A stretch of 64,000 bases of DNA from a virus, in IMG/VR virus record IMGVR_UViG_3300027833_000021, positions 1 through 64,000 of that record, one strand, 5' to 3'. Both the position numbers and the translations under genes were made by a program. Below are positions 1 through 64,000 of this stretch, in pieces. The notes beneath the pieces are model-generated. The model did not search any database. It saw only the letters and a program-made list of their open reading frames with translations, and was not told the origin of the DNA. Within the stretch, counting starts at the first letter, position 1. Each line of letters starts with the position of its first letter.

Positions 1-2
1 AA

Positions 3-284
3 GTACAGACACAATTAGACCACAGAACTCAAAGAGGTCCTTCAGCAGGTACTAACTATAAGTTTTCAACATTGATTGAAATCTTAGATGGTAACTCAGG
101 TAATGCGACTGAAACTTGGGAACTAGAGGGCTGTTTTGTTACTAATGCAGACTATTCACAAACTGATTATGCGGTTTCAGACCCAGTTACAATCACATTG
201 ACACTACAGTATGATAATGCTATGTTGAATGATGATTTGATGCCTGAGATTCCATTCCAAAACAATTCATCTTCAGCAGGTTAA
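3..284 (+). CDS. 19: Tail tube protein gp19, C-terminal part (cut by window edge)
   Basis: The reading frame is open from the first bases, so only the last 93 residues are seen and the start lies outside. The stretch with WELEGC followed by DPVTITLTLQYDNAML matches the C-terminal strands of T4-type tail tube subunits, where an EPVTIT-like strand ends the beta-barrel. The protein should polymerise as stacked hexamers inside the contractile sheath. The internal TTG at 72 is only a codon within this frame and is not taken as the start. The next gene begins 15 bases downstream, consistent with co-transcription of tail genes. Assignment rests on motif resemblance in a fragment. Confidence 0.7.
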   Translation, partial: VQTQLDHRTQRGPSAGTNYKFSTLIEILDGNSGNATETWELEGCFVTNADYSQTDYAVSDPVTITLTLQYDNAMLNDDLMPEIPFQNNSSSAG

Positions 285-299
285 TAGAGGCGCAAGCCA

Positions 300-1808
300 A
301 TGGCTGATGAAAGACAAAGTGCTAAGAACACTACAGGAAGAGTTTTAGCGGACAGTGCTAACGCAAAACATAGATTTGGTTTTGCGGGCGCTGGCAATCG
401 TACTCTTGGTGGTACAGCACCAAAACTTTCGGATTTATTCTTTTTAGAATTCACCACAGTTACTGAAGGTAGTTCACAGATACTACCAGACGTATCTGTG
501 TTGGCAAAATCGGTATCTCCAATTTCAATTCAAACATCTAGTATGCCCGTTGACCAATACGGTAAACGAATTTATATTCCAACACGTGTTGACTTTCCAG
601 AAGTAAGTCTTACGATGTATGATTCAATTGATGGTAAAGCATTTGATATAGCCAGTCAAATATATGGTAAGTTCTTTAAGAACCAATCAGCAGAAGTAAC
701 TGGCGCAACAGCAGAAGAAGTTATCACAAGCAACAATAGACATGGTAGAAAGTTACCAAGTAATGAACATGACTACTATCATCAGCATTTTGAAAAGGTA
801 ACAATATATCATTTCTTTGGTAACCTTGATTCTGCTAATGACTCTGGCATGGAACAATCAATTGCAGGAAATACTGGTCAAGGAACAATTCAAAAAATTG
901 AATTAATAAATCCTCTAGTTACTGGTATGGTGTTTTCGGGTAGTGACTATAGTGTTGCTGAATTGAGAACGTTAGACCTAACACTTCAGCCAGAAAATAT
1001 AATATTAGGAAAACCAGAAGAAGGCGTAACATTCCCAGATTGGATGACGCAAGGTATGAATTACATAATGGACACATTAGTTTATGAGCCTAGAACAGCA
1101 GTTTCTACCTATCCTACAGAACAAGAAGCAAGAGATAAATTTGCAGGAACTGAAGAAGAGATTGCTAGAAAAGAAGCAATCATAGATGAAGCAAATGATA
1201 AAGATACAAACTTTAAACTTAATGAGTTGATGCAATTATATAATGCTCAAATACAAAATCCTAATGAACAAGGTAACGAAGCATTAGAGATGGCTTTAAA
1301 ATCTCGTATTGGTACATTAGATGCCGCAAGAGCGAACAAGTTCAACAAAACGGGAAAAGATGATTTTAACGCTAGAGATGAATCTACTTATAAATCAGTA
1401 TATCTAAATCCTGATGTGCCAACATTTGGCGGTGTTGGAAGTAGTAATCCACCTAACACTCAGTTTGTTCCATATTCTCCTGATTTAGGCGATGCAATGG
1501 TACAAGAGTTGGTAAGTGCAACATTTGGAAATCGTAGTTTTAATTCAAATAATGTTTTTGACCTAAAAAATCAAATGAGAGGCCTTGCAAATGAAGTTCA
1601 GTCAGCAATGACAAGTAACTTATCAAGTAACTACTTGACAGTAGATGGACAAAGAGTTTTAGATGCGGCAATTAATGCTAATAATGGTGCTTTTGCAACT
1701 ACAACTCAAGCAATAGTTCCTGAAAAAAATACAGATAGAAAAGTTATTAACACAGGAAATCACACAGGTGTTAGTAAACGAATCGTAAATAGAAAACTAT
1801 TTGATTAA
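300..1808 (+). CDS. Tube-fold baseplate/tail protein, gp54/gp48-like
   Basis: This 502-residue protein follows gp19 directly. It has features of the tail-tube superfamily: a strand-rich N-terminal half (LSDLFFLEF, then RIYIPTRVDFPEVSLTMYD, then a helix with GKAFDIASQIYGKFF) and a second part ending in LRTLDLTLQPENI, which resembles the last strand of gp19 and gp54. T4 gp54 and gp48 cap the baseplate and start tube polymerisation. The C-terminal 250 residues are polar, helical and without recognisable motifs. The protein is longer than T4 gp54 (320) or gp48 (364). A baseplate tube initiator is the best guess; a second tube-like structural protein is the alternative. Confidence 0.5.
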   Translation: MADERQSAKNTTGRVLADSANAKHRFGFAGAGNRTLGGTAPKLSDLFFLEFTTVTEGSSQILPDVSVLAKSVSPISIQTSSMPVDQYGKRIYIPTRVDFPEVSLTMYDSIDGKAFDIASQIYGKFFKNQSAEVTGATAEEVITSNNRHGRKLPSNEHDYYHQHFEKVTIYHFFGNLDSANDSGMEQSIAGNTGQGTIQKIELINPLVTGMVFSGSDYSVAELRTLDLTLQPENIILGKPEEGVTFPDWMTQGMNYIMDTLVYEPRTAVSTYPTEQEARDKFAGTEEEIARKEAIIDEANDKDTNFKLNELMQLYNAQIQNPNEQGNEALEMALKSRIGTLDAARANKFNKTGKDDFNARDESTYKSVYLNPDVPTFGGVGSSNPPNTQFVPYSPDLGDAMVQELVSATFGNRSFNSNNVFDLKNQMRGLANEVQSAMTSNLSSNYLTVDGQRVLDAAINANNGAFATTTQAIVPEKNTDRKVINTGNHTGVSKRIVNRKLFD

Positions 1809-1820
1809 TAAGAGATAAAC

Positions 1821-2084
1821 ATGAAATTAGATATATTAACAGCAAAATTATTAAAGAAAGGCTTTGCACAAGAAAAGGCAGAAGCATATGCTGTGGAAAT
1901 TACAAAAATAGCAAGAATGTACGGTGTAAATTCATATGATTTCATAGATGAACTCTCAGAAGAATCTGATTTCACTGATTTAGGTGCAGTCATCTTTAAT
2001 AATGCTTTGCGATTTGGTTACAAGACGGGCAAACTTGCTCCTCGTTCTCCAAACACTTATGTCGCAAGGGCAATTATTAAATAA
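1821..2084 (+). CDS. Small conserved-type hypothetical protein, 87 aa
   Basis: Unrecognised. It is helical at the N-terminus (KLDILTAKLLKKGFAQEKAEAYAVEITKIARMYG can be split into two amphipathic helices) and ends with a basic tail. AAGAGATAAAC precedes the ATG. It ends at 2084 where gp4 begins (TAATG overlap), so it is translationally coupled to gp4 and probably belongs to the same head/tail assembly unit. No membrane segment or catalytic motif is visible. Confidence 0.75.
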   Translation: MKLDILTAKLLKKGFAQEKAEAYAVEITKIARMYGVNSYDFIDELSEESDFTDLGAVIFNNALRFGYKTGKLAPRSPNTYVARAIIK

Positions 2085-2557
2085 TGGCAAAATTTCACAA
2101 AGGCAAATACACAGTAATAAACGAAGAAAAATACTCAGGAAATGGTTCACCCGTTTTTAGAAGTAGTTGGGAACAAACGTTTATGCAATTCTGTGACAAT
2201 AATCCAAATGTTATGGCATGGGCAAGTGAACCTGTCAGAATAACATACAAACATCCTTTAACTGGCAAACTAACATCATATGTTCCTGACTTTGTAGTTG
2301 TATACAGAGATTCGAACGGTAAAAAGAACGCAGAGTTAATTGAAATCAAACCTGCTAATCAATCTAATCCTAAATTTGCACGTGGTAGGGCACAACAGGC
2401 ACAAGTAGCAATAAATTATGCTAAGTGGGATGCCGCCACACATTGGGCAAAAAAACGAGGCATGAAGTTTAGAGTTCTTAATGAGGGTGATATCTACTCT
2501 AATACTAAGAAACCTAAAGCAGTCAAAAAACCTAAGAAACCAATTAAACCAAGATAA
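2084..2557 (+). CDS. 4: Head completion protein gp4, nuclease-like fold
   Basis: The protein (157 aa) has the pattern of T4 gp4 (also called gp50/65): a GSPVFRSSWEQTFMQFCDNNP segment broken into FRSSWE and CDNNPNV, then YVPDFVVVY and ELIEIKPANQ. The E...PDF...EIK arrangement is the PD-(D/E)XK-like core seen in TnsA-type nucleases. T4 gp4 acts on the filled head so that the tail can join. The C-terminal 20 residues are lysine-proline rich. Start ATG overlaps the stop of the upstream gene. Length is close to T4 gp4 (about 150). Confidence 0.85.
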   Translation: MAKFHKGKYTVINEEKYSGNGSPVFRSSWEQTFMQFCDNNPNVMAWASEPVRITYKHPLTGKLTSYVPDFVVVYRDSNGKKNAELIEIKPANQSNPKFARGRAQQAQVAINYAKWDAATHWAKKRGMKFRVLNEGDIYSNTKKPKAVKKPKKPIKPR

Positions 2558-2559
2558 CA

Positions 2560-2649
2560 CACCTTAGGACCGATATAAGTTACTTATATCTAAGGTGAGG
2601 ATGCCGTTATCCATTAGTTGTATCGCTACTACGACTACAAAAAACGGCA
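2560..2649 (+). ncRNA. Two tandem strong stem-loops between gene 4 and gene 16
   Basis: The first element pairs CACCTTA (2560-2566) with TAAGGTG (2591-2597) and, after a 5-base bulge GGACC, GATATAAGT (2572-2580) with ACTTATATC (2582-2590). The second pairs TGCCGTT (2602-2608) with AACGGCA (2643-2649) and encloses an inner stem TTGTATCG (2618-2625) with CGA-C-TACAA (2632-2640). Neither is followed by a U-run strong enough to call a simple terminator, although TTTATTTTT follows at 2652. They lie upstream of the late box at 2661. They could be a processing or stability element or an unusual terminator; that function is inference. Confidence 0.45.
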
Positions 2650-2660
2650 ACTTTATTTTT

Positions 2661-2669
2661 GATAAATAC
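2661..2669 (+). promoter_or_regulatory. T4-type late promoter box GATAAATAC
   Basis: The motif lies 28 bases before the ATG of the small terminase gene and is one letter away from the T4 late consensus TATAAATA. The same nonamer recurs before many other virion genes in the window. Confidence 0.75.
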
Positions 2670-2696
2670 GAATATAACTAATTAAGAGTGTACATT

Positions 2697-3215
2697 ATGA
2701 CAAAGAAATTAGAAGAAACATTCAATATAAGTCCAGCAGAAGAAGAACCTGTCGAACAATTAGAAGAAGAAACACCTACGATTGAAGAATCTACAGAATT
2801 AACTAATATTCTCTATTCAGAGTTAAAAACTACTGAAAAGATTGACAGTGCGTTACCACTTGTACAAGACCTTAATCAACATGATAAAGAGATGGATGAT
2901 ATTCATCAAAAGGCATTAGATGCATTTAATGATTTAGTTCAATTAGGAATGAATGTAGAAGTACATGCTGGTGCTAAGTTACTAGAAACAGCAAATCAGA
3001 TGTTAAAAACGGCAATGGAAGCAAAAGATAGTAAAGTTGATAGAAAACTAAAGATGATTAATCTTCAATTACAAAAAGCCAAGTTAGACCATAGCGTTAA
3101 GAAGTCATTACCAGAGGGTTCAGAACTAGAAAGTGACGGAGCAATCACAATTGACCGAAATGAACTGTTAAAACGTATTGACAATGCCCAAAAAGACATT
3201 AAAAATGATAAATAA
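2697..3215 (+). CDS. 16: Terminase small subunit gp16
   Basis: The 172-residue product has an acidic N-terminal tail and a helical core where ALDAFNDLVQLGMNVE, AKLLETANQMLKTAMEAKDS and KVDRKLKMINLQLQKAKLD match the conserved centre of T4-like gp16. In T4, gp16 forms rings that recognise viral DNA and stimulate the gp17 ATPase and nuclease. The ATG at 2697 is preferred over the in-frame GTG at 2688. Unlike in T4, gene 17 is not adjacent but starts about 2.2 kb downstream after three other genes, one of them on the opposite strand. Confidence 0.8.
   Translation: MTKKLEETFNISPAEEEPVEQLEEETPTIEESTELTNILYSELKTTEKIDSALPLVQDLNQHDKEMDDIHQKALDAFNDLVQLGMNVEVHAGAKLLETANQMLKTAMEAKDSKVDRKLKMINLQLQKAKLDHSVKKSLPEGSELESDGAITIDRNELLKRIDNAQKDIKNDK
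3207..3215 (+). promoter_or_regulatory. Late-like box GATAAATAA overlapping gene 16 stop
   Basis: The box covers the last codons of gene 16 and lies 41 bases before the next ATG. It differs from the common nonamer only at the last base. It may be a weak late promoter. Confidence 0.4.
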
Positions 3216-3256
3216 GAATAGAACAATTATACTTTAAAACATATTTGGAAAGCGTT

Positions 3257-3826
3257 ATGAAAACATTTAAACAATATTTAACAGAGTCCACTAAGGAACA
3301 CAAATTTACATTAAGATTCTGTTGCGAACTAGATGAGATGGGTGCAAATCGTATTGAGACATTCTTGTCAAAATATGACCTTAAGTCGATGTCAAAAACA
3401 TCTACTACACCAATTACTAAGAATCCAATGTTTTTCAAAGACGTAGAGAACTCAAAAGTTTCAAAAGTCGATATCGCAACAGGATATCCATTATCAGCAG
3501 ATATTCTAAGACAACAACTAAGTGATTTACTTGGTATGCATCTTACACACGTTGCTGTTCATCCTGAAGGATGGGAACCAGAAGAAGAGGTTGTTGACGA
3601 AGATAAAGAGGCATTATTGGCATCAGATTATGATGAAACATCAGACGATGGCAAAACATATGGTAAAACTTTTGTAGATAAGTTTTTAAATGATTTAGAG
3701 AAAAAAGAACATGATGTTGTAGAGAACGAATTGAGCGTAACGCCAAAATCTGACCCTGCACCAGAACAAATGTCAAAAGATGAGAAATCTACTCCATCTG
3801 TCATAACAGGAGACGAAAATGACTAA
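3257..3826 (+). CDS. Probable virion protein with capsid-targeting-like N-terminus
   Basis: Unrecognised 189-residue acidic protein. The ATG at 3257 is chosen over the TTG at 3245. Its first residues MKTFKQYLTES resemble the N-terminal capsid-targeting peptide of T4 internal head proteins (MKTYQEF type), and LTE|S would fit the L/I-x-E cleavage rule of the gp21 prohead protease. The middle (residues 17-110) looks globular; the C-terminal 80 residues are acidic and disordered. A GATAAATAA box at 3207-3215 overlaps the gp16 stop. Targeting into the prohead is inference; the function is unknown. Confidence 0.7.
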   Translation: MKTFKQYLTESTKEHKFTLRFCCELDEMGANRIETFLSKYDLKSMSKTSTTPITKNPMFFKDVENSKVSKVDIATGYPLSADILRQQLSDLLGMHLTHVAVHPEGWEPEEEVVDEDKEALLASDYDETSDDGKTYGKTFVDKFLNDLEKKEHDVVENELSVTPKSDPAPEQMSKDEKSTPSVITGDEND

Positions 3827-4847
3827 GAAATATACCTTAACAACATCAGAAGAAACTGTTACAGAAAATCCAGAAGATATCATCAGATTAATGAAACTAG
3901 CAGGTCTTTCTAATGCACAAGCAGTTGCTGAAGAAGAAGTAAACGAAGATGTTTATGAGCCTACTGAAGCAAATGATGAATTGGACTTAGATGATTATTC
4001 TAAGAAATCTCCAGAAAGCATTTCTAAACAGAAGAAATCAATTCAACCATCACATGGCGACAACCCATTAGAGTATTCATTAGACGAAAACGAAATCTAT
4101 GAAGCGATGATGAAAGAATTCAACGAAATCGAAGAAGGTAAACTTCCACCTGGATTACAAGCATATCAGGATAAGAAAAATGGCAAAAAAGATGAAGCAG
4201 TTGAAGAAACAGTTGAAGAAACAGATGAGTCAATTGAAGAATCAAAGCCAGACTTTTTAGATTTAGATAAAGATGGCGACAAAGAAGAGTCAATGAAAAA
4301 AGCGGCTAAAGATAAAAAAGAAAAAGCCGATGAGTCATTAGACGAAGCAACAGAAGGTTGTGCTGATTGTGAGTACATGAAAGATGAAACTGATGGTGAA
4401 ATCGATACTTGTGATGAGTGTGCCGCTGAAGAACGTGAGAACGCAAACGAAGAAACAGTAACTGAAGATGCATCTGTATGGTCAGATTTCAAAAAAGCAC
4501 ATGCAGTAATGGATGATGATTCTGAAGATAGAATGTTCTTTAGTTTAAAAAATTGGTCAGGACATCGTTTTGAAATTCAAAGTGATATAGAAGGCGAAAA
4601 CGGAACAGTAGTTCTAGGTATGCATATAGCAAACCAAGATGGCGAGACTGAATTTCTTCAAAATAGAAAGTTTGCATTAAGCGATATTGAAGCAAATATC
4701 ACTGGTGCTGGTTGGTATGCAGATGGTGGAACTGTACTTAAGACAACTATTGGTGACTTCACAGGAATGGATATGGAAGAAGAAGAGGTTACTGAGCCAA
4801 ATGAATCTTCAGATATGGACAGACTTAGAAAATTGTCAGGTATGTAA
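3819..4847 (+). CDS. Large acidic protein with EF-hand-like loop and a four-cysteine cluster
   Basis: Unrecognised, 342 aa. The first 240 residues are dominated by Glu and Asp and are probably disordered. Residues 145-158 hold DFLDLDKDGDKEE, a DxDxDG loop like an EF-hand calcium site. Residues 181-201 hold two cysteine pairs (CADC and CDEC), which could bind zinc or iron. The last 120 residues look globular (SLKNWSGHRFEIQSD, GNTV-like strands). The start overlaps the end of the upstream gene by 8 bases. It ends before two convergent terminators. Probably a structural or internal head protein; role unknown. Confidence 0.7.
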   Translation: MTKKYTLTTSEETVTENPEDIIRLMKLAGLSNAQAVAEEEVNEDVYEPTEANDELDLDDYSKKSPESISKQKKSIQPSHGDNPLEYSLDENEIYEAMMKEFNEIEEGKLPPGLQAYQDKKNGKKDEAVEETVEETDESIEESKPDFLDLDKDGDKEESMKKAAKDKKEKADESLDEATEGCADCEYMKDETDGEIDTCDECAAEERENANEETVTEDASVWSDFKKAHAVMDDDSEDRMFFSLKNWSGHRFEIQSDIEGENGTVVLGMHIANQDGETEFLQNRKFALSDIEANITGAGWYADGGTVLKTTIGDFTGMDMEEEEVTEPNESSDMDRLRKLSGM

Positions 4848-4872
4848 TAACATATAAAAATTTAAATAAAGA

Positions 4873-4897
4873 AAGTCTCCTTAGTGAGACTTTTTTT
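4873..4897 (+). terminator. Rho-independent terminator of the gp16-side operon
   Basis: AAGTCTC (4873-4879) pairs with GAGACTT (4886-4892) across a six-base loop and is followed by a run of T. It sits 26 bases after the upstream stop codon. Confidence 0.85.
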
Positions 4898-4912
4898 ATG
4901 GGCGCCCAATAA

Positions 4913-4937
4913 AAAACCCGACATAAAGCCGGGTTTT
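4913..4937 (-). terminator. Terminator of the minus-strand gene
   Basis: AAAACCCG (4913-4920) pairs with CGGGTTTT (4930-4937). Read on the minus strand the hairpin is followed by a T-rich tail, and it lies 21 bases past the stop of the minus-strand gene. It is also usable from the plus strand. Confidence 0.8.
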
Positions 4938-4957
4938 CTAATATATGTTAGAGCCGA

Positions 4958-5251
4958 TTAGTAACCGTAAGTTTCGTCATTGTTTCTGATAACAGAAGAC
5001 GCCGCATCTGTAATAGCACCAAAGTCCTGTGTGTCAACTTTAACACCAGTAATTGCTCCTAATTCAGTATAGCCACGTGTTCTACCAGTTGAACCTAACG
5101 CCGCAGAACTATGTCCTGCGCCTCTAGTTGGTAAATCATCACCGCTTGATGTAATCGCACCAAAGTCGCCCATCTCTCTTAAATCGATAGTACGTCTAAC
5201 TTTAATACGAGCCATTCCAGCGACTGCTCTTAAACCTCTATATCTTGCCAT
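4958..5251 (-). CDS. Small minus-strand virion-type protein with GAIT repeats
   Basis: Unrecognised, 97 aa. The ATG at 5251 follows GGGAG at good spacing, so it is preferred over the longer frame. The N-terminus is basic (MARYRGLRAVAGMARIKVRR). The rest carries three copies of a short motif: GDFGAIT, ELGAIT and QDFGAIT. The same DYGAIT motif closes the fibre protein ending at 41460. The gene has its own late box and its own terminator, so it is an independent late unit inserted against the grain between genes 16 and 17. Probably a virion component; the exact role is unknown. Confidence 0.75.
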   Translation of the reverse strand: MARYRGLRAVAGMARIKVRRTIDLREMGDFGAITSSGDDLPTRGAGHSSAALGSTGRTRGYTELGAITGVKVDTQDFGAITDAASSVIRNNDETYGY

Positions 5252-5304
5252 TTTTATTTCTCCCATGTAATGATGTCGAAGGTGGGAATCCCCCAATCAT
5301 CAAT

Positions 5305-5314
5305 AGTATTTATC
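5305..5314 (-). promoter_or_regulatory. Late promoter box for the minus-strand gene
   Basis: The minus strand reads GATAAATACT here, 54 bases upstream of the ATG at 5251. It stands back-to-back with the plus-strand box at 5346, making a divergent late promoter pair 31 bases apart. Confidence 0.7.
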
Positions 5315-5345
5315 ACATATGCCATTTTATTAAGTTCTAACGAAT

Positions 5346-5354
5346 GATAAATAC
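5346..5354 (+). promoter_or_regulatory. Late promoter box GATAAATAC upstream of gene 17
   Basis: Exact copy of the window's late nonamer, 24 bases before the terminase large subunit start. Confidence 0.75.
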
Positions 5355-5377
5355 TATTATAATTAAGTGAGTATATA

Positions 5378-6937
5378 ATGGCAGATTTAACTAAAAAACC
5401 ATACGCAAAAACACAATTTAGTAATGCACAACTATTAGAATTCAGTAAGTGCATGAATGACCCATTCTATTTTTTGAATCATTACTTTATGATTCAGCAT
5501 CCTACAGAAGGTCAAATGTTGTATAAAGCATATGATTATCAAACCGAGTTGACAAATTCATATCACAATTATAGATTTTCTATATCTATGTTGGGCAGAC
5601 AGATGGGTAAGTCAACAACTGCTGGTGGATATCTATTGTGGTATGCAATGTTCAATCCAGACCAAACAATTCTAATTGCGGCACACAAATATTCTGGTGC
5701 CCAAGAAATTATGCACAGAATTAGATATGCATATGAGATGTGTCCAGATTTTATTCGTGCAGGTGTAACAAACTATAACAAAGGTAGTATTGAATTTGAT
5801 AATGGTTCCCGTATCATTGCTCAAGCAACAACAGAAAATACTGGTCGTGGTCTTTCAATCTCATTGCTATACGCAGATGAGTTTGCATTTGTGCGACCAT
5901 CAATTGCGAAAGAATTTTGGACTTCTATATCTCCAACACTAGCAACAGGTGGTAAAGCGATTATCACATCAACACCAAACAATGATGATGACCAGTTTGC
6001 TATGATTTGGTCAGGCGCTAACAAGAGATTAGATGACTACGGAAATGAAACAGAAGTTGGTATTAATGGCTTTAAACCATACAAAGCATTATGGCATCAG
6101 CATCCAGACAGAGATAAACAATGGTCAGTTGAAGAAGAAGCACGTGTTGGTAAAGAACGTTTCTTAAGAGAACATGAATGTCAGTTTATTGCTTATGATG
6201 AAACACTAGTAGATAGTCTGAAGTTAGCAGGAATTAAAGGCAGAGAGCCAATCCTGAGAACAGGACAGATTAGATGGTATGAGAATATAAACAAAGATGC
6301 CACATATGTTATAGGTTTAGACCCATCAATGGGAACAGGTGGTGATAATGCCGCTATTCAAGTATGGGCATTGCCAGAATTAGTACAAGTTGCAGAATGG
6401 CAGAATAATAGAACAGATGTGAGAGGGCAAGTACAAACGATGCACACCGTTCTTACTATCATTAAAGATGAGATGAGAGAACTAGGAAATACTAGTCCTG
6501 ATATTTATTGGTCAGTAGAGAACAACTCATTAGGTGAAGCCGCTCTTATCGTTATTGAAGAAATGGAAGAAGACAGATTTCCCGGTACATTCTTACATGA
6601 ACCTAAGAAGAAAGGTAGACAACGAGTTTCCAGAAAAGGTTTCACCACAACTTATAAAACAAAAATTACGGCTTGTATGAAGATGAAATCTTGGCTTGAA
6701 AGTGATAAGATGGTGCCAACAAGTAAAAACTTCATAAGAGAGTTGAAAACATTCATAGCAAAGGGTAAAAGTTATGAAGCAAAAACTGGTGAAACAGACG
6801 ATTTAGTTTCAGCAACCCTTTTATGTGTTCGTCAAATACAATTCATCTCAAGGTTTGAAGAGGGCTATGAAGAGATGCTTGGTGAGAGTTTAGATGGTGA
6901 AGCAGAATATAACGAACCACTTCCTATCATATTTTGA
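5378..6937 (+). CDS. 17: Terminase large subunit gp17 (packaging ATPase/nuclease)
   Basis: The 519-residue protein has both gp17 domains. ATPase: Walker A GRQMGKST (73-80) and Walker B LLYADEFA with catalytic DE at 167-168, followed by the coupling motif ITSTPN (196-201). Nuclease of RNase H fold: VIGLDPSMGTGGD with D315, then the VENNSLGEA and ETDDLVSATLL acidic motifs near the C-terminus. It powers DNA translocation into the prohead and cuts concatemers. It is shorter than T4 gp17 (610), as in other marine relatives. The next late box overlaps its stop codon. Confidence 0.95.
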   Translation: MADLTKKPYAKTQFSNAQLLEFSKCMNDPFYFLNHYFMIQHPTEGQMLYKAYDYQTELTNSYHNYRFSISMLGRQMGKSTTAGGYLLWYAMFNPDQTILIAAHKYSGAQEIMHRIRYAYEMCPDFIRAGVTNYNKGSIEFDNGSRIIAQATTENTGRGLSISLLYADEFAFVRPSIAKEFWTSISPTLATGGKAIITSTPNNDDDQFAMIWSGANKRLDDYGNETEVGINGFKPYKALWHQHPDRDKQWSVEEEARVGKERFLREHECQFIAYDETLVDSLKLAGIKGREPILRTGQIRWYENINKDATYVIGLDPSMGTGGDNAAIQVWALPELVQVAEWQNNRTDVRGQVQTMHTVLTIIKDEMRELGNTSPDIYWSVENNSLGEAALIVIEEMEEDRFPGTFLHEPKKKGRQRVSRKGFTTTYKTKITACMKMKSWLESDKMVPTSKNFIRELKTFIAKGKSYEAKTGETDDLVSATLLCVRQIQFISRFEEGYEEMLGESLDGEAEYNEPLPIIF

Positions 6938-6944
6938 TAAATAC
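6936..6944 (+). promoter_or_regulatory. Late promoter box overlapping the gene 17 stop
   Basis: GATAAATAC starts inside the TGA stop of gene 17 and lies 26 bases before the next ATG. Confidence 0.75.
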
Positions 6945-6969
6945 ATAAAACAAGTTCGGAAATATAATT

Positions 6970-8427
6970 ATGGCAATAAATTTAAATGACATATCAACAA
7001 AAGTGATGAAACTGATGCAAGGCAGTGGACACGCAATGAAAATGTTCGATGCTAATAGTGGCAAGAGCGTTGCGACACCTGAAGAGGCACGTTTCTTTTA
7101 TGTTAAAGAACCAAATATGATGGTTCATATCGATGGAAACACTAAGGAACTAAAGTTTCATATTGGCGAAGATATTGACATAGATAACGAACAAATACAT
7201 AATATGATGAACCAATTGAAATCTTTAGCAAGAACTAACATGCTAGACTTTGATATTCGTTCATTTGGAAAACATATAGAACCTAAGAATTATGCATATA
7301 AGGTTAAACAAAATAAGGAGAATACCATGAATGACCACGTCAATGAAGGCATGGGCCCGTTGTCTGGGTCGTCACGTACTAGCCGTCAAACATTAGAAAA
7401 TGTAAAACTAATATTAAAACATAGAGCGCCAGTAAACGAAGAATCTCGTGGCTCTCGTTCTCGTAATATCTCAGCAATCTTTGTTGAGACAGGTGAAGGC
7501 GAACGTTTTAAATATCCATTTATTCACTTAAATGGTGCAAGAGCAATGGCAAGACACGTTGCATCTGGTGGCGAAACACATGATATGGTAGGCGAAGCAA
7601 TCATTGAGATGTCTGATAACTTATCAAGGCTAAAAGAATTTATGAATGTTGTAAACAAGCAAGGTCTTGTAAATGAAACCAACCGTGCTGATGTTTGGAA
7701 TGTGAAACGTAGTGTTATGGCTATCAAAGAAAAGATACAAAGAATTCAAGGACCAAAAGGTTATGCGAATTTTGTTGAAGACATGGCTCTTAACGGAACA
7801 AGAATACAAGAAGAAATGTCAGAAGAAATGGTAGATGCATATGTACAAAAGTTTACAAAATCTACATTCGAAGAAAACTTAAAAGATATTTTTCCATTAC
7901 TACATAAAGTAAATGAAGAAGAAATGGAAAATCGTAGAGATAATCAAACTAATAGAGTTATAGAAATTATGACTGCAAAAGTCAAAAAGACTGGCGAAAA
8001 AATAAACACAATTACTTTTGGTGCGCCAAGTTCTGACAATTATGACTACTCAAAAATCAAAAATCAATTTGCTGAACCACGCAATCCAGAAGAAGCGGCT
8101 CAGATTAAGATTAATAAGATTGCGATGACATTTGATGACCTTGCTGACAGAGTTCAAGTAGATACGTTGTTAGACAAGAAAGGCAAAAAGAAAGGTCACG
8201 ATTTAGCGGCAGAGATTTCTTTTTTCTTAACTGATATTGCTAACGAAATTCGTTCAAACCCAAGAGGTATGGACAAAAAAGACATGCAAGTAGCAGGCGC
8301 ATTAATGAAGATGTCAAAAACTTCAGTAGAAACTGTAGAGCCAAAATCAGCAGATACACAAATATCTGAAATGCTTGAAGAAGCATTCTCAAAATTCGAC
8401 CCAGACAGAGTGCTTAAAGAAAGTTAA
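6970..8427 (+). CDS. Large conserved-type phage protein, 485 aa, unknown function
   Basis: Function not recognised, though the central block (TLENVKLILKHRAPVNEE, SRSRNISAIFVETGEGERFKYPF, HLNGARAMARHVASGG) is of a type I recall from marine T4-like phages. The N-terminal 120 residues form a separate small domain ending in a linker (QNKENTMNDHVNEG), where an internal ATG at 7327 with upstream AAGGAG could be an alternative start giving a shorter product. The C-terminal part is helical and charged. Its own late box suggests a virion or assembly role. Followed by an intrinsic terminator at 8467. Confidence 0.75.
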   Translation: MAINLNDISTKVMKLMQGSGHAMKMFDANSGKSVATPEEARFFYVKEPNMMVHIDGNTKELKFHIGEDIDIDNEQIHNMMNQLKSLARTNMLDFDIRSFGKHIEPKNYAYKVKQNKENTMNDHVNEGMGPLSGSSRTSRQTLENVKLILKHRAPVNEESRGSRSRNISAIFVETGEGERFKYPFIHLNGARAMARHVASGGETHDMVGEAIIEMSDNLSRLKEFMNVVNKQGLVNETNRADVWNVKRSVMAIKEKIQRIQGPKGYANFVEDMALNGTRIQEEMSEEMVDAYVQKFTKSTFEENLKDIFPLLHKVNEEEMENRRDNQTNRVIEIMTAKVKKTGEKINTITFGAPSSDNYDYSKIKNQFAEPRNPEEAAQIKINKIAMTFDDLADRVQVDTLLDKKGKKKGHDLAAEISFFLTDIANEIRSNPRGMDKKDMQVAGALMKMSKTSVETVEPKSADTQISEMLEEAFSKFDPDRVLKES

Positions 8428-8435
8428 TTTTCTGC

Positions 8436-8465
8436 TTGACATTCATAGTCTATCTATGCTATAAT
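8436..8465 (+). promoter_or_regulatory. Sigma70-type promoter running straight into a terminator
   Basis: TTGACA (8436-8441), 18-base spacer, TATAAT (8460-8465). A start about seven bases downstream would fall inside the stem of the terminator at 8467-8494, so either the match is fortuitous or it makes only a tiny RNA. Confidence 0.5.
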
Positions 8466-8466
8466 C

Positions 8467-8494
8467 AAAGAGAGTGTTAAAACTCTCTTTTTTT
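8467..8494 (+). terminator. Terminator after the 485-aa gene
   Basis: AAAGAGAGT (8467-8475) pairs with ACTCTCTTT (8482-8490) with loop GTTAAA and a T-run to 8494. Confidence 0.85.
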
Positions 8495-8532
8495 ATGCTT
8501 CCAAAAAACATTCAAAAAGACTGATTTAATGC

Positions 8533-8561
8533 TTGACTTTGGTAAAAAAGATAAGTATAAT
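8533..8561 (+). promoter_or_regulatory. Early-type promoter for gene 32
   Basis: TTGACT (8533-8538), 17-base spacer, TATAAT (8556-8561), about 90 bases before the gp32 start. The leader between is A/T-rich with repeated ACTAATA words and no stable hairpin. Confidence 0.75.
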
Positions 8562-8654
8562 AGTATCATTAGTAGAAATATGTATGGTACATAAAAACTA
8601 ATATAAAACTAATAGTAATAAAACAACTAATAAAGGCTAATATAGGAGAAAATA

Positions 8655-9647
8655 ATGGCTACACTAGCAGAAATCCGTGCGAAATTACTCGCACAAGACA
8701 GCAAAGCATCAGACAATGCATCCTCAAACAGAGGGTCAGATGCAGTATACCCTTTCTGGAATATGGACAATGACAATACAGCAGTATTGCGTTTTCTACC
8801 AGACTCAGACCCAACAAACACATTCTTTTGGAAAGAACGCCAAGTTATCAAACTTCCGTTCCCTGGTGTTAAAGGTGGTGATGAACAGAAACGAGTAATC
8901 GTTCAAGTACCTTGCGTTGAAATGTGGGGCGAGTCTTGCCCAATTCACGCAGAAATACGTCCATGGTTTAAAGACCCAGCAATGGAAGACCTAGGTCGTA
9001 CATATTGGAAAAAGCGTTCATACGTTTTCCAAGGCTTGGTTGTAACTGACCCTATCGGTGGTGAACAACCAGAAAATCCAGTTCGTAGATTTATCATTGG
9101 ACCACAAATCTTCAAGTTATTGAAGGCGGCTCTAATGGATCCAGATATGGATAATCTACCTACGGATTATGAACAAGGTACTGATTTCCGTCTAACAAAG
9201 ACAACTAAAGGTCAGTATGCAGACTATTCAACTTCATCGTGGTCTCGTAAAGAGCGTTCACTAAATGAAGAAGAACGTCAAGCAATCGAAACTCATGGTC
9301 TTTATGACTTGAATGAGTTTATGCCAAAGCGTCCAACAGAGGATGACATGCGAATTATCACAGAGATGTTTGAAGCATCTGTTGATGGTGAATTGTATGA
9401 CCCAACCCGTTGGGGTCAGCACTATAAACCTTATGGGTTAGATGTTCCAGCAGGAACTTCTGCACCAACTCCAACTCCATCTGCTCCAAAAGTAGAAGAA
9501 GTTAAAGCAGTTGCACCAGCAGAAACAACACCTGTTGCTGAAACATCAGCACCGACTCCGGCTCCAGCAACTCAGGTTGAACCTGAAGCACCGAAGTCAG
9601 ATGCGGCAGATATCTTAGCAATGATTCGTAGTAGAAAAACTGACTAA
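8655..9647 (+). CDS. 32: Single-stranded DNA-binding protein gp32
   Basis: The 330-residue product matches gp32: an N-terminal basic segment, then an OB-fold core from residue 30 (FWNMDNDNTAVLRFLPD) to about 260, and a Pro/Ala/Glu-rich acidic tail. C87, C95 and H98 (VPCVEMWGESCPIH) stand where T4 gp32 has its zinc ligands. KRSYVFQGLVVTDP and FIIGPQIFKLL are core strands that contact DNA in the family. It coats ssDNA and organises the replisome; the acidic tail is the usual docking site for partners such as UvsY and the primase-helicase. AGGAG precedes the ATG. It has its own promoter and a strong terminator. Confidence 0.95.
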   Translation: MATLAEIRAKLLAQDSKASDNASSNRGSDAVYPFWNMDNDNTAVLRFLPDSDPTNTFFWKERQVIKLPFPGVKGGDEQKRVIVQVPCVEMWGESCPIHAEIRPWFKDPAMEDLGRTYWKKRSYVFQGLVVTDPIGGEQPENPVRRFIIGPQIFKLLKAALMDPDMDNLPTDYEQGTDFRLTKTTKGQYADYSTSSWSRKERSLNEEERQAIETHGLYDLNEFMPKRPTEDDMRIITEMFEASVDGELYDPTRWGQHYKPYGLDVPAGTSAPTPTPSAPKVEEVKAVAPAETTPVAETSAPTPAPATQVEPEAPKSDAADILAMIRSRKTD

Positions 9648-9659
9648 GAACCAATAATT

Positions 9660-9693
9660 GAGTATGGGGAGTATCGACTCCCCTACTCTTTTT
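9660..9693 (+). terminator. Strong terminator between gene 32 and uvsX
   Basis: GAGTA-T-GGGGAGT pairs with ACTCCCC-TACTC across loop ATCG, a 12-bp stem with one bulge, followed by five T. It would make gp32 largely monocistronic. Confidence 0.85.
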
Positions 9694-9715
9694 ATATCAC
9701 ATAAGGAGAATTTAT

Positions 9716-10786
9716 ATGGCAAGAGCCTTTGATGCGAGTAAATTTCGCAAGAATATAACAAAATCTGTTCCTGGTATGAGTGTTGGTTTTAGAGACCCAG
9801 ACACTTGGGTATCAACAGGTAATTATACATTAAACAAACTTATCAGTAATGACTTTCATAAGGGTGTCCCACTAGGTAAGGTAACAGTCTTTGCAGGTGA
9901 AAGTGGTGCAGGTAAATCTTTTATTGCCGCTGGTAACATTGTTAGAAATGCACAAGAACAAGGAATTTTTGTAGTCTTAATCGATAGTGAAAATGCACTA
10001 GATGAAAGTTGGCTACATGCACTTGATGTAGATACTACACCAGAAAAACTATTAAAATTAAACGTAGCAATGATTGATGATGTTGCTAAAATTATTTCAG
10101 ACTTTATGAAAGGTTATAAAGAAGACCATGCAGATAAGCCAGACGAAGAACGTCCTAAAGTCTTATTTGTTATTGATAGTCTTGGAATGATGATGACCCC
10201 AACCGATGTTGACCAGTTCAATCGTGGTGACATGAAAGGTGACATGGGTCGTAAACCAAAAGCCCTAGCGGCACTAGTAAGAAATAGTGTGAATATGTTT
10301 GGTGATTACAATGTAGGACTAGTTGCTACAAATCACACATATGCATCACAAGATATGTTTGACCCAGATGATAAAATCTCAGGTGGTCAAGGCTTTATCT
10401 ATGCTAGTTCTATCGTTGTCGCAATGCGTAAACTTAAACTAAAAGTAGATGCAGATGGCAACAAAACTTCACAAGTACACGGTATTCGTGCGGCTTGTAA
10501 AGTGATGAAGACAAGATATTCAAAACCATTTGAAAGTGTGCAAGTTGAGATTCCATATGAAACTGGTATGAGTCCCTACAGTGGTCTTGTTGAGTTTTTC
10601 GAAGCAAAGGGTTTACTTATTAAACAAGGAAATCGTTTGAAGTATGTAACAAAAGCAGGTGAAGAAATGATTGAGTTCCGTAAGAACTGGTCAGATGAAA
10701 AACTTGACATTGTTATGAACGACTGGAATAATGAAGACATAGTAGATGTGCCTGAGTTGGAAAACGTTGAGTCAGAAGAAGCATAA
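9716..10786 (+). CDS. uvsX: UvsX RecA-like recombinase
   Basis: The 356-residue product is of the RecA/UvsX family. Walker A is GESGAGKS (61-68), with a catalytic glutamate in LIDSENALDESW and Walker B in KVLFVIDSLGMM. The L1/L2 region follows with VATNHTYASQDMFDPDDKISGGQG. It forms filaments on gp32-coated ssDNA and catalyses strand exchange for recombination-dependent replication. Length is close to T4 UvsX (391). AAGGAGA lies before the ATG. No clear promoter separates it from gp32, so expression may rely on read-through or a promoter not recognised. The UvsY-like mediator lies two genes downstream. Confidence 0.95.
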   Translation: MARAFDASKFRKNITKSVPGMSVGFRDPDTWVSTGNYTLNKLISNDFHKGVPLGKVTVFAGESGAGKSFIAAGNIVRNAQEQGIFVVLIDSENALDESWLHALDVDTTPEKLLKLNVAMIDDVAKIISDFMKGYKEDHADKPDEERPKVLFVIDSLGMMMTPTDVDQFNRGDMKGDMGRKPKALAALVRNSVNMFGDYNVGLVATNHTYASQDMFDPDDKISGGQGFIYASSIVVAMRKLKLKVDADGNKTSQVHGIRAACKVMKTRYSKPFESVQVEIPYETGMSPYSGLVEFFEAKGLLIKQGNRLKYVTKAGEEMIEFRKNWSDEKLDIVMNDWNNEDIVDVPELENVESEEA

Positions 10787-10791
10787 AAATC

Positions 10792-10817
10792 AAGCAATCT
10801 GTATAAATAGATTGCTT
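10792..10817 (+). repeat. Hairpin enclosing a TATAAATAG late-type box
   Basis: AAGCAATCT (10792-10800) and AGATTGCTT (10809-10817) form a perfect 9-bp inverted repeat. TATAAATAG (10802-10810) lies in and next to the loop. No T-run follows, so it is not a typical terminator. Confidence 0.5.
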
Positions 10818-10849
10818 ACATCAACAAGACAAAACTAAGAGGAGCCAAC

Positions 10850-11086
10850 TTGGAATCAGAATCACTATACGAATTGTGGGAAACTTTAGTGAACTACATA
10901 CCTGGCAAAGATAAAATAGAAGCCGGCGAAATGTTCATAAAACAATGCGATGATTTAGGAATGAGCAGTGGAGACATAGAGATACTTATCGATGGTAACC
11001 CAATTCTTTTGGTTTCTTTAGATAGGTATTTTGAAGATGAAGAAGACGAAGATGATGAAGAGGACGAAAATGATGATTGGTACTGA
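10850..11086 (+). CDS. Small acidic protein, 78 aa, TTG start
   Basis: Unrecognised. The only start with a ribosome site is TTG at 10850, seven bases after AGAGGAG. The product has an N-terminal helical region and an extremely acidic tail (EDEEDEDDEEDENDDWY). Such a tail resembles the C-terminus of ssDNA-binding proteins, so a role within the recombination group is possible but is inference. Its TGA overlaps the ATG of the next gene, so the two are coupled. Confidence 0.65.
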   Translation: MESESLYELWETLVNYIPGKDKIEAGEMFIKQCDDLGMSSGDIEILIDGNPILLVSLDRYFEDEEDEDDEEDENDDWY

Positions 11087-11550
11087 TGAACTGGTATAGC
11101 AAAATAGTAAAAGATTGGAGTGAAATTCCAAACTGCATTCAATTCTTTGATAACGAGTTGAAAGATGCAAGAAAAGAAGTGAAGATAAATGGCAACATTG
11201 AGAAAAATGCTACTTATCTTCCTGCTTATGTTGAATTGCGTTTTGGTCAATTACAAGAGATAGAAGCCATACTAGAGCATCTAAACATACAGTTGCGTAA
11301 AAAAAGAAGTGAATATTTGCGTAAGTATTTAGAGAACTACAATAAGGTATTAAGTAGTAGAGATGCTGAAAAATATGCAGATGGAGAAGATGAAATTGTT
11401 GCGATTGGTGAATTAATAAACCAAGTTGCACTTATTAGAAATCAATATCTCGGAATAACAAAGGGGTTTGAAATTAAACACTTTCAACTGTCTAACATAA
11501 TTAAGTTACGTGTTGCAGGCATGGAAGATTCAGAGATAACAACATATTAG
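11086..11550 (+). CDS. uvsY: UvsY-like recombination mediator
   Basis: 154 aa from ATG 11086, which overlaps the upstream stop (TGATG). The protein is almost wholly helical. Its C-terminal stretch GFEIKHFQLSNIIKLRVAG resembles the RGFAIKHIQDMRAFEAG end of T4 UvsY, and the centre (RKKRSEYLRKYLENY) resembles the KARLDYYSGRG region. UvsY loads UvsX onto gp32-covered ssDNA, and this gene lies two genes after uvsX. Identification rests on these short similarities and the context. A longer N-terminus (NWYSKIVKDW) is not in T4 UvsY. Confidence 0.6.
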   Translation: MNWYSKIVKDWSEIPNCIQFFDNELKDARKEVKINGNIEKNATYLPAYVELRFGQLQEIEAILEHLNIQLRKKRSEYLRKYLENYNKVLSSRDAEKYADGEDEIVAIGELINQVALIRNQYLGITKGFEIKHFQLSNIIKLRVAGMEDSEITTY

Positions 11551-11563
11551 GGTAGAGGAAATA

Positions 11564-13858
11564 ATGACCGGGATTCATATAGTTAAACGAAATGGGGACA
11601 AAGAGGAACTAGATTTAGAGAAAATGCACAAGGTCGTTTTCGAAGCATGTAATGATATTAATAATGTATCAGCGAGTGAAGTTGAATTAAAATCACACAT
11701 TCAATTTTACAGTGGTATGACAAGTAGTGAAATACAAGAAACATTAATCAAGGCAGCCGCTGAACTAATAACAGAAGATACTCCAAATTATCAATGGGTG
11801 GCAGGCAATCTAATCAATTATCATATTAGAAAAGAAGTATATAACGACTTTCAACCTTGTCATATTATTGAATTAGTTAATACAAATACTAAATCTGGGT
11901 TTTATGATAAGGCGTTACTAAAAGATTATTCTGTAGAAGAATGGGATAAGATTAACGGCTTTATTAAACATGACAGAGATTTTGATATATCTTATGTAGG
12001 CATGGAACAATTCCGTGGCAAATATCTAGTACAAAATCGTGTAACTAAAGAAGTATTCGAAACACCACAAATGGCATACATGCTAATTTCAGCAACATTG
12101 TTTAGTAACTATCCAAAAGAAGAACGACTAAAGTATGTAAAAGATTACTATGATGCGATTAGTACGTTTGATATCTCATTACCAACTCCTGTTATGGCTG
12201 GTGTTCGTACACCACAAAGACAATTCAGTAGTTGTGTATTAATTGAAACAGATGATAGTTTAGACAGTATTAATGCAACATCCAGTTCAATTGTTAAGTA
12301 TGTCTCTCAGAAAGCAGGAATTGGGGTTGGTGCGGGTAGTATCCGTGCAATAAACTCACCTATTCGTAATGGCGATGCAAGTCATACTGGCGTTATTCCA
12401 TTCTATAAGATGTTTCAAGCGGCAGTTAAATCATGTTCACAGGGCGGTGTCCGCGGCGGTGCCGCAACATTATACTATCCTGTGTGGCATTATGAAGTTG
12501 AAGATTTACTTGTTTTAAAGAATAACAAAGGCACAGAAGACAATCGTGTTCGTCATATGGACTATGGTGTTCAGTTCAATAAACTGATGTATGAACGTCT
12601 AATGACTGGTGGTAACATCACATTGTTCAGTCCACAAGATGTCCCAGGACTATACGAAGCATTCTTTAATGACCAAGATAAGTTCCGTGAACTTTATGAA
12701 ACAGCAGAACGTAAAACATCTATTCGTAAGAAAACAGTTCCAGCAATTGAGTTATTTTCATCGTTTATGAATGAACGTAAGAATACAGGTCGTATCTATT
12801 TGATGAATGTTGACCACGCAAATGACCATAGTTCTTTTGATACAAAAGTGGCACCAATCAAACAATCAAATCTATGTTGTGAGATTACTCTTCCAACTAA
12901 GCCATTGAGTAGTGTGATGGACGAAGAAGGTGAAATTGCTCTCTGTACACTTAGTGCTATCAATTGGGGTAATATTAAATCACCAGAAGATTTTGAAAAG
13001 CCTTGTGAGTTGGCAGTAAGAGGACTTGATGCTCTATTGAGTTACCAAGATTATCCACTCATTGCGGCCGAGTTAGCAACAGATAACAGAAGACCTTTGG
13101 GCGTAGGCATTATTAATTTTGCGTATTGGTTGGCTAAGAACGATACGAATTATACTGACCCTAACTTAGAGTTGGTTGATGAATGGGCAGAAGCCTGGAG
13201 TTATTATCTAATCAAAGCCTCAAATAATTTGGCAAAAGAAATTGGAGCATGTCCAAAATCTGATGAAACAAAGTATGGACATGGTGTAGTACCAATTGAT
13301 ACTCGTAAAATAGAGATTGATGAACTAGTTAAACACACAGAAAGAATGGATTGGAAATCTCTTAGAAAAGATTTAAAAGAACACGGAGTAAGAAATTCAA
13401 CTCTAATGGCACTTATGCCTGCAGAAACATCAGCACAGATTTCAAACTCAACGAATGGTATTGAACCACCAAGAAGTTATGTATCTATCAAACAATCTAA
13501 ACATGGTGTATTGAAACAAGTTGTTCCTGGAATTCACAAATTGAAGAACAAGTATGAACTCTTATGGGACCAAAAATCACCAGAGGGTTACTTAAAGATT
13601 ATGGCAGTATTACAAAAGTATATTGACCAAGGCATATCAGTGAACACAAGTTATAATCCTGTGCATTATGAAGATGAAAAGATTCCAATGTCAGAAATGT
13701 TACAACATCTGATTATGTTTTATAAGTATGGTGGTAAACAGTTGTATTACTTTAATACATTTGATGGTCAAGGAGAAGTAGATATCAATGCTCTTAATGA
13801 TGAACCATTAGAACCAGGATTAATAGATGATGAAGATTGTGAAGGCTGTACTATATAA
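11564..13858 (+). CDS. nrdA: Ribonucleotide reductase class Ia alpha subunit NrdA
   Basis: 764 aa, the usual length for NrdA. It has an N-terminal ATP cone (VKRNGDKEELDLEKMHKVV), the active-site cysteine in QFSSCVLIETDD, the SNLCCEITLP segment equivalent to the N/C/E site of E. coli NrdA, and the second redox cysteine in LCTLSAINWGN. The C-terminus ends in the swinging-arm cysteines CEGC. It reduces NDPs to dNDPs with NrdB. AGAGGAA lies before the ATG. It is followed by a coupled 202-aa gene and then nrdB. Confidence 0.96.
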   Translation: MTGIHIVKRNGDKEELDLEKMHKVVFEACNDINNVSASEVELKSHIQFYSGMTSSEIQETLIKAAAELITEDTPNYQWVAGNLINYHIRKEVYNDFQPCHIIELVNTNTKSGFYDKALLKDYSVEEWDKINGFIKHDRDFDISYVGMEQFRGKYLVQNRVTKEVFETPQMAYMLISATLFSNYPKEERLKYVKDYYDAISTFDISLPTPVMAGVRTPQRQFSSCVLIETDDSLDSINATSSSIVKYVSQKAGIGVGAGSIRAINSPIRNGDASHTGVIPFYKMFQAAVKSCSQGGVRGGAATLYYPVWHYEVEDLLVLKNNKGTEDNRVRHMDYGVQFNKLMYERLMTGGNITLFSPQDVPGLYEAFFNDQDKFRELYETAERKTSIRKKTVPAIELFSSFMNERKNTGRIYLMNVDHANDHSSFDTKVAPIKQSNLCCEITLPTKPLSSVMDEEGEIALCTLSAINWGNIKSPEDFEKPCELAVRGLDALLSYQDYPLIAAELATDNRRPLGVGIINFAYWLAKNDTNYTDPNLELVDEWAEAWSYYLIKASNNLAKEIGACPKSDETKYGHGVVPIDTRKIEIDELVKHTERMDWKSLRKDLKEHGVRNSTLMALMPAETSAQISNSTNGIEPPRSYVSIKQSKHGVLKQVVPGIHKLKNKYELLWDQKSPEGYLKIMAVLQKYIDQGISVNTSYNPVHYEDEKIPMSEMLQHLIMFYKYGGKQLYYFNTFDGQGEVDINALNDEPLEPGLIDDEDCEGCTI

Positions 13859-14466
13859 TGGAATTGGATGGAGCCAGTATTTGGGATTATAAAGATGAAA
13901 AGGGCTTATGTGTTAGACCACTATCGCCAATCAGTACAGAATTAGGATATTTTAATCATTGTATGGAACATCCACAGGTAAAATCAAATAAAATAGTAGA
14001 AGATGAATTTTTTTCTGGTAGAGGTAGATTTTATAACTATGACATTAAACTTGATATGCATATAGGCATTGACAAGTATAAAAGATTTATAACAGAATTT
14101 TTAAGAAGAGGCGAAACAACTGATTGTTTAATCCACTTTTCAAATTCAATGTGGGACATTACACGTGATAAACAATTAGTATCACTATATGACTTACCAC
14201 ATTTGTTAGAATTTATAGAAATAACTACTTCTATTCCGCAACCTGTATATGTTGATTTGGATGATAAAAGATTTGCACCTACCACAAAAAGAGAATTAAT
14301 TGAAGTAACTAATTTGTGTAGACTATTTGGAGATATGCCAAATGTACATAAATTTGCAATGAGTGAAACAATATTTACAAGACATATATGGGGTATTAAA
14401 CCTACAGATAAATTACTAGTATTGAGTGAACTTAACTACAAAGAACTACTCGTAAACGAAGAATAA
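13858..14466 (+). CDS. Unknown protein between nrdA and nrdB, 202 aa
   Basis: Not recognised. It starts on the last base of the nrdA stop (TAATG), so it is translationally coupled to nrdA. It looks like a compact globular alpha/beta protein (CLIHFSNSMWDI, QPVYVDLDDKRF, DKLLVLSELNYKELL) without membrane or metal motifs. Base use is more A/T-rich than in nrdA. Its place inside the reductase operon suggests a link with nucleotide metabolism, but it may be a mobile insertion. No function is assigned. Confidence 0.75.
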   Translation: MELDGASIWDYKDEKGLCVRPLSPISTELGYFNHCMEHPQVKSNKIVEDEFFSGRGRFYNYDIKLDMHIGIDKYKRFITEFLRRGETTDCLIHFSNSMWDITRDKQLVSLYDLPHLLEFIEITTSIPQPVYVDLDDKRFAPTTKRELIEVTNLCRLFGDMPNVHKFAMSETIFTRHIWGIKPTDKLLVLSELNYKELLVNEE

Positions 14467-14480
14467 AATATGATGCATAA

Positions 14481-14489
14481 GATAAATAT
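14481..14489 (+). promoter_or_regulatory. Late-like box GATAAATAT before nrdB
   Basis: Near match to the late nonamer, 33 bases before the nrdB start. Late expression of nrdB would be unusual, so this may be chance. Confidence 0.3.
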
Positions 14490-14522
14490 AAAACCTACAA
14501 GAGAAAATTAAGAGAGAGAACT

Positions 14523-15653
14523 ATGAGTGTATTTAATTCAAATAATAAAGCGGACCACACAAAAGCGAAAGCATTTTTGGACCCGTCTGGTGGAGTAACA
14601 ATTCAGCGTTACGACATGTTGAAGTATAAACAATTTGATAAACTAACTGATAAGCAGTTAGGTTTCTTTTGGCGACCTGAAGAAGTTGATGTATTGAAAG
14701 ATGCAAATGACTTTAAACTTCTGACTGAAAATGAGAAACATATCTTTACAAGTAATCTTAAAAGACAAATCATATTAGACAGTGTACAAGGACGTGCGCC
14801 AGTAGAAGCATTTGGACCACTAGTATCTATTCCAGAACTAGAAGCATGGATTCAGACATGGACATTCAGTGAAACAATTCACTCACGTTCATATACTCAT
14901 ATCATTCGTAATGTGTATGCAAATCCTAGTCAAGTGTTTGATGAAATGATGGATATCGATGAGATTACAGATTGTGCTGATGCTATTAGTACTAACTATG
15001 ATGAACTTATTGACCTGTCATTGAAGTATCAATTATTAGGTGAAGGCAAACATACAGTCAATGGCAAGAAAGTTGAAGTAGACCTATACGAACTTAAGAA
15101 AGCATTATACAAAACACTAATGAGTGTTAACATCTTAGAAGGTGTTCGTTTCTATGTATCATTTGCATGTTCATGGGCATTCGCAGAACTTAAAAAGATG
15201 GAAGGTAATGCTAAGATTATTAAACTAATTGCACGTGATGAAAACTTACACTTAGCATCTACACAATCACTTCTTAAGATTTTACCAAAAGATGACCCAG
15301 ACTATATTAAGATTGCTAAAGAAACAGAAGAAGAGTGTATTCAAATGTTTGTTGATGCAGTTGACCAAGAAAAAGCATGGGCTGAATATTTGTTCAAAGA
15401 TGGTTCTATGATTGGTCTTAATTCACAATTACTAAATGATTATATTGAGTGGATTTGTTGTAAGCGTATGATTGCTGTTAATCTAAAATGTCCATATGCA
15501 GTGTCACAAGCAAACCCATTGCCATGGACACAAAAATGGATTGCTGGTGCAGATGTTCAAGTAGCGCCACAAGAAACAGAAATCACTTCTTATGTTCAAG
15601 GTGGAGTTAAACAGGATGTAGATACTAATACGTTTGGTGGCATGTCTTTATGA
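14523..15653 (+). CDS. nrdB: Ribonucleotide reductase class Ia beta subunit NrdB
   Basis: 376 aa. The diiron ligands and radical tyrosine can be read: D86, E117, H120 and Y124 (SETIHSRSYTH), E in ILEGVRFYVSF, then E and H in IARDENLHLAS. It carries the stable tyrosyl radical for NrdA. GAGAGAG lies before the ATG. Its TGA overlaps the next ATG (ATGA). Residues for radical generation are complete, so the enzyme should be active. Confidence 0.96.
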   Translation: MSVFNSNNKADHTKAKAFLDPSGGVTIQRYDMLKYKQFDKLTDKQLGFFWRPEEVDVLKDANDFKLLTENEKHIFTSNLKRQIILDSVQGRAPVEAFGPLVSIPELEAWIQTWTFSETIHSRSYTHIIRNVYANPSQVFDEMMDIDEITDCADAISTNYDELIDLSLKYQLLGEGKHTVNGKKVEVDLYELKKALYKTLMSVNILEGVRFYVSFACSWAFAELKKMEGNAKIIKLIARDENLHLASTQSLLKILPKDDPDYIKIAKETEEECIQMFVDAVDQEKAWAEYLFKDGSMIGLNSQLLNDYIEWICCKRMIAVNLKCPYAVSQANPLPWTQKWIAGADVQVAPQETEITSYVQGGVKQDVDTNTFGGMSL

Positions 15654-15913
15654 TTGAATTAGATACAATTGGTACAGTAGATTATGAAGTAAAAGATTTT
15701 GTTGCATTGACACCACACAACGATGCTCATTTCTGTCTAGTTCCTAGGAAGCCAGACCAACAGATAATTCTAAAGTTACAAAAGATTATGATGGACATTG
15801 GCAATGCAAATATTGAAAACGGTATCTGTGAAAAATATCATACTGTAATGAAATTTGTCAATGAACACCCTATTGTAGAAATACATATGAAAAAAGTTGA
15901 CAAGATACCATAA
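15650..15913 (+). CDS. Small protein coupled to nrdB, 87 aa
   Basis: Unrecognised. Starts in an ATGA overlap with nrdB. It has beta strands at both ends (VDYEVKDFVALTPHNDAHFCLV and HPIVEIHMKKVD) around a helix (QIILKLQKIMMDIGNA). It is not a glutaredoxin or thioredoxin: there is no CxxC. A promoter for the next gene lies within its last codons. Confidence 0.65.
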   Translation: MIELDTIGTVDYEVKDFVALTPHNDAHFCLVPRKPDQQIILKLQKIMMDIGNANIENGICEKYHTVMKFVNEHPIVEIHMKKVDKIP

Positions 15914-15925
15914 AGGTGCTATACT
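15897..15925 (+). promoter_or_regulatory. Early-type promoter inside the end of the nrdB-coupled gene
   Basis: TTGACA (15897-15902), 17-base spacer, TATACT (15920-15925). It would drive the 53-aa gene and the cytidylyltransferase-cupin gene. Confidence 0.65.
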
Positions 15926-15957
15926 AGAAATATATCAACAACTAAAGGAGTCTACCA

Positions 15958-16119
15958 ATGAATATGAATTTTCGAGCATGGCTACAAAATGTTTGGTTTG
16001 AACATAAAGACGAAAAGTCGGCATGGAATGAAACAGTTGATTATACGATAGATGAATGGATTAGCAAGAACTTAAAGTTTCTAACTAACCGATACAAGAC
16101 TGAGATTAAATCAAAATGA
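15958..16119 (+). CDS. 53-aa protein, unknown function
   Basis: Short gene with AAAGGAG seven bases before ATG 15958. The product begins MNMNFRAWLQNVWFEHKDEK and ends with a basic amphipathic helix. Its stop overlaps the ATG of the next gene (ATGA), which supports it being real and coupled. It is rich in aromatic residues but has no membrane segment. Function unknown. Confidence 0.65.
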   Translation: MNMNFRAWLQNVWFEHKDEKSAWNETVDYTIDEWISKNLKFLTNRYKTEIKSK

Positions 16120-16895
16120 AAATAGTCTTAGCAACAGGTGGATTTGACCCGATACATTCTGGTCATATTTCCTATCTTAAAGCCGCTAGAGAATTGGGCG
16201 ACATGCTCATTGTTGGCTTAAACTCAGATGAATGGTTAGAACGCAAAAAGGGTAAATCTTTTATGCCTTGGAATGAACGTCTAACAATTCTCAATAACTT
16301 ACAAATGGTAGATGAAGTCTTCACCTTTATGGATGACGATGACACTGCTATCAATTTCATTAAACAAGTTATTGCACATTATCCAAATGACCAAATAGTC
16401 TTCGCCAATGGCGGCGACAGAAAAAAAGGCAATACGCCTGAAGTAGAATTTGCAACATCTATTGCAGATATTTCACCTGGATTTGGTTTTATATGGGGTG
16501 TTGGCGGTAATGAAAAGAAAAATTCAAGTAGTTGGATATTAGAAGAGTGGAAAGCACCAAAAACAATTCGCAGTTGGGGATGGTATAGAGTACTAGACGA
16601 TAAGCCAGGATATAAAGTCAAAGAATTGATTATTACTCCAGGACAAAGCCTAAGTATGCAACGACATCAACTTAGAGCAGAACATTGGTATATTCTCAAA
16701 GGAGAATGTTCGTTTAATACAATAAATGTTTCTTCTGACATAGAAGAACTAGGCACTTATACAGAAAATAAGTCTATCACAATTGAAAAGAAACAATGGC
16801 ACCAAGCCTGTAACGTTACGAATGAACCTTGTCATATTTTAGAAGTACAATATGGCGAAAAATGTGAAGAACAAGATATTGAACGGTTGGAATGA
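16116..16895 (+). CDS. Cytidylyltransferase-like domain fused to a mannose-6-P isomerase-type cupin
   Basis: 259 aa in two parts. Residues 1-140 are a nucleotidyltransferase of the HxGH class: GGFDPIHSGHISYLKAA with H14 and H17, the family of glycerol-3-phosphate cytidylyltransferase and HldE C-domain. Residues about 148-255 form a cupin like the C-terminal domain of type II phosphomannose isomerases (RSWGWYRVLDD, ITPGQSLSMQRHQLRAEHWYIL). The pairing suggests synthesis of an activated sugar or polyol phosphate, for host envelope change or glycosylation. The substrate cannot be told. The typical ISSTRI-like motif of the transferase is not obvious, so specificity or activity is uncertain. Confidence 0.75.
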   Translation: MKIVLATGGFDPIHSGHISYLKAARELGDMLIVGLNSDEWLERKKGKSFMPWNERLTILNNLQMVDEVFTFMDDDDTAINFIKQVIAHYPNDQIVFANGGDRKKGNTPEVEFATSIADISPGFGFIWGVGGNEKKNSSSWILEEWKAPKTIRSWGWYRVLDDKPGYKVKELIITPGQSLSMQRHQLRAEHWYILKGECSFNTINVSSDIEELGTYTENKSITIEKKQWHQACNVTNEPCHILEVQYGEKCEEQDIERLE

Positions 16896-18082
16896 ATAAA
16901 GAAAAACTCATAAAATTTATGAGAGATAACAAACATAAGTTCGTATTCTTCTCATACAAAGGTGGAATGGGTGGAGAAACAATCTGTAATTATCTGACAC
17001 GAGAAACTGAATATTTCTATAATAAAAACTTCGGTAGTTCTGATTATACAGAAGTGGGAGCAAAGAATAGTAATAGGTCATTATTTAAAGATTGGATGTT
17101 TGGTGATTTTTTTATGAATGAATCATTAATGTCTCCCTATAATTCTGTGGACAACGATTGTCATAATGGAAGTAAATTAACAGAATTCGACACTGTACAT
17201 ACATGGGAAGATTGGTATGATAAGTTTTGCGAAATAACTTCATCTTCATCGTCTCACTTTCATCCTTCAGTACTTGACAATTCAATGGATGAAGTCATAG
17301 ATGAATTTACAAGACAAGACAAACCTTATTTAATCAGATTACACTCTATAACTCCTTTAATGAAACTATTTGAAGGTACTATAATAATTGACATTGCACC
17401 AAATGAATGGGAAAAATATTGTACTACATTGTCCGAAGCAAAAGTATTTTGTAGTCCATTAATAACATACGATGAAAAGACAGAAGCCATTTCAGAATTG
17501 TGTAGGTATTATGAAGAGGGCTTAGAAGTCTGGATTGATAATGATACGTTATCTACTGATGTGACTGTACATACTTCTGAAGAAGCCTCTACACTTAAAA
17601 AATTCCTATTAGATTATGTTGGTGATGAATTACTCAACGATGAATCGTGGACCTTATATTTTAAAACACTAGATGTTTTAGTGAATATCGATAAATACCA
17701 ACTAGATTTAGATTCATTTAAAAATGTAGTAGAGTTAAACACATTTGTACATGCTCTTCATATGTGGCGGTCATTTCCAATGATGCTTACACAACGCATG
17801 AGGAGAGAAGTTTTATCTTGGGATGCTAGGAAAGATTATGGCACTAAGATAGATGAAGTTAATCATCATAATCCATGGTGGCCAACTATGTACAAATATG
17901 AAAGAGAATGGTACGATAAAATAAATCCTCAGTTGTATAACATGAATGATTTATTTAGTGGTACTTTTATTAAAGAGCAATTCGGTCTTGATGTAAAACC
18001 ATATGTAAAGATGTACGAAGAATGGCACAACAAAAATTGTAAATTTCTTAAATCACAACATATGACTAATTATTTACCATAA
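16892..18082 (+). CDS. Unknown 396-aa protein with P-loop-like N-terminus
   Basis: Coupled to the upstream gene by ATGA. The start, KFVFFSYKGGMGGETICNYL, has a strand followed by a glycine-rich loop and a helix, the layout of P-loop kinases and sulfotransferases, but it is not a standard Walker A. Later segments (KPYLIRLHSITPL, GTIIIDIAPNEWEKY) alternate strands and helices in a Rossmann-like way. No catalytic set can be named. Another window protein at 57812 opens with a similar FSSKAGAASNYI loop. A sugar- or sulfo-transfer role next to the sugar nucleotidyltransferase is a guess. Confidence 0.6.
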   Translation: MNKEKLIKFMRDNKHKFVFFSYKGGMGGETICNYLTRETEYFYNKNFGSSDYTEVGAKNSNRSLFKDWMFGDFFMNESLMSPYNSVDNDCHNGSKLTEFDTVHTWEDWYDKFCEITSSSSSHFHPSVLDNSMDEVIDEFTRQDKPYLIRLHSITPLMKLFEGTIIIDIAPNEWEKYCTTLSEAKVFCSPLITYDEKTEAISELCRYYEEGLEVWIDNDTLSTDVTVHTSEEASTLKKFLLDYVGDELLNDESWTLYFKTLDVLVNIDKYQLDLDSFKNVVELNTFVHALHMWRSFPMMLTQRMRREVLSWDARKDYGTKIDEVNHHNPWWPTMYKYEREWYDKINPQLYNMNDLFSGTFIKEQFGLDVKPYVKMYEEWHNKNCKFLKSQHMTNYLP

Positions 18083-18094
18083 AAGGAGAAGTGT

Positions 18095-18322
18095 ATGAAT
18101 ATAATAAAAACAGGAAACATCTATGATAAGGACAATTCAATGAATTTATTAAACTTAACGGAAACTGAAATCAATCAACTAATCAAGTCGTTAGCGAAAG
18201 ACCCATCTATCGAAGAAGACAAAAAAGAACCAACATTACAATGGTTACGTGAGCAATTGTCTGAACAGAAAATAGGCGGTGCATGGAAACGCAGACTAAG
18301 AGAAAAGGGACATGTCATTTAA
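18095..18322 (+). CDS. Small hypothetical protein, 75 aa
   Basis: AAAAGGAGAAG stands six bases before ATG 18095. A second in-frame ATG at 18140 would give a 60-aa product. It has a helical middle (TETEINQLIKSLAKD) and a basic end (WKRRLREKG). It overlaps the next gene by 11 bases. Function unknown. Confidence 0.6.
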   Translation: MNIIKTGNIYDKDNSMNLLNLTETEINQLIKSLAKDPSIEEDKKEPTLQWLREQLSEQKIGGAWKRRLREKGHVI

Positions 18323-18731
18323 AAATCTAATTTATGCAACTGTTATTACTTTTGTAATAATATTTGTTTTTATAAAGTCAGTCGAAGCACAACCACACGA
18401 TGTTGTTGATACTGGCCCTAAGTTGCTTGAACTTGCAACTGAATTAGAAGATAAAGACCTGGCTATTATGGTATTGGGCGGAATAGACTATTATGTCCAA
18501 GAATGCACAGAATTAACTTCACGTGGTGTTATATATAGAAACAAAATAATCACATACCATGAAATAAATGAAGCCTTATTACCAATCAATCCTCTGTACA
18601 TCAAAGGTTCTATCGCAGTATCTGGATATGATTGTTATGAAATGTATGAATTGATAACTTCTTTCGAAAATAACATAGTAGAACAACCAGAACACCCAGT
18701 AGATAAACAACAGACAATTACAGAAATTTAA
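18312..18731 (+). CDS. Exported small protein, 139 aa
   Basis: The N-terminus has a basic start and a hydrophobic stretch (NLIYATVITFVIIFVFIKSVEA) followed by a likely signal peptidase site after VEA, so the mature part (from QPHD) should reach the periplasm. It has two or three cysteines (QECTEL, YDCYEM) that could make a disulphide. The end is acidic. No family is recognised. A host-envelope or superinfection role is possible. Confidence 0.65.
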   Translation: MSFKNLIYATVITFVIIFVFIKSVEAQPHDVVDTGPKLLELATELEDKDLAIMVLGGIDYYVQECTELTSRGVIYRNKIITYHEINEALLPINPLYIKGSIAVSGYDCYEMYELITSFENNIVEQPEHPVDKQQTITEI

Positions 18732-18760
18732 TTGACATTAATTGTATCATATGTTATAAT
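18732..18760 (+). promoter_or_regulatory. Early-type promoter upstream of the small membrane protein and prs
   Basis: TTGACA (18732-18737), 17-base spacer, TATAAT (18755-18760), full consensus. The next ATG is 24 bases downstream with AGAGGAG before it. Confidence 0.85.
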
Positions 18761-18783
18761 ATCTATTAATATTAGAGGAGATA

Positions 18784-19008
18784 ATGATGGGAATAGACAT
18801 GATATTTGTGACGGGTGCTTTTATTAGTATCTGTGCATATTTTAGTTATAGAAGCGGAGAGAAAGACGGTTATCAACAGATGGCACGTGAAGTTGCATCA
18901 TCAATAGTTGAAATACATATGGAGCAACAAAAAATCGAAGTAATGAAACTCGAAGTTGAACAAATAAAAAGAGAATGCCTACAATTAATGGAAGAAAACC
19001 AAACATGA
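18784..19008 (+). CDS. Small membrane-anchored coiled-coil protein, 74 aa
   Basis: One N-terminal membrane segment ([17 protein letters not shown]) and then a charged helix with heptad character up to the end. Strong AGAGGAG site. Its TGA overlaps the prs ATG, so it is coupled to prs. Function unknown. Confidence 0.65.
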
Positions 19009-19955
19009 AGATTATATCTGGTAATAGTAATTTAAAACTAGCAGAAGAAATAGCATCACATTGTTTTGCTACTCTAGTTCCTGCTGAAATCAAAGCATTT
19101 GCAGATGGTGAAAGTAGTGTAGAGTTCTTAGAGAATGTTCGAGGCGAAGATGTCTTTATTGTACAGAGTACAAGTACTCCAGTAAACGACAATCTGATGG
19201 AAATGCTAGTAATGATTGATGCCGCTAAAAGAAGTAGTGCTAAACGTATTACAGCAGTCATACCTTACTTCGGTTATGCACGACAAGATAGAAAAAGTGC
19301 AAGTCGTACACCAATTACTGCAAAACTAGTAGCAAATCTAGTAACAGAAGCCGGTGCAGATAGAGTTTTAACAATGGACTTACATGCTGGACAAATCCAA
19401 GGCTTCTTTGATATTCCAGTTGATGATTTGACAAGTCGTATTGTATTTGCTAAAGATATTAAGAGACGATTAGGTGATAAAGCCTATAAAAATACAGTAT
19501 TCGTTTCACCTGATGCAGGTGGTACTATGAGAGCCCGTAAATTTGCTGAAATGTTTCATGGTGATATTGCTATCGTAGATAAACGTAGACCTAAAGCAGG
19601 TCAAAGTGAAGTAATGAACATTATTGGAGAAGTTGAAGGTCAACATGCGATATTAGTTGATGATATTATCGATAGTGGTGGAACATTATGTAATGCCGCA
19701 CAGGCTATTATGGATGCAGGTGCATTAAGTGTACGAGCATACATCACTCATGGAGTTTTGACTGGTGAAGCATGTCAAAAAGTGGAAAAGAGTGTGTTAG
19801 AAGAATTAGTCATTACAGATAGTATAGAATTTCGTTGTCCTAGCAATTTAAAGAAGACACGACAAGTTAGTGTTTCGAAATTGTTCGGTGAAGCAATTCG
19901 TAGAGTAAGTAATGAAGAAAGTGTAAGTTCACTATTTTATAATCAGAAAGTATAA
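19005..19955 (+). CDS. prs: Ribose-phosphate pyrophosphokinase (PRPP synthase)
   Basis: 316 aa from ATG 19005 (ATGA overlap), the normal Prs length; the longer frame from 18975 is not needed. Recognisable parts are the [20 protein letters not shown] start (split here as FADGE and VRGEDVF), [11 protein letters not shown] for [20 protein letters not shown], and the PRPP loop [12 protein letters not shown]. It makes PRPP from ribose-5-phosphate and ATP, feeding nucleotide or NAD synthesis. In the window a phosphoribosyltransferase at 25924 could use PRPP. A nadV partner, known from some vibriophages, is not seen here. Confidence 0.95.
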
Positions 19956-19970
19956 CAAAAAGAGATTACA

Positions 19971-20186
19971 ATGGATGCAAGAATGCTACAAGTTGGCACA
20001 ATAATAGTTCATAAAACAACTAATAAGCAGGCTAAAATTACAGATGCTTATCATCCGCCAGATAATCCTTTTGTAGTGTCAATAACTTACAAATATGTAG
20101 ATACGGACAGAGTTCGTACTATAATTGACAGCACTTTAGAGCATTTCAGTGAAAATTGGACTGTTTTAGAAGAAAATCCTGTTTAA
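19971..20186 (+). CDS. Small hypothetical protein, 71 aa
   Basis: Unrecognised, beta-rich (VGTIIVHKTTNKQAKITDAY, FVVSITYKYVDTDRVRTII), perhaps a small barrel. AAAGAGAT precedes the ATG. Same orientation as prs and 15 bases behind it. Confidence 0.6.
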   Translation: MDARMLQVGTIIVHKTTNKQAKITDAYHPPDNPFVVSITYKYVDTDRVRTIIDSTLEHFSENWTVLEENPV

Positions 20187-20209
20187 TTTGAAATAAAAAC
20201 CCCAAAAAC

Positions 20210-20237
20210 TTGACAAATCCTCGAATCAATGTATACT
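20210..20237 (+). promoter_or_regulatory. Early-type promoter
   Basis: TTGACA (20210-20215), 16-base spacer, TATACT (20232-20237), 33 bases before the 142-aa gene. Confidence 0.7.
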
Positions 20238-20269
20238 ATAAGTATATTCAATAAAAGAGAGGGTTAAAT

Positions 20270-20698
20270 ATGGCTTATATATCAACTGATGAAGTAAAAG
20301 CAGTTCGAGTTGCTCTTAAAGAGCGTTTCAAAAACAAACTTAAGTTCTCCGTTCGTAGAGAACACTATTCAAGTCTTAATGTTTCTATCGTTTCTGGTGA
20401 AATAAACTTCTTTGACGGAAGTTTAGACCGAAAAGACCCATGGAACAAAGAAGCCCCAAGTCATAAGTTTGATGGCTATGAGCAAATCAATGAGTATTAT
20501 CCTGAAAACTATGGTAAGCACTCAGAACTATTCAAAAACATTGTTGAGATTATGAAAACTGCACCTGCTAATGTAAAAGGTGGTCGTGCTTGGTATGATA
20601 ATTCAGATGCAATGACTGATTATTTTGATACTGCTTATTACACTCACATTAATGTTGGTAAGTGGGACAAGCCTTATGAATTTAAGGGAGCGAAATAA
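20270..20698 (+). CDS. LPD29-like phage protein, 142 aa
   Basis: The order YISTDEVKAVRVALKERF, KFSVRREHYSSLNVSI, then AMTDYFDTAYYTHINVGKW corresponds to the LPD29 family (large polyvalent protein associated), found as free proteins in phages and as a domain in large polyvalent proteins. Biochemical role is not known. GAGAGG lies before the ATG. The stop overlaps the next ATG (TAATG). Confidence 0.65.
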   Translation: MAYISTDEVKAVRVALKERFKNKLKFSVRREHYSSLNVSIVSGEINFFDGSLDRKDPWNKEAPSHKFDGYEQINEYYPENYGKHSELFKNIVEIMKTAPANVKGGRAWYDNSDAMTDYFDTAYYTHINVGKWDKPYEFKGAK

Positions 20699-20949
20699 TG
20701 TCAGTAGAGTTAAAACCAATACTTGATAAAATCTATATCGATATAGATGGTCCTAATGGAAATGCATTTAATCTATTAGGAGCCGCTTCGGTTTTATCTA
20801 AGAAATATGATTTTCCTGGTGAGACGATTAGAGATGAAATGGCATCAGGTGATTATATGAATTTACTAAAGGTATTTGATGATAATTTTGGTGAGTTCGT
20901 AGTGTTACAAACTGAAAATGCTGAGTATCTTGAGGCATTTGCAAAATGA
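20698..20949 (+). CDS. Small hypothetical protein, 83 aa
   Basis: Coupled to the LPD29-like gene by TAATG. The segment DKIYIDIDGPNGNAFNLLG and GDYMNLLKVFDDNFGEFV are of a type I recall from other phages, but no function is known. The acidic DIDGPNGNA loop may bind a metal or ligand; that is a guess. Confidence 0.65.
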   Translation: MSVELKPILDKIYIDIDGPNGNAFNLLGAASVLSKKYDFPGETIRDEMASGDYMNLLKVFDDNFGEFVVLQTENAEYLEAFAK

Positions 20950-20955
20950 AAAAAC

Positions 20956-20983
20956 TTGACAGATATGATATCTGTGCTATAAT
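20956..20983 (+). promoter_or_regulatory. Early-type promoter with an internal palindrome
   Basis: TTGACA (20956-20961), 16-base spacer, TATAAT (20978-20983). ACAGATAT-G-ATATCTGT (20959-20975) is a perfect 8-bp inverted repeat filling the spacer and overlapping the -35, an operator-like position. Confidence 0.75.
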
Positions 20984-21015
20984 ATAGTTATATTAAACAA
21001 TTGAGAGGGTTAAAT

Positions 21016-22029
21016 ATGAACATAGTAAAAATCGAAAACGGGTTATACAACAATACCGAAATCAACGGTTGCTTTCCATTAATCAAAGGTATCACTAAGT
21101 CGAAAGACGGGTCTTACTTTGTAAAAATTAAAGTAACTGATTCCGATGAAAAAGTATTTGCAGGACGTGATGCTTGTCGAATTAAGATTTCTAACCAAGA
21201 CCAAATCACCGAAGTTGAAGGTGATGCAGGCAAAGAATTAGTTGAAACAGAAGACCAAGCAATTGATAGAATTGCCGAGCGTTTCTCTATTTTAGAAGAA
21301 ATGACTGGTGCTACACTTGATGGAATCGTGCGAGGCATGGTGGTTACAGGACCTCCAGGAGTTGGTAAGACATTTGGTGTTGAACAAATACTTGAAAAAG
21401 ATAGTTTGTTTGATGTGATGGCAGACCGACCACTTCGTCATACATTTGTTAAAGGTGCCATGTCGGCAATTGGTTTATACAGTACACTTTACAAGTATTC
21501 GGACTCAAAAAGCATTGTAGTCCTAGACGATTGTGATAGTATTCTGTTTAATGAAGATGCTTTGAACATTCTGAAAGCCGCACTTGATAGTGGCAAGAAA
21601 AGACGTATTTCTTGGAACTCTGATTCCAACTTCCTACGCCGTGAAGGTGTTCCTGGTGAGTTCGAATTCAAAGGTTCAGTTATCTTTATTACAAACTTAA
21701 AGTTTGATAGTACTAGACAAACTAAAATCAAAGACCACTTAGAAGCAATTCTTTCTCGTTGTCATTACCTTGACCTTACACTTGATACTACACGTGATAA
21801 GATTATGAGAATTAAACAGATTGCACGTGATGGCGGTTTGTTTGATACTAAAGGTCTAACTAAAATCGAAGAGCAAGAAATTATTGAGTTCATGGTTGAT
21901 GAACAAGATAGATTACGTGAAGTTTCATTGCGAATGGCTCAAAAGATTGCTGACCTTCGTAATATGAATAAAGTAAGATGGAAAACTCTAGCGGAATCAA
22001 CATGTATGAAACGCAGAGTTAATTCATAA
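21016..22029 (+). CDS. AAA+ ATPase
   Basis: 337 aa from ATG 21016, which follows GAGAGGGT; the longer TTG frame is unlikely. It has Walker A GPPGVGKT, Walker B IVVLDDCDSIL and sensor-1 SVIFITNLKF, then an arginine-containing helix (EAILSRCHYLDL). This layout fits a classical AAA ATPase rather than the T4 gp44 clamp loader. The N-terminal 80 residues are beta-rich. Placed among replication genes. The substrate is unknown; loader, unfoldase or remodeller are all open. Confidence 0.8.
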   Translation: MNIVKIENGLYNNTEINGCFPLIKGITKSKDGSYFVKIKVTDSDEKVFAGRDACRIKISNQDQITEVEGDAGKELVETEDQAIDRIAERFSILEEMTGATLDGIVRGMVVTGPPGVGKTFGVEQILEKDSLFDVMADRPLRHTFVKGAMSAIGLYSTLYKYSDSKSIVVLDDCDSILFNEDALNILKAALDSGKKRRISWNSDSNFLRREGVPGEFEFKGSVIFITNLKFDSTRQTKIKDHLEAILSRCHYLDLTLDTTRDKIMRIKQIARDGGLFDTKGLTKIEEQEIIEFMVDEQDRLREVSLRMAQKIADLRNMNKVRWKTLAESTCMKRRVNS

Positions 22030-22053
22030 AAGTTTAAAAAGTTAACCCCTCGG

Positions 22054-22086
22054 CGCCAGTAATAGAAATGTTACTGGCGTTTTTTA
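22054..22086 (+). terminator. Terminator after the AAA ATPase gene
   Basis: CGCCAGTAA (22054-22062) pairs perfectly with TTACTGGCG (22071-22079), followed by TTTTTT. Confidence 0.9.
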
Positions 22087-22098
22087 TGCAGAAACCAC

Positions 22099-22127
22099 TT
22101 GAATTATTCGGTGAGATATGTTATACT
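22099..22127 (+). promoter_or_regulatory. Early-type promoter for uvsW
   Basis: TTGAAT (22099-22104), 17-base spacer, TATACT (22122-22127), 26 bases before the uvsW ATG. Confidence 0.6.
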
Positions 22128-22153
22128 AAGTTAAATGTTAAGAAAAGATAATA

Positions 22154-23599
22154 ATGAATAAATGTACAATCATAATCAAGGACGAAGTAAACGTTAAGTT
22201 AGAAGGTCTTGACCCATCAACTCGTAGAAAATGCAGTGACAAATTGAAGTATTTCTTACCTCATGCATATCATATGCCTGCATACAAACTCGGTCGATGG
22301 GATGGCACAGTCCGCTTTTGTGATGTCGGTGGCAGAACATTTCTAAATCTATTAGATGATGTTTTACCAGTAATCATCGAACAAGGTTACGAGATAACCA
22401 TCGATGATAGGCGTGAGAACGAAGAAATGAGTTTTCCTATTATAACTGAGAACTTCTGGGAGGGAGTTACTTGGCCTGAAGGACATGCAAAAGCGGGCGA
22501 ACCAATCATCTTAAGAGACTATCAAGTAGAAGTAGTAAATCAATTCATATCAGCACCGCAGTGTTTACAAGAGATAGCCACAGGTGCAGGTAAAACGATT
22601 ATGACTGCAACTATGAGTAGAGTAGTTGAAAAATATGGCAGGTCAATCATCATTGTGCCTAACAAAGATTTGGTAAGGCAAACAGAAGAAGATTACAGAA
22701 ACTGTGGACTAGATGTTGGTGTATATTTTGGTGACAAAAAAGAAGAAGGCAAGACACATACAATTTGCACATGGCAATCTCTCAATTCGTTATTGAAGAA
22801 GACTAAGAAAGGTGAAGCAAACATCCAAGAATTCATCGAAGGTGTATGTTGTGTAATTGTTGATGAAACTCACCAAGCAAAAGCAGATGTATTGAAAGAT
22901 TTACTTACTAGTGTATTTGCTAATGTTCCTATTCGTTGGGGACTAACAGGAACTATTCCTAAGAGTGATTGGGAATCTGCTAGTTTGCGTAGTTCACTAG
23001 GTGAAGTAATAAACAAACTATCAGCAAAAGAATTACAGGACCAAGGTGTTCTAGCAAATTGTCATGTGAATATTGTACAGACACAAGAAACGGCTGTGTA
23101 TTCCAATTATCAAAATGAAATGACATTTTTACTTGAAGATAAAAAGCGGTTAGACTATGTTTCGAAAATGGTTAAAGATATCTCTAAAACCGGAAACACT
23201 TTGGTTCTTACAAATAGAATTAAAAATGGTGAAGCACTACAGGAGTTGATACCAGAATCTGAGTTCGTTCAAGGTTCGATGGCAGTCACAGATAGAAAAG
23301 ATGCTTATAATGAAATAAATGAAGGAACAAACACAATCACAATTGCTACTTATGGAGTAGCCGCAGTTGGTATTAATATTCCTCGTATCTTTAACTTAGT
23401 GTTATTAGAGCCAGGAAAATCTTTTGTTAGAGTTATCCAGTCAATTGGACGTGGTGTTCGAATGGCAGAAGATAAAGACTTTGTACAAATATGGGATGTA
23501 ACAAGTCGTTGTAAGTTTTCAAAAAGACATTTAACAGAAAGAAAAAAGTATTATAAAGAGGCATCATACCCATTCACAATCGATAAGATTACATATTAA
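22154..23599 (+). CDS. uvsW: UvsW superfamily 2 helicase
   Basis: 481 aa. After a small N-terminal domain (residues 1-110), RDYQ (121-124) and Walker A ATGAGKT (142-148) open the first RecA-like domain, with DETH (237-240) as motif II and LTGTIP as motif III. The second domain ends with VIQSIGRGVR (motif VI). T4 UvsW unwinds R-loops and branched DNA and moves replication from origins to recombination. Length and domain order fit T4 UvsW (503 aa). Confidence 0.93.
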   Translation: MNKCTIIIKDEVNVKLEGLDPSTRRKCSDKLKYFLPHAYHMPAYKLGRWDGTVRFCDVGGRTFLNLLDDVLPVIIEQGYEITIDDRRENEEMSFPIITENFWEGVTWPEGHAKAGEPIILRDYQVEVVNQFISAPQCLQEIATGAGKTIMTATMSRVVEKYGRSIIIVPNKDLVRQTEEDYRNCGLDVGVYFGDKKEEGKTHTICTWQSLNSLLKKTKKGEANIQEFIEGVCCVIVDETHQAKADVLKDLLTSVFANVPIRWGLTGTIPKSDWESASLRSSLGEVINKLSAKELQDQGVLANCHVNIVQTQETAVYSNYQNEMTFLLEDKKRLDYVSKMVKDISKTGNTLVLTNRIKNGEALQELIPESEFVQGSMAVTDRKDAYNEINEGTNTITIATYGVAAVGINIPRIFNLVLLEPGKSFVRVIQSIGRGVRMAEDKDFVQIWDVTSRCKFSKRHLTERKKYYKEASYPFTIDKITY

Positions 23600-23608
23600 A
23601 GGATAATT

Positions 23609-24109
23609 ATGAAAATATTAACACCAGATAACAAATGTTTTGAAATGAACAGTTTACCAGAAGAAATTGATGACATTCGTTATTGTGTCATGGACGTAAC
23701 AGACAAAGACGACCCAGATTTCTTTTTTATTCCTTTAGTATTCATTGAGACTTTCAGTGCGCCTAGTATGAATATAAGTATTGGACCATATAACATTGAA
23801 ATGCCAATTGACTGGAATATTATGATTGGCGAGGCAGACCTAGGAGTTTGTGAATTCATTCCTCTTACAAGTATTAATGAAAGAAAATTTGATACACTAT
23901 TGACAAATCCATTAAAAGGGTTTACAATGGATTGGCAACCAATTAAAGTTAACAATGTGTTTGCAGATGTGAAATGGTTCTTTCCTAAATTGAAGTATGG
24001 ACACATTCTTGCAATACCATTAGAATATGGAGATAGCCCGAAATGTGCATATTTTGTAAAAGACTTAAATCGTATTCCGGACCAAATGGCAAGTTATGAC
24101 TTCTTCTAA
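23609..24109 (+). CDS. Conserved-type T4-like phage protein, 166 aa
   Basis: Resembles an uncharacterised protein family of T4-like phages: LPEEIDDIRYCVMDV, FFFIPLVFIETFSAP, GPYNIEMPIDWNIMIGE, FIPLTSIN and FADVKWFFPKLKYGHILAIPL. It appears all-beta with a repeated aromatic pattern. AAGGATAA lies before the ATG. Function unknown. Confidence 0.7.
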   Translation: MKILTPDNKCFEMNSLPEEIDDIRYCVMDVTDKDDPDFFFIPLVFIETFSAPSMNISIGPYNIEMPIDWNIMIGEADLGVCEFIPLTSINERKFDTLLTNPLKGFTMDWQPIKVNNVFADVKWFFPKLKYGHILAIPLEYGDSPKCAYFVKDLNRIPDQMASYDFF

Positions 24110-24299
24110 TAAACACATGATAGCGATAGACGACATAGACGAAAGTAAGAATGCGTTTCTGTGGTGTAAAGAAAAGTTGAAAGTCAATAGTTGGTGCTAT
24201 AATGTAGGAAGTAATGCAGATTACTTTTTCTTTAATGAAGACAAAGACGCACAGTTTTTTATTACTGTGCATGGTGGAAGGTATTACGATGGCCGCTAA
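24096..24299 (+). CDS. Small hypothetical protein, 67 aa
   Basis: Begins inside the end of the upstream gene (14-base overlap); ATG 24117 is an alternative start. The product is mixed alpha/beta (NAFLWCKEKL, YFFFNEDKDAQFFITVHGG). The next gene starts within it at 24289. Function unknown. Confidence 0.5.
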   Translation: MTSSNKHMIAIDDIDESKNAFLWCKEKLKVNSWCYNVGSNADYFFFNEDKDAQFFITVHGGRYYDGR

Positions 24300-24774
24300 G
24301 TTGCCTCTAAGTGATGTACTAAGTGCAATTGATAGAAGAGATTTCAATTGGTATGCTAACCTTGATGCTGAGAAAAAGAAAGCATGGAGTAGTTGGCTAT
24401 TCATTCGATATGTGAGTTCTACAAAGGGCAAAGATAGAGATGAACTATTACTCAATACGAATGAGTTTGTAAACAAGAACTATGGTGATATTCATAAACA
24501 TGAAGAACTTGTTTGGAAGTTAATGTGTTTGACTGGCACAGGTAAGAAACAGTTCCATGAGTGGATTAAGCCACCTAATTCGAAGATAAAGAAAGATGCA
24601 ATCTCACAGTTCGTATCAGAAACATATCCTACCTTAAATGGTAGAGAAGTAGAATTGATGATAAAGATGAATGACGTTGCTGATATAAAACAAATGGCAA
24701 TCGACATGGGTATGTCTGATAAAGAAGTCAGTGAAATTTTTGAAAAAAAGAAAACAAAGAAGAAGAAAAAATAA
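24289..24774 (+). CDS. 62: Probable clamp-loader small subunit gp62-like protein
   Basis: 161 aa from ATG 24289; the longer frame from 24214 covers another gene. All-helical: LSDVLSAIDRRDFNWY, then KAWSSWLFIRYVSS, LLLNTNEFVNKNYGD, KQFHEWIKPP, and a lysine-rich end. This resembles proteins annotated as gp62 clamp-loader subunits in T4-like phages, where W....MxxR and HEWIK-type motifs recur. With gp44, gp62 loads the gp45 clamp; neither partner is in the window. Similarity is weak enough that the call is provisional. Confidence 0.5.
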   Translation: MAAKLPLSDVLSAIDRRDFNWYANLDAEKKKAWSSWLFIRYVSSTKGKDRDELLLNTNEFVNKNYGDIHKHEELVWKLMCLTGTGKKQFHEWIKPPNSKIKKDAISQFVSETYPTLNGREVELMIKMNDVADIKQMAIDMGMSDKEVSEIFEKKKTKKKKK

Positions 24775-25446
24775 ATGTTTGAATGTCAATATTGTCAGAA
24801 AAAGTTCAAAGGTGAAAAGACCTTAATGGTCCACGTCTGTGAACCTAAAAGACGATACATGAATAAAAATGAGAAGTATTCTAGGTTGGCATTTTATGCC
24901 TTCAATCGTTTTTATGAAATGACACAAGCAGTTGGTAAACCAATTGAATTTGATATGTTTGCAAAAAGCAAGTTTTATCTAGGGTTTACTAAATTTGGTA
25001 AACATATCATAAATATAAATGCAATAAATCCGGAAGAATATATTGACTTTGTTATACGAAATAGTGTAAAATTAGATAAATGGACATCTGATTCAGTATA
25101 TGAAACTTATATACAAGAACTGAATAGAAAAGAATCAGCCGACCGAGCAGTAGAACGAAGCATACTATTGATGCAGAAGTGGGGCGAAGAATATGATAGA
25201 CCTTTTAACAAGTTTTTTAAAGAAGTCAGTAAACCATTGGCTATTCATTATATCAAATCAGGACGCCTTAGTCCTTGGGTTATTTTTAATAGTGATAATG
25301 GTGCTGAGTTGATTGATAGTTTTTCTGACCATGAGTTGACTTTAATAAATGAGAATTTAGAGCCAGCATTTTGGACAAGAAAATTTAATGCAAGAGCAGA
25401 AGATGTTCAGTTCGTTAAAATGATATTGAAGAAGGCAGGTATATAA
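24775..25446 (+). CDS. Zinc-finger protein, 223 aa, unknown function
   Basis: Residues 4-21 form a C2H2/C2HC-type finger (CQYCQKKFKGEKTLMVHVC), followed by helices. The remainder is a helical domain with basic patches (FNKFFKEVSKPLAIHYIKSG, EPAFWTRKFNARAEDVQFV). ATG directly follows the upstream stop. Finger plus helical domain suggests a nucleic acid-binding role, perhaps in transcription or replication, but the family is not identified. Confidence 0.65.
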   Translation: MFECQYCQKKFKGEKTLMVHVCEPKRRYMNKNEKYSRLAFYAFNRFYEMTQAVGKPIEFDMFAKSKFYLGFTKFGKHIININAINPEEYIDFVIRNSVKLDKWTSDSVYETYIQELNRKESADRAVERSILLMQKWGEEYDRPFNKFFKEVSKPLAIHYIKSGRLSPWVIFNSDNGAELIDSFSDHELTLINENLEPAFWTRKFNARAEDVQFVKMILKKAGI

Positions 25447-25637
25447 TGGCAACAAAAAAAGAAACCTCTGTAGTTGGCAGTTTGCTAATTCAGAAAGACC
25501 CAGAAACAGGTGAATTATATATAGAGTTACCAAAGGGAACTTTAGAGAAGTTGGGTTGGACAGAAGACGATGATTTAGAGTGGATAGAAAATCCAGACGG
25601 TAGTTGGAGTGTAATCAAAAAGGAGAATAAAAAATGA
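25446..25637 (+). CDS. AbrB/MazE-like small beta protein, 63 aa
   Basis: The core ETGELYIELPKGTLEKLGW then DLEWIENPDGSWSVIKK has the layout of swapped-hairpin AbrB-type domains seen in several phages. It is coupled at both ends (TAATG with the upstream gene, ATGA with the next). AbrB-fold proteins usually bind DNA; whether this one does is not shown. Confidence 0.65.
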   Translation: MATKKETSVVGSLLIQKDPETGELYIELPKGTLEKLGWTEDDDLEWIENPDGSWSVIKKENKK

Positions 25638-25927
25638 ACCCAGATGATTTGATGATAACATTAGATTCAGATAGCGATGATAGTGGTTACACATCACCCA
25701 CTACAATAACACTTGATGATAATTATTGGACTGATATGGTAACGGATACAAGAGACCAAGAAGCATTCAAATCAATAAATGACAGACTGTCAACTATTGA
25801 AAGTCGCTTATCAATTCTTAAACCAGACGCAGAGATGTTATCAAAATATGAAGTATTACAAGATATTTACAAACAATACAAGGCGGCAGAAGCATTGCTT
25901 TCTGGACCAGATGCGGAGACAGAATGA
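25634..25927 (+). CDS. Small acidic coiled-coil protein, 97 aa
   Basis: Unrecognised. Asp/Ser-rich N-terminus (LDSDSDDSGYT) and a helical C-terminal half with heptad spacing (INDRLSTIESRLSIL). Both ends overlap neighbours by ATGA, so it is one step in a coupled string of small genes. Confidence 0.6.
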   Translation: MNPDDLMITLDSDSDDSGYTSPTTITLDDNYWTDMVTDTRDQEAFKSINDRLSTIESRLSILKPDAEMLSKYEVLQDIYKQYKAAEALLSGPDAETE

Positions 25928-26418
25928 AAAATACTAGAGAATATACTTGGCAAGGAGTAGAAGAGGCAGTTAATTCAATTGCTATGCAAATGTTTAAAGA
26001 TGAATGGCGACCAGATTACATTGTTGGTATAACTCGTGGTGGTTTAGTGCCAGCAGTTCTTCTTTCACATGCTACTGATATTCCAATGAAAACATTATGC
26101 GTTCAATTAGAATCAGATGGGTTAGAAGCAAATACTGAACGAAATGCCATCATGGCTAAACATGCATTAAAAGAATATAAGAAAATTCTTATCATTGATG
26201 ATATCAATCGAGGCGGCGATGCACTACAATGGATTCAAAATGATTGGCAAGATGCTATGGGTTTCTCAGGTGACTACACGCCAGAACAATGGCATACAAA
26301 TGTAAGATTTGCTTCACTAATTGATAACCCTAATTCAAAAGTTCCTATGGACTACTGTAACGAAGAAATTGATTTAGATGATGAAGAACTCTGGGTGGAG
26401 TTTCCGTGGGAGAGTTAA
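25924..26418 (+). CDS. Type I phosphoribosyltransferase
   Basis: 164 aa. IVGITRGGLVPAVLLSHATD is the N-terminal phosphate/hood strand motif of Gpt-like PRTases, and ILIIDDINRGGDAL stands at the PRPP loop, where the family has VDDxxDTG(K/R)T. The ring from D-T-G to N-R-G is a departure, so substrate or activity may differ. The C-terminus DDEELWVEFPWES is typical of xanthine-guanine type enzymes. It would salvage a base with PRPP, and the phage carries its own PRPP synthase. Confidence 0.75.
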   Translation: MKNTREYTWQGVEEAVNSIAMQMFKDEWRPDYIVGITRGGLVPAVLLSHATDIPMKTLCVQLESDGLEANTERNAIMAKHALKEYKKILIIDDINRGGDALQWIQNDWQDAMGFSGDYTPEQWHTNVRFASLIDNPNSKVPMDYCNEEIDLDDEELWVEFPWES

Positions 26419-26726
26419 TCAGAAGAAACCCACTTAGAACACAAGAACGTCTTATGAGACTTCGTAGAATTGTAGGTCCTGAGAAGAACCCTAAAAGACG
26501 TTTTGCTTCTGATTTTGATAATGATGATTATTTAAAATGGACTGCTATCTCGTCTGATAAGATAGATTACGAGTTGAAGCCATTAGTAAGAGGTGCAGGT
26601 CGATTAGGAGAACTAGTTGATTGGTGTGATGACAATTGTAATGGAATATATGTTATAGGAAAAAGTGATAAGATATATTTCGAAGACGAAAATGATGCGG
26701 CAATGTTCGCTTTGGTGTGGAAATGA
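26406..26726 (+). CDS. Small basic hypothetical protein, 106 aa, GTG start
   Basis: GTG 26406 has GGTGGAG five bases before it and lies within the end of the PRTase gene; ATG 26454 is an alternative. The N-terminal 35 residues are arginine-rich (RRNPLRTQERLMRLRR), the C-terminal part a small alpha/beta unit (NGIYVIGKSDKIYFEDENDAAMF). Unknown function. Confidence 0.55.
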   Translation: MGELIRRNPLRTQERLMRLRRIVGPEKNPKRRFASDFDNDDYLKWTAISSDKIDYELKPLVRGAGRLGELVDWCDDNCNGIYVIGKSDKIYFEDENDAAMFALVWK

Positions 26727-27316
26727 ATGTAGTAAAAACTGATATTGATATTGATGTAGTGAGTAGAGATGATTTGCTTGTACACTTCAAGCACATACCT
26801 GCCATTATAAAAAAGAAAGACAATACATATGATAAACATAACAGCGGTGTATATCTTCAGCCTATTCCATTTGACCAACTTACCGGTCTTTCATCAATTG
26901 ATTATAAAGAGGCAGAAGACAGAGGATACTTCAAGTTAGATTTTCTAAACAACTCTCTATACGAAGGTGTTCGTAATGAAGAACACTTGGATAAATTGAC
27001 AAAACAAGAACCAATATGGGACTTATTACAACATGAAGATGTTGTTAAAAATCTCGCACATGTTCACGCTCATATCAAAGTATTAAGAGTATTAAAACCT
27101 CAGAGTATTATAGAACTTGCAGAAGTATTAGCAATCATTCGCCCAGCAAAAAGACCTCTCTTAAATGAGAGTAAAGAAAAAATTAAAAAAGAAGTATGGG
27201 TAAAACCAATGGACGGTTCATATTATTTTAAAAAAGCACATGCTATTGCATATGCTGTTAGTATCGTTGTACAACTTAATCTATTTTGCGAACAAGTTGA
27301 ACAGAACGCCTCTTAA
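26723..27316 (+). CDS. DnaE-fingers-like protein lacking a polymerase core
   Basis: 197 aa from ATG 26723 (ATGA overlap). Three successive segments align with the fingers region of bacterial replicative polymerase DnaE: RGYFKLDFLNN (DnaE GLVKFDFLG), then EPIWDLLQHED ... VLKPQSIIELAEVLAIIRPAKR (DnaE FELLQSG ... LQPDCFEDIVALVALFRPG), then YYFKKAHAIAYAVSIVVQLNLF (DnaE FNKSHSAAYALVSYQT). The PHP domain and the palm aspartates are absent. It may be a remnant adapted to bind DNA, nucleotide or a host replisome part. Ends in a convergent overlap with the minus-strand gene. Confidence 0.6.
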   Translation: MNVVKTDIDIDVVSRDDLLVHFKHIPAIIKKKDNTYDKHNSGVYLQPIPFDQLTGLSSIDYKEAEDRGYFKLDFLNNSLYEGVRNEEHLDKLTKQEPIWDLLQHEDVVKNLAHVHAHIKVLRVLKPQSIIELAEVLAIIRPAKRPLLNESKEKIKKEVWVKPMDGSYYFKKAHAIAYAVSIVVQLNLFCEQVEQNAS

Positions 27317-27668
27317 TTCTCTTTTGAATTATATTCGATAAACTAGTTTCAGGTCCCCATAACACTTCGCAGTCTTTAGTATTCATGTTTAGAATATATT
27401 CACTGAAAGGCTCAATTTGAGAACGAAGAAAAAGGTTTATAGGAATTAGTCTATTCGATTCCCACCACCATTGTTCGCCAAGTTCAATGAAATGCTTTCT
27501 AGCCTCTGCGGACTCTAGCAGTTCAAAGTTGTACATTGACGTTATAGTAGCATCACTGTTAATTATGATTCCAAGATATTCAGTGTATTCCTTTTTATTG
27601 CCATATTTGACACAGGAAAAGAACGGATAGTTTTCTTGGAGCCATTGTATTTTATCTTCGTCTATCAT
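27276..27668 (-). CDS. Minus-strand conserved-type protein, 130 aa
   Basis: Of a type I recall from marine T4-like phages: WLQENYPFFSCVKYG, ATITSMYNFELL, ELGEQWWWESNRLIPINLFL, and a basic tail IQKRIKRRSVQLVRK. It overlaps the 3' end of the DnaE-like gene by 41 bases. No Shine-Dalgarno is seen; a minus-strand CATAAATA box ends seven bases before the ATG, so the mRNA may be nearly leaderless. Function unknown; with its late-type box it may be a morphogenesis gene. Confidence 0.7.
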   Translation of the reverse strand: MIDEDKIQWLQENYPFFSCVKYGNKKEYTEYLGIIINSDATITSMYNFELLESAEARKHFIELGEQWWWESNRLIPINLFLRSQIEPFSEYILNMNTKDCEVLWGPETSLSNIIQKRIKRRSVQLVRKID

Positions 27669-27673
27669 AAAAT

Positions 27674-27682
27674 ATATTTATG
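27674..27682 (-). promoter_or_regulatory. Late-like box on the minus strand
   Basis: Read on the minus strand: GCATAAATA, close to the late consensus, immediately upstream of the minus gene and divergent from the plus box at 27707. Confidence 0.5.
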
Positions 27683-27706
27683 CAATCTGGAATTCGTCTT
27701 CTGGAA

Positions 27707-27715
27707 GATAAATAC
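27707..27715 (+). promoter_or_regulatory. Late promoter box GATAAATAC
   Basis: Exact late nonamer four bases before the first ATG of the next gene, so initiation from it would give a leaderless message or use a downstream start. Confidence 0.7.
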
Positions 27716-27719
27716 ATAT

Positions 27720-28523
27720 ATGATAAACTTTAACTTATACCAATATACACGAGAAATAGAAGTTGTTATGCAAGATGGCGACAACAATGCAACTATGACT
27801 CAATTCCTGGGGAATATGCCGATGTATGATACTACACACAAACTACACAAGGGTATTGATAATACTCTTAGATTTAAATTTAGAGATACAGACAGAAAGT
27901 CTGTAGACCTTACTGGAAAAACAGTTATATGGAAAATGTATGACCGACAATCCAGAGAGAATGTTCTCTTTAGATATCTTACAGTTACAAATGCAACCAA
28001 AGGAATGGCTACAGTTTCAATACCAACATCAGATACAATCATGCTCCCAGAAGGATTTTATCAATATGCGATGTACACAGTTGAAAATGGTGTAGAGCAA
28101 ATCATTTATACAGATACAAATGATAATGCTCATGGTGTACTTGAAGTATTAGATGACGTTTATCCTACATTTGCTGATTCACAAGAAACATCTACTTTCT
28201 TTAATGACGGTTCAAAGATGATTTCAACAGTGTTTGATGGAGCAGGTGATACAATCAAATCAAAATCACTACATACATTTGCTGTTTACTATACAGGATT
28301 TACAGGAGTTATAAAGATAGAAGGTGATTTGAGTGAACAAGCAAGTTCATCAGATAACGATTGGTTTGACCTAACACCTAGACTTATGTATGACCCGTCT
28401 ATTACGATTAATAATGAAACTGGTGTACAAGGTTATGTTATTCAAGCAAACGTAAACTGGCTTAGAATTACATATCCAAATACAGCAACAGGTACAGTAG
28501 ATAAGATATTACTAAGAAACTAA
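27720..28523 (+). CDS. Virion-type structural protein, 267 aa
   Basis: The all-beta N-terminal half (TLRFKFRDTDRKSVDLTGKTVIWKMYDRQ can be read as strands LRFKF, VIWKMYD; then ATVSIPTSDTIMLPEGFYQYAMY) resembles the immunoglobulin-like BppU-type domains of baseplate and fibre connectors. The second half is another beta domain (HTFAVYYTGFTGVIKIEGDL, NWLRITYPNT). The start is uncertain: ATG 27720 is nearly leaderless; ATG 27768 has GAGAAATAGAAG upstream and would remove 16 residues. The late box supports a virion role. Confidence 0.65.
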   Translation: MINFNLYQYTREIEVVMQDGDNNATMTQFLGNMPMYDTTHKLHKGIDNTLRFKFRDTDRKSVDLTGKTVIWKMYDRQSRENVLFRYLTVTNATKGMATVSIPTSDTIMLPEGFYQYAMYTVENGVEQIIYTDTNDNAHGVLEVLDDVYPTFADSQETSTFFNDGSKMISTVFDGAGDTIKSKSLHTFAVYYTGFTGVIKIEGDLSEQASSSDNDWFDLTPRLMYDPSITINNETGVQGYVIQANVNWLRITYPNTATGTVDKILLRN

Positions 28524-28531
28524 TTAACCTA

Positions 28532-28560
28532 TTGACATTTGTGTTCCATTGGTGTATTAT
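28532..28560 (+). promoter_or_regulatory. Early-type promoter giving a leaderless gp61 message
   Basis: TTGACA (28532-28537), 17-base spacer, TATTAT (28555-28560). The ATG of gene 61 is at 28567, where transcription should begin. Confidence 0.7.
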
Positions 28561-28566
28561 AAGTAC

Positions 28567-29565
28567 ATGGAATTACAACAAACTGTTTATCAATTCATTC
28601 CCGGTAAGACAAGACAAAGTTCAGGCGGTTGGCTGAGTTTTAATTGTCCGTGTTGTATCGACCAAGGTGAAACTAGGTCAGATACTAGAATGAGAGGTGG
28701 GTTGAAAAACGAGGGTGATTTAGTATCATATCATTGTTTTAATTGTGGCATTACGGCATCTCATAGAAAAGGTCAAGTCATAAACAAGAATTTTGTTAAG
28801 TTTATGAGATTACTTGGTGTTCCTGAAAGTGAGATAAAGAGACTACAGATTGAAAGTATCCGAGAAAAAGAATTATCAGAAGGTCCGTGGGTGTTTAAAT
28901 CAAAAACTCAAACTACAAGAATACCATCATTTCCTGGAATGGAGTTGCCTGAAAATTCCGAAACATTGGATGATATACTAAATAAAGATACCCCACCTGA
29001 AGGTGCGATTATGGCGGCAAAATATCTACTTGATAGAGGTGTTTATGATTTTGTTGATACATATTGGAGTAGTTCGTTTGGATTTAAAAATCGAATCATA
29101 TTTCCATTCACACAAGGTGATAGAATTGTAGGTTACACAGGTAGAGACTTTACAGGCAAATCAGAGTCTAAGTATATGACGAAGCAACCAAAGAATTTTT
29201 TATACAATTCTGATAAGATTAGAGAAGATAAAGAATATCTGATTGTAGTTGAAGGAACAATAGATGCGGCAGTCTTAGACTGTGTTGCAATAATGAGCAA
29301 CGAAGCATCACAGAATCAGATTGATTACATTAATCAGTTCAAAGGGGAAGTTATCGTATGTCCTGACAGAGATAACGCTGGTAAGAAGTTGATATATCAG
29401 GCACAAGAAAATGGTTGGAGTGTTTCATTTCCAAATTGGCAAGAGCATATTAAAGATGCGGCAGATTCAGTTAAAGAGTATGGAAAATTATATACTCTGA
29501 AATCTATTATTGATGGTCGCATAAGTAACAGTACAAAGATAAGCGTAAAAACAAGAATAATGTAA
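28567..29565 (+). CDS. 61: DNA primase gp61
   Basis: 332 aa from ATG 28567. Zinc-binding domain C27-x2-C30 and C57-x2-C60 (NCPCC, HCFNC), then a Toprim domain with the glutamate in LIVVEGTIDAAVLDC and the aspartates in VIVCPDRDNAGK. NRIIFPFTQGDRIVGYTGR is the conserved RNA-polymerase-like segment. It lays RNA primers with the gp41 helicase, whose gene is two genes downstream. No Shine-Dalgarno lies before the ATG; see the promoter entry. Confidence 0.92.
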   Translation: MELQQTVYQFIPGKTRQSSGGWLSFNCPCCIDQGETRSDTRMRGGLKNEGDLVSYHCFNCGITASHRKGQVINKNFVKFMRLLGVPESEIKRLQIESIREKELSEGPWVFKSKTQTTRIPSFPGMELPENSETLDDILNKDTPPEGAIMAAKYLLDRGVYDFVDTYWSSSFGFKNRIIFPFTQGDRIVGYTGRDFTGKSESKYMTKQPKNFLYNSDKIREDKEYLIVVEGTIDAAVLDCVAIMSNEASQNQIDYINQFKGEVIVCPDRDNAGKKLIYQAQENGWSVSFPNWQEHIKDAADSVKEYGKLYTLKSIIDGRISNSTKISVKTRIM

Positions 29566-29639
29566 ATTTAAAAGTCACATGGCAGGAGGGACTCATAACG
29601 ACCTGCTACTAATAAAAAGCGTAGGAGCATAATAATAAA

Positions 29640-30287
29640 ATGAAAAATAAAGAGATTAAGATTAACGTGATACCAGAACCTAAAGAAGCACCGGCGCCAC
29701 TGCCGATGCCACCAATGCCACAACCACCAGCACCACCAAAACAACCTGGTGAATTCTTAAGGGAAAATGGTGTGTTACATATGGACAAAGAATTTAACCA
29801 AGACAATTGTATGCCATTAGTTAAAATGATAATGGAATATAATCTAATGCCTGCAGATAAGGCACCAGAAATTATTCACTTATACATCAATTCTCCTGGT
29901 GGTTATGTAGATAGTTGTATGCATCTTATTGATGTTATTAAACAATCTCGTATTCCAGTTTACACATACGGTATGGGGTCAATTGCATCCTGTGGTGTTA
30001 TGCTTATGATGTCTGGTGTAAAAGGACATAGATATCTGACACAGAATACAGCAGTTATGTCACATGAATTTAGTGGCGGAACTCAAGGTCAGTACCATGA
30101 TATGTTAGATGCACATGCTCACATGGAATGGACAAATCAAAAGTTGATGGAACATTATATTAAATGTACTGGAAAGAAAGAGAATTATATTCGTAAGCAT
30201 TTACTTGCACCAAAAACAGACCATTGGCTAACTCCTGAAGAAGCAGTTAAACACGGTATTGCAGATACATTAATTGAAACATATTAG
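29640..30287 (+). CDS. clpP: ClpP-family serine protease
   Basis: 215 aa. A proline-rich N-terminal arm (15-35) precedes the ClpP core: INSPGG (83-87), catalytic S117 in GSIASCGV, H142 in MSHEFSGG and D194 in KTDHWLTPEEA. All three residues are present, so it should be active. ClpP-like proteases in phages may serve in prohead maturation or turnover of host proteins; the T4 prohead protease gp21 is unrelated. A ClpX-like gene starts at the far end of this window, so a phage Clp machine is possible. Confidence 0.85.
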   Translation: MKNKEIKINVIPEPKEAPAPLPMPPMPQPPAPPKQPGEFLRENGVLHMDKEFNQDNCMPLVKMIMEYNLMPADKAPEIIHLYINSPGGYVDSCMHLIDVIKQSRIPVYTYGMGSIASCGVMLMMSGVKGHRYLTQNTAVMSHEFSGGTQGQYHDMLDAHAHMEWTNQKLMEHYIKCTGKKENYIRKHLLAPKTDHWLTPEEAVKHGIADTLIETY

Positions 30288-30289
30288 TA

Positions 30290-30318
30290 TTGACAAAGAG
30301 TAAAAAAACTTGTATAAT
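30290..30318 (+). promoter_or_regulatory. Early-type promoter for gene 41
   Basis: TTGACA (30290-30295), 17-base spacer, TATAAT (30313-30318), 24 bases before the helicase ATG. Confidence 0.85.
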
Positions 30319-30342
30319 AGTATAAACTTTCCAGGAAACTAA

Positions 30343-31764
30343 ATGTCAGAAGTCAAAAACTACTCACCAGACTTACAAAGATTATTTGTTCAATTTATGT
30401 TGACAGATCCGCAGTTGTTTACTAGAGTGATGGGCATAATTGATGAACGCCACTTTGATAGACCAAGCCGTGATATTGTGGGATATCTAATCAATTATAG
30501 TGAAGAATATTCTACTATGCCATCTGTTGAACAAATAAAAGCAGAGACCGGCCAAGAGATAGAATTACTAGAAGATATAGTAAAGCATAGTGACTGGTTT
30601 GTAGATGAGTTTGAAACATTCTGTAGACACAAAGCAATTGAACGAGCAATCGTTAATAGTGCTGATTTACTTGAAGAAGGTAAATATGGTGAAGTAGAAA
30701 CAACAATTAAAGATGCAGTTCAGATAGGTTTAGCAAGGTCTTTAGGTACTGATTATTTCCATGACCCGAGAGCAAGACTTGAAATGCTCAAAGATAACAA
30801 TGGACAAATTACTACAGGTTGGAAGGACTTAGATGATAAACTTTACGGTGGTATTAATCGAGGTGAAGTAACTATCTTTGCCGGTGGTTCTGGTTCTGGT
30901 AAATCTTTGTTCATGCAAAATATGAGTTTGAACTGGGCAGAAGCAGGAATGAATTGTGTATATCTTACTTTAGAATTATCTGAAGAATTATCAGCAATGC
31001 GTATCGATGCGATGGCAACTGACAAGAGTACTAGACGTATCTTTAAAGAACTAGATGATGTTGAGTTGAAAGTTAAGACTATCGGTAAAAAGTCTGGTAT
31101 GCTTAGAATTAAATATATGTCCTCGGGTTCAACAATCAATGATGTTCGTGCTTATCTAAAAGAACTTCAAATTGTAACAGGCAAAACAGTTGATTGTATT
31201 TGTATTGACTACTTAGATTTGTTAATGCCTGCTACTAAGAAAGTAAATCCAGGTGACTTGTTTATTAAAGACAAATATGTCACAGAAGAAATTCGTAACT
31301 TTGCAATGGAATCACAGACAGTTGTAGTGACTGCATCCCAGTTAAATCGTTCAGCAGTAGAAGAAGTAGAATTTGACCACTCTCATATTGCTGGTGGTAT
31401 CTCTAAAATTCAAACTGCTGATAATGTTATTGGTATCTTTACTAGTAATGCAATGAGAGAACGTGGCCAATATCAATTACAATTATTGAAAACAAGAAGT
31501 TCTAGCGGTGTTGGTTCCAAGATAAATCTAGTATTTGACAGAGATAGTTTACGAATTAGTAATTCAGACTTAGAAGATGATGATTTAGCAGTTAGTTCAA
31601 ATGATTCTCAAACTGCAAAAATAATGGATAAATTAAAGAATTCAACTACAGTAACAAAGTCGAATGATACAGATTCTGCTATCCCACCAGAAAAAACAGA
31701 GTCCGCAATGAGTCTCCGAGCAATGGTTAAGTCTAAAAAGGCTAGTCCATTTGATGATAATTGA
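30343..31764 (+). CDS. 41: Replicative DNA helicase gp41 (DnaB-like)
   Basis: 473 aa. N-terminal helical domain (1-150), then a RecA-like core with Walker A in FAGGSGSGKSLFMQ, the glutamate in YLTLELSEE, Walker B in CICIDYLDLL, and VVVTASQLNRSA. LLKTRSSSG near the C-terminus is the arginine-finger region. It unwinds the fork as a hexamer with gp61. The C-terminal tail (LEDDDLAVSS...) is polar. The following late box overlaps its stop. Confidence 0.95.
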   Translation: MSEVKNYSPDLQRLFVQFMLTDPQLFTRVMGIIDERHFDRPSRDIVGYLINYSEEYSTMPSVEQIKAETGQEIELLEDIVKHSDWFVDEFETFCRHKAIERAIVNSADLLEEGKYGEVETTIKDAVQIGLARSLGTDYFHDPRARLEMLKDNNGQITTGWKDLDDKLYGGINRGEVTIFAGGSGSGKSLFMQNMSLNWAEAGMNCVYLTLELSEELSAMRIDAMATDKSTRRIFKELDDVELKVKTIGKKSGMLRIKYMSSGSTINDVRAYLKELQIVTGKTVDCICIDYLDLLMPATKKVNPGDLFIKDKYVTEEIRNFAMESQTVVVTASQLNRSAVEEVEFDHSHIAGGISKIQTADNVIGIFTSNAMRERGQYQLQLLKTRSSSGVGSKINLVFDRDSLRISNSDLEDDDLAVSSNDSQTAKIMDKLKNSTTVTKSNDTDSAIPPEKTESAMSLRAMVKSKKASPFDDN

Positions 31765-31771
31765 TAAATAC
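31763..31771 (+). promoter_or_regulatory. Late promoter box overlapping the gene 41 stop
   Basis: GATAAATAC begins inside TGA, 19 bases before the next ATG. It marks the switch from replication to late transcription. Confidence 0.75.
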
Positions 31772-31789
31772 TGGTAGGAGAATTATTTT

Positions 31790-32053
31790 ATGACTAGTAA
31801 GAAACCACGTAGAAGTCTGTTCGAAGAGTTAAACTCTATGGCGATTTCTAAAAATGAACCAGAGAGATTTGTCGAACAAAAAGGCGAACATATTATTTCT
31901 GGCGCAATTAACTTAATTGAATTCATTCACCGTGAATTCGATAATGATATTGCTGTGGACTTAACAAAACGTCTTGTTAATAGCATTCGTACTGGCGACA
32001 TGAGAAAATTCAAAAGAGGAATAACTCATGCGAAACGAAAAGATGAATCTTAA
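31790..32053 (+). CDS. Small conserved-type protein, 87 aa
   Basis: SLFEELNSMAISKNEPERFVEQKGEHIISGAINLIEF can be split into helices; a third is DLTKRLVNSIRTGDMRKFKRGI. It is a helical, basic protein of a kind I recall from marine T4-like phages, unnamed. TAGGAG lies before the ATG. Overlaps the next gene by 26 bases. Confidence 0.65.
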   Translation: MTSKKPRRSLFEELNSMAISKNEPERFVEQKGEHIISGAINLIEFIHREFDNDIAVDLTKRLVNSIRTGDMRKFKRGITHAKRKDES

Positions 32054-32261
32054 GCAACAACTAGAAGAGTTGAAAGTCTTAGCAGGTATCTATAAGCCAT
32101 ACCAAATGGAAGATAGTACGCAAGAGAATATTTCCTATACGGGTACTGAAAAATCTAAGTATCAAAAGAAACATAAAGTAGAACCAGGAACAAAAGAGTG
32201 GTTCAAGTTATGGTTTTCAAAACCTTATATGACAGGTGAAAACCCATACGGGAAGAAATGA
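32028..32261 (+). CDS. Small hypothetical protein, 77 aa
   Basis: AGAGGA seven bases before ATG 32028, inside the end of the upstream gene. N-terminal helix with LEELKVLAG, then a conserved-looking tail EWFKLWFSKPYMTG ENPYG. LEE|L near the start might be a prohead protease site. Function unknown. Confidence 0.6.
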   Translation: MRNEKMNLKQQLEELKVLAGIYKPYQMEDSTQENISYTGTEKSKYQKKHKVEPGTKEWFKLWFSKPYMTGENPYGKK

Positions 32262-32262
32262 T

Positions 32263-33471
32263 ATGAAAGTTAGAGACATATTAGGCGCAGGCTTAGAAAG
32301 AAGATTTAGAGGTCCAAGAAAACCTCGTAATAAACAAATTGGTTTTCATCAGAAGATGAAGAAACTACTGGACAAAGCACTTAATGAAGAAGGTGCTAGA
32401 ATTCAGCATTTAGAAGACTTAATTATCTGGGATGGTTCAGTCGGTGGTCAAAAAGCAATTGCAAAACTACATCAAGTAGAAACTTCTCCAAAATCAATTA
32501 GTATTAAATGGGATGGCTCACCAGCCGTTATCTTTGGTCGTAATGAGAATGGCGAATTTGTTCTTACAGACAAAAGTGGATTTGGTGCTAAAGGTTATGA
32601 TGGCAGAGTAACAAGTGCAGATGCGTTAGGTGATATGTTTAACAATCGTAAAATGCGAGACCCATCGCCAGAAAAAGTAGCAGACAAAGAAGCGTTTGTT
32701 AATAATATGAAAACTATATGGGACAAAGTTGAAAGTGTTATACCTGCGGATTTCAGAGGATACTTACACGGTGACTTGTTATGGTTCTCAACACCACAAT
32801 CAAAAGACGGTAGACTTATATTCAAGCCAAACACAACAACATATTCAGTAGATGCTAAAAGTGATATCGGTAAAAAGATAATCAACTTTGATGTAGGTAT
32901 CGTAGTTCATGTAGTGATTGACTTAGATGGCAATAAAAGCAATGTAGATATGGGCAAACTTCAAGCAGGTAAAACATGGATTATGCCTCCAGTATATGTT
33001 ACTAAATCTCCTGGTGTTGACTTACCAGAAGTAGACAGATTAGAAAGTTATTTAAAATCAAATGCAAATGCAATTGATAAGTTACTAGCAGTTCCAGCCG
33101 AATTAAAAATGGCAGACTTTGGTAACATTCTTTACACTTATATCAATAATAGTGTAAAAGCAGGCAACCTAGATAAACTAGGAAAAAATTTCAGTGAATG
33201 GGTAGAAACATCAAAACTAAGTGGACCTAAGAAAGAACGAGCAGTTCAGTGGGTAGAACAAAATAGTGATGGCTTTGAAGCAATCTTCCAATTCATTAAT
33301 GGTGTTATGACCACAAAGAACAAAATTATTAAAACGTTAGATTCTCAACCAGCAGATATCGAAGCCAGTACAAATGGCGAAAGAGGTGGAGAAGGCTATG
33401 TGATAGATAAAGATGTGAAACTGGTAAATAGAGCAGGGTTCACAGCGGCAAACATGAGGCAAGAGAGATAA
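32263..33471 (+). CDS. Nucleotidyltransferase-like protein (DUF6267-type), 402 aa
   Basis: ATG 32263 is preferred over GTG 32236. I place it with the DUF6267 phage proteins. The order of motifs looks like the covalent nucleotidyltransferase (DNA/RNA ligase) superfamily: K82-W-D84-G85 (KWDGSPAVIFGR, motif I KxDG), GYLHGDLLWF where motif III sits, and EGYVIDKDVKLVNR near the C-terminus resembling motifs IV and V. It starts with GAGLERRFRGPRKPRN, a basic arm. If the lysine is active, it would take AMP or GMP and seal or modify a nucleic acid. The assignment is inference. Confidence 0.55.
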   Translation: MKVRDILGAGLERRFRGPRKPRNKQIGFHQKMKKLLDKALNEEGARIQHLEDLIIWDGSVGGQKAIAKLHQVETSPKSISIKWDGSPAVIFGRNENGEFVLTDKSGFGAKGYDGRVTSADALGDMFNNRKMRDPSPEKVADKEAFVNNMKTIWDKVESVIPADFRGYLHGDLLWFSTPQSKDGRLIFKPNTTTYSVDAKSDIGKKIINFDVGIVVHVVIDLDGNKSNVDMGKLQAGKTWIMPPVYVTKSPGVDLPEVDRLESYLKSNANAIDKLLAVPAELKMADFGNILYTYINNSVKAGNLDKLGKNFSEWVETSKLSGPKKERAVQWVEQNSDGFEAIFQFINGVMTTKNKIIKTLDSQPADIEASTNGERGGEGYVIDKDVKLVNRAGFTAANMRQER

Positions 33472-33496
33472 TTTTTTAACTACTAATAATAAGACC

Positions 33497-33634
33497 ATGG
33501 GAAAAAGAGCAGTACCACACGTAAAAACACCAAAAAGAGGACAGAGAGCAACTAAGAAGAATCTCTCACACTCAACATTCGTATCAAAAAGGCACCCTAA
33601 CAGCAAACGTGTCACAAGTGGTGCAGTCACATAA
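33497..33634 (+). CDS. Very basic 45-aa protein
   Basis: Short gene, ATG 33497 to TAA 33634, with many Lys, Arg and His and no acidic residue. No good Shine-Dalgarno. It could be a small nucleic acid-binding virion protein. The next late box starts right after its stop. It may also be spurious. Confidence 0.4.
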   Translation: MGKRAVPHVKTPKRGQRATKKNLSHSTFVSKRHPNSKRVTSGAVT

Positions 33635-33643
33635 GATAAATAC
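33635..33643 (+). promoter_or_regulatory. Late promoter box GATAAATAC
   Basis: Exact late nonamer, 29 bases before ATG 33672. Confidence 0.7.
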
Positions 33644-33671
33644 ATGTGATATGTAAGAAAAGGAAGAAGTG

Positions 33672-33869
33672 ATGTACAGCAAAGAGTGTAAATTGCATTT
33701 AGACGAAGCAAAGATGACACGATGGCAACATTTCAGACATGCACTTAGTATTGCTTGGAATTTAAAAAAGGCGGCAGGTGCAGTATTCATTCATGCATTT
33801 GCGCCAAGATATTTCAAATCATACGCAAGTGAAACATGTGACAGGATTGCGAAAGAGAACAAAAAATGA
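33672..33869 (+). CDS. DUF6356-type small protein, 65 aa
   Basis: HLDEAKMTRWQHFRHAL followed by AGAVFIHAFAPRYFKSYAS matches the pattern of DUF6356 phage/bacterial proteins: a helix, then a hydrophobic segment with HAF-P. GGAAGAAGTG lies before ATG 33672. Possibly membrane-associated. Function unknown. Overlaps the next ATG (AAATGA). Confidence 0.6.
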   Translation: MYSKECKLHLDEAKMTRWQHFRHALSIAWNLKKAAGAVFIHAFAPRYFKSYASETCDRIAKENKK

Positions 33870-34621
33870 GTAAATTAAAACTTGTAAATACTTTATCAGA
33901 AAGTAGATTATTCAGAACAAAACAAATGGCTGGCAGTGTCAAAATTGATGATGCCGCAGAATTAGTTTTTGTTCATTTACTTATATTGAATATCTTTAAT
34001 AAAGATTATGACTTCTCTCCGTTGGCTGGTGATATAGCATCACGTACAATGTCTTATAGAAACTTTGATTACTTTAGAACTAATGGCACCGATATGTACA
34101 TGGCTCTCAATCGTTTGATGGGCAAAGATAATGATATTGGTGATAATGAAAAAGATGAAATAGCAAAGAGTAGACTTTCATTACAGAAAGCAGACGTTTT
34201 GAGATTTCTACTTCATTTCTCTAATAATAGAAGTGATGCATCTTTTGAACAAAGATACTTACTAAGATACCAAAGAAACCTTAATATACAAGATGGATTG
34301 TTAAAATCTTTACGTAGATTAGTTGGTGATTGGGATAATCTTAATCAAAATCAAAGAGCCTTGGTAGTTACAAGACTAGTACAATATATGCGTAGAAAGG
34401 CAAGACTTGCTGAAATAATGCCAGCACTTCTAAAATTACAGAAACGTGGTAATTATATGCATAAAGATAGTGATGAGGCTAAAGATACAGTCAAAAAAGT
34501 ATGGGATAACCCAATAGTTAAGGCTGGTGCCGCAATTGCAGGCTATAAGGCAGTACAATCACTAGGTAGAAGATTAGGTGCTACTACGTACACTACTGAT
34601 AGAAAACTTCGTAAGTTTTAA
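33866..34621 (+). CDS. Helical hypothetical protein, 251 aa, probably virion-related
   Basis: Unrecognised. Mainly helical; basic (RYLLRYQRNLN, LVQYMRRKARLAEIM). A hydrophobic glycine/alanine stretch IVKAGAAIAGYKAVQSLG near the C-terminus is too short for a clear membrane span. It shares the late unit with the DUF6356-type gene. Confidence 0.65.
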   Translation: MSKLKLVNTLSESRLFRTKQMAGSVKIDDAAELVFVHLLILNIFNKDYDFSPLAGDIASRTMSYRNFDYFRTNGTDMYMALNRLMGKDNDIGDNEKDEIAKSRLSLQKADVLRFLLHFSNNRSDASFEQRYLLRYQRNLNIQDGLLKSLRRLVGDWDNLNQNQRALVVTRLVQYMRRKARLAEIMPALLKLQKRGNYMHKDSDEAKDTVKKVWDNPIVKAGAAIAGYKAVQSLGRRLGATTYTTDRKLRKF

Positions 34622-34661
34622 TCAAAATCCATAAACAACGTCTTAATTATCCTCACTTTTT

Positions 34662-34693
34662 GATAAATAAGTGTGTAGGGTTATGAAACCCTA
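34662..34693 (+). promoter_or_regulatory. Late-like box followed by a 5' leader hairpin
   Basis: GATAAATAA (34662-34670), then TAGGGTT (34676-34682) pairing with AACCCTA (34687-34693). A hairpin at the very 5' end would protect the mRNA of the next small structural gene; T4 late messages are stabilised in similar ways. Confidence 0.5.
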
Positions 34694-34756
34694 ACAGTAA
34701 AGACTACGAGATACTATCTCAAAGTTTAAATTAACATTCTTTTAAGGAGAAATAAA

Positions 34757-35047
34757 ATGGCTTCAAATACACTAGGTGGACAATCAAACGGTCTAGGTTC
34801 AAAAACTACAATCGTTAAATTAGCACTAACAAACATGACAGCGGCTAACTTAGGCACTATCTATGCGGCAATGGGCGCATTAGGTCACACAGTTGCTGGT
34901 TCAGGTACAGCAGACGGTTCAGCATTCGTGGCTGGCACAACTGACGTATTATTCATCGCTCTACAAGGCGTTGACTATACAGCAGACGCTACAAATGCCC
35001 ACGGCGTAACTGGCGCGGTTACTACTGTTGAAGCAGTAATTGGCTAA
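34757..35047 (+). CDS. Small Ala/Gly/Thr-rich structural protein, 96 aa
   Basis: Unrecognised but with signs of high expression: perfect AAGGAGA site, late box and leader hairpin upstream, terminator directly downstream, so it is a single-gene unit. Composition (Ala, Gly, Thr, Val; almost no charge) is that of a capsid decoration or fibre-associated protein. No domain is named. Confidence 0.65.
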   Translation: MASNTLGGQSNGLGSKTTIVKLALTNMTAANLGTIYAAMGALGHTVAGSGTADGSAFVAGTTDVLFIALQGVDYTADATNAHGVTGAVTTVEAVIG

Positions 35048-35070
35048 TACCTAAACTTTTAATTAAGTGA

Positions 35071-35098
35071 AAAAGCCCTCTTTATGAGGGCTTTTTTT
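35071..35098 (+). terminator. Terminator of the 96-aa gene
   Basis: AAAAGCCCTC (35071-35080) pairs with GAGGGCTTTT (35086-35095), followed by more T. Confidence 0.92.
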
Positions 35099-35128
35099 AT
35101 GTCTAAACATATCCTTTTAATCTTTTTA

Positions 35129-35161
35129 TATAAATACATGTGTAAGAGATTCAACTCTTAC
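35129..35161 (+). promoter_or_regulatory. Late promoter TATAAATAC with 5' hairpin
   Basis: TATAAATAC (35129-35137) contains the exact T4 consensus. GTAAGAG (35142-35148) pairs with CTCTTAC (35155-35161) at the expected 5' end of the transcript. A leader of about 190 bases follows before the giant fibre gene; it holds two TCCTTCCGA-like words (near 35177 and 35228) and no ORF beyond six codons. Confidence 0.7.
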
Positions 35162-35335
35162 AGATGGTTGAGATATCTTCCGACCAATCAGATGCATGAG
35201 ACTTTTCCGTGCAGTACATTGAGAATCCTTCCGATGTATAAAAAATAAAAATAAGTAAAATAAACGTTATGTATATTATTTCATGGAATGGTCCGTGGAG
35301 TAATTAATAACAATGGCTAATTATAGGAGATAATA

Positions 35336-38300
35336 ATGGCTGATATTAAAAACTTTGGTATCCGTGGTATAGGTGCTGATGTTCAGTTCGGTAAGTCGGG
35401 CGGTCGTGTTGTATATGATTCAGGTAATTCCCTGTTCAAAGTAACAACTGACGGTACTACTTTAGGTAACATGAATGTTGCAACTCCAACTTCGGACAAC
35501 CATGCGGCAAACAAGAGTTATGTTGACTCAATCGCTTCTGGACTTGATGTTAAACAATCAGTTCGTGCGGCTTCAACAGCAGATGTAACTCTAAGTGGAC
35601 CGGGCGCAACAATCGATGGCGTAACTATGTCATCAGGTGACCGTGTTCTACTAAAAAACCAGTCGGCAGCGGCTGAAAATGGTATCTATCTATGGACAGG
35701 TGCGGCGTCAGCAATGACACGTGCAACTGATATGGACGGTGCCGCTGAATTTGTTGGCGCTTTTTTCTTTGTTGAAGAAGGTACAATAAACTCAGACCAA
35801 GGCTTTGTATGTTCAACTAACGGTACAATTACTGTTGATACAACTGCAATCGCCTTTACACAATTCACAGGTACTGGTCAGTTAACAGCAGGTAATGGTT
35901 TATCTAAATCAGGTAACACATTCAATATTAACGTTGACGATACATTTGTGGAAATTAATGGTTCAGATGAACTAACTATTAGAGGTACTTCGACTACTGG
36001 TCAAGCACTACTTTCAGACGGTTCAAATGGTGTAACATATGGTGCAGTTAACTTAACTTCTTCAAGTGCAGTTACTGGTGCTTTACCATTAACAAACGGC
36101 GGTTTAGGTGTTGATGCATCTGATTCATCAGGCAAAACTACAGCACGTTCAAACTTAGGTTTGGGCTCAATGGCTACTCAGAACTCTGGTTCTGTTGCTA
36201 TTACAGGCGGTTCAATTGATATTTCTGGTGGTACATTAACTCTAGCAAATGACCAAATCTCTGGTAACTCAATTTCTGGTGGTACAATTGACTCAGCGAA
36301 CCTTTCAGGTGGCGCAGGCAAGACTATCTCTGGTTTCGATGTAACAATCGCGGCTGGTAAAACATTAGACGTTGACGGTGCAGTAGATATCGATGCTTCA
36401 AGTGGTAACATGGATGGCGTTGCTATCGGTGGTACAACTTCAGCGGCTGGTACATTTACAACTATGGCTTCTGACTCAGTAGATATTAATGGTGGTGCTG
36501 TTGACGGTACAACTATTGGTGCTAACGTGGCAGCGGCAGGTACATTTACAAACGTAGATGCTACTGGTACAATCAAAACTAATACACTAGACAACTATGA
36601 TGGCACAAACATTACTGTTTCTGCTCCATTGGATGTTACTGGTGATATTACTGTAACTGGTCAAGTCTCTGCGACTACCGGTATGGTTACAGACACAATT
36701 GCTGAATTAACTGGTAATGCTGGTGTAACTGTTGATAGTGTTGTACTTAAAGACGGTGTTGTAACTGGTGATTTAACTGGTGATGTAACTGGTGATGTAA
36801 CTGGTAACTTAACAGGTAACTCTGCTGGTGTTCATACAGGTAATGTAACTGGTAACTTAACTGGTAACAGTGCAGGTGTTCATACAGGCGCAGTAACTGG
36901 TAATGTAACTGGTGATGTAACTGGTAACTTAACAGGTAACTCTGCTGGTGTTCATACAGGTAATGTAACTGGTAATGTAACTGGTGATGTAACTGGTGAT
37001 GTAGCAGGTGATGTAACTTCAACTGGAACTTCAACGTTTGCAACTGTTGACGTTAACGGCGGTGCAGTAGATGGAACAGTAATTGGTGCTAACACATCAG
37101 CGGCTGGTACTTTCTCAACAATGACAACAGCAGATGCGGCTATAACAGGCGGTGCTATTTCAGGAACAAGTATTGACCTTTCAGGACAAACTTTGACATT
37201 GACTTCGGACTCTGTGTCTGGTGATTCAGTTCATGGTGGTACTATTTCTAACTTCGCATCAACTGGTATTGACGATAATGCATCATCAACAGCATTGACA
37301 ATCGATTCAAGTCAAAATGCTACATTTGGTTCAGACTTAACAGTTACTGGTGACTTAACAGTTAACGGTTCTGTAACTTCAATCTCTTCAACTAACACTA
37401 CTATCGAAGACAACACAATTGTTTTAAACAATGGTGAGTCTGGTGCTGGTGTAACTGAAGGTTCAGCAGGTATTTCTATCGACCGTGGTACAGCGGATGA
37501 TGCACTTATCAACTGGAATGAGACAACAGATGAGTTCGAACTAAAAGTTGGTGCTTCATATGGTGACTTAAAAGTTTCAGCACTTACAGGTGATGTAACT
37601 GGTGCCCTAACTGGTAACGTAACAGGTAATGTAACTGGTAATGTAACAGGTAATGTAACTGGTGATTTAACAGGTGATGTAACTGGTGATTTAACTGGTG
37701 ACGTAACAGGTAATGTAACTGGTAATACTGCTGGTGTTCATACTGGTAATGTAACTGGTAACGTAACAGGTAACGTAACTGGTGATTTAACTGGTGACTC
37801 TGCTGGTACACATACTGGTGCAGTTGTTGGTAACGTAACAGGTAACGTAACTGGTGATTTAACTGGTGATGTAACTGGTGATGTAACTGGTGATGTAACT
37901 GGTGATTTAACAGGTAACTCTGCTGGTACACATACTGGTGCGGTTGTTGGTAATGTAACTGGTAACTTAACAGGTAACGTAACAGGTAATGTTTCTGGCA
38001 ATGCTGGAACAGTAACTAACGGTGTTTATACAACTGACACTGGAACAGTAACTAACACAATGTTAGCAGGTTCAATTGGTAATGCTAAATTATCAAATAG
38101 TTCATTTACTGTTGGTTCAACTGCGATTAACCTTGGTGATACAACGACAAGTCTTGCAGGCTTATCTTCAGTAACATCAACGGCATTCGTAGGTGATTTA
38201 ACTGGTGACGTAACTGGTGATACTGCTGGTACTCATACTGGTGCAGTAACTGGTAACGTAACTGGTAACATTACTTCAGCAGGTACAAGTACATTTACAG

Positions 38301-40405
38301 ACGTTGACGTTAACGGCGGTGTTATTGATGGAACAACTATTGGTGCAACATCATCAGCGGCTGGTACATTCTCAACATTGGCATCTGCTTCAGCGACATT
38401 AACTGGTGGTACTGCTACTGGCATGACAACAGTTACAGCGACTAACCTAAACTCAGGTAACGTTGGTATTACTGGTGGTTCTATTTCAGGAACATCAATC
38501 GACTTATCAGGTCAAACCCTAACTCTAGGTAATGACTCAGTTTCAGGTGACTCAATCCACGGTGGTACTATTTCTAACGCTTCATTGGCCGGTGACGCTA
38601 CCGACACAATGACTGGTTATGATATTACTGTTGGTGCGGGACGTGAATTAGACGTATCTTCGGGTACTCTAACACTAGGTGCTAACCAGATTTCTGGTGA
38701 TAAAGTACACGGTGGCACAATCTCTGATTTTGCTTCAACTGGTATCGATGATAACGCTACATCAACTAAAGTAACTCTATCTGATACAACTGCAACATTT
38801 GGTGTTGCTGGTGACTTCGGTTCTAACGACCTAGACGCCGGTGCTTCAACACTTGGTTCGCTTTCTGTAACAGGTAATGCTTCAATTACTGGTAACTTGA
38901 CAGTTTCTGGTTCAGTAACTACAACTTTATCTGAGATTGTAAATATCGAAGATAACAACATTGTTCTTAACTCAAACGCAACTGGTTCGGCTACTGCTGA
39001 TGCTGGTATTACGATTGAGCGTGGTGATGATGATAATGCTGTTGTTCTCTGGAACGAAACTTCAAATGCATTCGAACTTACTGTAGGCGCGGCTAAGGCT
39101 GACCTAACAGTTAATGATTTGACTGTAAATGAGATGACACTAGCAACTGACCTTGCGGCAAGCATGGGTGGTACGGGTACTGATACTTCAGCATTCGCGG
39201 CTTCATCTATCATGTTAAACAGTGGTTCAGGTACAGTAACAGAATTGGCGAAAGGTGCTAACTCAACTGTATTAAAAGTTGGTTCAACTGGTACTCTAGG
39301 TTATGCAAAAGTCGATTTGACTGCTGACGTAACTGGTACAATGCCAATAGCAAATGGTGGTACAGGTATCACTTCAGCAGGTTCTGATAATAAAGTTATG
39401 ACTTCAGACGGTTCTGCATTAGGTATGGAATATGTACAACATGTACGTAATTCAACTGGTGTAGTTGCGTTAGACGGTTCTGGCGTTACTTCAGGTTCTG
39501 GTGAATATATCGCAATTACTAACGCTACTGGTAAAGTAACACTAACAGCCAAAAATGCGGCGGCATCTGGTGCTGTAGATATGTATCTACAAGGCCAAGG
39601 TGGCGGTGACGTATTTATTGTTGGTCAATCTGGCGAAGCCTTAATTCAAGGTGAAAACGATACAGACCTAACAGTTGCTGGTGGTGATGCTTCTGGCGGT
39701 GATGCTGGTGACTTAATCATCAAAGGTGGTAACGGTACAGGCGGTAACGCCTCTGGTGCAGTTGTCATTAAAGGTGGTAACGGTGGTGCATCAGACGGAA
39801 ACGTTCAAATTAAAGGTGCAGATGATACAGCAATCGCTACTTTCGTAGAGACTGCCTCAGCAACTGACTCTTTAACAGTAACTAACGGAACTGGCGGTGT
39901 AGAACTAGCAATGTCTGGTGGCACAAACGTCAACATGAACTTAGCACCAAAAGGCGCAGGTATTATTCTTGCACCAAATGGCTATGACATGTCTTCAGCG
40001 GCAGACCACGCCCTAGCAACTAAAGAATATGTAGATGACAAAGCGTCAACTTCAGGTTCTTCTGGTACTAGACGTGTTGAGTTTACTGCTAACGGTTCTT
40101 CATCATTTACAATCGGCACAATGGCTAACATTTCAGGAAAAACTTATTACATTAAGCGTATCACTGCAAAAGTTACTACTGCGTTTGTTGGTTGTGATGA
40201 ATTAGTCGTTTCTGACGGTACAAATACTCTAATGTCTGCAAGTGAGGCTGACCTTTCTGAAGGCGGTTTATATATTGTTGATTTAGGTTTTGACGATGCT
40301 ACAACAGGCGGCGCAACTATTACTGGTACTTTACAGAATGGCGGCTCATCTGCTTCACCTACAACTGGTGTTATAATTGTTACTGCGGAATACAAGCAAC
40401 TCTAA
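35336..40405 (+). CDS. Giant repeat tail fibre protein, 1689 aa
   Basis: N-terminal 200 residues (KNFGIRGIGADVQFGKSGG, TPTSDNHAANKSYVDSIASG, VLLKNQ..AENGIYLW) are those of fibre proteins of marine myoviruses. The rest is made of beta-repeat modules: two long blocks of TGxVTG hexapeptides (residues about 476-562 and 751-889), repeated SxxGTxIDLSGQTLTL and GGAVDGTxIGANxxAAGTF units, and two copies of a IEDNxIVLNxx...WNETxxEFELxVGA module. The C-terminus (TRRVEFTANGSSSF onwards) may be the receptor tip. It should form a trimeric fibre. RBS AGGAG. Terminated at 40452. Confidence 0.85.
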   Translation: MADIKNFGIRGIGADVQFGKSGGRVVYDSGNSLFKVTTDGTTLGNMNVATPTSDNHAANKSYVDSIASGLDVKQSVRAASTADVTLSGPGATIDGVTMSSGDRVLLKNQSAAAENGIYLWTGAASAMTRATDMDGAAEFVGAFFFVEEGTINSDQGFVCSTNGTITVDTTAIAFTQFTGTGQLTAGNGLSKSGNTFNINVDDTFVEINGSDELTIRGTSTTGQALLSDGSNGVTYGAVNLTSSSAVTGALPLTNGGLGVDASDSSGKTTARSNLGLGSMATQNSGSVAITGGSIDISGGTLTLANDQISGNSISGGTIDSANLSGGAGKTISGFDVTIAAGKTLDVDGAVDIDASSGNMDGVAIGGTTSAAGTFTTMASDSVDINGGAVDGTTIGANVAAAGTFTNVDATGTIKTNTLDNYDGTNITVSAPLDVTGDITVTGQVSATTGMVTDTIAELTGNAGVTVDSVVLKDGVVTGDLTGDVTGDVTGNLTGNSAGVHTGNVTGNLTGNSAGVHTGAVTGNVTGDVTGNLTGNSAGVHTGNVTGNVTGDVTGDVAGDVTSTGTSTFATVDVNGGAVDGTVIGANTSAAGTFSTMTTADAAITGGAISGTSIDLSGQTLTLTSDSVSGDSVHGGTISNFASTGIDDNASSTALTIDSSQNATFGSDLTVTGDLTVNGSVTSISSTNTTIEDNTIVLNNGESGAGVTEGSAGISIDRGTADDALINWNETTDEFELKVGASYGDLKVSALTGDVTGALTGNVTGNVTGNVTGNVTGDLTGDVTGDLTGDVTGNVTGNTAGVHTGNVTGNVTGNVTGDLTGDSAGTHTGAVVGNVTGNVTGDLTGDVTGDVTGDVTGDLTGNSAGTHTGAVVGNVTGNLTGNVTGNVSGNAGTVTNGVYTTDTGTVTNTMLAGSIGNAKLSNSSFTVGSTAINLGDTTTSLAGLSSVTSTAFVGDLTGDVTGDTAGTHTGAVTGNVTGNITSAGTSTFTDVDVNGGVIDGTTIGATSSAAGTFSTLASASATLTGGTATGMTTVTATNLNSGNVGITGGSISGTSIDLSGQTLTLGNDSVSGDSIHGGTISNASLAGDATDTMTGYDITVGAGRELDVSSGTLTLGANQISGDKVHGGTISDFASTGIDDNATSTKVTLSDTTATFGVAGDFGSNDLDAGASTLGSLSVTGNASITGNLTVSGSVTTTLSEIVNIEDNNIVLNSNATGSATADAGITIERGDDDNAVVLWNETSNAFELTVGAAKADLTVNDLTVNEMTLATDLAASMGGTGTDTSAFAASSIMLNSGSGTVTELAKGANSTVLKVGSTGTLGYAKVDLTADVTGTMPIANGGTGITSAGSDNKVMTSDGSALGMEYVQHVRNSTGVVALDGSGVTSGSGEYIAITNATGKVTLTAKNAAASGAVDMYLQGQGGGDVFIVGQSGEALIQGENDTDLTVAGGDASGGDAGDLIIKGGNGTGGNASGAVVIKGGNGGASDGNVQIKGADDTAIATFVETASATDSLTVTNGTGGVELAMSGGTNVNMNLAPKGAGIILAPNGYDMSSAADHALATKEYVDDKASTSGSSGTRRVEFTANGSSSFTIGTMANISGKTYYIKRITAKVTTAFVGCDELVVSDGTNTLMSASEADLSEGGLYIVDLGFDDATTGGATITGTLQNGGSSASPTTGVIIVTAEYKQL
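36761..37020 (+). repeat. Tandem repeat block A in the fibre gene
   Basis: The 12-base unit GTAACTGGTRAY and its variants (GTAACAGGTAAY, TTAACTGGTGAT) are repeated without break, with three copies of an SAGVHTG insert. Third-base variation between copies shows the array is not a recent pure expansion. Confidence 0.85.
37586..38002 (+). repeat. Tandem repeat block B in the fibre gene
   Basis: A longer array of the same TGxVTG-coding 12-base unit, including runs of identical copies (TGATGTAACTGG repeated), interrupted by SAGTHTGAVVG and NTAGVHTG inserts. Confidence 0.85.
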
Positions 40406-40451
40406 TTTGTGAGTAATCTAACGTAATTATTACCATCATGGTGATAATAGA

Positions 40452-40480
40452 AAGGGGGACTTCGTGTTCCCCTTTTTTTA
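40452..40480 (+). terminator. Terminator of the giant fibre gene
   Basis: AAGGGGGAC (40452-40460) pairs with GTTCCCCTT (40466-40474, one G-T pair), then T-run. Confidence 0.88.
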
Positions 40481-40523
40481 TGTCTTATAGCCAAAGTGTT
40501 ACCAGAGTAATATTAGCATATTA

Positions 40524-40532
40524 GATAAATAC
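40524..40532 (+). promoter_or_regulatory. Late promoter box GATAAATAC
   Basis: Exact late nonamer, 77 bases before the next fibre gene. Confidence 0.75.
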
Positions 40533-40608
40533 TTACAGAACTAAAATCTTTAACGACAGACTTAATTTATTAAGACTGACATGAAATAACCGACGTTGAG
40601 GAACGACA

Positions 40609-41460
40609 ATGGCTGTAATCATAAATGCAAAAGGGACCAGTGTCCCTTACTTTAAAATTGGAAAATCTGGAACCACCTTCTATCAAGGAGATGCAGATCC
40701 GAGTAGTACATACACAATAAACACAAATGACATTTGGTTTGATACCACAAATGGCACTGTAAAGTTTCGAACATCAAACTCTTGGTCAGGCATTACAACT
40801 GCTTCTGATTTAACTGTAACTGGTGACTTAACAGTTCAAGGTACAACTACAACCGTAAACTCAACAGAGATACAAGTTCAAAATACTTTAAAGTTTGAAG
40901 GCGCAACTTCAAATGAATACGAAACAACTCTAACAGTTGTTGACCCAACACAAGATAATGTAATCACAATACCAAATGCAACAGACACTTTAGTTGGTCT
41001 TGCAACAACAAACACGTTAACTAATAAATCAATTAATCTAGCGAGTAATACTTTATCAGGCTCATTAGCAGAATTTAATACTGCATTGTCTGGTGATAGT
41101 TTTGTTTCTTTAACAGGTGCTGAAACACTTACAAATAAAACTTTAACTAGTCCAGTTCTTAATGGAACACAAATGACACCAACTGGTGCTATCGTTATGC
41201 CAGTTGGCACAACAGCACAAAGACCAGGAACAGGTGTTGTTGGTATGATGCGTTTTAATTCTGACATAGATGCTTTTGAAGGTTACAATGGTGCATCTTG
41301 GGTTAAACTTGGTGGCTTGACTCCATCAAATGATTCCAGAGACAACGGATTAATTACTGATAGTGAAGTCTTTGATGTAGATTATGGTGCTATTACTGAC
41401 ACTGACACAGCCTCATACACATTAGATAGAGGTCTTATAAGTGATAGTGATACAGTTTAA
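40609..41460 (+). CDS. Tail fibre/structural protein, 283 aa
   Basis: Shares fibre modules with the giant protein: DLTVTGDLTVQGTTTTVNSTEIQVQ is a repeat unit (strands LTVTGDLTV and TTTVNST) and TLTNKTLTSPVLNGTQ is a phage fibre stem motif. GTGVVGMMRFNSDIDAFEGYNGASWVKLG is the common fibre-head segment with the FE-GYNG-SW signature. The tail VDYGAITDTD is shared with the minus-strand protein at 4958. Late-expressed monocistronic unit. Confidence 0.8.
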   Translation: MAVIINAKGTSVPYFKIGKSGTTFYQGDADPSSTYTINTNDIWFDTTNGTVKFRTSNSWSGITTASDLTVTGDLTVQGTTTTVNSTEIQVQNTLKFEGATSNEYETTLTVVDPTQDNVITIPNATDTLVGLATTNTLTNKSINLASNTLSGSLAEFNTALSGDSFVSLTGAETLTNKTLTSPVLNGTQMTPTGAIVMPVGTTAQRPGTGVVGMMRFNSDIDAFEGYNGASWVKLGGLTPSNDSRDNGLITDSEVFDVDYGAITDTDTASYTLDRGLISDSDTV

Positions 41461-41476
41461 TTATACTGTAAATTTA

Positions 41477-41485
41477 GATAAATAC
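41477..41485 (+). promoter_or_regulatory. Late promoter box GATAAATAC
   Basis: Exact nonamer 27 bases before the next ATG, just after the stop of the fibre gene. Confidence 0.75.
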
Positions 41486-41511
41486 TATTAACAAGAGTTC
41501 GGAGAAATAAA

Positions 41512-41901
41512 ATGGCAAGAACAAACGGAGCCGCATCGGCAAGTGAAGTAGTATCAGGTAACATTAACTTCTATACAATGTATGTATCGGGATTAGATAT
41601 TACACATACTGGTGATATATTAGACCAGTCACAACAAAATTTAGATGATATTGTTAATATCGTATCATTGGTAGCACAACCTGTTATTATGAATAATCCA
41701 TTATCAGTCACTTTAGGCGGACTAGCACCAACATTGACGGGTTCAGGATTTGTTTTTAAATTTGCAGTAGAACATGCAGACGTTTTTAAACGAAACTCTG
41801 ATGATGTTTTCATTCTAAAAGAATTAATTCACGGCATAACAATTGATGCTGTTGCATTATCGGCATCAAATATAGAATTTGTAATGTCTGATATACTTTA
41901 A
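41512..41901 (+). CDS. Late structural protein, 129 aa, unknown
   Basis: Unrecognised. Beta-rich with a central VSLVAQPVIMNNPLSVTLGG segment. GGAG lies nine bases before the ATG. Late box upstream, terminator downstream, single-gene unit. Placed next to fibres, so a tail or fibre accessory is likely. Confidence 0.65.
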   Translation: MARTNGAASASEVVSGNINFYTMYVSGLDITHTGDILDQSQQNLDDIVNIVSLVAQPVIMNNPLSVTLGGLAPTLTGSGFVFKFAVEHADVFKRNSDDVFILKELIHGITIDAVALSASNIEFVMSDIL

Positions 41902-41928
41902 ACTAATTATTCCTAATTAATTTTAATA

Positions 41929-41953
41929 AAAGAGGACAATGTCCTCTTTTTTT
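41929..41953 (+). terminator. Terminator of the 129-aa gene
   Basis: AAAGAGGAC (41929-41937) pairs with GTCCTCTTT (41941-41949) across loop AAT, followed by T-run. Confidence 0.9.
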
Positions 41954-41985
41954 GTTGTGGTTGGACATAATTTCTGGCACCAAAT

Positions 41986-41994
41986 GATAAATAC
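41986..41994 (+). promoter_or_regulatory. Late promoter box GATAAATAC
   Basis: Exact nonamer 32 bases before the 82-aa membrane protein start. Confidence 0.75.
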
Positions 41995-42026
41995 AATTAA
42001 TGAATATTAATTAGGGAGTTGCGAAG

Positions 42027-42275
42027 ATGTCAGAGAAAGAACCAAAACTAGCACATCTGGAAGCAGAGAGTTTAGAGACACATGTGGCAGTATGTTATGA
42101 ACGATACCACCACTTCAATAAGTCATTAAAAGATATTAATGATAAAATTGAAAAGCAAGAAGTTGAAATGGATAAAGGGTTCAGCGAACTAAAAAAGATG
42201 GTTATGTGGACTGCATCTACCCTGTTTTCAACAATGCTTATTGCCTTATTTGCACAGATGTTTAAAATATTTTAA
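42027..42275 (+). CDS. Small coiled-coil membrane protein, holin/XhlA-like candidate
   Basis: 82 aa: charged coiled-coil N-terminal part (residues 15-55, KSLKDINDKIEKQEVEMDK) and one C-terminal membrane span (MVMWTASTLFSTMLIALFAQMF). The topology is that of XhlA-type lysis accessory proteins and small holins, and the gene is late. No lysin lies next to it. A membrane anchor for virion assembly is the alternative. Confidence 0.6.
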   Translation: MSEKEPKLAHLEAESLETHVAVCYERYHHFNKSLKDINDKIEKQEVEMDKGFSELKKMVMWTASTLFSTMLIALFAQMFKIF

Positions 42276-42284
42276 GAGTTTACT

Positions 42285-42563
42285 ATGTTATTTGAAGAGA
42301 TTGCAGAAGAGATATATGAAGCCAAACTAGTCTATGCTAGAAAAGGACGTACAATCGTCCGTAAGTATAGATGTGGTTCAGGAAGACTTAAAGGTAAGAC
42401 AGTAACAACACCTGGTGCATGTTTTAAACCTGTTAATATGAAGAAACGTTTCACATTAGCAAGAACTAAAGCAAAAATGGGTGCTAGAATGAAACGTAAA
42501 GCGAAAATGACTCGTAGAATGAATCCAGCGAGTAAGAGATTAAAAACTCTAAATAGACGATAA
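42285..42563 (+). CDS. Highly basic protein, internal head protein candidate
   Basis: 92 aa, more than a third Lys/Arg. N-terminus MLFEEIAEEIYEAKLVY is acidic and amphipathic; IYE|A fits the L/I-x-E rule for prohead protease cleavage, after which a strongly basic mature part (RKGRTIVRKYRCGSGRLKG) would remain, as in T4 internal proteins. Two cysteines (RCGSG, GACF) may pair. A DNA-condensing internal head protein is inferred. The family itself is one I recall as unnamed in T4-like phages. Confidence 0.65.
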   Translation: MLFEEIAEEIYEAKLVYARKGRTIVRKYRCGSGRLKGKTVTTPGACFKPVNMKKRFTLARTKAKMGARMKRKAKMTRRMNPASKRLKTLNRR

Positions 42564-42574
42564 CGGAGAATAAA

Positions 42575-43312
42575 ATGTCATTAAAGAATGAAATAGAAAA
42601 AACAATGTTTAAAGAAAGCATCGAGGATAGATTCCAAGATATTGCTTCTCTTATTGATTCTCCAGTAGAAGATGTACAAAAAAGAATGAAAACTTTAAAT
42701 TTTTCTGATTACATTAAAGTAATGTCTGCTTTAAAATCTAAAGATATCAGTACAATTAAAAGTATGATGGGATTGACAGAAGGTTGGTCAGAACTTCCTG
42801 CTATGGACAGAGAAAAATATATAGCAAGAGATGGACTAGAAGGTCCAATTATGACTAAATCTGGTAAGGTGGTATACTATGACCCGAAAGAGGGTAGTTA
42901 TTATGACCCAGATACTGACATGTATATAGACTACGAAACATGGAAAATGTTAGATAGTGAAAACATGCATAAAATCGATATGGAAGTTCCAGAAGCATAC
43001 AGTACAGGTTCACAAGGTCCTGAGGCTGGACAAGAAGCGGAACCATCGGCATCGGATATGAAAGCCGCAAACAACAAATTAAAGACACAAAGAACACAAG
43101 CCATGCAAAGACTTGGCAGAGACAATTTAGGCGGTGCAACAGCACAGATGGCCGCAAATGCAATTGATAACGCAGAACAAGGAAAAGTATTGACTCCTAT
43201 ACAGCGACAAGCATTGGCACATCAAGCCGCCAACCTAGACCAACTGGCAATGAACCCAGATACTAGGATGCAGTTTAGAAATTTACTTAATAAACTTAAT
43301 AGAGAGCAATAA
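42575..43312 (+). CDS. Virion-type protein, 245 aa, unknown
   Basis: N-terminal helical region (EDRFQDIASLIDSPVEDVQKR), a curious centre KSGKVVYYDPKEGSYYDPDTDMYIDY (YDP repeated), and a Gln/Ala-rich helical C-terminus. GGAG precedes the ATG. TAATG overlap with the next gene. Function unknown. Confidence 0.65.
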   Translation: MSLKNEIEKTMFKESIEDRFQDIASLIDSPVEDVQKRMKTLNFSDYIKVMSALKSKDISTIKSMMGLTEGWSELPAMDREKYIARDGLEGPIMTKSGKVVYYDPKEGSYYDPDTDMYIDYETWKMLDSENMHKIDMEVPEAYSTGSQGPEAGQEAEPSASDMKAANNKLKTQRTQAMQRLGRDNLGGATAQMAANAIDNAEQGKVLTPIQRQALAHQAANLDQLAMNPDTRMQFRNLLNKLNREQ

Positions 43313-43506
43313 TGAAGTTAAAAGAAATATTAGGTGGATTATTTGTAATGATTACTGAGGAAGAGGAAGATTTAATAACTAAATATTTCTCAGAAGGTGA
43401 TTACGTAAATGAATCGCAATTGTCAGGAAGAGAACAAGTCCTGGCAGAGAAACTAACACATAAAGGTGTGTTAGTTCCTACTTTGCGTGGATATAAAACT
43501 GTTTAA
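43312..43506 (+). CDS. Small protein, 64 aa, winged-helix-like
   Basis: Coupled by TAATG. MKLKEILGGLF resembles the N-terminal peptides of other late proteins here. The rest (ITEEEEDLITKYFSEGDYVNE, LAEKLTHKGVLVPTLRGYKTV) looks like a small helix-turn-helix with a beta wing. Function unknown. Confidence 0.55.
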   Translation: MKLKEILGGLFVMITEEEEDLITKYFSEGDYVNESQLSGREQVLAEKLTHKGVLVPTLRGYKTV

Positions 43507-43523
43507 CAACTATGGAGTTCTAA

Positions 43524-44144
43524 ATGTCAATACCAAGTCAAAAAGATGTAAACATGATGGCCAATCTAATGAAAGTTATGAATGGCGAGACTGTTAAACT
43601 ACAAGAAGAAACATCTTCTGAACCTAATTCGCCAAAACCAATCGATATAAGCCCTGGCGTAAAACGTGCAGACGTTGATGCTATGGCAAAGATTATGAAA
43701 GGTTTCAGTGAAGCAACTACTAGTGTTGCACATAAGGTAAAGAAGACAATTACAGAGTCTACTAAAACTGAAAAAGGTGTCAAAGTTGGCGCATTTTCAG
43801 TAGAGAAAAACAAAGAAGAAAGATACGATATACTTGATACTCGAAGTGATTCTATATTATTTGAAGGTATCAAACTGTACGAAACAGTTTGTTGTATTGC
43901 TAATCATTTGAATGAAGGAAAAACAATTAATTCATCAGAAATTATGGAAATAATTAAAATTAATGAATTATTTGACCGCCATTATAGTAATGCTGTTCAG
44001 CATAAACATTCGTATCAAGTTGCCAAAAGAGCGGTTAATGAAGGTAGAATGGATATTGCACAAGCAAGATTTTCACAATCAAAGCATGAAGCAGGCAAAG
44101 CCAAGCGTAAAATAACTAATCTTTACGAAAATATAATCCTTTAA
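43524..44144 (+). CDS. Virion-type protein, 206 aa, unknown
   Basis: Polar N-terminal 80 residues with two similar segments (DVNMMANLMKVMNGE and DVDAMAKIMKGFSEA), suggesting an internal duplication that could bind the same partner twice. The C-terminal half is helical and basic (SYQVAKRAVNEGRMDIAQARFSQ). No family name known. Confidence 0.65.
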   Translation: MSIPSQKDVNMMANLMKVMNGETVKLQEETSSEPNSPKPIDISPGVKRADVDAMAKIMKGFSEATTSVAHKVKKTITESTKTEKGVKVGAFSVEKNKEERYDILDTRSDSILFEGIKLYETVCCIANHLNEGKTINSSEIMEIIKINELFDRHYSNAVQHKHSYQVAKRAVNEGRMDIAQARFSQSKHEAGKAKRKITNLYENIIL

Positions 44145-44162
44145 TAGAGTATTAAATTAGTG

Positions 44163-44196
44163 CATAAATAGAATTATGTATTAAAAAGATAAATAC
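44163..44196 (+). promoter_or_regulatory. Two late-type boxes in tandem
   Basis: CATAAATAG (44163-44171) and GATAAATAC (44188-44196), 25 bases apart start-to-start, before the gene at 44227. Confidence 0.65.
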
Positions 44197-44226
44197 ATGT
44201 AATATGCATTAATATTGGGATTTATT

Positions 44227-44832
44227 ATGAACTTAAACGACAACAAATTTTTTAACTCAACAGACATCCATGTGTCTTCTCGTATGAATGAATACTTGAA
44301 GAAAAACTTTGGATATGCAGTTGATGGAGATATGGCTACTTTAGAAGAAGCAAAGCAGTCATTACAAGCAGAACAAGTTCAATTGAAAAAAGAAGATTAC
44401 ATGGGTAAAAAGTATATGGAAAATATGCTTATGATTGAAACAATCACTTCTTTATTAAAAGCCCACGGCGAAGATACAGCATCTTCATACAAGCATGAAG
44501 AGGTTACTGAAGAGTTGGACTTACCAGAGACTGGCGATACAACTACCAGTGACGCTAGTCCAGAAACAGAAGAAGTAGAAGTAACAGAAGCCAAACCGGC
44601 AAGTGCTGAACATCATAGATACAAAAACGACTCACAATTGGCTAGGTCAAAGGGTCAATTAATAGACACTATGAAAACACTAGAAATGGCTATTGAGTAC
44701 AGAAGCCAAAACAGTGCTGGTTTCTTTAATAATGGTGACAAAGCAGGTACAGGCGAGTTGGCTAGAATGCATGACAAACTAAAAGATATACTAGATAACT
44801 GGGATGAAAATATCAAATATTACGGAATGTAA
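44227..44832 (+). CDS. Virion-type protein, 201 aa, unknown
   Basis: ATG 44227 is preferred over TTG 44215. Helical protein with an acidic disordered linker (TEELDLPETGDTTTSDASPETEEVEVTEA) and a helical C-terminal domain (LIDTMKTLEMAIEYR). GGGATTT precedes the start. Function unknown; late boxes indicate a structural role. Confidence 0.65.
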   Translation: MNLNDNKFFNSTDIHVSSRMNEYLKKNFGYAVDGDMATLEEAKQSLQAEQVQLKKEDYMGKKYMENMLMIETITSLLKAHGEDTASSYKHEEVTEELDLPETGDTTTSDASPETEEVEVTEAKPASAEHHRYKNDSQLARSKGQLIDTMKTLEMAIEYRSQNSAGFFNNGDKAGTGELARMHDKLKDILDNWDENIKYYGM

Positions 44833-44856
44833 TTAATTAATAACCAAGGAAATAAA

Positions 44857-45312
44857 ATGGAAAAAACTAACTTAGAAAAGACTTTAATGGAAGAGTTAAA
44901 CGCTCTACTTGAAGTTGATGCGGCTGAGGCGGAAATCACAATGGCTGCCAGAGGCATTGTTGATGAATTACAAGACGTAATTGAGAAACTAGGCAAAATT
45001 CAAAACGACCAAATCGGTCCATTATCAGACGAAATGGCATATTCACATGGTCCTGACCAAGCGGCAACGTTTAAAGGTTCAGTTGATGATGCGATTAACG
45101 GTCTACTAGGACAAGCACGTTCGGCTAAAGATGCAGTACAAGATGCAACTTTAGTACTATCAGGCGAAAAATCATCTGATGATATGGGTGATGTTGAACT
45201 TGGTGGCGATATGGGTGATGACTTTGTTGATGACATTACAGCAGAAATTGGTGGTGACGAATCAGCATCAGGCGGAGAATCAAATCCATTAGGTAGAGAA
45301 GAAAGAGACTAA
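44857..45312 (+). CDS. Acidic virion-type protein, 151 aa
   Basis: AARGIVDELQDVIEKLGKIQNDQIGPLSDEMAYSHG can be split into IVDELQDVIEKLGK and IGPLSDEMAY, a pattern I recall from an unnamed conserved family of marine T4-like phages. The last 50 residues are Gly/Asp/Glu repeats (DMGDVELGGDMGDDFVDD). CCAAGGA precedes the ATG. Function unknown. Confidence 0.7.
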   Translation: MEKTNLEKTLMEELNALLEVDAAEAEITMAARGIVDELQDVIEKLGKIQNDQIGPLSDEMAYSHGPDQAATFKGSVDDAINGLLGQARSAKDAVQDATLVLSGEKSSDDMGDVELGGDMGDDFVDDITAEIGGDESASGGESNPLGREERD

Positions 45313-45313
45313 T

Positions 45314-45634
45314 ATGAAAATTAGTGGACTTCTGTTAGAGAAGGCAAATTATGATGCTCAGTTAATGGGTGATATTAATGCTTATCTCATTTCATTGAAG
45401 GCAAATGATATTCCTTCTGTACCCATGGACATGATGGTCCGTGAACTAGAAGGTATGGGATATTCTTTGAATGCAGAGTCGATGGTAGATTTATTATCTA
45501 ATAGTAAGTATATATCTAAAGTCACTGTAGATACTATTGAATTAGATTCTAAATATAATAAAAGTGACAAGGCTGATAAAGACTCAGTACGCAAACTGGC
45601 AGTCAAAACAGCGAAAAAGAAGGTGAAAAAATAA
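45314..45634 (+). CDS. Small protein, 106 aa, unknown
   Basis: N-terminal MKISGLLLEKANYDAQ contains LLE|K, a possible prohead protease site. Then a small helical domain and a lysine-rich end (AVKTAKKKVKK). TAATG overlap with the next gene. Confidence 0.6.
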   Translation: MKISGLLLEKANYDAQLMGDINAYLISLKANDIPSVPMDMMVRELEGMGYSLNAESMVDLLSNSKYISKVTVDTIELDSKYNKSDKADKDSVRKLAVKTAKKKVKK

Positions 45635-46044
45635 TGGCATTTATAGTTAAAGGCGGCGTTAAAGAAATCTCTAAAAAAGAGATGTCAAAACACATGAAAA
45701 ACTTAAATAAACAAGACGATGCATTAGCAGGTCTTTCAGATGCAAAGAAGCAGATTAGAAAAGAAGTTGAATCTGCTAAAAGACACCGTGAATTTATGGG
45801 TCGTGTTGCAGAAAATGAAGCCAGAGATTTAGCAAACGCAGTAGCGACTAGTGAAATCGTATCAATTGCAGTTGGTGAAACAATTGAAACAGAAGTAGAA
45901 CCAGTTGCAGATATGATAGATGTTGATTTCTTATCAATGACTAAAAAGCAAATCGATGAATGGGCTGAAGAAAATCTAGGTATTCAATTAGACAGACGCC
46001 ACACTAAAGCAAAACTAATCGAAGAAATTAAAGAAAAACTTTAA
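45634..46044 (+). CDS. Protein with C-terminal HeH/SAP-like motif, 136 aa
   Basis: Helical, basic N-terminal half. The end, LSMTKKQIDEWAEENLGIQLD then HTKAKLIEEIKEK, has the helix-extended-helix pattern of SAP/HeH/Rho-N motifs, common at the ends of phage head and terminase accessory proteins and able to bind DNA. Function unknown. Confidence 0.6.
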   Translation: MAFIVKGGVKEISKKEMSKHMKNLNKQDDALAGLSDAKKQIRKEVESAKRHREFMGRVAENEARDLANAVATSEIVSIAVGETIETEVEPVADMIDVDFLSMTKKQIDEWAEENLGIQLDRRHTKAKLIEEIKEKL

Positions 46045-46051
46045 TAATCTC

Positions 46052-46080
46052 TTGCTTTCTATCTCAAAGTATAGTATAAT
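46052..46080 (+). promoter_or_regulatory. Early-type promoter giving a leaderless exonuclease message
   Basis: TTGCTT (46052-46057), 17-base spacer, TATAAT (46075-46080); the ATG at 46087 is where transcription should start, and no Shine-Dalgarno is present. Confidence 0.7.
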
Positions 46081-46086
46081 AATACT

Positions 46087-46776
46087 ATGCTTAATGAAAA
46101 ATTCACTTATAATCCCTTAGAACGAGTAAACATCAAAGGCAGTCGGCATTATCAAACGCCCGACGGTCAACCTTTGCCTAGTGTTACTACCGTACTTGAT
46201 GCATTAAAAGATAAATCTGCTTTATTTGAATGGCGCAAACGTGTCGGCAATGAAGAGGCAGACAGAATCATGCGACTTGCTACTGGTATCGGAACACAAG
46301 TTCACTTACACCTTGAAAAATACATCTTAGAAGAAGACAGACCTAATGGGTCAAATCTTATACATCAAATGGCAAGAGAATTGTCAGAGATTGTAATCGA
46401 TAAAGGTTTATCAAACATAGACGAAGTATGGGGAACAGAAGTTCCATTATATTATCCTGGTCTATATGCAGGCACAACAGACTGTGTTGGTGTATGGAAT
46501 GGAAAGCCAGCAATCATTGATTTCAAAACAACTCGTAAGCCAAAGAAACGTGAATGGATTGACGATTACTTTTTACAAGGTGCGGCATATGCCGAAGCAC
46601 ATAATGAAATTTATGGAACTGATATAAAAACAATTGTTATTATGATGATTGGCTGGGATGCCGAGGCGGATAACATGGGTAACTACCAAGAATTTGTTGT
46701 TGAAAGTGATGAGTATCAACGTTATGCATTATCTTGGGCTGGTAAGGTCCAAGCGTATTTTGATAAATACATGTAA
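46087..46776 (+). CDS. PD-(D/E)XK exonuclease (RecB/Cas4-like)
   Basis: 229 aa. LPSVTTVLDALKDK opens the fold; G..H is in GIGTQVHLHLEKY; then GTTDCVGVWNGKPAIIDFKTT holds the catalytic D and the D-x-K motif (IDFKTT), and DDYFLQGAAYAEAHN the conserved Q-x3-Y. This is the RecB-family nuclease motif set. Likely roles are host DNA degradation or recombination. Early-type promoter although flanked by late genes; the last codons contain the late box of the next gene. Confidence 0.85.
   Translation: MLNEKFTYNPLERVNIKGSRHYQTPDGQPLPSVTTVLDALKDKSALFEWRKRVGNEEADRIMRLATGIGTQVHLHLEKYILEEDRPNGSNLIHQMARELSEIVIDKGLSNIDEVWGTEVPLYYPGLYAGTTDCVGVWNGKPAIIDFKTTRKPKKREWIDDYFLQGAAYAEAHNEIYGTDIKTIVIMMIGWDAEADNMGNYQEFVVESDEYQRYALSWAGKVQAYFDKYM
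46762..46770 (+). promoter_or_regulatory. Late promoter box inside the end of the exonuclease gene
   Basis: GATAAATAC encodes part of the DKYM C-terminus of the exonuclease and lies 21 bases before the next ATG. Confidence 0.75.
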
Positions 46777-46791
46777 TAACGGGAGTTTAAC

Positions 46792-49020
46792 ATGGCAACA
46801 AATGTAAAAATATTATTAAGAAGAGGCAAACGTGTTGAGTTATCTGGTGAAATATTATCACCTGGAGAACTAGGTTACACGACTGACACTAACCAATTGT
46901 ATGTTGGTATAGAAGAAGCAATAAATGAAATACGCTTTGACCCTTTTGCTAATGCACATGCTACTATCCAAAACTGGCTAGATAGTGCCGACTGTCCTGT
47001 GGTAGGTTTAACAATAGACGAAGATTTAGTTGTTGCTGATATTCCAGCAGGCGAAATTGATAATATTATGACTGCGTTGAATACGTATTCCCAAACAATT
47101 GTTTTTAATAGTAACACGGCTACATTTAACTTAGGTGAACTTCTAACACAGTATAAGAAGAAATCAACGAAACTTGTCTCGCCAAATTTAATTCCAAATC
47201 TAACTTCAATCACTTCAACTTTTGCAGTTGAGGGCGAAACTATTACGGTTAGTGGTGTAACTTTATCAGCATTATTGACCACATTACAAACTAATGCGGC
47301 AATTAAAGTTGCAAACGTAGAAGTTACTTTAAATTCAAATGGTAATAAACTTGTATTCACAAAAATTGACGGTTTAGAACTAAATGTTACTTTTCCTACA
47401 GAAGCAGATGCAACTGCAATCGGTTTCATACAAAATATTAAGCCTACGAATATAGTATCATTAGTTTCAGGAACAGTGTATACAATAACATCATTAGGAA
47501 ATAACACTCTCACGTCAGTAACTGCTGGTTCATTTGTAACTGGTACAGAATATACGATATCCACTCCTGGCACTACAGACTTCACATTAATTGGTGCGGC
47601 TGATAGTAATACTAGTACGGTATTTACTGCCACAGGTCCAGGTACAGGAACGGGTAATGCTACTTACGTATCATCAAAAATCCAAGCAAACTGGGAAGCC
47701 GCTGGAGCACCAGCAATCAGAACAGCAGGTTCATTTGTAGTTGGTACTTCTTATAGAATTGTAAATCAAGGCACTACAGATTTCACTCAATTCGGTGCGG
47801 CTAATAATAACGTTGCTACAGTATTCACTGCAACAAATGTAGGTGTAGAAGAAATTAATGCAGGCTCATTTGTAGTTGGTAGACAGTATACGATTAGTAC
47901 AAAAGGAAATACAGACTTTACATTAATAGGCGCAATTAACAATAGTGTTGGTACATTATTTACAGCATCGGGCGTTGGTTCAGGTACTGGTGTTGCAAAC
48001 TATCAAGGTACTGGTACTGCATCCTCAGTTATGGTAGGAACAGTATTTACTGCAACTGGTAGCGGATTAGGAAATGGTGTTGCAACTTATGATAATGGCG
48101 CTAATACAGTAGCGGCAATTGATGGTTATGACGTTTATGCAAACGGAACAATAAAATCTGCATCAGTTAGTGGTAGTAATACTACAGTTGTGGTTGATGT
48201 TGATGAAAACTCTGATTACTTTTCTATACAACAAGAAGGCACAAATGCTAAACCTTATGCAACTGCGCCAGACAACGAAGCATTTTACTACTTCGGTACT
48301 CCTAGTACCCCTAATTATGCAACAGAAAGCCCATCAGTAGAATCAACATCAGTAACAGGTGGTACAGATACTAAGATTGGCTTGTTTGGTCATAAAAGAA
48401 GAAACGTAGAAGTTATTACTGAAGAGTCCAGAAATCAATTATTTACTAATCAACATTTAAAGTCTTATTCATCCGCAACAGGATTGCGTTCAGATTTATA
48501 TAAGAAAACGTTAAATGTCGTTGATACTACAATTAATGCAACTTCTTGTTTAGAAGGAAAGCAGTATGAAATCGTGGTAGCAGGAACAACAAACTTTACA
48601 TTAAACGGTGCAACAGACAGTACTGTTGGTACTAGATTTTATGCAAACGCAACAACTCCAGTTGGAACTGGTACTGTAAAACAAATTGGTACATTCTTAA
48701 AATATAAGAAAGCAGATTGCACATCTTTCTTCATTGATTATTCTTTGAAACAATCAGACGGCTCAAATATGTTTGTTCGTGTTGGAACAATCAGAGTTAT
48801 TAATGGCGTGCCTCAAGGTATTGCTAAAGTAAATATAACTGATGAAAACACAGAGATATGGCAAGACATAAACACCGATACTATTGTACAGGAAGACGAT
48901 GAATTTTCAAATATCGAATTTCAGACAGTAATCAATGGTGATGATTTAGAAATAAATTACACACAAGATGCAAGTAATTTCACTGAGATTAGTTATACAG
49001 TAAAAAGATGGACGATGTAA
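46792..49020 (+). CDS. Fibre/baseplate protein with Mtd-like N-terminus and AGSFVVG repeats
   Basis: 742 aa. Residues 5-45 (ILLRRGKRVEL ... LSPGELGYTTDTNQLYVG) match the N-terminal head-attachment motif of phage fibre and major-tropism-determinant proteins. Residues about 244-433 contain repeats of AGSFVVGxxYxIxxxGTTDFTxIGAAxxxxxTVFTATG, with a further diverged copy near residue 585 (EGKQYEIVVAGTTNFTLNGA). The C-terminal domain is beta-rich with charged loops. Probably a tail fibre or adsorption protein. GGGAG before the ATG. Confidence 0.75.
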   Translation: MATNVKILLRRGKRVELSGEILSPGELGYTTDTNQLYVGIEEAINEIRFDPFANAHATIQNWLDSADCPVVGLTIDEDLVVADIPAGEIDNIMTALNTYSQTIVFNSNTATFNLGELLTQYKKKSTKLVSPNLIPNLTSITSTFAVEGETITVSGVTLSALLTTLQTNAAIKVANVEVTLNSNGNKLVFTKIDGLELNVTFPTEADATAIGFIQNIKPTNIVSLVSGTVYTITSLGNNTLTSVTAGSFVTGTEYTISTPGTTDFTLIGAADSNTSTVFTATGPGTGTGNATYVSSKIQANWEAAGAPAIRTAGSFVVGTSYRIVNQGTTDFTQFGAANNNVATVFTATNVGVEEINAGSFVVGRQYTISTKGNTDFTLIGAINNSVGTLFTASGVGSGTGVANYQGTGTASSVMVGTVFTATGSGLGNGVATYDNGANTVAAIDGYDVYANGTIKSASVSGSNTTVVVDVDENSDYFSIQQEGTNAKPYATAPDNEAFYYFGTPSTPNYATESPSVESTSVTGGTDTKIGLFGHKRRNVEVITEESRNQLFTNQHLKSYSSATGLRSDLYKKTLNVVDTTINATSCLEGKQYEIVVAGTTNFTLNGATDSTVGTRFYANATTPVGTGTVKQIGTFLKYKKADCTSFFIDYSLKQSDGSNMFVRVGTIRVINGVPQGIAKVNITDENTEIWQDINTDTIVQEDDEFSNIEFQTVINGDDLEINYTQDASNFTEISYTVKRWTM
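47521..48090 (+). repeat. Degenerate protein-level repeats in the fibre/baseplate gene
   Basis: Three full copies and one part copy of a unit of about 45-60 codons centred on GTTDFTLIGA. The DNA copies are diverged, so expansion is old. Confidence 0.7.
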
Positions 49021-49464
49021 ATGCGAGATAAAGCAATATTGCTTTATGAATGGCGACAATTACGATTAAAACTACAAGAAGAATTAACACAATCAACTCT
49101 ACAAGAAATCGTTAATTGGTGGAAAGCCTTTCCTTATCATAGCAATGGATTTAATTACGATGATGTGAAGACTTGGCCAGATGTATGGGAATACATCAGC
49201 GAAGAATTCTATACGAATAGTGGTAATGGATTAGGATGTTTCTATACTCTATACCACTCCTACCCAGAACATAACCCAGAAATATGGCTAATATTAGACC
49301 TTACGGAAGGCGGTGAAATATACTTAGTTGCCCATATGGACGGTTATGTTCTGAACAGATTAAATGGCAAAGTCGAAAAATATGAAGATATTAAGAACGA
49401 TATTGACATTATGGAACGAACTGTGTATAATGACATAGAACCGCACCTTAAGAATAGAAAATGA
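49021..49464 (+). CDS. Hypothetical protein, 147 aa
   Basis: Begins directly after the preceding stop. Aromatic-rich alpha/beta protein (QEIVNWWKAFPYHSNGF, PEIWLILDLTEGGEIYLVAHMDGYVLN). In T4-like marine phages such a protein is found by the fibre genes, as far as I recall unnamed. It could be a fibre assembly chaperone by position only. Confidence 0.6.
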   Translation: MRDKAILLYEWRQLRLKLQEELTQSTLQEIVNWWKAFPYHSNGFNYDDVKTWPDVWEYISEEFYTNSGNGLGCFYTLYHSYPEHNPEIWLILDLTEGGEIYLVAHMDGYVLNRLNGKVEKYEDIKNDIDIMERTVYNDIEPHLKNRK

Positions 49465-49486
49465 TTAAGTGCGAAGTTTCTGACTA

Positions 49487-49495
49487 AATAAATAC
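49487..49495 (+). promoter_or_regulatory. Late-like promoter box AATAAATAC
   Basis: Near-exact late nonamer, 24 bases before the 103-aa gene. Confidence 0.6.
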
Positions 49496-49519
49496 ATATA
49501 ACAACAACGGACAAACAAA

Positions 49520-49831
49520 ATGCTAAAAGAAAATACATATCAAAGCGGTGACATTGTAACTTTATACTTACAAACAGGACAAGAAATTTTAGGTAAATTC
49601 GTGTCTGAAGATACGACTTCAACTGTTATTACTAAACCATTGACTATCGCAATGGGACCAAAAGGTGCGGCATTTCAAACATTCACTGTAACTGGTGATA
49701 GTGAGAAAGAAGTTCACTTTAAGTCAAATAAGATTATTTCAGTATTAAAGACTAGAAAAGATACGGCTGATTCATATACTCAAGCAACATCTACAATCAT
49801 AACTCCTGACAAAGGGGGCTTGATAACATAA
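49520..49831 (+). CDS. Small beta-barrel protein (LSm-like start), 103 aa
   Basis: SGDIVTLYLQTGQEILGKFVSEDTTSTVITKP has the strand pattern of Sm-like barrels. AAFQTFTVTGDSEKEV and a basic/acidic C-terminus follow. It is coupled to the PAAR-lysozyme gene by TAATG, so it may be a baseplate or hub assembly factor. Function unknown. Confidence 0.6.
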   Translation: MLKENTYQSGDIVTLYLQTGQEILGKFVSEDTTSTVITKPLTIAMGPKGAAFQTFTVTGDSEKEVHFKSNKIISVLKTRKDTADSYTQATSTIITPDKGGLIT

Positions 49832-50628
49832 TGCCACAGGCCGCTAGAACAACTGACCCTATTTCTGCCCACAATCCTTGTGGCGAAGAAAGATGTGGTG
49901 CCGGTAGTTCTGACGTTATCATTCAAAATCTACAAGCATATCGAGTTACTGACCAAACTGAACCACACGGTGTTCCAAAACCAAGAGTAGGTTGTGTTCC
50001 ACACGTTACTCAATTAGTACAAGGTTCATCAAACGTTTATATAAACTCCAGCCCTGCAGGAAGAGTAGGAGATTCTCATTCTTGTGGCGTTATAATTACA
50101 TCAGGTTCAGATAAAGTTTATATTAATGGTGGCGGTACACCAGGTGTAGAAGCAAGAGTTATAAACCATCATCCACCGGCACAAGCGTTCTCAAGTGTTC
50201 CTAATGATTTAACTGATTACATAAAGTCTAAAGAACAGTTTAGTCCAAATGCATTCTGGGACCACAAACAATATACTAATGGTTATGGAACAGAAGCATT
50301 AAGTTCTACAGAAAGTATATCAGAAGAAGAAGCAGTACGTAGATTAAACGAAGACCTAACACAACGTAGAAATTTTGTTGCTACCTATTCTGCTAATAAT
50401 AATCGCAATTGGTCTCCTGACCAAATTGATGCTCTTACTAGTTTCGTATTTAATTTAGGTACAGGTACACTTAACCAAGTAACTAATGGCGGAACTCGTA
50501 CAGATGCCGAAATCGCAGATTCTATGTTACTATATGATAAAGCAACAGTAAATGGCGTATTACAATCTCTTCCTGGACTTACTACACGTAGAACAGAAGA
50601 AAGTGATTGGTTTAAAAGAGGAATGTAA
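49831..50628 (+). CDS. PAAR spike tip fused to a GH24 lysozyme (gp5-like hub)
   Basis: 265 aa. Residues 1-110 are a PAAR domain: SSNVYINSSPAGRVGDSHSCG and GSDKVYINGGG, with possible metal ligands H14, H58, H83 and C85. Residues 125-262 are a T4-lysozyme-type domain: E135 (SKEQFSP), D144 nine residues later, and T149 in QYTNGYGTE, as in the E-(8)-D-(5)-T set of GH24, with FVFNLGTGTL further on. It should sharpen the tail needle and open peptidoglycan at entry. In T4 these functions are on separate proteins (gp5 and gp5.4). Confidence 0.85.
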   Translation: MPQAARTTDPISAHNPCGEERCGAGSSDVIIQNLQAYRVTDQTEPHGVPKPRVGCVPHVTQLVQGSSNVYINSSPAGRVGDSHSCGVIITSGSDKVYINGGGTPGVEARVINHHPPAQAFSSVPNDLTDYIKSKEQFSPNAFWDHKQYTNGYGTEALSSTESISEEEAVRRLNEDLTQRRNFVATYSANNNRNWSPDQIDALTSFVFNLGTGTLNQVTNGGTRTDAEIADSMLLYDKATVNGVLQSLPGLTTRRTEESDWFKRGM

Positions 50629-50630
50629 TA

Positions 50631-52430
50631 ATGGCTAGTGAAGCAGAAATCGAAAGACTATATCAATTATTTGTAGCGAATGGTGGCGGAGCATTTTCAT
50701 TTTCTAATACAAATCTGACACCGAAACAATATTCTGAAGCAGTAAACGCCTCAAATCTAACACCATTAGAAATGGCACAGTTAGAAGCAAGGCAACATCA
50801 GTATAATAGACAAAAAGCATTAAACACAATAGCAGATGAAATTGATGCTAATACATTTACTAATCCTTATGCGGCTAGGTCAACTTATGGAAGTTCACTG
50901 TTTTCTAACTTAGGCACATCACAAGGTTCTATCAATGCAGGATTACTTGCTGGTGGTTTTAGTGGATATAGCGATGCCAATAGGGCACTAGTTGTTGCAG
51001 GAGTTTTATCAGCAACAGGTGTAGACTTAGAGAATATTATAAAAATTGCAGGATTAACTGCGTTGGGTACTACGATGTATTCATCATTAAGTAATCACAC
51101 GAATAATCAAACAGCAAACTTGCCAAAAACATTAGAAGATGCAAATTCTTTATCTAGTATGAATGCACAGTTTGGTGAACAAGGCGACCCATGTGGATTC
51201 TTCAATCAAATAATGGGAATATTAAGTGGTATATTTAATGGTACTTTAGATTTTATTGAAACAGGAATTGGTGATATAATTTCTTTGGTAAATGCAACAG
51301 GTATTCCAGCAATATTATCAAGTATCCTTTCAGCATTAACATCTGCTGGCGGCATTGTTGCGACTGGAATTGCAGGAGTAGTTGGATTGATTGCTGGTGG
51401 AATAGCAACGATTTTACAACAATTATCACCTCTAGTTGGAAAAATTATTAATGCAATTGGCGATATCACTACACAAATCGCTTCAGAGATTGCTTCTCTT
51501 GCCGATATGGCTGCCTCTCTTATAAGAAAAGCATTAGCATTACTTATTGGAAGTGCGGCAACTGACCCTTGTAAACAAAATGTATTGAAAAACACAGGTT
51601 CACCTGCCATGCAAGGTGCAATTGCTCAACTAAATCAACCATTAGGACATGGCAATCCTCATAATATACCAACAACTTTAGATGATAGAGCAAATCCAGA
51701 TGAAGTGACAAAGAAACTTACAGCGGCAAAAGCCGAAGCATTGTTAAAGGCTGGTGTACCTCAATCACCATTTACAGATGCGGCAAAAGAATATACTACA
51801 AATGATTCTGTATTACATTCTTCAGCAGAAACAACATCTGTCCGTCCAAAATCAAGACCATCGTCTAATACTACATACACAACTACAGGAGAAGCAACAT
51901 CATCTAGTAGTTTTGATGAAGAATTAATGCCAACAAGAAAAGCCGGCGAAACTATGGACGAATTTATGAAGCGTATTGGTGCAACAAGACAGGCAACAGT
52001 TGAAGAAAGAGAATCAGAAGCAATGAAGAGCCGAGAAGTAGTTTCACTACAAGTTCGAGCAATGGTAAGAGAATGGCAACCAAAACAATTAGACTATACA
52101 AGAGATTCAAGGGCATTAATGAGTAAGATGCGTTTTGCTTTGGATACTAAGAATTTTACAAACAAAACTTCACTAAAGAGTAGGTTGAAACAATTACTTG
52201 ATATTCAATACGATAACCAAGTAAGAGTAGAAAATTTAACAAATCAATATGCGGAAGCATTCAAATACTGGACTGATGGTGGTATACCAAATAAAGTAAC
52301 AGAAGCAAAACTTAGACTTCAATATAATGCTCGTATCAGACCAGCACAAACTCGTACATATAATAATGCAGTTTCTTCTAAAAATGCAGTAGAAACCGAA
52401 TGGAATAGTATTGACAGTCAGTTGTATTAA
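50631..52430 (+). CDS. Tail/baseplate protein with long hydrophobic centre, 599 aa
   Basis: Unrecognised. N-terminal polar helical part; residues about 185-310 form a long hydrophobic, Gly/Ala/Ile-rich stretch (DFIETGIGDIISLVN, AILSSILSALTSAGGIVATG, GVVGLIAGGIATILQQLSP) framed by two cysteines in DPC motifs (GDPCGFFN, TDPCKQN). The C-terminal third is charged and helical. Follows the spike gene by two bases, so a hub, tape-measure or membrane-inserting ejection protein is possible. Confidence 0.65.
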   Translation: MASEAEIERLYQLFVANGGGAFSFSNTNLTPKQYSEAVNASNLTPLEMAQLEARQHQYNRQKALNTIADEIDANTFTNPYAARSTYGSSLFSNLGTSQGSINAGLLAGGFSGYSDANRALVVAGVLSATGVDLENIIKIAGLTALGTTMYSSLSNHTNNQTANLPKTLEDANSLSSMNAQFGEQGDPCGFFNQIMGILSGIFNGTLDFIETGIGDIISLVNATGIPAILSSILSALTSAGGIVATGIAGVVGLIAGGIATILQQLSPLVGKIINAIGDITTQIASEIASLADMAASLIRKALALLIGSAATDPCKQNVLKNTGSPAMQGAIAQLNQPLGHGNPHNIPTTLDDRANPDEVTKKLTAAKAEALLKAGVPQSPFTDAAKEYTTNDSVLHSSAETTSVRPKSRPSSNTTYTTTGEATSSSSFDEELMPTRKAGETMDEFMKRIGATRQATVEERESEAMKSREVVSLQVRAMVREWQPKQLDYTRDSRALMSKMRFALDTKNFTNKTSLKSRLKQLLDIQYDNQVRVENLTNQYAEAFKYWTDGGIPNKVTEAKLRLQYNARIRPAQTRTYNNAVSSKNAVETEWNSIDSQLY

Positions 52431-52466
52431 TGTTATAATATTCAGTAAGATAATCACAAACTTTAA

Positions 52467-52475
52467 GATAAATAC
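52467..52475 (+). promoter_or_regulatory. Late promoter box GATAAATAC
   Basis: Exact nonamer, 29 bases before the P-loop kinase gene. Confidence 0.75.
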
Positions 52476-52503
52476 TACAAAGTTGTAATTTTAGGAATAT
52501 ATT

Positions 52504-53217
52504 ATGAGAGTAAATGAAATAATTGGTAGTATTGAAGAAGGTGTCGATGACCCTCATATCTTTAAAGCAGTGTTTATGGCTGGTGGACCAGGAAGTGGCA
52601 AAAGTCGTATCGCAGGTTCGCCTATTCTAAAAGGTGGTGGTCTAAGACCTATCAACTCAGATGATGTCTACGAATACAAGATGAAAAAAGCAGGATTAGA
52701 TTATGGTGACCCAGATGTTATCTATTCTGACCAAGGCCAAGAAATTCGTGGTAAAGCAAAAGAAGTTACTGCTAAAAGAGAGCAGATGTACTTAGATGGC
52801 AGATTAGGTGTTATTATTGACGGAACAGGAAGAGATGTTAATAAGATATCAACATCCGTAGAAAAACTAACACAAATGGGCTATTCATGTATGATGGTTT
52901 TTGTGAATACAAGTTTAGACATTGCACAAGAAAGAAACTTGAATAGAAAAAGAACTCTAAAGCCAGAAGAAGTCGAAAGAATGTGGAACGAGGTTCAAAA
53001 CAATATGATGAAGTTTCAACAGTTGTTTGGTAAAGGAAAGTTTCAAATCGTTGACAACAACGGTGGATTAGAAGACCCAGAAAGAAAGAAAAACTTTGAC
53101 AAAGTTCAGAAGAATGTTACTGCATTTCTAAATCGACCACCTTCAAATCCTCATGCGAAAAAATGGATGCAAAATCAAAGACGATTGAAGAATGCACAAA
53201 ATCAACAAGAAAAATAG
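52504..53217 (+). CDS. P-loop kinase of the zeta-toxin/polynucleotide kinase type
   Basis: 237 aa. FKAVFMAGGPGSGKSRIAGSP contains Walker A (GGPGSGKS). GRLGVIIDGTGRD follows as a Walker-B-like strand, and ERNLNRKRTLKPEEVERMW a lid helix with arginines. These are features of zeta-toxin and AAA_33 kinases that phosphorylate small molecules or polynucleotide ends. The N-terminus MRVNEIIGSIEEG resembles other late N-terminal peptides here (IEE|G). The lysine-rich C-terminus may bind nucleic acid. Late box upstream. Confidence 0.75.
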   Translation: MRVNEIIGSIEEGVDDPHIFKAVFMAGGPGSGKSRIAGSPILKGGGLRPINSDDVYEYKMKKAGLDYGDPDVIYSDQGQEIRGKAKEVTAKREQMYLDGRLGVIIDGTGRDVNKISTSVEKLTQMGYSCMMVFVNTSLDIAQERNLNRKRTLKPEEVERMWNEVQNNMMKFQQLFGKGKFQIVDNNGGLEDPERKKNFDKVQKNVTAFLNRPPSNPHAKKWMQNQRRLKNAQNQQEK

Positions 53218-53224
53218 GTAAGCG

Positions 53225-54070
53225 ATGGTAATAGTAGATAAGTTGGCTGAATATAGAAAAGATATTGACTTAAATTTTATCAAAAAGACACACGTTCATT
53301 ATTGTACACCCTGTTACGCTGGACAAATTTCAGAACCATATTTTAGGTCATGGACTAAAGGTCACATGATGTTCACAAAATATGATATTCCATATACATT
53401 AACTACCTCAGCAAATGAGAGTTTAATATCACGTGCAAGATGTCATATGGTTGCATACTTCATGGCTAATCCAGAAGCAACACATATGATGTTTATCGAT
53501 GCAGATATTAATTTCGATGCTATGGATATATTGCATATGTTACAACATGATAAAGACATTATTGTTGGTGCATATCCGAAAAAACAATTAGACTGGGAAT
53601 CTATTAAAGACGCATCAGAAAGAGGATTAGATATAGGAACACTCAAAGATTGTGCGGCAAATTATGCCATAAATCCTGACTGGGATTATAACGAAGAAAC
53701 TGATACACGCAAATTGCATATCGAAGATGGAGTAGTACGGCTTAAAGATGCCGCAACAGGCTTCATGCTTATTAAACGAAGTGTTATAGAAAAAATGGTA
53801 GAAGCATATCCTGAAATGCACTTCAATAATGATTTACACTTTGAAGAAGAATTTGCTAAATGGACATACCTATTCTTTGATTGTATGCATGAAGAAGGTA
53901 CAAAGAGATACTTAAGTGAAGACTATGCATTTTGTAGAAGATGGCAAGCATTGGGTGGTGAAGTTTGGTTAGACCCACTTGTAAAACTAGACCATGTTGG
54001 TCATTATACATTTAATGGAAACATTGGCAAAATGTTCTATACTTCTTCTCCAAAGATAGAAGATTTATAA
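53225..54070 (+). CDS. Glycosyltransferase-like protein (GT-A fold)
   Basis: 281 aa. HVHYCTPCYAGQISEPYF at the start, ESLISRARCHMVAYFMAN, then THMMFIDADINFD with a DxD motif for metal and sugar nucleotide, and LSEDYAFCRRWQALGGEVWLDP near the end, as in GT-A transferases (ED-x-xFC..W). Probably transfers a sugar to DNA, virion protein or host surface; acceptor unknown. Confidence 0.75.
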   Translation: MVIVDKLAEYRKDIDLNFIKKTHVHYCTPCYAGQISEPYFRSWTKGHMMFTKYDIPYTLTTSANESLISRARCHMVAYFMANPEATHMMFIDADINFDAMDILHMLQHDKDIIVGAYPKKQLDWESIKDASERGLDIGTLKDCAANYAINPDWDYNEETDTRKLHIEDGVVRLKDAATGFMLIKRSVIEKMVEAYPEMHFNNDLHFEEEFAKWTYLFFDCMHEEGTKRYLSEDYAFCRRWQALGGEVWLDPLVKLDHVGHYTFNGNIGKMFYTSSPKIEDL

Positions 54071-54079
54071 TATAAATAG
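54071..54079 (+). promoter_or_regulatory. Late-type box TATAAATAG
   Basis: Contains the T4 late octamer TATAAATA, four bases before the ATG at 54084; a transcript from it would be nearly leaderless. Confidence 0.55.
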
Positions 54080-54083
54080 TAGC

Positions 54084-54545
54084 ATGAAAGATGCTATACA
54101 AAAATGGTTGGATGATTTTGTCACCAAACCTAATCCATTATTAAATGGATTCCCGCCTTGTCCTTATGCAAGAGCGGCAATTGTTGATTATATTGAGACT
54201 AACCATATTCGTTCAGAACTACATGATTTATTAAATAATTGGACAGATGATGTCCAAGTTGTAATCGTACACACATCTACAGATAATTACACACCAGAAC
54301 ATCTTTCCCATATAGTTGATGAGTTTAATGAAATAGCAATGAAACAAGATATTGTTGCTTTAGAAGACCATCCTAATGATGAAGAATTTGTGAATGGTGT
54401 ACATATGAACTTTGGTGAATGTATCATAGTCTTAGTACAAAGATTGAGTAAAGTAAACGAAGCAAGTACAATACTTAAGAAAAAAGGATACTATGATACA
54501 TGGAGTAAAGAAAACTTAGATGATGTCGTCAACTGGAGAGAGTGA
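54084..54545 (+). CDS. Hypothetical protein, 153 aa
   Basis: The GFPPCPYARAA segment near residue 25 is a motif I recall from uncharacterised phage and bacterial proteins; the rest is alpha/beta (VQVVIVHTSTDNYTPEHLSHIVDEF, FGECIIVLVQRLSKVNEA). Coupled to the next gene by TGATG. Its place among modifying enzymes suggests an enzymatic or partner role. Function unknown. Confidence 0.6.
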   Translation: MKDAIQKWLDDFVTKPNPLLNGFPPCPYARAAIVDYIETNHIRSELHDLLNNWTDDVQVVIVHTSTDNYTPEHLSHIVDEFNEIAMKQDIVALEDHPNDEEFVNGVHMNFGECIIVLVQRLSKVNEASTILKKKGYYDTWSKENLDDVVNWRE

Positions 54546-55024
54546 TGAGTTATTCATATGCGAGGATTAATTTAGAAAAAACAAACTATAGTAAAATAGA
54601 TAATTATCAAATACTTCTTAATCCAGTTCCTAAAGAACTAGATGAGATTTACTTTACATATTGTAGGCATCATAATTTTAGTAGTGTTATGCCTATATTT
54701 GATTCTGAATACTATGATAATGATGTTATAGGATATTATGACGGAGATGTACTAGTTGCATTTTCTCTTATAACAAGATATAATGATGAGAATGCAGAGT
54801 GTTTGCAATTCGCATGGGATTATAATAAACCAAAGATGTTTTTAGGTCTTGCAAGTTTAAGAAATGAATGTGCTATGTACAAAGAATTAGGTTTTAAATA
54901 TCTTTATGTTGGTGGTGCAGATGCATATAAAAACAACATGGATGGGTTAGAAATTATGACACCCGTTTCATGGATAGATAATAGGTGGAGAATAGATGGA
55001 TTCGAAAAAGTACAAGGTAAATGA
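54545..55024 (+). CDS. GNAT-like protein (leucyl/arginyl-transferase-type C-lobe)
   Basis: 159 aa from ATG 54545. DVLVAFSLITRYNDENAECLQFAWDYNKPKMFLGLASLRNECAMYKELGFKYLYVGG (read as AFSLITRYND, FAWDYNKP, LASLRNECAMYKELG, YLYVGG) is laid out like the C-terminal GNAT lobe of bacterial aminoacyl-tRNA-protein transferases. Whether it transfers an acyl or aminoacyl group is unknown. It overlaps the amidinotransferase gene by 29 bases. Confidence 0.55.
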   Translation: MSYSYARINLEKTNYSKIDNYQILLNPVPKELDEIYFTYCRHHNFSSVMPIFDSEYYDNDVIGYYDGDVLVAFSLITRYNDENAECLQFAWDYNKPKMFLGLASLRNECAMYKELGFKYLYVGGADAYKNNMDGLEIMTPVSWIDNRWRIDGFEKVQGK

Positions 55025-56180
55025 AGTAAACGCATGGAATGGATGGGATCCGTTAAAGCAAGTAGTTCTTGGTAATTGTTTCCCACCTGAGTTCTTCGAG
55101 GATGTGAAAGACACAAAACTCAGAGACTTATTACAACGTCTACTATATGAAACAAGAGAAGATTTACAAAATATTCAAAATACACTTGAGGGTTTAGGGG
55201 TAGAAGTAGTTCGTATGCCAGAATATGGCATGACTAATTTTCCTTTAGTGCGACATGAAAGCCCAAAGACGATAAACGAAGCCGCTGAACTAGGTATGCA
55301 AGGTGCATATAGAGACGGTAAAGTTCACGGTTTTCCTAAACCTTGTCTTACTCCACGTGATGATATTATAACTCTTGGTAATAAATGTTTGTTTACTAGT
55401 AATCTATTAGACAATGTTATAGAGGATGGTGAGATATTTAATCCTGACCACTTAGATTTGTTTAGTCAAAAAGAATGGAATTTATACAGACAAGGTAAAG
55501 TATTAAAAGGACCATTAAATCCTACACCTCATTTAATAAAAGATGCTACTGAACAAAGAAGATTTGATGCATCATTCCAGTTTTGGGCACCACTCATACA
55601 TAGGGTTGGCGACAGACTTGTTGTAGACCAACAAGATTGGGCAAATCTATCTGATGTAATATTGAAAAGATATCCACAATTCACAGCGGCAAATATTGCA
55701 GTTGGTGGACACACAGATGGTTCAATGAATTTACCAAAACCTGGACTTGTTATATGTGGTGATTGGATGGGACCAGAAGACTTTAAACATACATTGCCTG
55801 GATGGGATGTATTGAGAATAGAACATCCAAATCAGACAAAAAGTGAGTTTGGAAGTTGGGCTGATGAGAAACATATCACACAGGGAAGATGGTGGACACC
55901 AGAAGCAAAATCTAATCCTGAACTTGTAGATTTTGTAGACAATTGGTTAACTAATTGGGTAGGTTATGCAGAAGAAAGCATATTTGAAGTAAATATGTTA
56001 TCTGTAAATCCAGAAACGATATTAAGTTTGAACTATCAACCAGAAGTACATAACGCACTGAAAAAACACGGAATAGAACCAATCTATTGTAGATTTAGAC
56101 ACAGAAACTTTTGGGATGGTGGATTACACTGTTTAACAGTTGATACAGTAAGAGAGGGCGGAATACAGTCATATTTTTAG
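54996..56180 (+). CDS. Amidinotransferase (glycine amidinotransferase-like)
   Basis: 394 aa. NAWNGWDPLKQVVLGN is the usual first motif of the arginine-modifying pentein superfamily. H239 and D241 (VGGHTDGSM) and C379 (FWDGGLHCLTVDT) fit the catalytic histidine and cysteine of amidinotransferases. RFDASFQFWAPLIHRVGD and RIEHPNQ complete the picture. It would move an amidino group from arginine to an amine, giving ornithine and a guanidino product. Acceptor unknown. GGTGGAG lies before the ATG. Confidence 0.85.
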   Translation: MDSKKYKVNEVNAWNGWDPLKQVVLGNCFPPEFFEDVKDTKLRDLLQRLLYETREDLQNIQNTLEGLGVEVVRMPEYGMTNFPLVRHESPKTINEAAELGMQGAYRDGKVHGFPKPCLTPRDDIITLGNKCLFTSNLLDNVIEDGEIFNPDHLDLFSQKEWNLYRQGKVLKGPLNPTPHLIKDATEQRRFDASFQFWAPLIHRVGDRLVVDQQDWANLSDVILKRYPQFTAANIAVGGHTDGSMNLPKPGLVICGDWMGPEDFKHTLPGWDVLRIEHPNQTKSEFGSWADEKHITQGRWWTPEAKSNPELVDFVDNWLTNWVGYAEESIFEVNMLSVNPETILSLNYQPEVHNALKKHGIEPIYCRFRHRNFWDGGLHCLTVDTVREGGIQSYF

Positions 56181-56190
56181 TAATTTGCTA

Positions 56191-56219
56191 TTGCATAATG
56201 ATTAAAAGTGTGTTATACT
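56191..56219 (+). promoter_or_regulatory. Early-type promoter for the YggX-thioesterase-epimerase group
   Basis: TTGCAT (56191-56196), 17-base spacer, TATACT (56214-56219), 29 bases before the yggX-like ATG. Confidence 0.65.
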
Positions 56220-56248
56220 TATTAGATGATTATTATGGAGAATACTGA

Positions 56249-56509
56249 ATGAGTATGGTTTATTGTACAAAATATGGCAAAGAATTGCCTGCCCTAACAA
56301 CTGCACCTTTTCCTGGCGAAGCAGGTGAAAAAATCTTAAATGAAATCTCAGCACAAGCATGGTTTGAATGGCTTGAGATGCAGACTATGTTTATCAACGA
56401 AAATCAATTAAACATGATGGACCCACAGGCTAGAGAGTTTCTAGCAGAACGAAGAGATGAATTTCTTTTCGAAGGTGGTGATATTATTGAACCGCCAGAG
56501 CCTATCTAA
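56249..56509 (+). CDS. yggX: YggX-family Fe(II)-trafficking/oxidative protection protein
   Basis: 86 aa, the normal YggX length (about 90). VYCTKYGKELP holds the conserved cysteine (C6). PGEAGEKILNEISAQAWFEW, MQTMFINENQLNMMDP and FLFEGG follow E. coli YggX through its whole length (PGELGKRIYNEIS, QTMLINEKKLNMM, FLFEG). The family protects Fe-S enzymes from oxidation and handles iron. It is best known from gamma- and betaproteobacteria, so it may be taken from such a host. Coupled to the thioesterase by TAATG. Confidence 0.9.
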   Translation: MSMVYCTKYGKELPALTTAPFPGEAGEKILNEISAQAWFEWLEMQTMFINENQLNMMDPQAREFLAERRDEFLFEGGDIIEPPEPI

Positions 56510-56904
56510 TGAAAGAGTTGACTTATCAACTTCATGCGGCAGATGTTCCATTGAATATGCATGGAAGCGTAACGGGTGCATGGTTGTTTGATGTACTAGA
56601 TAGAGCGGCACTTGTTTGGATTAATGAAAACATTACCAACAAAATCAAAGGTGTCTCCGTAGCAACACATACTGCCGATGTAAAGTATCATCAGAGAGTT
56701 TTACAATATGGTTTTGTTTCGGCATATGCTGAATGTATCAGTGTTACTCCTGGTAAGATTACAATTGATGTTGATTTATACAATAGAACACAAGATGAAG
56801 CGGAAGGCGAATTAGCCGTTTCTGGCACATTAGCATTTAGTATGATAGATAATGCTACTTATAGATTAAAAAAAATACCAAGAGAATTCTTAAGTATTAA
56901 ATAG
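56509..56904 (+). CDS. Hotdog-fold acyl-CoA thioesterase (YciA-like)
   Basis: 131 aa. N-x-HGSVTGAWLFDVLDRAALV corresponds to the N-x-x-G-x-x-x-G-G-W-L-x-x-x-D motif of YciA-type thioesterases, with the catalytic aspartate in FDVLDRAA. VATHTADVKYHQRV and VSAYAECISVTPGKITIDVDLY are the following beta strands. It should hydrolyse acyl-CoA to free acid and CoA. Coupled to the yggX-like gene. Confidence 0.8.
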   Translation: MKELTYQLHAADVPLNMHGSVTGAWLFDVLDRAALVWINENITNKIKGVSVATHTADVKYHQRVLQYGFVSAYAECISVTPGKITIDVDLYNRTQDEAEGELAVSGTLAFSMIDNATYRLKKIPREFLSIK

Positions 56905-56912
56905 GAGAATAC

Positions 56913-57815
56913 ATGCAAACAAATGGCAAAGTGCTTGTCACTGGCGGAGCGGGATTTATAGGAACTGAATTAGTACAACAGTTACACAATAAAGGTTATG
57001 AAATAACCATCTTGGATAAACAAGAAAAACCAATCGGTCTAGACCATGTGAAATATATTCAAGGTGATTTGTCAAGTCCTGCAAGATGTGTTATGGCATG
57101 TGCTGGTCAAGATTATGTTATTCATTTGGCAGCCAAAGCCAGAATACCAGAGAGTTTTATTAATCCAGATGCATACTTTGATGCAAATGTAACGGGTACA
57201 AGAAACATCTTAACAGCCGCAAGTGCGGTAGGTATTAGAAAATTTGTGTATGCGGGTTCTAGTTCAGTATATGGAAACAATGTTGCACCTAACAAACCAA
57301 CTCATAAACCAGACCCACTAAATTATTACGCAATGTCAAAGTTATTTGGCGAACATCTATGTAAGCAATACAAAATTATGTTTGATTTGAACTATAACAT
57401 TATGCGTTTCTTTACAGTATACTCTAAAAATCAACCTACTTCTCTTATGTTTGGAAAGTTTGCCCAACTTGTTAAAGAAGGTAAACCAGTCACTATCCAT
57501 GGTGATGGAGAAATGAGAAGAGATTACATACATATTTCTGACGTAGCATCAGCACTTATTGCCAGCATAGAAAGTAAAGTTAAGAACGATACATTCAATG
57601 TAGGAACTGGTAACAATATATCAGTTAATGCAGTTGTTGATATATTAAGAGAATATGCACCAGAATTAGAAGCAATTAACGTAGAAAAACCAAAAGGATA
57701 TGCACCAGAAACATTAGCAGATATTAGCAAGACTAAAAATCTACTACAATGGTCTCCAGATACTTTAATAGTTCCTGGACTAAATGAGATGTTTAAGACT
57801 ATATTTAAGAAATGA
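56913..57815 (+). CDS. NAD-dependent sugar epimerase/dehydratase (extended SDR)
   Basis: 300 aa. TGGAGFIG near the start is the extended-SDR NAD-binding loop; VIHLAAKARIPES, the catalytic tyrosine-lysine pair in YYAMSKL, and RDYIHISDVASAL are the other family motifs. It resembles UDP-glucose 4-epimerase and related enzymes. Likely makes an activated sugar for the glycosyltransferase or for envelope modification. TAGGAG precedes the ATG. Confidence 0.92.
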   Translation: MQTNGKVLVTGGAGFIGTELVQQLHNKGYEITILDKQEKPIGLDHVKYIQGDLSSPARCVMACAGQDYVIHLAAKARIPESFINPDAYFDANVTGTRNILTAASAVGIRKFVYAGSSSVYGNNVAPNKPTHKPDPLNYYAMSKLFGEHLCKQYKIMFDLNYNIMRFFTVYSKNQPTSLMFGKFAQLVKEGKPVTIHGDGEMRRDYIHISDVASALIASIESKVKNDTFNVGTGNNISVNAVVDILREYAPELEAINVEKPKGYAPETLADISKTKNLLQWSPDTLIVPGLNEMFKTIFKK

Positions 57816-58801
57816 TAAGTATTGTACAATTTTCAAGTAAAGCCGGAGCGGCAAGTAATTACATTGCTAAACAATGTATGTGGGCAGGAGTCGTAGATAA
57901 GAGAATTGACAGAGAACCAAATAAAAAAGTCAATGAATATACTATTCCAAGAACTAAAATAGGAAATCATTTTGAAAATAGACATGAACTCTGGAAGATG
58001 AAATGTGACGATGAAGAACTATTACAAAAGACAAGTGTAATTAAACCAAAATTAATGGAATTACATTACTGGTGCAAAGATAATAAACCTGAAACATTAC
58101 TGAATTCTGCTAATGCAAAAGAAATAGCACAGCGAATGGAACACAATAGACGACAAGTAATTGAAAAACTTGATATTATGTGGAAAGACGAATGGTGTAT
58201 GGCTTATTCTGCTTTTTGGAACTGGGAAGATTGGGGTAGATTATCAGGAAAGTCAGTTGTACTATCTGAATATGTACTAGACCTGATAGAAGATGTTCAG
58301 CAGTATTTCGTAGATTGCAAATTGTATTATTGGAAAGTTTGTGAACAAAAAGGTTGGAATATTCTTAGTATTTCACATCAGCATACATACGTAGAAACAC
58401 CAGGACTTATATTGCCTGATAATTTTGTACACGGATATCTTAGATGCGATATCGCTTCAAGCAAATATATAGATACTTTATTAGAAATAAAGCGTGGCGT
58501 AACAGTTACATCTGAGTATTTGAATAAAATACTAAGTTCAGATATAGATAAAGACCATGACCCAACATGGGGTGTGTCAAAATGGACAGAAGAATTATCA
58601 CATGAAATATTTGACTATAGAAAGATATTCATAGATAACGATAGCAATGAGATACAGCGGTTGTATGACTTCTTTCTTAATTTAGAATACTTTGAAGAAC
58701 ACAAAGAAAGAATTCTACAAGAGTTCTTTGATTATAATGATAAAAATATGAAACTTATGAAATCATTAGCATTGCCAATGTATGAAGAAGTGAATAAATA
58801 A
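57812..58801 (+). CDS. Unknown 329-aa protein, weak P-loop-like start
   Basis: ATGA overlap with the epimerase gene. ISIVQFSSKAGAASNYIAKQ opens with a strand, a small-residue loop and a helix, similar in layout to the protein at 16892. Many Trp and His residues follow (MWKDEWCMAYSAFWNWEDWG). No family identified. Confidence 0.6.
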   Translation: MISIVQFSSKAGAASNYIAKQCMWAGVVDKRIDREPNKKVNEYTIPRTKIGNHFENRHELWKMKCDDEELLQKTSVIKPKLMELHYWCKDNKPETLLNSANAKEIAQRMEHNRRQVIEKLDIMWKDEWCMAYSAFWNWEDWGRLSGKSVVLSEYVLDLIEDVQQYFVDCKLYYWKVCEQKGWNILSISHQHTYVETPGLILPDNFVHGYLRCDIASSKYIDTLLEIKRGVTVTSEYLNKILSSDIDKDHDPTWGVSKWTEELSHEIFDYRKIFIDNDSNEIQRLYDFFLNLEYFEEHKERILQEFFDYNDKNMKLMKSLALPMYEEVNK

Positions 58802-58833
58802 AATATATAGTTAAGGAATAACAAGGAATTATA

Positions 58834-59262
58834 ATGAAATTAGTAGATAAAACAAATAAGATATTAAAGACTGTCTGCGATGAACATATCATTTCAGAAC
58901 ATTCTGAAAAAATGGCATATGATATGATTTTAGTAATGCAAGAGCATGATGCAATTGGACTTGCCGCACCACAAGTCGGTGAGAATACAGCATTGATGAT
59001 AATTGGTCATAAAGACAATGGTTATGTTGTTTGTTCAAATCCAACGTGGGAAGAAGCAGAAGATAGTGAAGATGAAGAATTCTTAGAAGGATGTGTTAGT
59101 TTTCCTGGATTAGAATTAAAAATCACTAGACCTAATAAGATATTGGGTACATTTACAAATTTAGCAGGAGAAAGAAAAACATCAATGTTCGTAGGAGTAT
59201 GGGCTCAAGCATTTCAACATGAGTGTGACCATCTAAATGGCATTACATTTGATACTCTATAA
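58834..59262 (+). CDS. def: Peptide deformylase
   Basis: 142 aa with all three deformylase motifs: GLAAPQVG (42-49), EGCVSFPG with metal ligand C87, and QHECDHLNG with H129, catalytic E130 and H133. It removes the formyl group from new proteins. It ends soon after the HExDH helix, as in the minimal deformylases of cyanophages. AAGGAAT lies before the ATG. Coupled to the next gene by TAATG. Confidence 0.93.
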   Translation: MKLVDKTNKILKTVCDEHIISEHSEKMAYDMILVMQEHDAIGLAAPQVGENTALMIIGHKDNGYVVCSNPTWEEAEDSEDEEFLEGCVSFPGLELKITRPNKILGTFTNLAGERKTSMFVGVWAQAFQHECDHLNGITFDTL

Positions 59263-60185
59263 TGAATTTTTCTGAATATACATTAATCAGTCTAGGTGAT
59301 AGTTTTACATTTGGGCAAGATACTATTCCTGACCCAAAACACCTTCCAGGTGAAGATTCTCCAACTTTTGGTAGACGATGGAAGAAAGCATGTAATAAAC
59401 TTTCTTTTACTAACCGTCTTACTGAAAGAATGGAGTTCAAATATAACGTGAACTTTGGAATAATGGGTGGGTGTAATGAAAACTCTCTCACAATATTAGA
59501 ATCATTTTTACGAAGCAATCCAGGTATGAAGATATTTGTGTTGTTTAATTTTACTAGTTCTGGTAGAATGATGAATTTCTTTCAACTGCCAGGACAGAAA
59601 GTGTATCACAAACGAAATGTAGTACCACATCATGCAGTCGAAGTTGACACATTAATAAATTACGGTATTAATTCAAAAGATGTTGCTGACTATTATACTT
59701 TGTGGAATAATTCCATACAAGAGATATACAATCATATAGGATATAGAAGAAGATTACAGCACATTTTATCTTTTTATAAAACCCCATACATATCATTTGA
59801 TATTGCTAATAATACTGACTATCTAATAAATAGAGATAATCCTTTACGATATATAGGACCAAAACATCAACACAGTATTGATGGTCATTTCTTTGATGAT
59901 ATGTATGACGATGATAGGTTTAATTTTCCAGAATTTGATTATGTAAAGTCTTACATTGATAATGTAATAAATGAAGTTCCGCCACTTACTAATCATATAA
60001 CAATGCGTGATATGAATGGTAGTCGTAACCTTATAGAATACATGGCTCTTAAAGCAATTTCTGAGGGTAGAAAAAAGGATTACTATTATGCAAAAAGAAT
60101 TGCTGATGGTGGACATTGGACAGAAGACGGACATCTCGTAGTAACAGATTTACTACAAAAAAAGATATATGAGAGATACAATTAG
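59262..60185 (+). CDS. SGNH/GDSL-type hydrolase
   Basis: 307 aa. LGDSFTFG (residues 11-18) is SGNH block I with nucleophile S14; GGCNEN (69-74) is near block III with an asparagine; DGGHWTEDGH (282-291) is block V with D282 and H285. The centre is unlike lipases I know and is Tyr/Asn-rich. Could remove acetyl or acyl groups from glycans or lipids, fitting the neighbouring sugar enzymes. Confidence 0.75.
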   Translation: MNFSEYTLISLGDSFTFGQDTIPDPKHLPGEDSPTFGRRWKKACNKLSFTNRLTERMEFKYNVNFGIMGGCNENSLTILESFLRSNPGMKIFVLFNFTSSGRMMNFFQLPGQKVYHKRNVVPHHAVEVDTLINYGINSKDVADYYTLWNNSIQEIYNHIGYRRRLQHILSFYKTPYISFDIANNTDYLINRDNPLRYIGPKHQHSIDGHFFDDMYDDDRFNFPEFDYVKSYIDNVINEVPPLTNHITMRDMNGSRNLIEYMALKAISEGRKKDYYYAKRIADGGHWTEDGHLVVTDLLQKKIYERYN

Positions 60186-60198
60186 AAAGGAGTAAAAT

Positions 60199-60357
60199 AT
60201 GAAATTCTTAACAAGTAGATTAAAAGAAAAAGCCTCACACGGCGGACTAGGTTTGGTCGCAGTGGGTTTAGTGATTCTTTTTCTAGGTAGTTGGGTAAAT
60301 ATAGCCGCTTATGCCGCTATTGCCTTCGGTGCATATCAAGTACTAACTAAAGGCTAA
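60199..60357 (+). CDS. 52-aa membrane protein, two hydrophobic segments
   Basis: ATG 60199 with AAAGGAG before it. After a basic start (MKFLTSRLKEKASHGG), LGLVAVGLVILFLGSWV and IAAYAAIAFGAYQVL form two membrane-crossing candidates. It could be a small holin or membrane modifier. Confidence 0.65.
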   Translation: MKFLTSRLKEKASHGGLGLVAVGLVILFLGSWVNIAAYAAIAFGAYQVLTKG

Positions 60358-60371
60358 AACTCTAAAAATAG

Positions 60372-60400
60372 TTGACAATTACGCCAGTTTGGGTTATAAT
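60372..60400 (+). promoter_or_regulatory. Early-type promoter embraced by a 13-bp inverted repeat
   Basis: TTGACA (60372-60377), 17-base spacer, TATAAT (60395-60400). AATTACGCCAGTT (60377-60389) and AACTGGCGTAATT (60407-60419) are a perfect inverted repeat with the -10 in the 17-base gap. Confidence 0.85.
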
Positions 60401-60433
60401 ATATCTAACTGGCGTAATTTATGGAATAGAGTC

Positions 60434-60586
60434 GTGGCAAAGAAGAAGAGTAAGAAGAAAAAATTAAAAATTAATAAAAGAAATCCTGTTGCAAAAGCAC
60501 TTCGAACTCCTAAATTTAGAAGCCGAGTAGAGATAGATAGAAAAAGAGAGATGAAAAGTACAGGAAAGTATTTAGATGAGGAATAG
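60434..60586 (+). CDS. Very basic 50-aa protein, GTG start
   Basis: GTG 60434 is the likely start; the longer frame from 60389 reads through the promoter. N-terminal [31 protein letters not shown] is lysine-rich (residues 2-12), with the [10 protein letters not shown]...F motif I recall in small proteins of many marine phages. Function unknown, probably nucleic acid-binding. Confidence 0.6.
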
Positions 60587-60591
60587 ATGAG

Positions 60592-60936
60592 ATGGCGTAT
60601 GTAGTAACACAAGATTGTATTAAATGTAAGTACACGGATTGCGTAGAAGTGTGTCCAGTGGATTGTTTTTACGAGGGCGAAGACTTTCTAGTAATAAACC
60701 CAGATGAATGTATTGACTGTGGAGTTTGTGAGCCAGAATGTCCAGCAGATGCTATTATAGCCGACAATAATCCATTGTTTACTCAACGTCTTTTGGATAT
60801 AAACGACAAGATGTCTCAGATATGGCCGGTAATTGTAGAACAGATAGACCCATTGCCAGATGCAGACAAATATAATCCTAAAAAGGGTTATACAGAAGAT
60901 AAAACACCATTATTAGATAAGTTTGATAAAGAGTAG
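60592..60936 (+). CDS. fdxA: Seven-iron ferredoxin [3Fe-4S][4Fe-4S] (FdxA type)
   Basis: 114 aa. All nine cysteines of Azotobacter ferredoxin I are at the same spacing: C9, C12, C17, C21, C25 and C40, C43, C46, C50. [21 protein letters not shown] is nearly identical to that protein (split CIKCKYTDC and [12 protein letters not shown]), as are [14 protein letters not shown] and DPLPDA. It shuttles low-potential electrons. Cyanophage ferredoxins are plant-type [2Fe-2S], so this is a different family. GAGGAATAG lies before the ATG. Confidence 0.95.
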
Positions 60937-60953
60937 AGGAATACAATACATTG

Positions 60954-61457
60954 ATGAAAACATTTAAGACACGACTTGATGACTTTTTTCATTGGGTTAA
61001 GGGAACTGAACTTGTAGAACTAACAGATATTGATGTCAGTGAAGACCCAGTAAGACCAGGTTTAGATTTAGAGTTTAGAACAAGTTATGGTCGCAAGATA
61101 TATGGGTTGAAATACGAGAATAATATAGAAGGTATCATTTGTATAGCATATTGTAATGATGTACCCGAATCAGAAAGAGAATTAGACTTGATAAGTCAAA
61201 ATGCACATTACAAAGAAGAATTCAATACAGCAGTAGCATATACGGTCTGGAGTCGCAAGAGAGGGGCTGGTAAAGAGATTATGACGAAACTAAAGGATTA
61301 CTTGATTGCTAATACAAATGTCAAAAGAGTAGTCACATTATCACCATTAACCCCTATGGCAACCCATTTTCACATCAGAAATGGTGCAAAATTGATTAAT
61401 ATTAACGCTACCACACAAAATTTCGAATATAAACTTAAAAAAACGGCAAAAACTTGA
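60954..61457 (+). CDS. GNAT-like acetyltransferase
   Basis: 167 aa from ATG 60954. IEGIICIAYCNDVP and VAYTVWSRKRGAGKEIMTKLKDYL have the strand and R-x-x-G-x-G/A type acetyl-CoA loop (RKRGAGKE); then VKRVVTLSPLTPMATHFHIRNGAK gives strand 5 and the final helix with FHIRNGA. Similar proteins are present in marine T4-like phages. Substrate unknown. Confidence 0.65.
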   Translation: MKTFKTRLDDFFHWVKGTELVELTDIDVSEDPVRPGLDLEFRTSYGRKIYGLKYENNIEGIICIAYCNDVPESERELDLISQNAHYKEEFNTAVAYTVWSRKRGAGKEIMTKLKDYLIANTNVKRVVTLSPLTPMATHFHIRNGAKLININATTQNFEYKLKKTAKT

Positions 61458-61481
61458 CAAAAGCGGAGTTTGTGCTATAAT
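61454..61481 (+). promoter_or_regulatory. Early-type promoter for the glycine-zipper gene
   Basis: TTGACA (61454-61459), 16-base spacer, TATAAT (61476-61481). It overlaps the end of the GNAT gene. ATG is 31 bases downstream with AAAGGAAG. Confidence 0.8.
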
Positions 61482-61512
61482 AATTAAGAATCAACAACTA
61501 AAGGAAGTAAAA

Positions 61513-62031
61513 ATGAAAAATATAGTAACTATAATTGCATTAGCAGTGAGTATGTTTTCAGTTAGTGCAATGGCTTCGGCTTCAACAGCAACAATTGATG
61601 GTACTGTTATATCAAGTACTCCTATCATGCAAGAAGTAATTAGAAATAATCCAACGCAATCTTGTAACATCATAGAAGTTCCTGTTTACGGCAATACTAA
61701 AGGCACTGCCGGTGATGCAATCGCAGGCGCACTTATTGGTGGTATTCTAGGTAATCAAGTTGGTAAAGGCTCTGGTAAAGATGCCGCTACTATCTTCGGT
61801 GCTATTCTTGGTGCGAAAGCAGGTGAGAACAACGGTGGTAAAAAAGTTATCGTTGGCTACAAACAAGTAGAACAATGTGAAGTAAGATATGTACAAGTGA
61901 GAGAATCAGTGGTATCTGGTTATGAAACATCTGTCGAGTTGTACGGTGAACTTATTCATACTTTCACTACTAAAAGACAGTACAGCACAGGTTCTATTGT
62001 ACCAGTCAGAATGACGTTATCATTGAATTAA
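61513..62031 (+). CDS. Exported glycine-zipper envelope protein
   Basis: 172 aa. Signal peptide MKNIVTIIALAVSMFSVSAMASA with cleavage likely after ASA or MAS. Residues about 65-105 carry a glycine-zipper pair (GDAIAGALIGGILGNQVG, TIFGAILGAKAG) as in the Rickettsia 17-kDa antigen and SlyB-type outer membrane proteins. No lipobox cysteine is present. The C-terminal part is a beta domain. Made early under its own promoter, it may alter the host envelope, for example to block superinfection. Confidence 0.8.
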   Translation: MKNIVTIIALAVSMFSVSAMASASTATIDGTVISSTPIMQEVIRNNPTQSCNIIEVPVYGNTKGTAGDAIAGALIGGILGNQVGKGSGKDAATIFGAILGAKAGENNGGKKVIVGYKQVEQCEVRYVQVRESVVSGYETSVELYGELIHTFTTKRQYSTGSIVPVRMTLSLN

Positions 62032-62076
62032 GTACACACTTATTATAACTGATGATGTAATTTCTCTATAATATCT

Positions 62077-62085
62077 CATAAATAC
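62077..62085 (+). promoter_or_regulatory. Late-like box just upstream of a terminator
   Basis: CATAAATAC, 16 bases before the terminator hairpin; a transcript from it would be about 35 bases unless the terminator is read through into the 62151 gene. Confidence 0.45.
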
Positions 62086-62100
62086 ATATGAGAGAAACAA

Positions 62101-62126
62101 AAGCCTCTTTTTAGAGGCTTTTTTAT
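62101..62126 (+). terminator. Terminator of the glycine-zipper gene
   Basis: AAGCCTCT (62101-62108) pairs with AGAGGCTT (62113-62120) across TTTT, followed by TTTTATT. Confidence 0.9.
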
Positions 62127-62150
62127 TACATTATAGAGGAGGTATTTATT

Positions 62151-63641
62151 ATGTTATTTCCAATAATTACATTTATAACCGCTATCACTATCGCGGCAAT
62201 TGCCGCATACTTTTCAGTTGCTGGTCTTATGGCTATCTTTACTGCATCGGCAATTTCTGTTGCCATTATGGCAGTAGCATTAGAAGTCGGTAAACTAGTT
62301 TCAGCATCTTGGGTTTATAGAAACTGGAAAAGGGCACCATTTCTTTTGAAATCATATCTTACTATTGCAGTAGTGATATTGATGTTCATCACTTCAATGG
62401 GCATTTTCGGTTTCCTATCAAAAGCACATTTAGAACAAGCCGCAGACAGCGAAGAGAACACTGCTCGTATTGAACGTATCGTACAAGATATGGCTAGATA
62501 CGAAAATACAAATGATAGACTTGAATTAAAGATTGTAAAATTAGATTCCGAGGGCGAAACAGATACCTCAAAGGTACAAGACCAAATTGATACAGAAGAA
62601 AATAGAATGGACAATGTTATGGTCCGTATTCAACCTTCTATTGATGAACAGAATTTAATCATCACTACTGAACTATCGAAAGATGATGATAAAATTGCTC
62701 CGTATCTAAATCAAATGGATAGCCTAGATAAAGAACTTGATAAACTTGAAGAACAGGCTAAGAAGTATGAAAATGATATTACTAACGTTGGCAAAGATAC
62801 AACAAGTTATGATTATGCGATAGCACCATTCCAGGACCAGATTGATAAAATTAAATCTGATACTGCTACACTTAAAGAAATGTCAAAGTCTGGCACACAA
62901 GAAGACCTTAGAAAAGCCCAAAACGCAGTTGGTATTCCTTGGGGTTTCTGGAGAAACTCAGAAGTTCTTAAAGAATGGAATGAAGCAAACACGTTAAAAT
63001 TGACTGAACTAGGAATGAAGATTGCAGATGTTCGTAAAGAGTATGAAGAGCAATATAAACAAGAACGCATTAGACTAAGTAATCTGGTAGTCAAGTTAAG
63101 AGGTGTTGATACTCAATCTGTGAATAAACGTAAGATGGACTTACTAGAAAAGATTGAAGATACAAGAGGCGTAGAGTCTCCTGTAATATCTTCCGCTAGA
63201 GAAGAAATCAAAAGATTGCGTGAGAAAGCAGATAGAGAAGTTGCAGGTTCTTTAATTATCCTTGATAGATTACGTAACGAATTATTGAACGTATCACAAG
63301 TTGACAATTCAGTAGAAGTTGAGCAGTTGCAGTTGAAAATAAATGCAAATGATGATGCTGTCGATGAATTGATTGACCAGAAGTTTGAATTAGAACGTGA
63401 GATTAGAGCAATAGAAACTGAAGTAGGACCTATCAAGTATATTGCAGAACTGGTTTATGAAAATACAGATGGCGATACGATTGATGAAGCAGTTAGATGG
63501 CTTATCATTATATTCATCTTTGTGTTTGACCCGTTAGCAGTATTACTATTGATTGCGGCAAACTATAGTTTTCAAAACAGAAACAGTGGTGGCAGACAGG
63601 AAGAAATCTTCGACAAGTTTACTTTCAAAAAAAAAAATTAA
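62151..63641 (+). CDS. Membrane coiled-coil protein, 496 aa (possible longer product)
   Basis: N-terminal membrane segments at about residues 4-28, 29-47 and 68-90, a long coiled-coil region (95-430), and a C-terminal segment WLIIIFIFVFDPLAVLLLIAA (about 452-476). This is the topology of DUF4407-like proteins. It ends in a run of 11 A (63627-63637) just before TAA. In the -1 frame the reading continues without a stop to 63922. GAGGAGG precedes the ATG. Function unknown; a large inner-membrane protein perhaps controlling host envelope or lysis timing. Confidence 0.75.
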   Translation: MLFPIITFITAITIAAIAAYFSVAGLMAIFTASAISVAIMAVALEVGKLVSASWVYRNWKRAPFLLKSYLTIAVVILMFITSMGIFGFLSKAHLEQAADSEENTARIERIVQDMARYENTNDRLELKIVKLDSEGETDTSKVQDQIDTEENRMDNVMVRIQPSIDEQNLIITTELSKDDDKIAPYLNQMDSLDKELDKLEEQAKKYENDITNVGKDTTSYDYAIAPFQDQIDKIKSDTATLKEMSKSGTQEDLRKAQNAVGIPWGFWRNSEVLKEWNEANTLKLTELGMKIADVRKEYEEQYKQERIRLSNLVVKLRGVDTQSVNKRKMDLLEKIEDTRGVESPVISSAREEIKRLREKADREVAGSLIILDRLRNELLNVSQVDNSVEVEQLQLKINANDDAVDELIDQKFELEREIRAIETEVGPIKYIAELVYENTDGDTIDEAVRWLIIIFIFVFDPLAVLLLIAANYSFQNRNSGGRQEEIFDKFTFKKKN

Positions 63642-63922
63642 AGAAACCACTTGACATTTCACCCAAAATAAGCGATAATATTACTAATGACGAAGTAATA
63701 GAAGATACAATCACGTCAGAAGAACCTGAAGAAGAAAGTTTTGGTGTAATCTTAGATGATGCTAAGATTGATGAGGGAATAGAAAAAGTTGACGAAATCG
63801 AAGAAGACTTAACTCCAGAAGAAGTTGAAGAAGTTAAGAAAGAAGTCCAACGTAAGATAAATACAGAAGTGTTCAAGCGAGACGGTTGGTTAGATGATGT
63901 TGACACTAATACTAAAAAGTAA
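63638..63922 (+). other. Open -1 frame after the poly-A run: possible frameshift extension
   Basis: Ninety-four sense codons in the -1 frame directly after A11, ending at TAA 63920-63922. The product is acidic (SEEPEEESFGVILDDAKID, EEIEEDLTPEEVEEVKKEV in parts) and ends KRDGWLDDVD. There is no ATG or good ribosome site of its own, so it is best explained as an extension by ribosomal or polymerase slippage, or by an A miscount in the sequence. Confidence 0.55.
63856..63864 (+). promoter_or_regulatory. Late nonamer GATAAATAC upstream of the ClpX-like gene
   Basis: Exact late nonamer within the frameshift extension, 75 bases before the next start. It may be a real late promoter or a chance coding match (RKINTE). 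Confidence 0.4.
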
Positions 63923-63939
63923 AAAGGCGTAGGTACATA

Positions 63940-64000
63940 TTGGCAGAAAATAAAGAATTTAAATGTTCGTTTTGTGGTAAACCAAAGAACGAAATTAAAA
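63940..64000 (+). CDS. clpX: ClpX-like protein, N-terminal zinc domain only (cut by window edge)
   Basis: Starts at TTG 63940 after AAAAGGCGTAGG. Only 20 residues are seen: MAENKEF then KCSFCGKPKNEIK, matching the start of the ClpX zinc-binding domain (CSFCGKSQHEVRKL in bacteria). ClpX is the unfoldase partner of ClpP, and a ClpP-like gene lies at 29640. Another small zinc protein is possible. Confidence 0.55.
   Translation, partial: MAENKEFKCSFCGKPKNEIK

What the first reader, a model, noticed from the sequence alone, without database searches (positions are those of the whole stretch)
32263..33471. Possible new nucleotidyltransferase/ligase branch in a DUF6267-type protein
KWDG, HGDLLWF and EGYVI...VKLV appear in the order of motifs I, III and IV/V of covalent nucleotidyltransferases. 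The protein is otherwise unlike T4 DNA ligase or Rnl1/Rnl2. If true it would give a function to a widespread unknown phage family, such as RNA repair.
Basis: inference. Interest (0 to 1): 0.55.

Follow-up and report, generated by a model that had tools for sequence, protein, structure and literature searches.

The report
Hidden RNA-ligase-like enzyme in ocean phages
A protein of unknown function in T4-like phages of ocean bacteria has the fold and the conserved active-site residues of enzymes that join RNA or DNA ends, and in some relatives it sits beside other predicted RNA-repair enzymes, so a common gene without a function gets a testable one.

Summary
KWDG (K82), HGDLLWF (D171) and EGYVI...VKLV (E377, K386) lie in this order in a 402-aa DUF6267 protein and are nearly invariant in 95 representatives under 70% identical (the KWDG column is partly selected by the search). 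Two confident AlphaFold2 models (pLDDT 90.6 and 92.2) resemble covalent nucleotidyltransferases: all 50 listed rows in each second look are DNA/RNA ligases, best Naegleria RNA ligase (Z 8.3) and T4 Rnl1 (Z 8.0). Direct sequence comparison with T4 ligases finds nothing. A bridging family in jumbo phages, in the same place between a DnaB-like helicase and a second conserved gene, links DUF6267 (P 1.2e-6) to Rnl1 (P 0.0018). Relatives lie beside, or are fused to, HIGH-type nucleotidyltransferases, and in one clade beside a polynucleotide-kinase-like kinase and a Pol-beta-like nucleotidyltransferase. The window's phage has that kinase 19 kb away. Best reading: a divergent Rnl1-like ligase branch, probably for RNA end repair. 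Covalent nucleotidyltransferase about 0.9; RNA ligase about 0.55. The shared pocket was not measured and no activity is shown.

The parts
32263..33471 (+). DUF6267 protein, 402 aa: predicted covalent nucleotidyltransferase (RNA-ligase-like)
   Evidence: model pLDDT 90.6; all 50 VIA rows ligases
32407..32418 (+). H49-L-E51-D52, conserved N-terminal signature before motif I
   Evidence: H49 93/93, E51 93/93, D52 87/93 (partly selected by search patterns)
32506..32517 (+). motif I, K82-W-D-G, predicted nucleotide-accepting lysine
   Evidence: K82, D84, G85 each 95/95
32557..32583 (+). motif Ia-like strand and turn, F99-V-L-T-D-K104-S-G-F107
   Evidence: K104 92/95, F99 94/95; aligned with the T4 Rnl1 KSKGS region through the bridge
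32767..32787 (+). motif III, H169-G-D171-L-L-W-F
   Evidence: D171 94/95; strand 166-174
32821..32844 (+). F187-K-P189-N190-T-T-T-Y194, equivalent of Rnl1 PxNRIVxxY
   Evidence: P189 94/95, N190 91/95, Y194 95/95
32893..32919 (+). motif IIIa-like strand, V211-G-I-V-V-H216-V-V-I219
   Evidence: H216 95/95; strand 211-219; the label IIIa is by topology only
33022..33345 (+). helical insertion, about residues 254-361, with invariant K352
   Evidence: DSSP of the model; K352 93/93; much shorter in the 298-aa form
33391..33405 (+). motif IV, E377-G-Y-V-I
   Evidence: E377, G378 93/93
33415..33456 (+). motif V, V385-K386-L-V-N-R390 ... F393 ... N397-M398
   Evidence: K386 92/93, R390 92/93
33866..34621 (+). 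helical partner family 'FRT' (FRTNGTDxY); fused to DUF6267 in locus L156
   Evidence: fusion; downstream of DUF6267 in 17 of 75 non-redundant loci
30343..31764 (+). DnaB-like replicative helicase (gp41 type), upstream neighbour
   Evidence: PHROG 2.8e-72
52504..53217 (+). P-loop kinase of the family that follows DUF6267 in other phages
   Evidence: A8 profile E 3.5e-68 in a search of this one protein; PF13671; Zeta_toxin scores higher than AAA_33, so its substrate is open

Best explanation
DUF6267 is a highly diverged, OB-less branch of the covalent nucleotidyltransferases, nearest to the Rnl1-type RNA ligases. Proposed steps: K82 attacks the alpha phosphate of a nucleotide donor (probably ATP) to form lysyl-NMP; D84, D171, E377, K386 and probably R390 and K352 hold ribose, metal and phosphates; the NMP then passes to a 5'-phosphate end, which is sealed to a 3'-OH. 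Most likely it rejoins RNA, probably tRNA, cut by host defence nucleases, with a polynucleotide-kinase-like enzyme and in some phages a Pol-beta-like nucleotidyltransferase to prepare the ends. Shown by computation: motifs, conservation, fold similarity, sequence bridge, gene neighbours. Inferred: lysyl-NMP chemistry, donor, RNA as substrate, tRNA repair.
For: Conservation of K82/D84/G85/D171/E377/G378/K386 over 95 representatives. Models with pLDDT 90.6 and 92.2; VIA lists contain only ligases, best 6vt1 Z 8.3 over 173 residues at 3.9 A and T4 Rnl1 2c5u Z 8.0 over 155 at 3.6 A. The first 13 Foldseek rows for the short form are ligases or capping enzymes by title (E 0.12-0.63, none significant alone). 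DUF6267 against the jumbo-phage nucleotidyltransferases: prob 90.9, P 1.2e-6, score 52.9 against a best of 23.1 in 100 column shuffles; those against T4 Rnl1: P 0.0018, score 32.6 against 26.5 in 60 shuffles. Two of the three bridge proteins match Pfam RNA_ligase weakly (E 0.002, 0.085). The bridge gene lies between DnaB and FRT, the place of DUF6267 in the window. Kinase and Pol-beta-like genes follow DUF6267 in one clade, 24 of 204 loci each. The window's phage has the same kinase family.
Against: No direct sequence similarity to T4 Rnl1, Rnl2 or DNA ligase (probabilities 0.3-0.7%; at most 0.35%). VIA Z of about 8 is in the range that models without a clear match can reach (note). Motif III has D, not E, and motif V keeps only the first of the two lysines of Rnl1 (KLV against KIK). 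Kinase and Pol-beta genes are in a minority of loci (7 of 72 non-redundant each), and the Pol-beta family has no match in the window's record. The commonest neighbour is a HIGH-type nucleotidyltransferase (42 of 75), which is no classical RNA-repair part. The window kinase scores better as Zeta_toxin (3.2e-11) than as AAA_33 (1.2e-9). The third bridge protein has no Pfam match.
Confidence: 0.58

Rival explanations
1. A covalent nucleotidyltransferase that is not a polynucleotide ligase: it puts AMP (or takes it from NAD+) on a protein or small molecule, working with the fused or adjacent HIGH-type nucleotidyltransferase, possibly carried in the virion.
For: HIGH-type gene downstream in 42 of 75 non-redundant loci, fused in 4 loci; weak NMN/nicotinate-nucleotide adenylyltransferase matches of two such proteins. 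That neighbour was found in virions of S-SM1 (PMC3037559 section 26, read) and of S-CREM2 (PMC10665884 section 18, Table 3; in S-CREM2 the gene lies elsewhere).
Against: Kinase and Pol-beta neighbours fit RNA repair better; closest folds are RNA ligases. DUF6267 itself is not shown to be in virions.
Confidence: 0.22
2. It is the nick-sealing DNA ligase that T4-like cyanophages seem to lack, working with the gp41 helicase encoded just upstream.
For: PMC2984593 section 12 (passage read) says no gene 30 ligase homologue was found in cyanomyoviruses and leaves 'distant homologues' open. Of 12 DUF6267-bearing genomes PF01068 is over its cut-off only in S-CRM01, PF01653 in 0 of 12. DnaB lies within 2.5 kb upstream in 42 of 80 non-redundant loci.
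Against: The window's own phage and S-CRM01 have a PF01068 ligase besides DUF6267. No OB-fold follows motif V. The jumbo phages Atu_ph07 and Phosso, which have the bridge protein, also have an NAD+-type ligase.
Confidence: 0.12
3. A catalytically dead or structural relative that keeps the fold, for example an assembly factor like the tail-fibre role noted for T4 gp63 (Rnl1).
For: T4 rnlA is annotated as RNA ligase and tail-fibre attachment catalyst; a neighbouring small gene matches a PHROG 'virion structural protein'.
Against: Every predicted catalytic residue is kept in nearly all of 95 divergent representatives; the one clear exception is an L140 sequence that lost two of them, in a locus with two DUF6267 copies.
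Confidence: 0.06

Closest known systems
T4 RNA ligase 1 (gp63, PF09511)
   Same: Fold (Z 8.0, 155 residues, 3.6 A for the short form), KxDG, EGYV, first lysine of motif V, P..N...Y stretch after motif III
   Different: No direct profile similarity; D for E in motif III; KLV for KIK; helical insertion before motif IV
Naegleria gruberi RNA ligase (Rnl5 type; type name recalled)
   Same: Best structural match, Z 8.3, 173 residues, 3.9 A, 11% identity
   Different: About 11% identity; its N-terminal part is not matched (alignment starts at residue 143)
Unnamed RNA_ligase-like proteins of jumbo phages Atu_ph07 and Phosso and of contig IMGVR_UViG_3300017560_000013
   Same: Same place between DnaB and FRT; profile match P 1.2e-6; motif I, Ia and PNTxxY aligned together, motif IV/V as a separate weak match
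   Different: E instead of D in motif III; no DUF6267 match; long C-terminal tail after motif V
Phage RNA-repair sets (Pnkp, Rnl1/Rnl2, RlaP Pol-beta) as reviewed in PMC7824862 (passages)
   Same: Ligase-like, kinase and Pol-beta-like genes side by side in one clade
   Different: Added HIGH-type nucleotidyltransferase; no match to the RlaP family was shown
DUF6267 (PF19782) / PHROG_455
   Same: It is a member
   Different: No function assigned there

Membership tests
DUF6267 (PF19782) | profile match above the curated cut-off | tested here: met
   117.1 bits against 27
covalent nucleotidyltransferase superfamily | motif I KxDG | tested here: met
   95/95 representatives, partly selected by the search patterns
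covalent nucleotidyltransferase superfamily | motif III acidic residue on a strand | tested here: met
   D171 94/95 on strand 166-174; D instead of the usual E (usual E recalled)
covalent nucleotidyltransferase superfamily | motif IV EGxV and motif V lysine | tested here: met
   E377, G378 93/93, K386 92/93; second motif V lysine absent
covalent nucleotidyltransferase superfamily | adenylyltransferase-domain fold | tested here: met
   all 50 VIA rows are ligases for each of two models, best Z 7.8 and 8.3; these Z values alone are not decisive
covalent nucleotidyltransferase superfamily | K82, D171, E377 and K386 in one pocket | not testable with these tools
   no coordinates are returned
covalent nucleotidyltransferase superfamily | lysyl-NMP intermediate | not testable with these tools
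   needs a bench assay
Rnl1 (PF09511) | profile match | tested here: not met
   no Pfam match other than DUF6267 at E<=1; hhalign against the Rnl1 family probability 0.3%
Rnl2 / RNA_ligase (PF09414) | profile match | tested here: not met
   no match for DUF6267; only bridge proteins match, below cut-off
ATP-dependent DNA ligase (PF01068 with OB domain) | OB-fold after motif V | tested here: not met
   the chain ends with helix 390-399 some 15 residues after motif V
RNA-repair gene set | kinase and end-healing genes with the ligase | tested here: inconclusive
   7 of 72 non-redundant loci have the kinase, 7 of 72 the Pol-beta-like gene; the window's phage has the kinase elsewhere

The most novel reading that the evidence does not exclude
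DUF6267 and the jumbo-phage bridge proteins form a new RNA ligase family, nearly universal in T4-like cyanophages, that acts in a multi-enzyme repair machine (ligase, kinase, Pol-beta and HIGH-type nucleotidyltransferase). The machine may be carried in the virion, and the HIGH enzyme may recycle NMN for an NAD+-dependent lysyl-AMP step, so that host tRNA damage is mended from the first minutes of infection.
Probability: 0.1. Interest if true: 0.85.

Novelty: new variant of a known kind. Interest (0 to 1): 0.62.

Why it matters
Relatives are in 465 of 50,697 phage records, including 365 named Synechococcus, 61 Cyanophage and 24 Prochlorococcus; the helicase gp41 is found in 376 Synechococcus-named and 61 Cyanophage-named records, so the gene is close to universal in T4-like cyanophages if these are the same records (not checked record by record). 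These phages are abundant in the sea and were described as having no gene 30 ligase homologue (PMC2984593, passage read). A ligase-like active site gives a plain experiment (label the protein with radioactive ATP, mutate K82) for a gene that had no function, and points to RNA-damage defences in picocyanobacteria that these phages may need to repair.

Tried and rejected
Direct profile comparison of DUF6267 with T4 Rnl1, Rnl2 and DNA ligase, also with the helical insertion left out, gave nothing significant; likewise phmmer and hmmsearch against PDB sequences. Whole-model Foldseek matches were weak (best E 0.14; best 0.12). The bridge alignment against PDB sequences gave one insignificant match, to a DNA ligase but outside motif I. 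NCBIfam has no model for it. The idea that DUF6267 simply replaces a missing DNA ligase was weakened by PF01068 in the window's own phage and in S-CRM01. The idea that DUF6267 itself is a virion protein could not be tested: Table 3 of PMC10665884 lists none by that name, and supplements were not readable. The other jumbo phage with an FRT gene, SCTP-2, shows no KxDG protein of useful length beside it. DUF6267 in genome contigs: 35 loci, nearly all metagenome-assembled or single-cell contigs, so most likely phage contigs binned with the host (judged from titles only). Literature: no paper in the library holds 'DUF6267' or 'PF19782'; the listing for cyanophage + RNA ligase was read by title and abstract start only, and no title or abstract shown there proposes this.

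Selections behind counts: one search kept 223 of 243 profile hits (complete, with a KxDG-like motif), then 108 at <80% identity; 79 sequences went into A3 (P0001 plus 78) and 64 into A4. One search read 38 of the 80 short-form loci, because its pattern was strict. Searches used all 320 proteins of at least 280 aa found by profile; chose representatives at 70% identity by different orders (96 and 95).

Full report
What is there. The ORF at 32263-33471 (+) encodes 402 residues from an ATG. Its only Pfam match at E<=1 is DUF6267 (PF19782, 1.6e-33), and its PHROG has no function. The window is from a T4-like phage, a 115,064-base virus record: large terminase, gp32, RecA-type recombinase and ribonucleotide reductase, DnaB-like helicase and primase.

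Conservation. 320 DUF6267 proteins of at least 280 aa were found by profile in 327 loci. Among 95 representatives at <70% identity, K82, D84, G85, Y194 and H216 are kept in 95, D171 in 94; with letters in 93, E377, G378, K352 and H49 in 93, K386 and R390 in 92. The KWDG and HLED columns are partly selected, because the scans used them; the other columns were not used in those two scans. The one D171 exception, in L140, also has R for K386, and L140 holds two DUF6267 genes.

Fold. AlphaFold2 with 79 window or locus sequences gave pLDDT 90.6 and pTM 0.84. For the 298-aa short form with 64 sequences it gave 92.2 and 0.88. Foldseek against PDB gives no significant single match, but the first 13 rows for the short form are all ligases or capping enzymes by title. 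In the VIA second look all 50 listed rows are DNA or RNA ligases in both cases (for complexes such as NHEJ assemblies I take the aligned chain to be the ligase). Best: Naegleria RNA ligase Z 8.3 (173 residues, 3.9 A), T4 Rnl1 Z 8.0 (155 residues, 3.6 A), fungal Trl1 6.5, T4 Rnl2 6.4. The tool warns that Z of 7-8 can arise without kinship, so the weight lies in every row being one superfamily and in the motif residues falling in order. The residue ranges put the short form's E269 and K280 within about 2 residues of motif IV and V of both ligases (my arithmetic). I could not measure the pocket.

Sequence bridge. Profiles of DUF6267 and of the T4 Rnl1, Rnl2 and DNA ligase families do not find each other. 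In jumbo phages Atu_ph07 and Phosso the genes between DnaB and the FRT gene include a protein with KLDG, a motif III glutamate, PN[ST]xxY and EGVV, with weak RNA_ligase matches (E 0.002 and 0.085). A third was found in L401 (no Pfam match). DUF6267 against these three: probability 90.9, P 1.2e-6 (A4) and 79.8, 1.4e-5 (A3); the best of 100 column shuffles scored 23.1 against 52.9. These three against T4 Rnl1: probability 14.8, P 0.0018, score 32.6 against 26.5 for the best of 60 shuffles, with K99-EDGS, the KSKGS region, FEF and the P-x-N-R-I-V-x-x-Y stretch aligned. The second step is modest. In the three, motif V and what follows (K-x-V-D ... F ... N, looser in Atu_ph07) resembles DUF6267's KLVDR ... 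FS.ANF.

Neighbours. DnaB lies within 2.5 kb upstream in 42 of 80 non-redundant loci. Of 75 with at least 2 kb downstream, 42 have a HIGH-type nucleotidyltransferase, 17 the FRT family, none both, 16 neither. Fusions: DUF6267 with the HIGH type in L131, L134, L149 and L395, with FRT in L156. In a clade (24 of 204 loci; 7 of 72 non-redundant) a P-loop kinase follows, and a Pol-beta-like domain in equal numbers. In L145 kinase, Pol-beta-like and HIGH domains form one 913-aa frame starting 4 bases after the DUF6267 frame. The kinase resembles Zeta toxin, L-seryl-tRNA(Sec) kinase and entries titled 'Metallophosphoesterase' (I recall these as the Clostridium thermocellum Pnkp kinase domain), and a PHROG polynucleotide kinase (5.1e-7). 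All 15 Pol-beta-like members match NTP_transf_2 at E<=1 (best 1.1e-5). The window's phage has the kinase at 52504-53217 (E 3.5e-68 in a search of that one protein; PF13671), a PF01068 DNA ligase at 111502-112050, no PF09414 match and no Pol-beta-like match.

Distribution. 465 phage records encode relatives (query S-CRM01; 462 with a Melnitz query; 168 with the window's protein). In 12 DUF6267-bearing genomes besides the window's, PF01068 is over cut-off in 1, with one weak sub-threshold fragment in another; PF09414, PF01653 and PF09511 in 0 of 12 each; T4 as control has PF01068, PF09414 and PF09511. Five of the 12 are IMG/VR records that may be incomplete. Atu_ph07 and Phosso have Rnl1, RNA_ligase and NAD+-ligase matches besides the bridge protein, so it is not a stand-in for them.

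Literature seen. PMC2984593 (one passage): no gene 30 or rnh homologue in cyanomyoviruses, except one RNase H. PMC3037559 (section 26 and passages): the cytidylyltransferase T4-GC190 is in S-SM1 virions. PMC10665884 (section 18 and passages): cytidylyltransferase in the S-CREM2 virion. PMC7824862 (passages): RlaP Pol-beta enzymes act alongside RNA ligases in phages. No paper in the library holds DUF6267 or PF19782.

Judgement. Covalent nucleotidyltransferase fold and site: about 0.9. Polynucleotide ligase: about 0.7. RNA rather than DNA: about 0.55 overall. The role in tRNA repair rests on neighbours in a minority of relatives and on the Rnl1 resemblance.

Noticed in passing
window 33866-34621; L156, L392, L393, L394: An unnamed helical family (FRTNGTDxY) without a function in Pfam, shared by the window phage and jumbo phages Atu_ph07, Phosso and SCTP-2, near DnaB in three of these four and fused to DUF6267 in L156.
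   Followed up: partly
L145:6189-8927: One 913-aa frame joins a polynucleotide-kinase-like kinase, a Pol-beta-like nucleotidyltransferase and a HIGH-type nucleotidyltransferase.
   Followed up: partly
L140:2935-4137 and 4962-6041: Two DUF6267 genes in one locus; an L140 sequence has K at D171 and R at K386, perhaps an altered copy.
   Followed up: no
L395:3995-6181 (metaG-MbCM1): A DUF6267-HIGH fusion is annotated as 'NrdB ribonucleotide reductase A subunit', apparently a naming error.
   Followed up: no
L399:4992-6771 (S-PM2, AJ630128.1): The DUF6267 match is in two pieces and runs into the gene called cytitidyltransferase; another S-PM2 record (LN828717.1) gives one piece, so one record may have a frameshift.
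   Followed up: no
window 18975-19955, 25924-26418: Phosphoribosylpyrophosphate synthetase and a phosphoribosyltransferase in the same phage, possibly for nucleotide or NAD supply.
   Followed up: no
window 16116-16895: Cytidylyltransferase-like domain joined to a mannose-6-phosphate-isomerase C-terminal domain.
   Followed up: no
window 35336-40405: A 1689-aa protein rich in repeats of the type GDVTGDVTGN, probably a fibre or structural protein.
   Followed up: no
window 31790-32053: An 87-aa protein before DUF6267 matches a PHROG 'virion structural protein' (1.6e-14), although it lies in the replication cluster.
   Followed up: no
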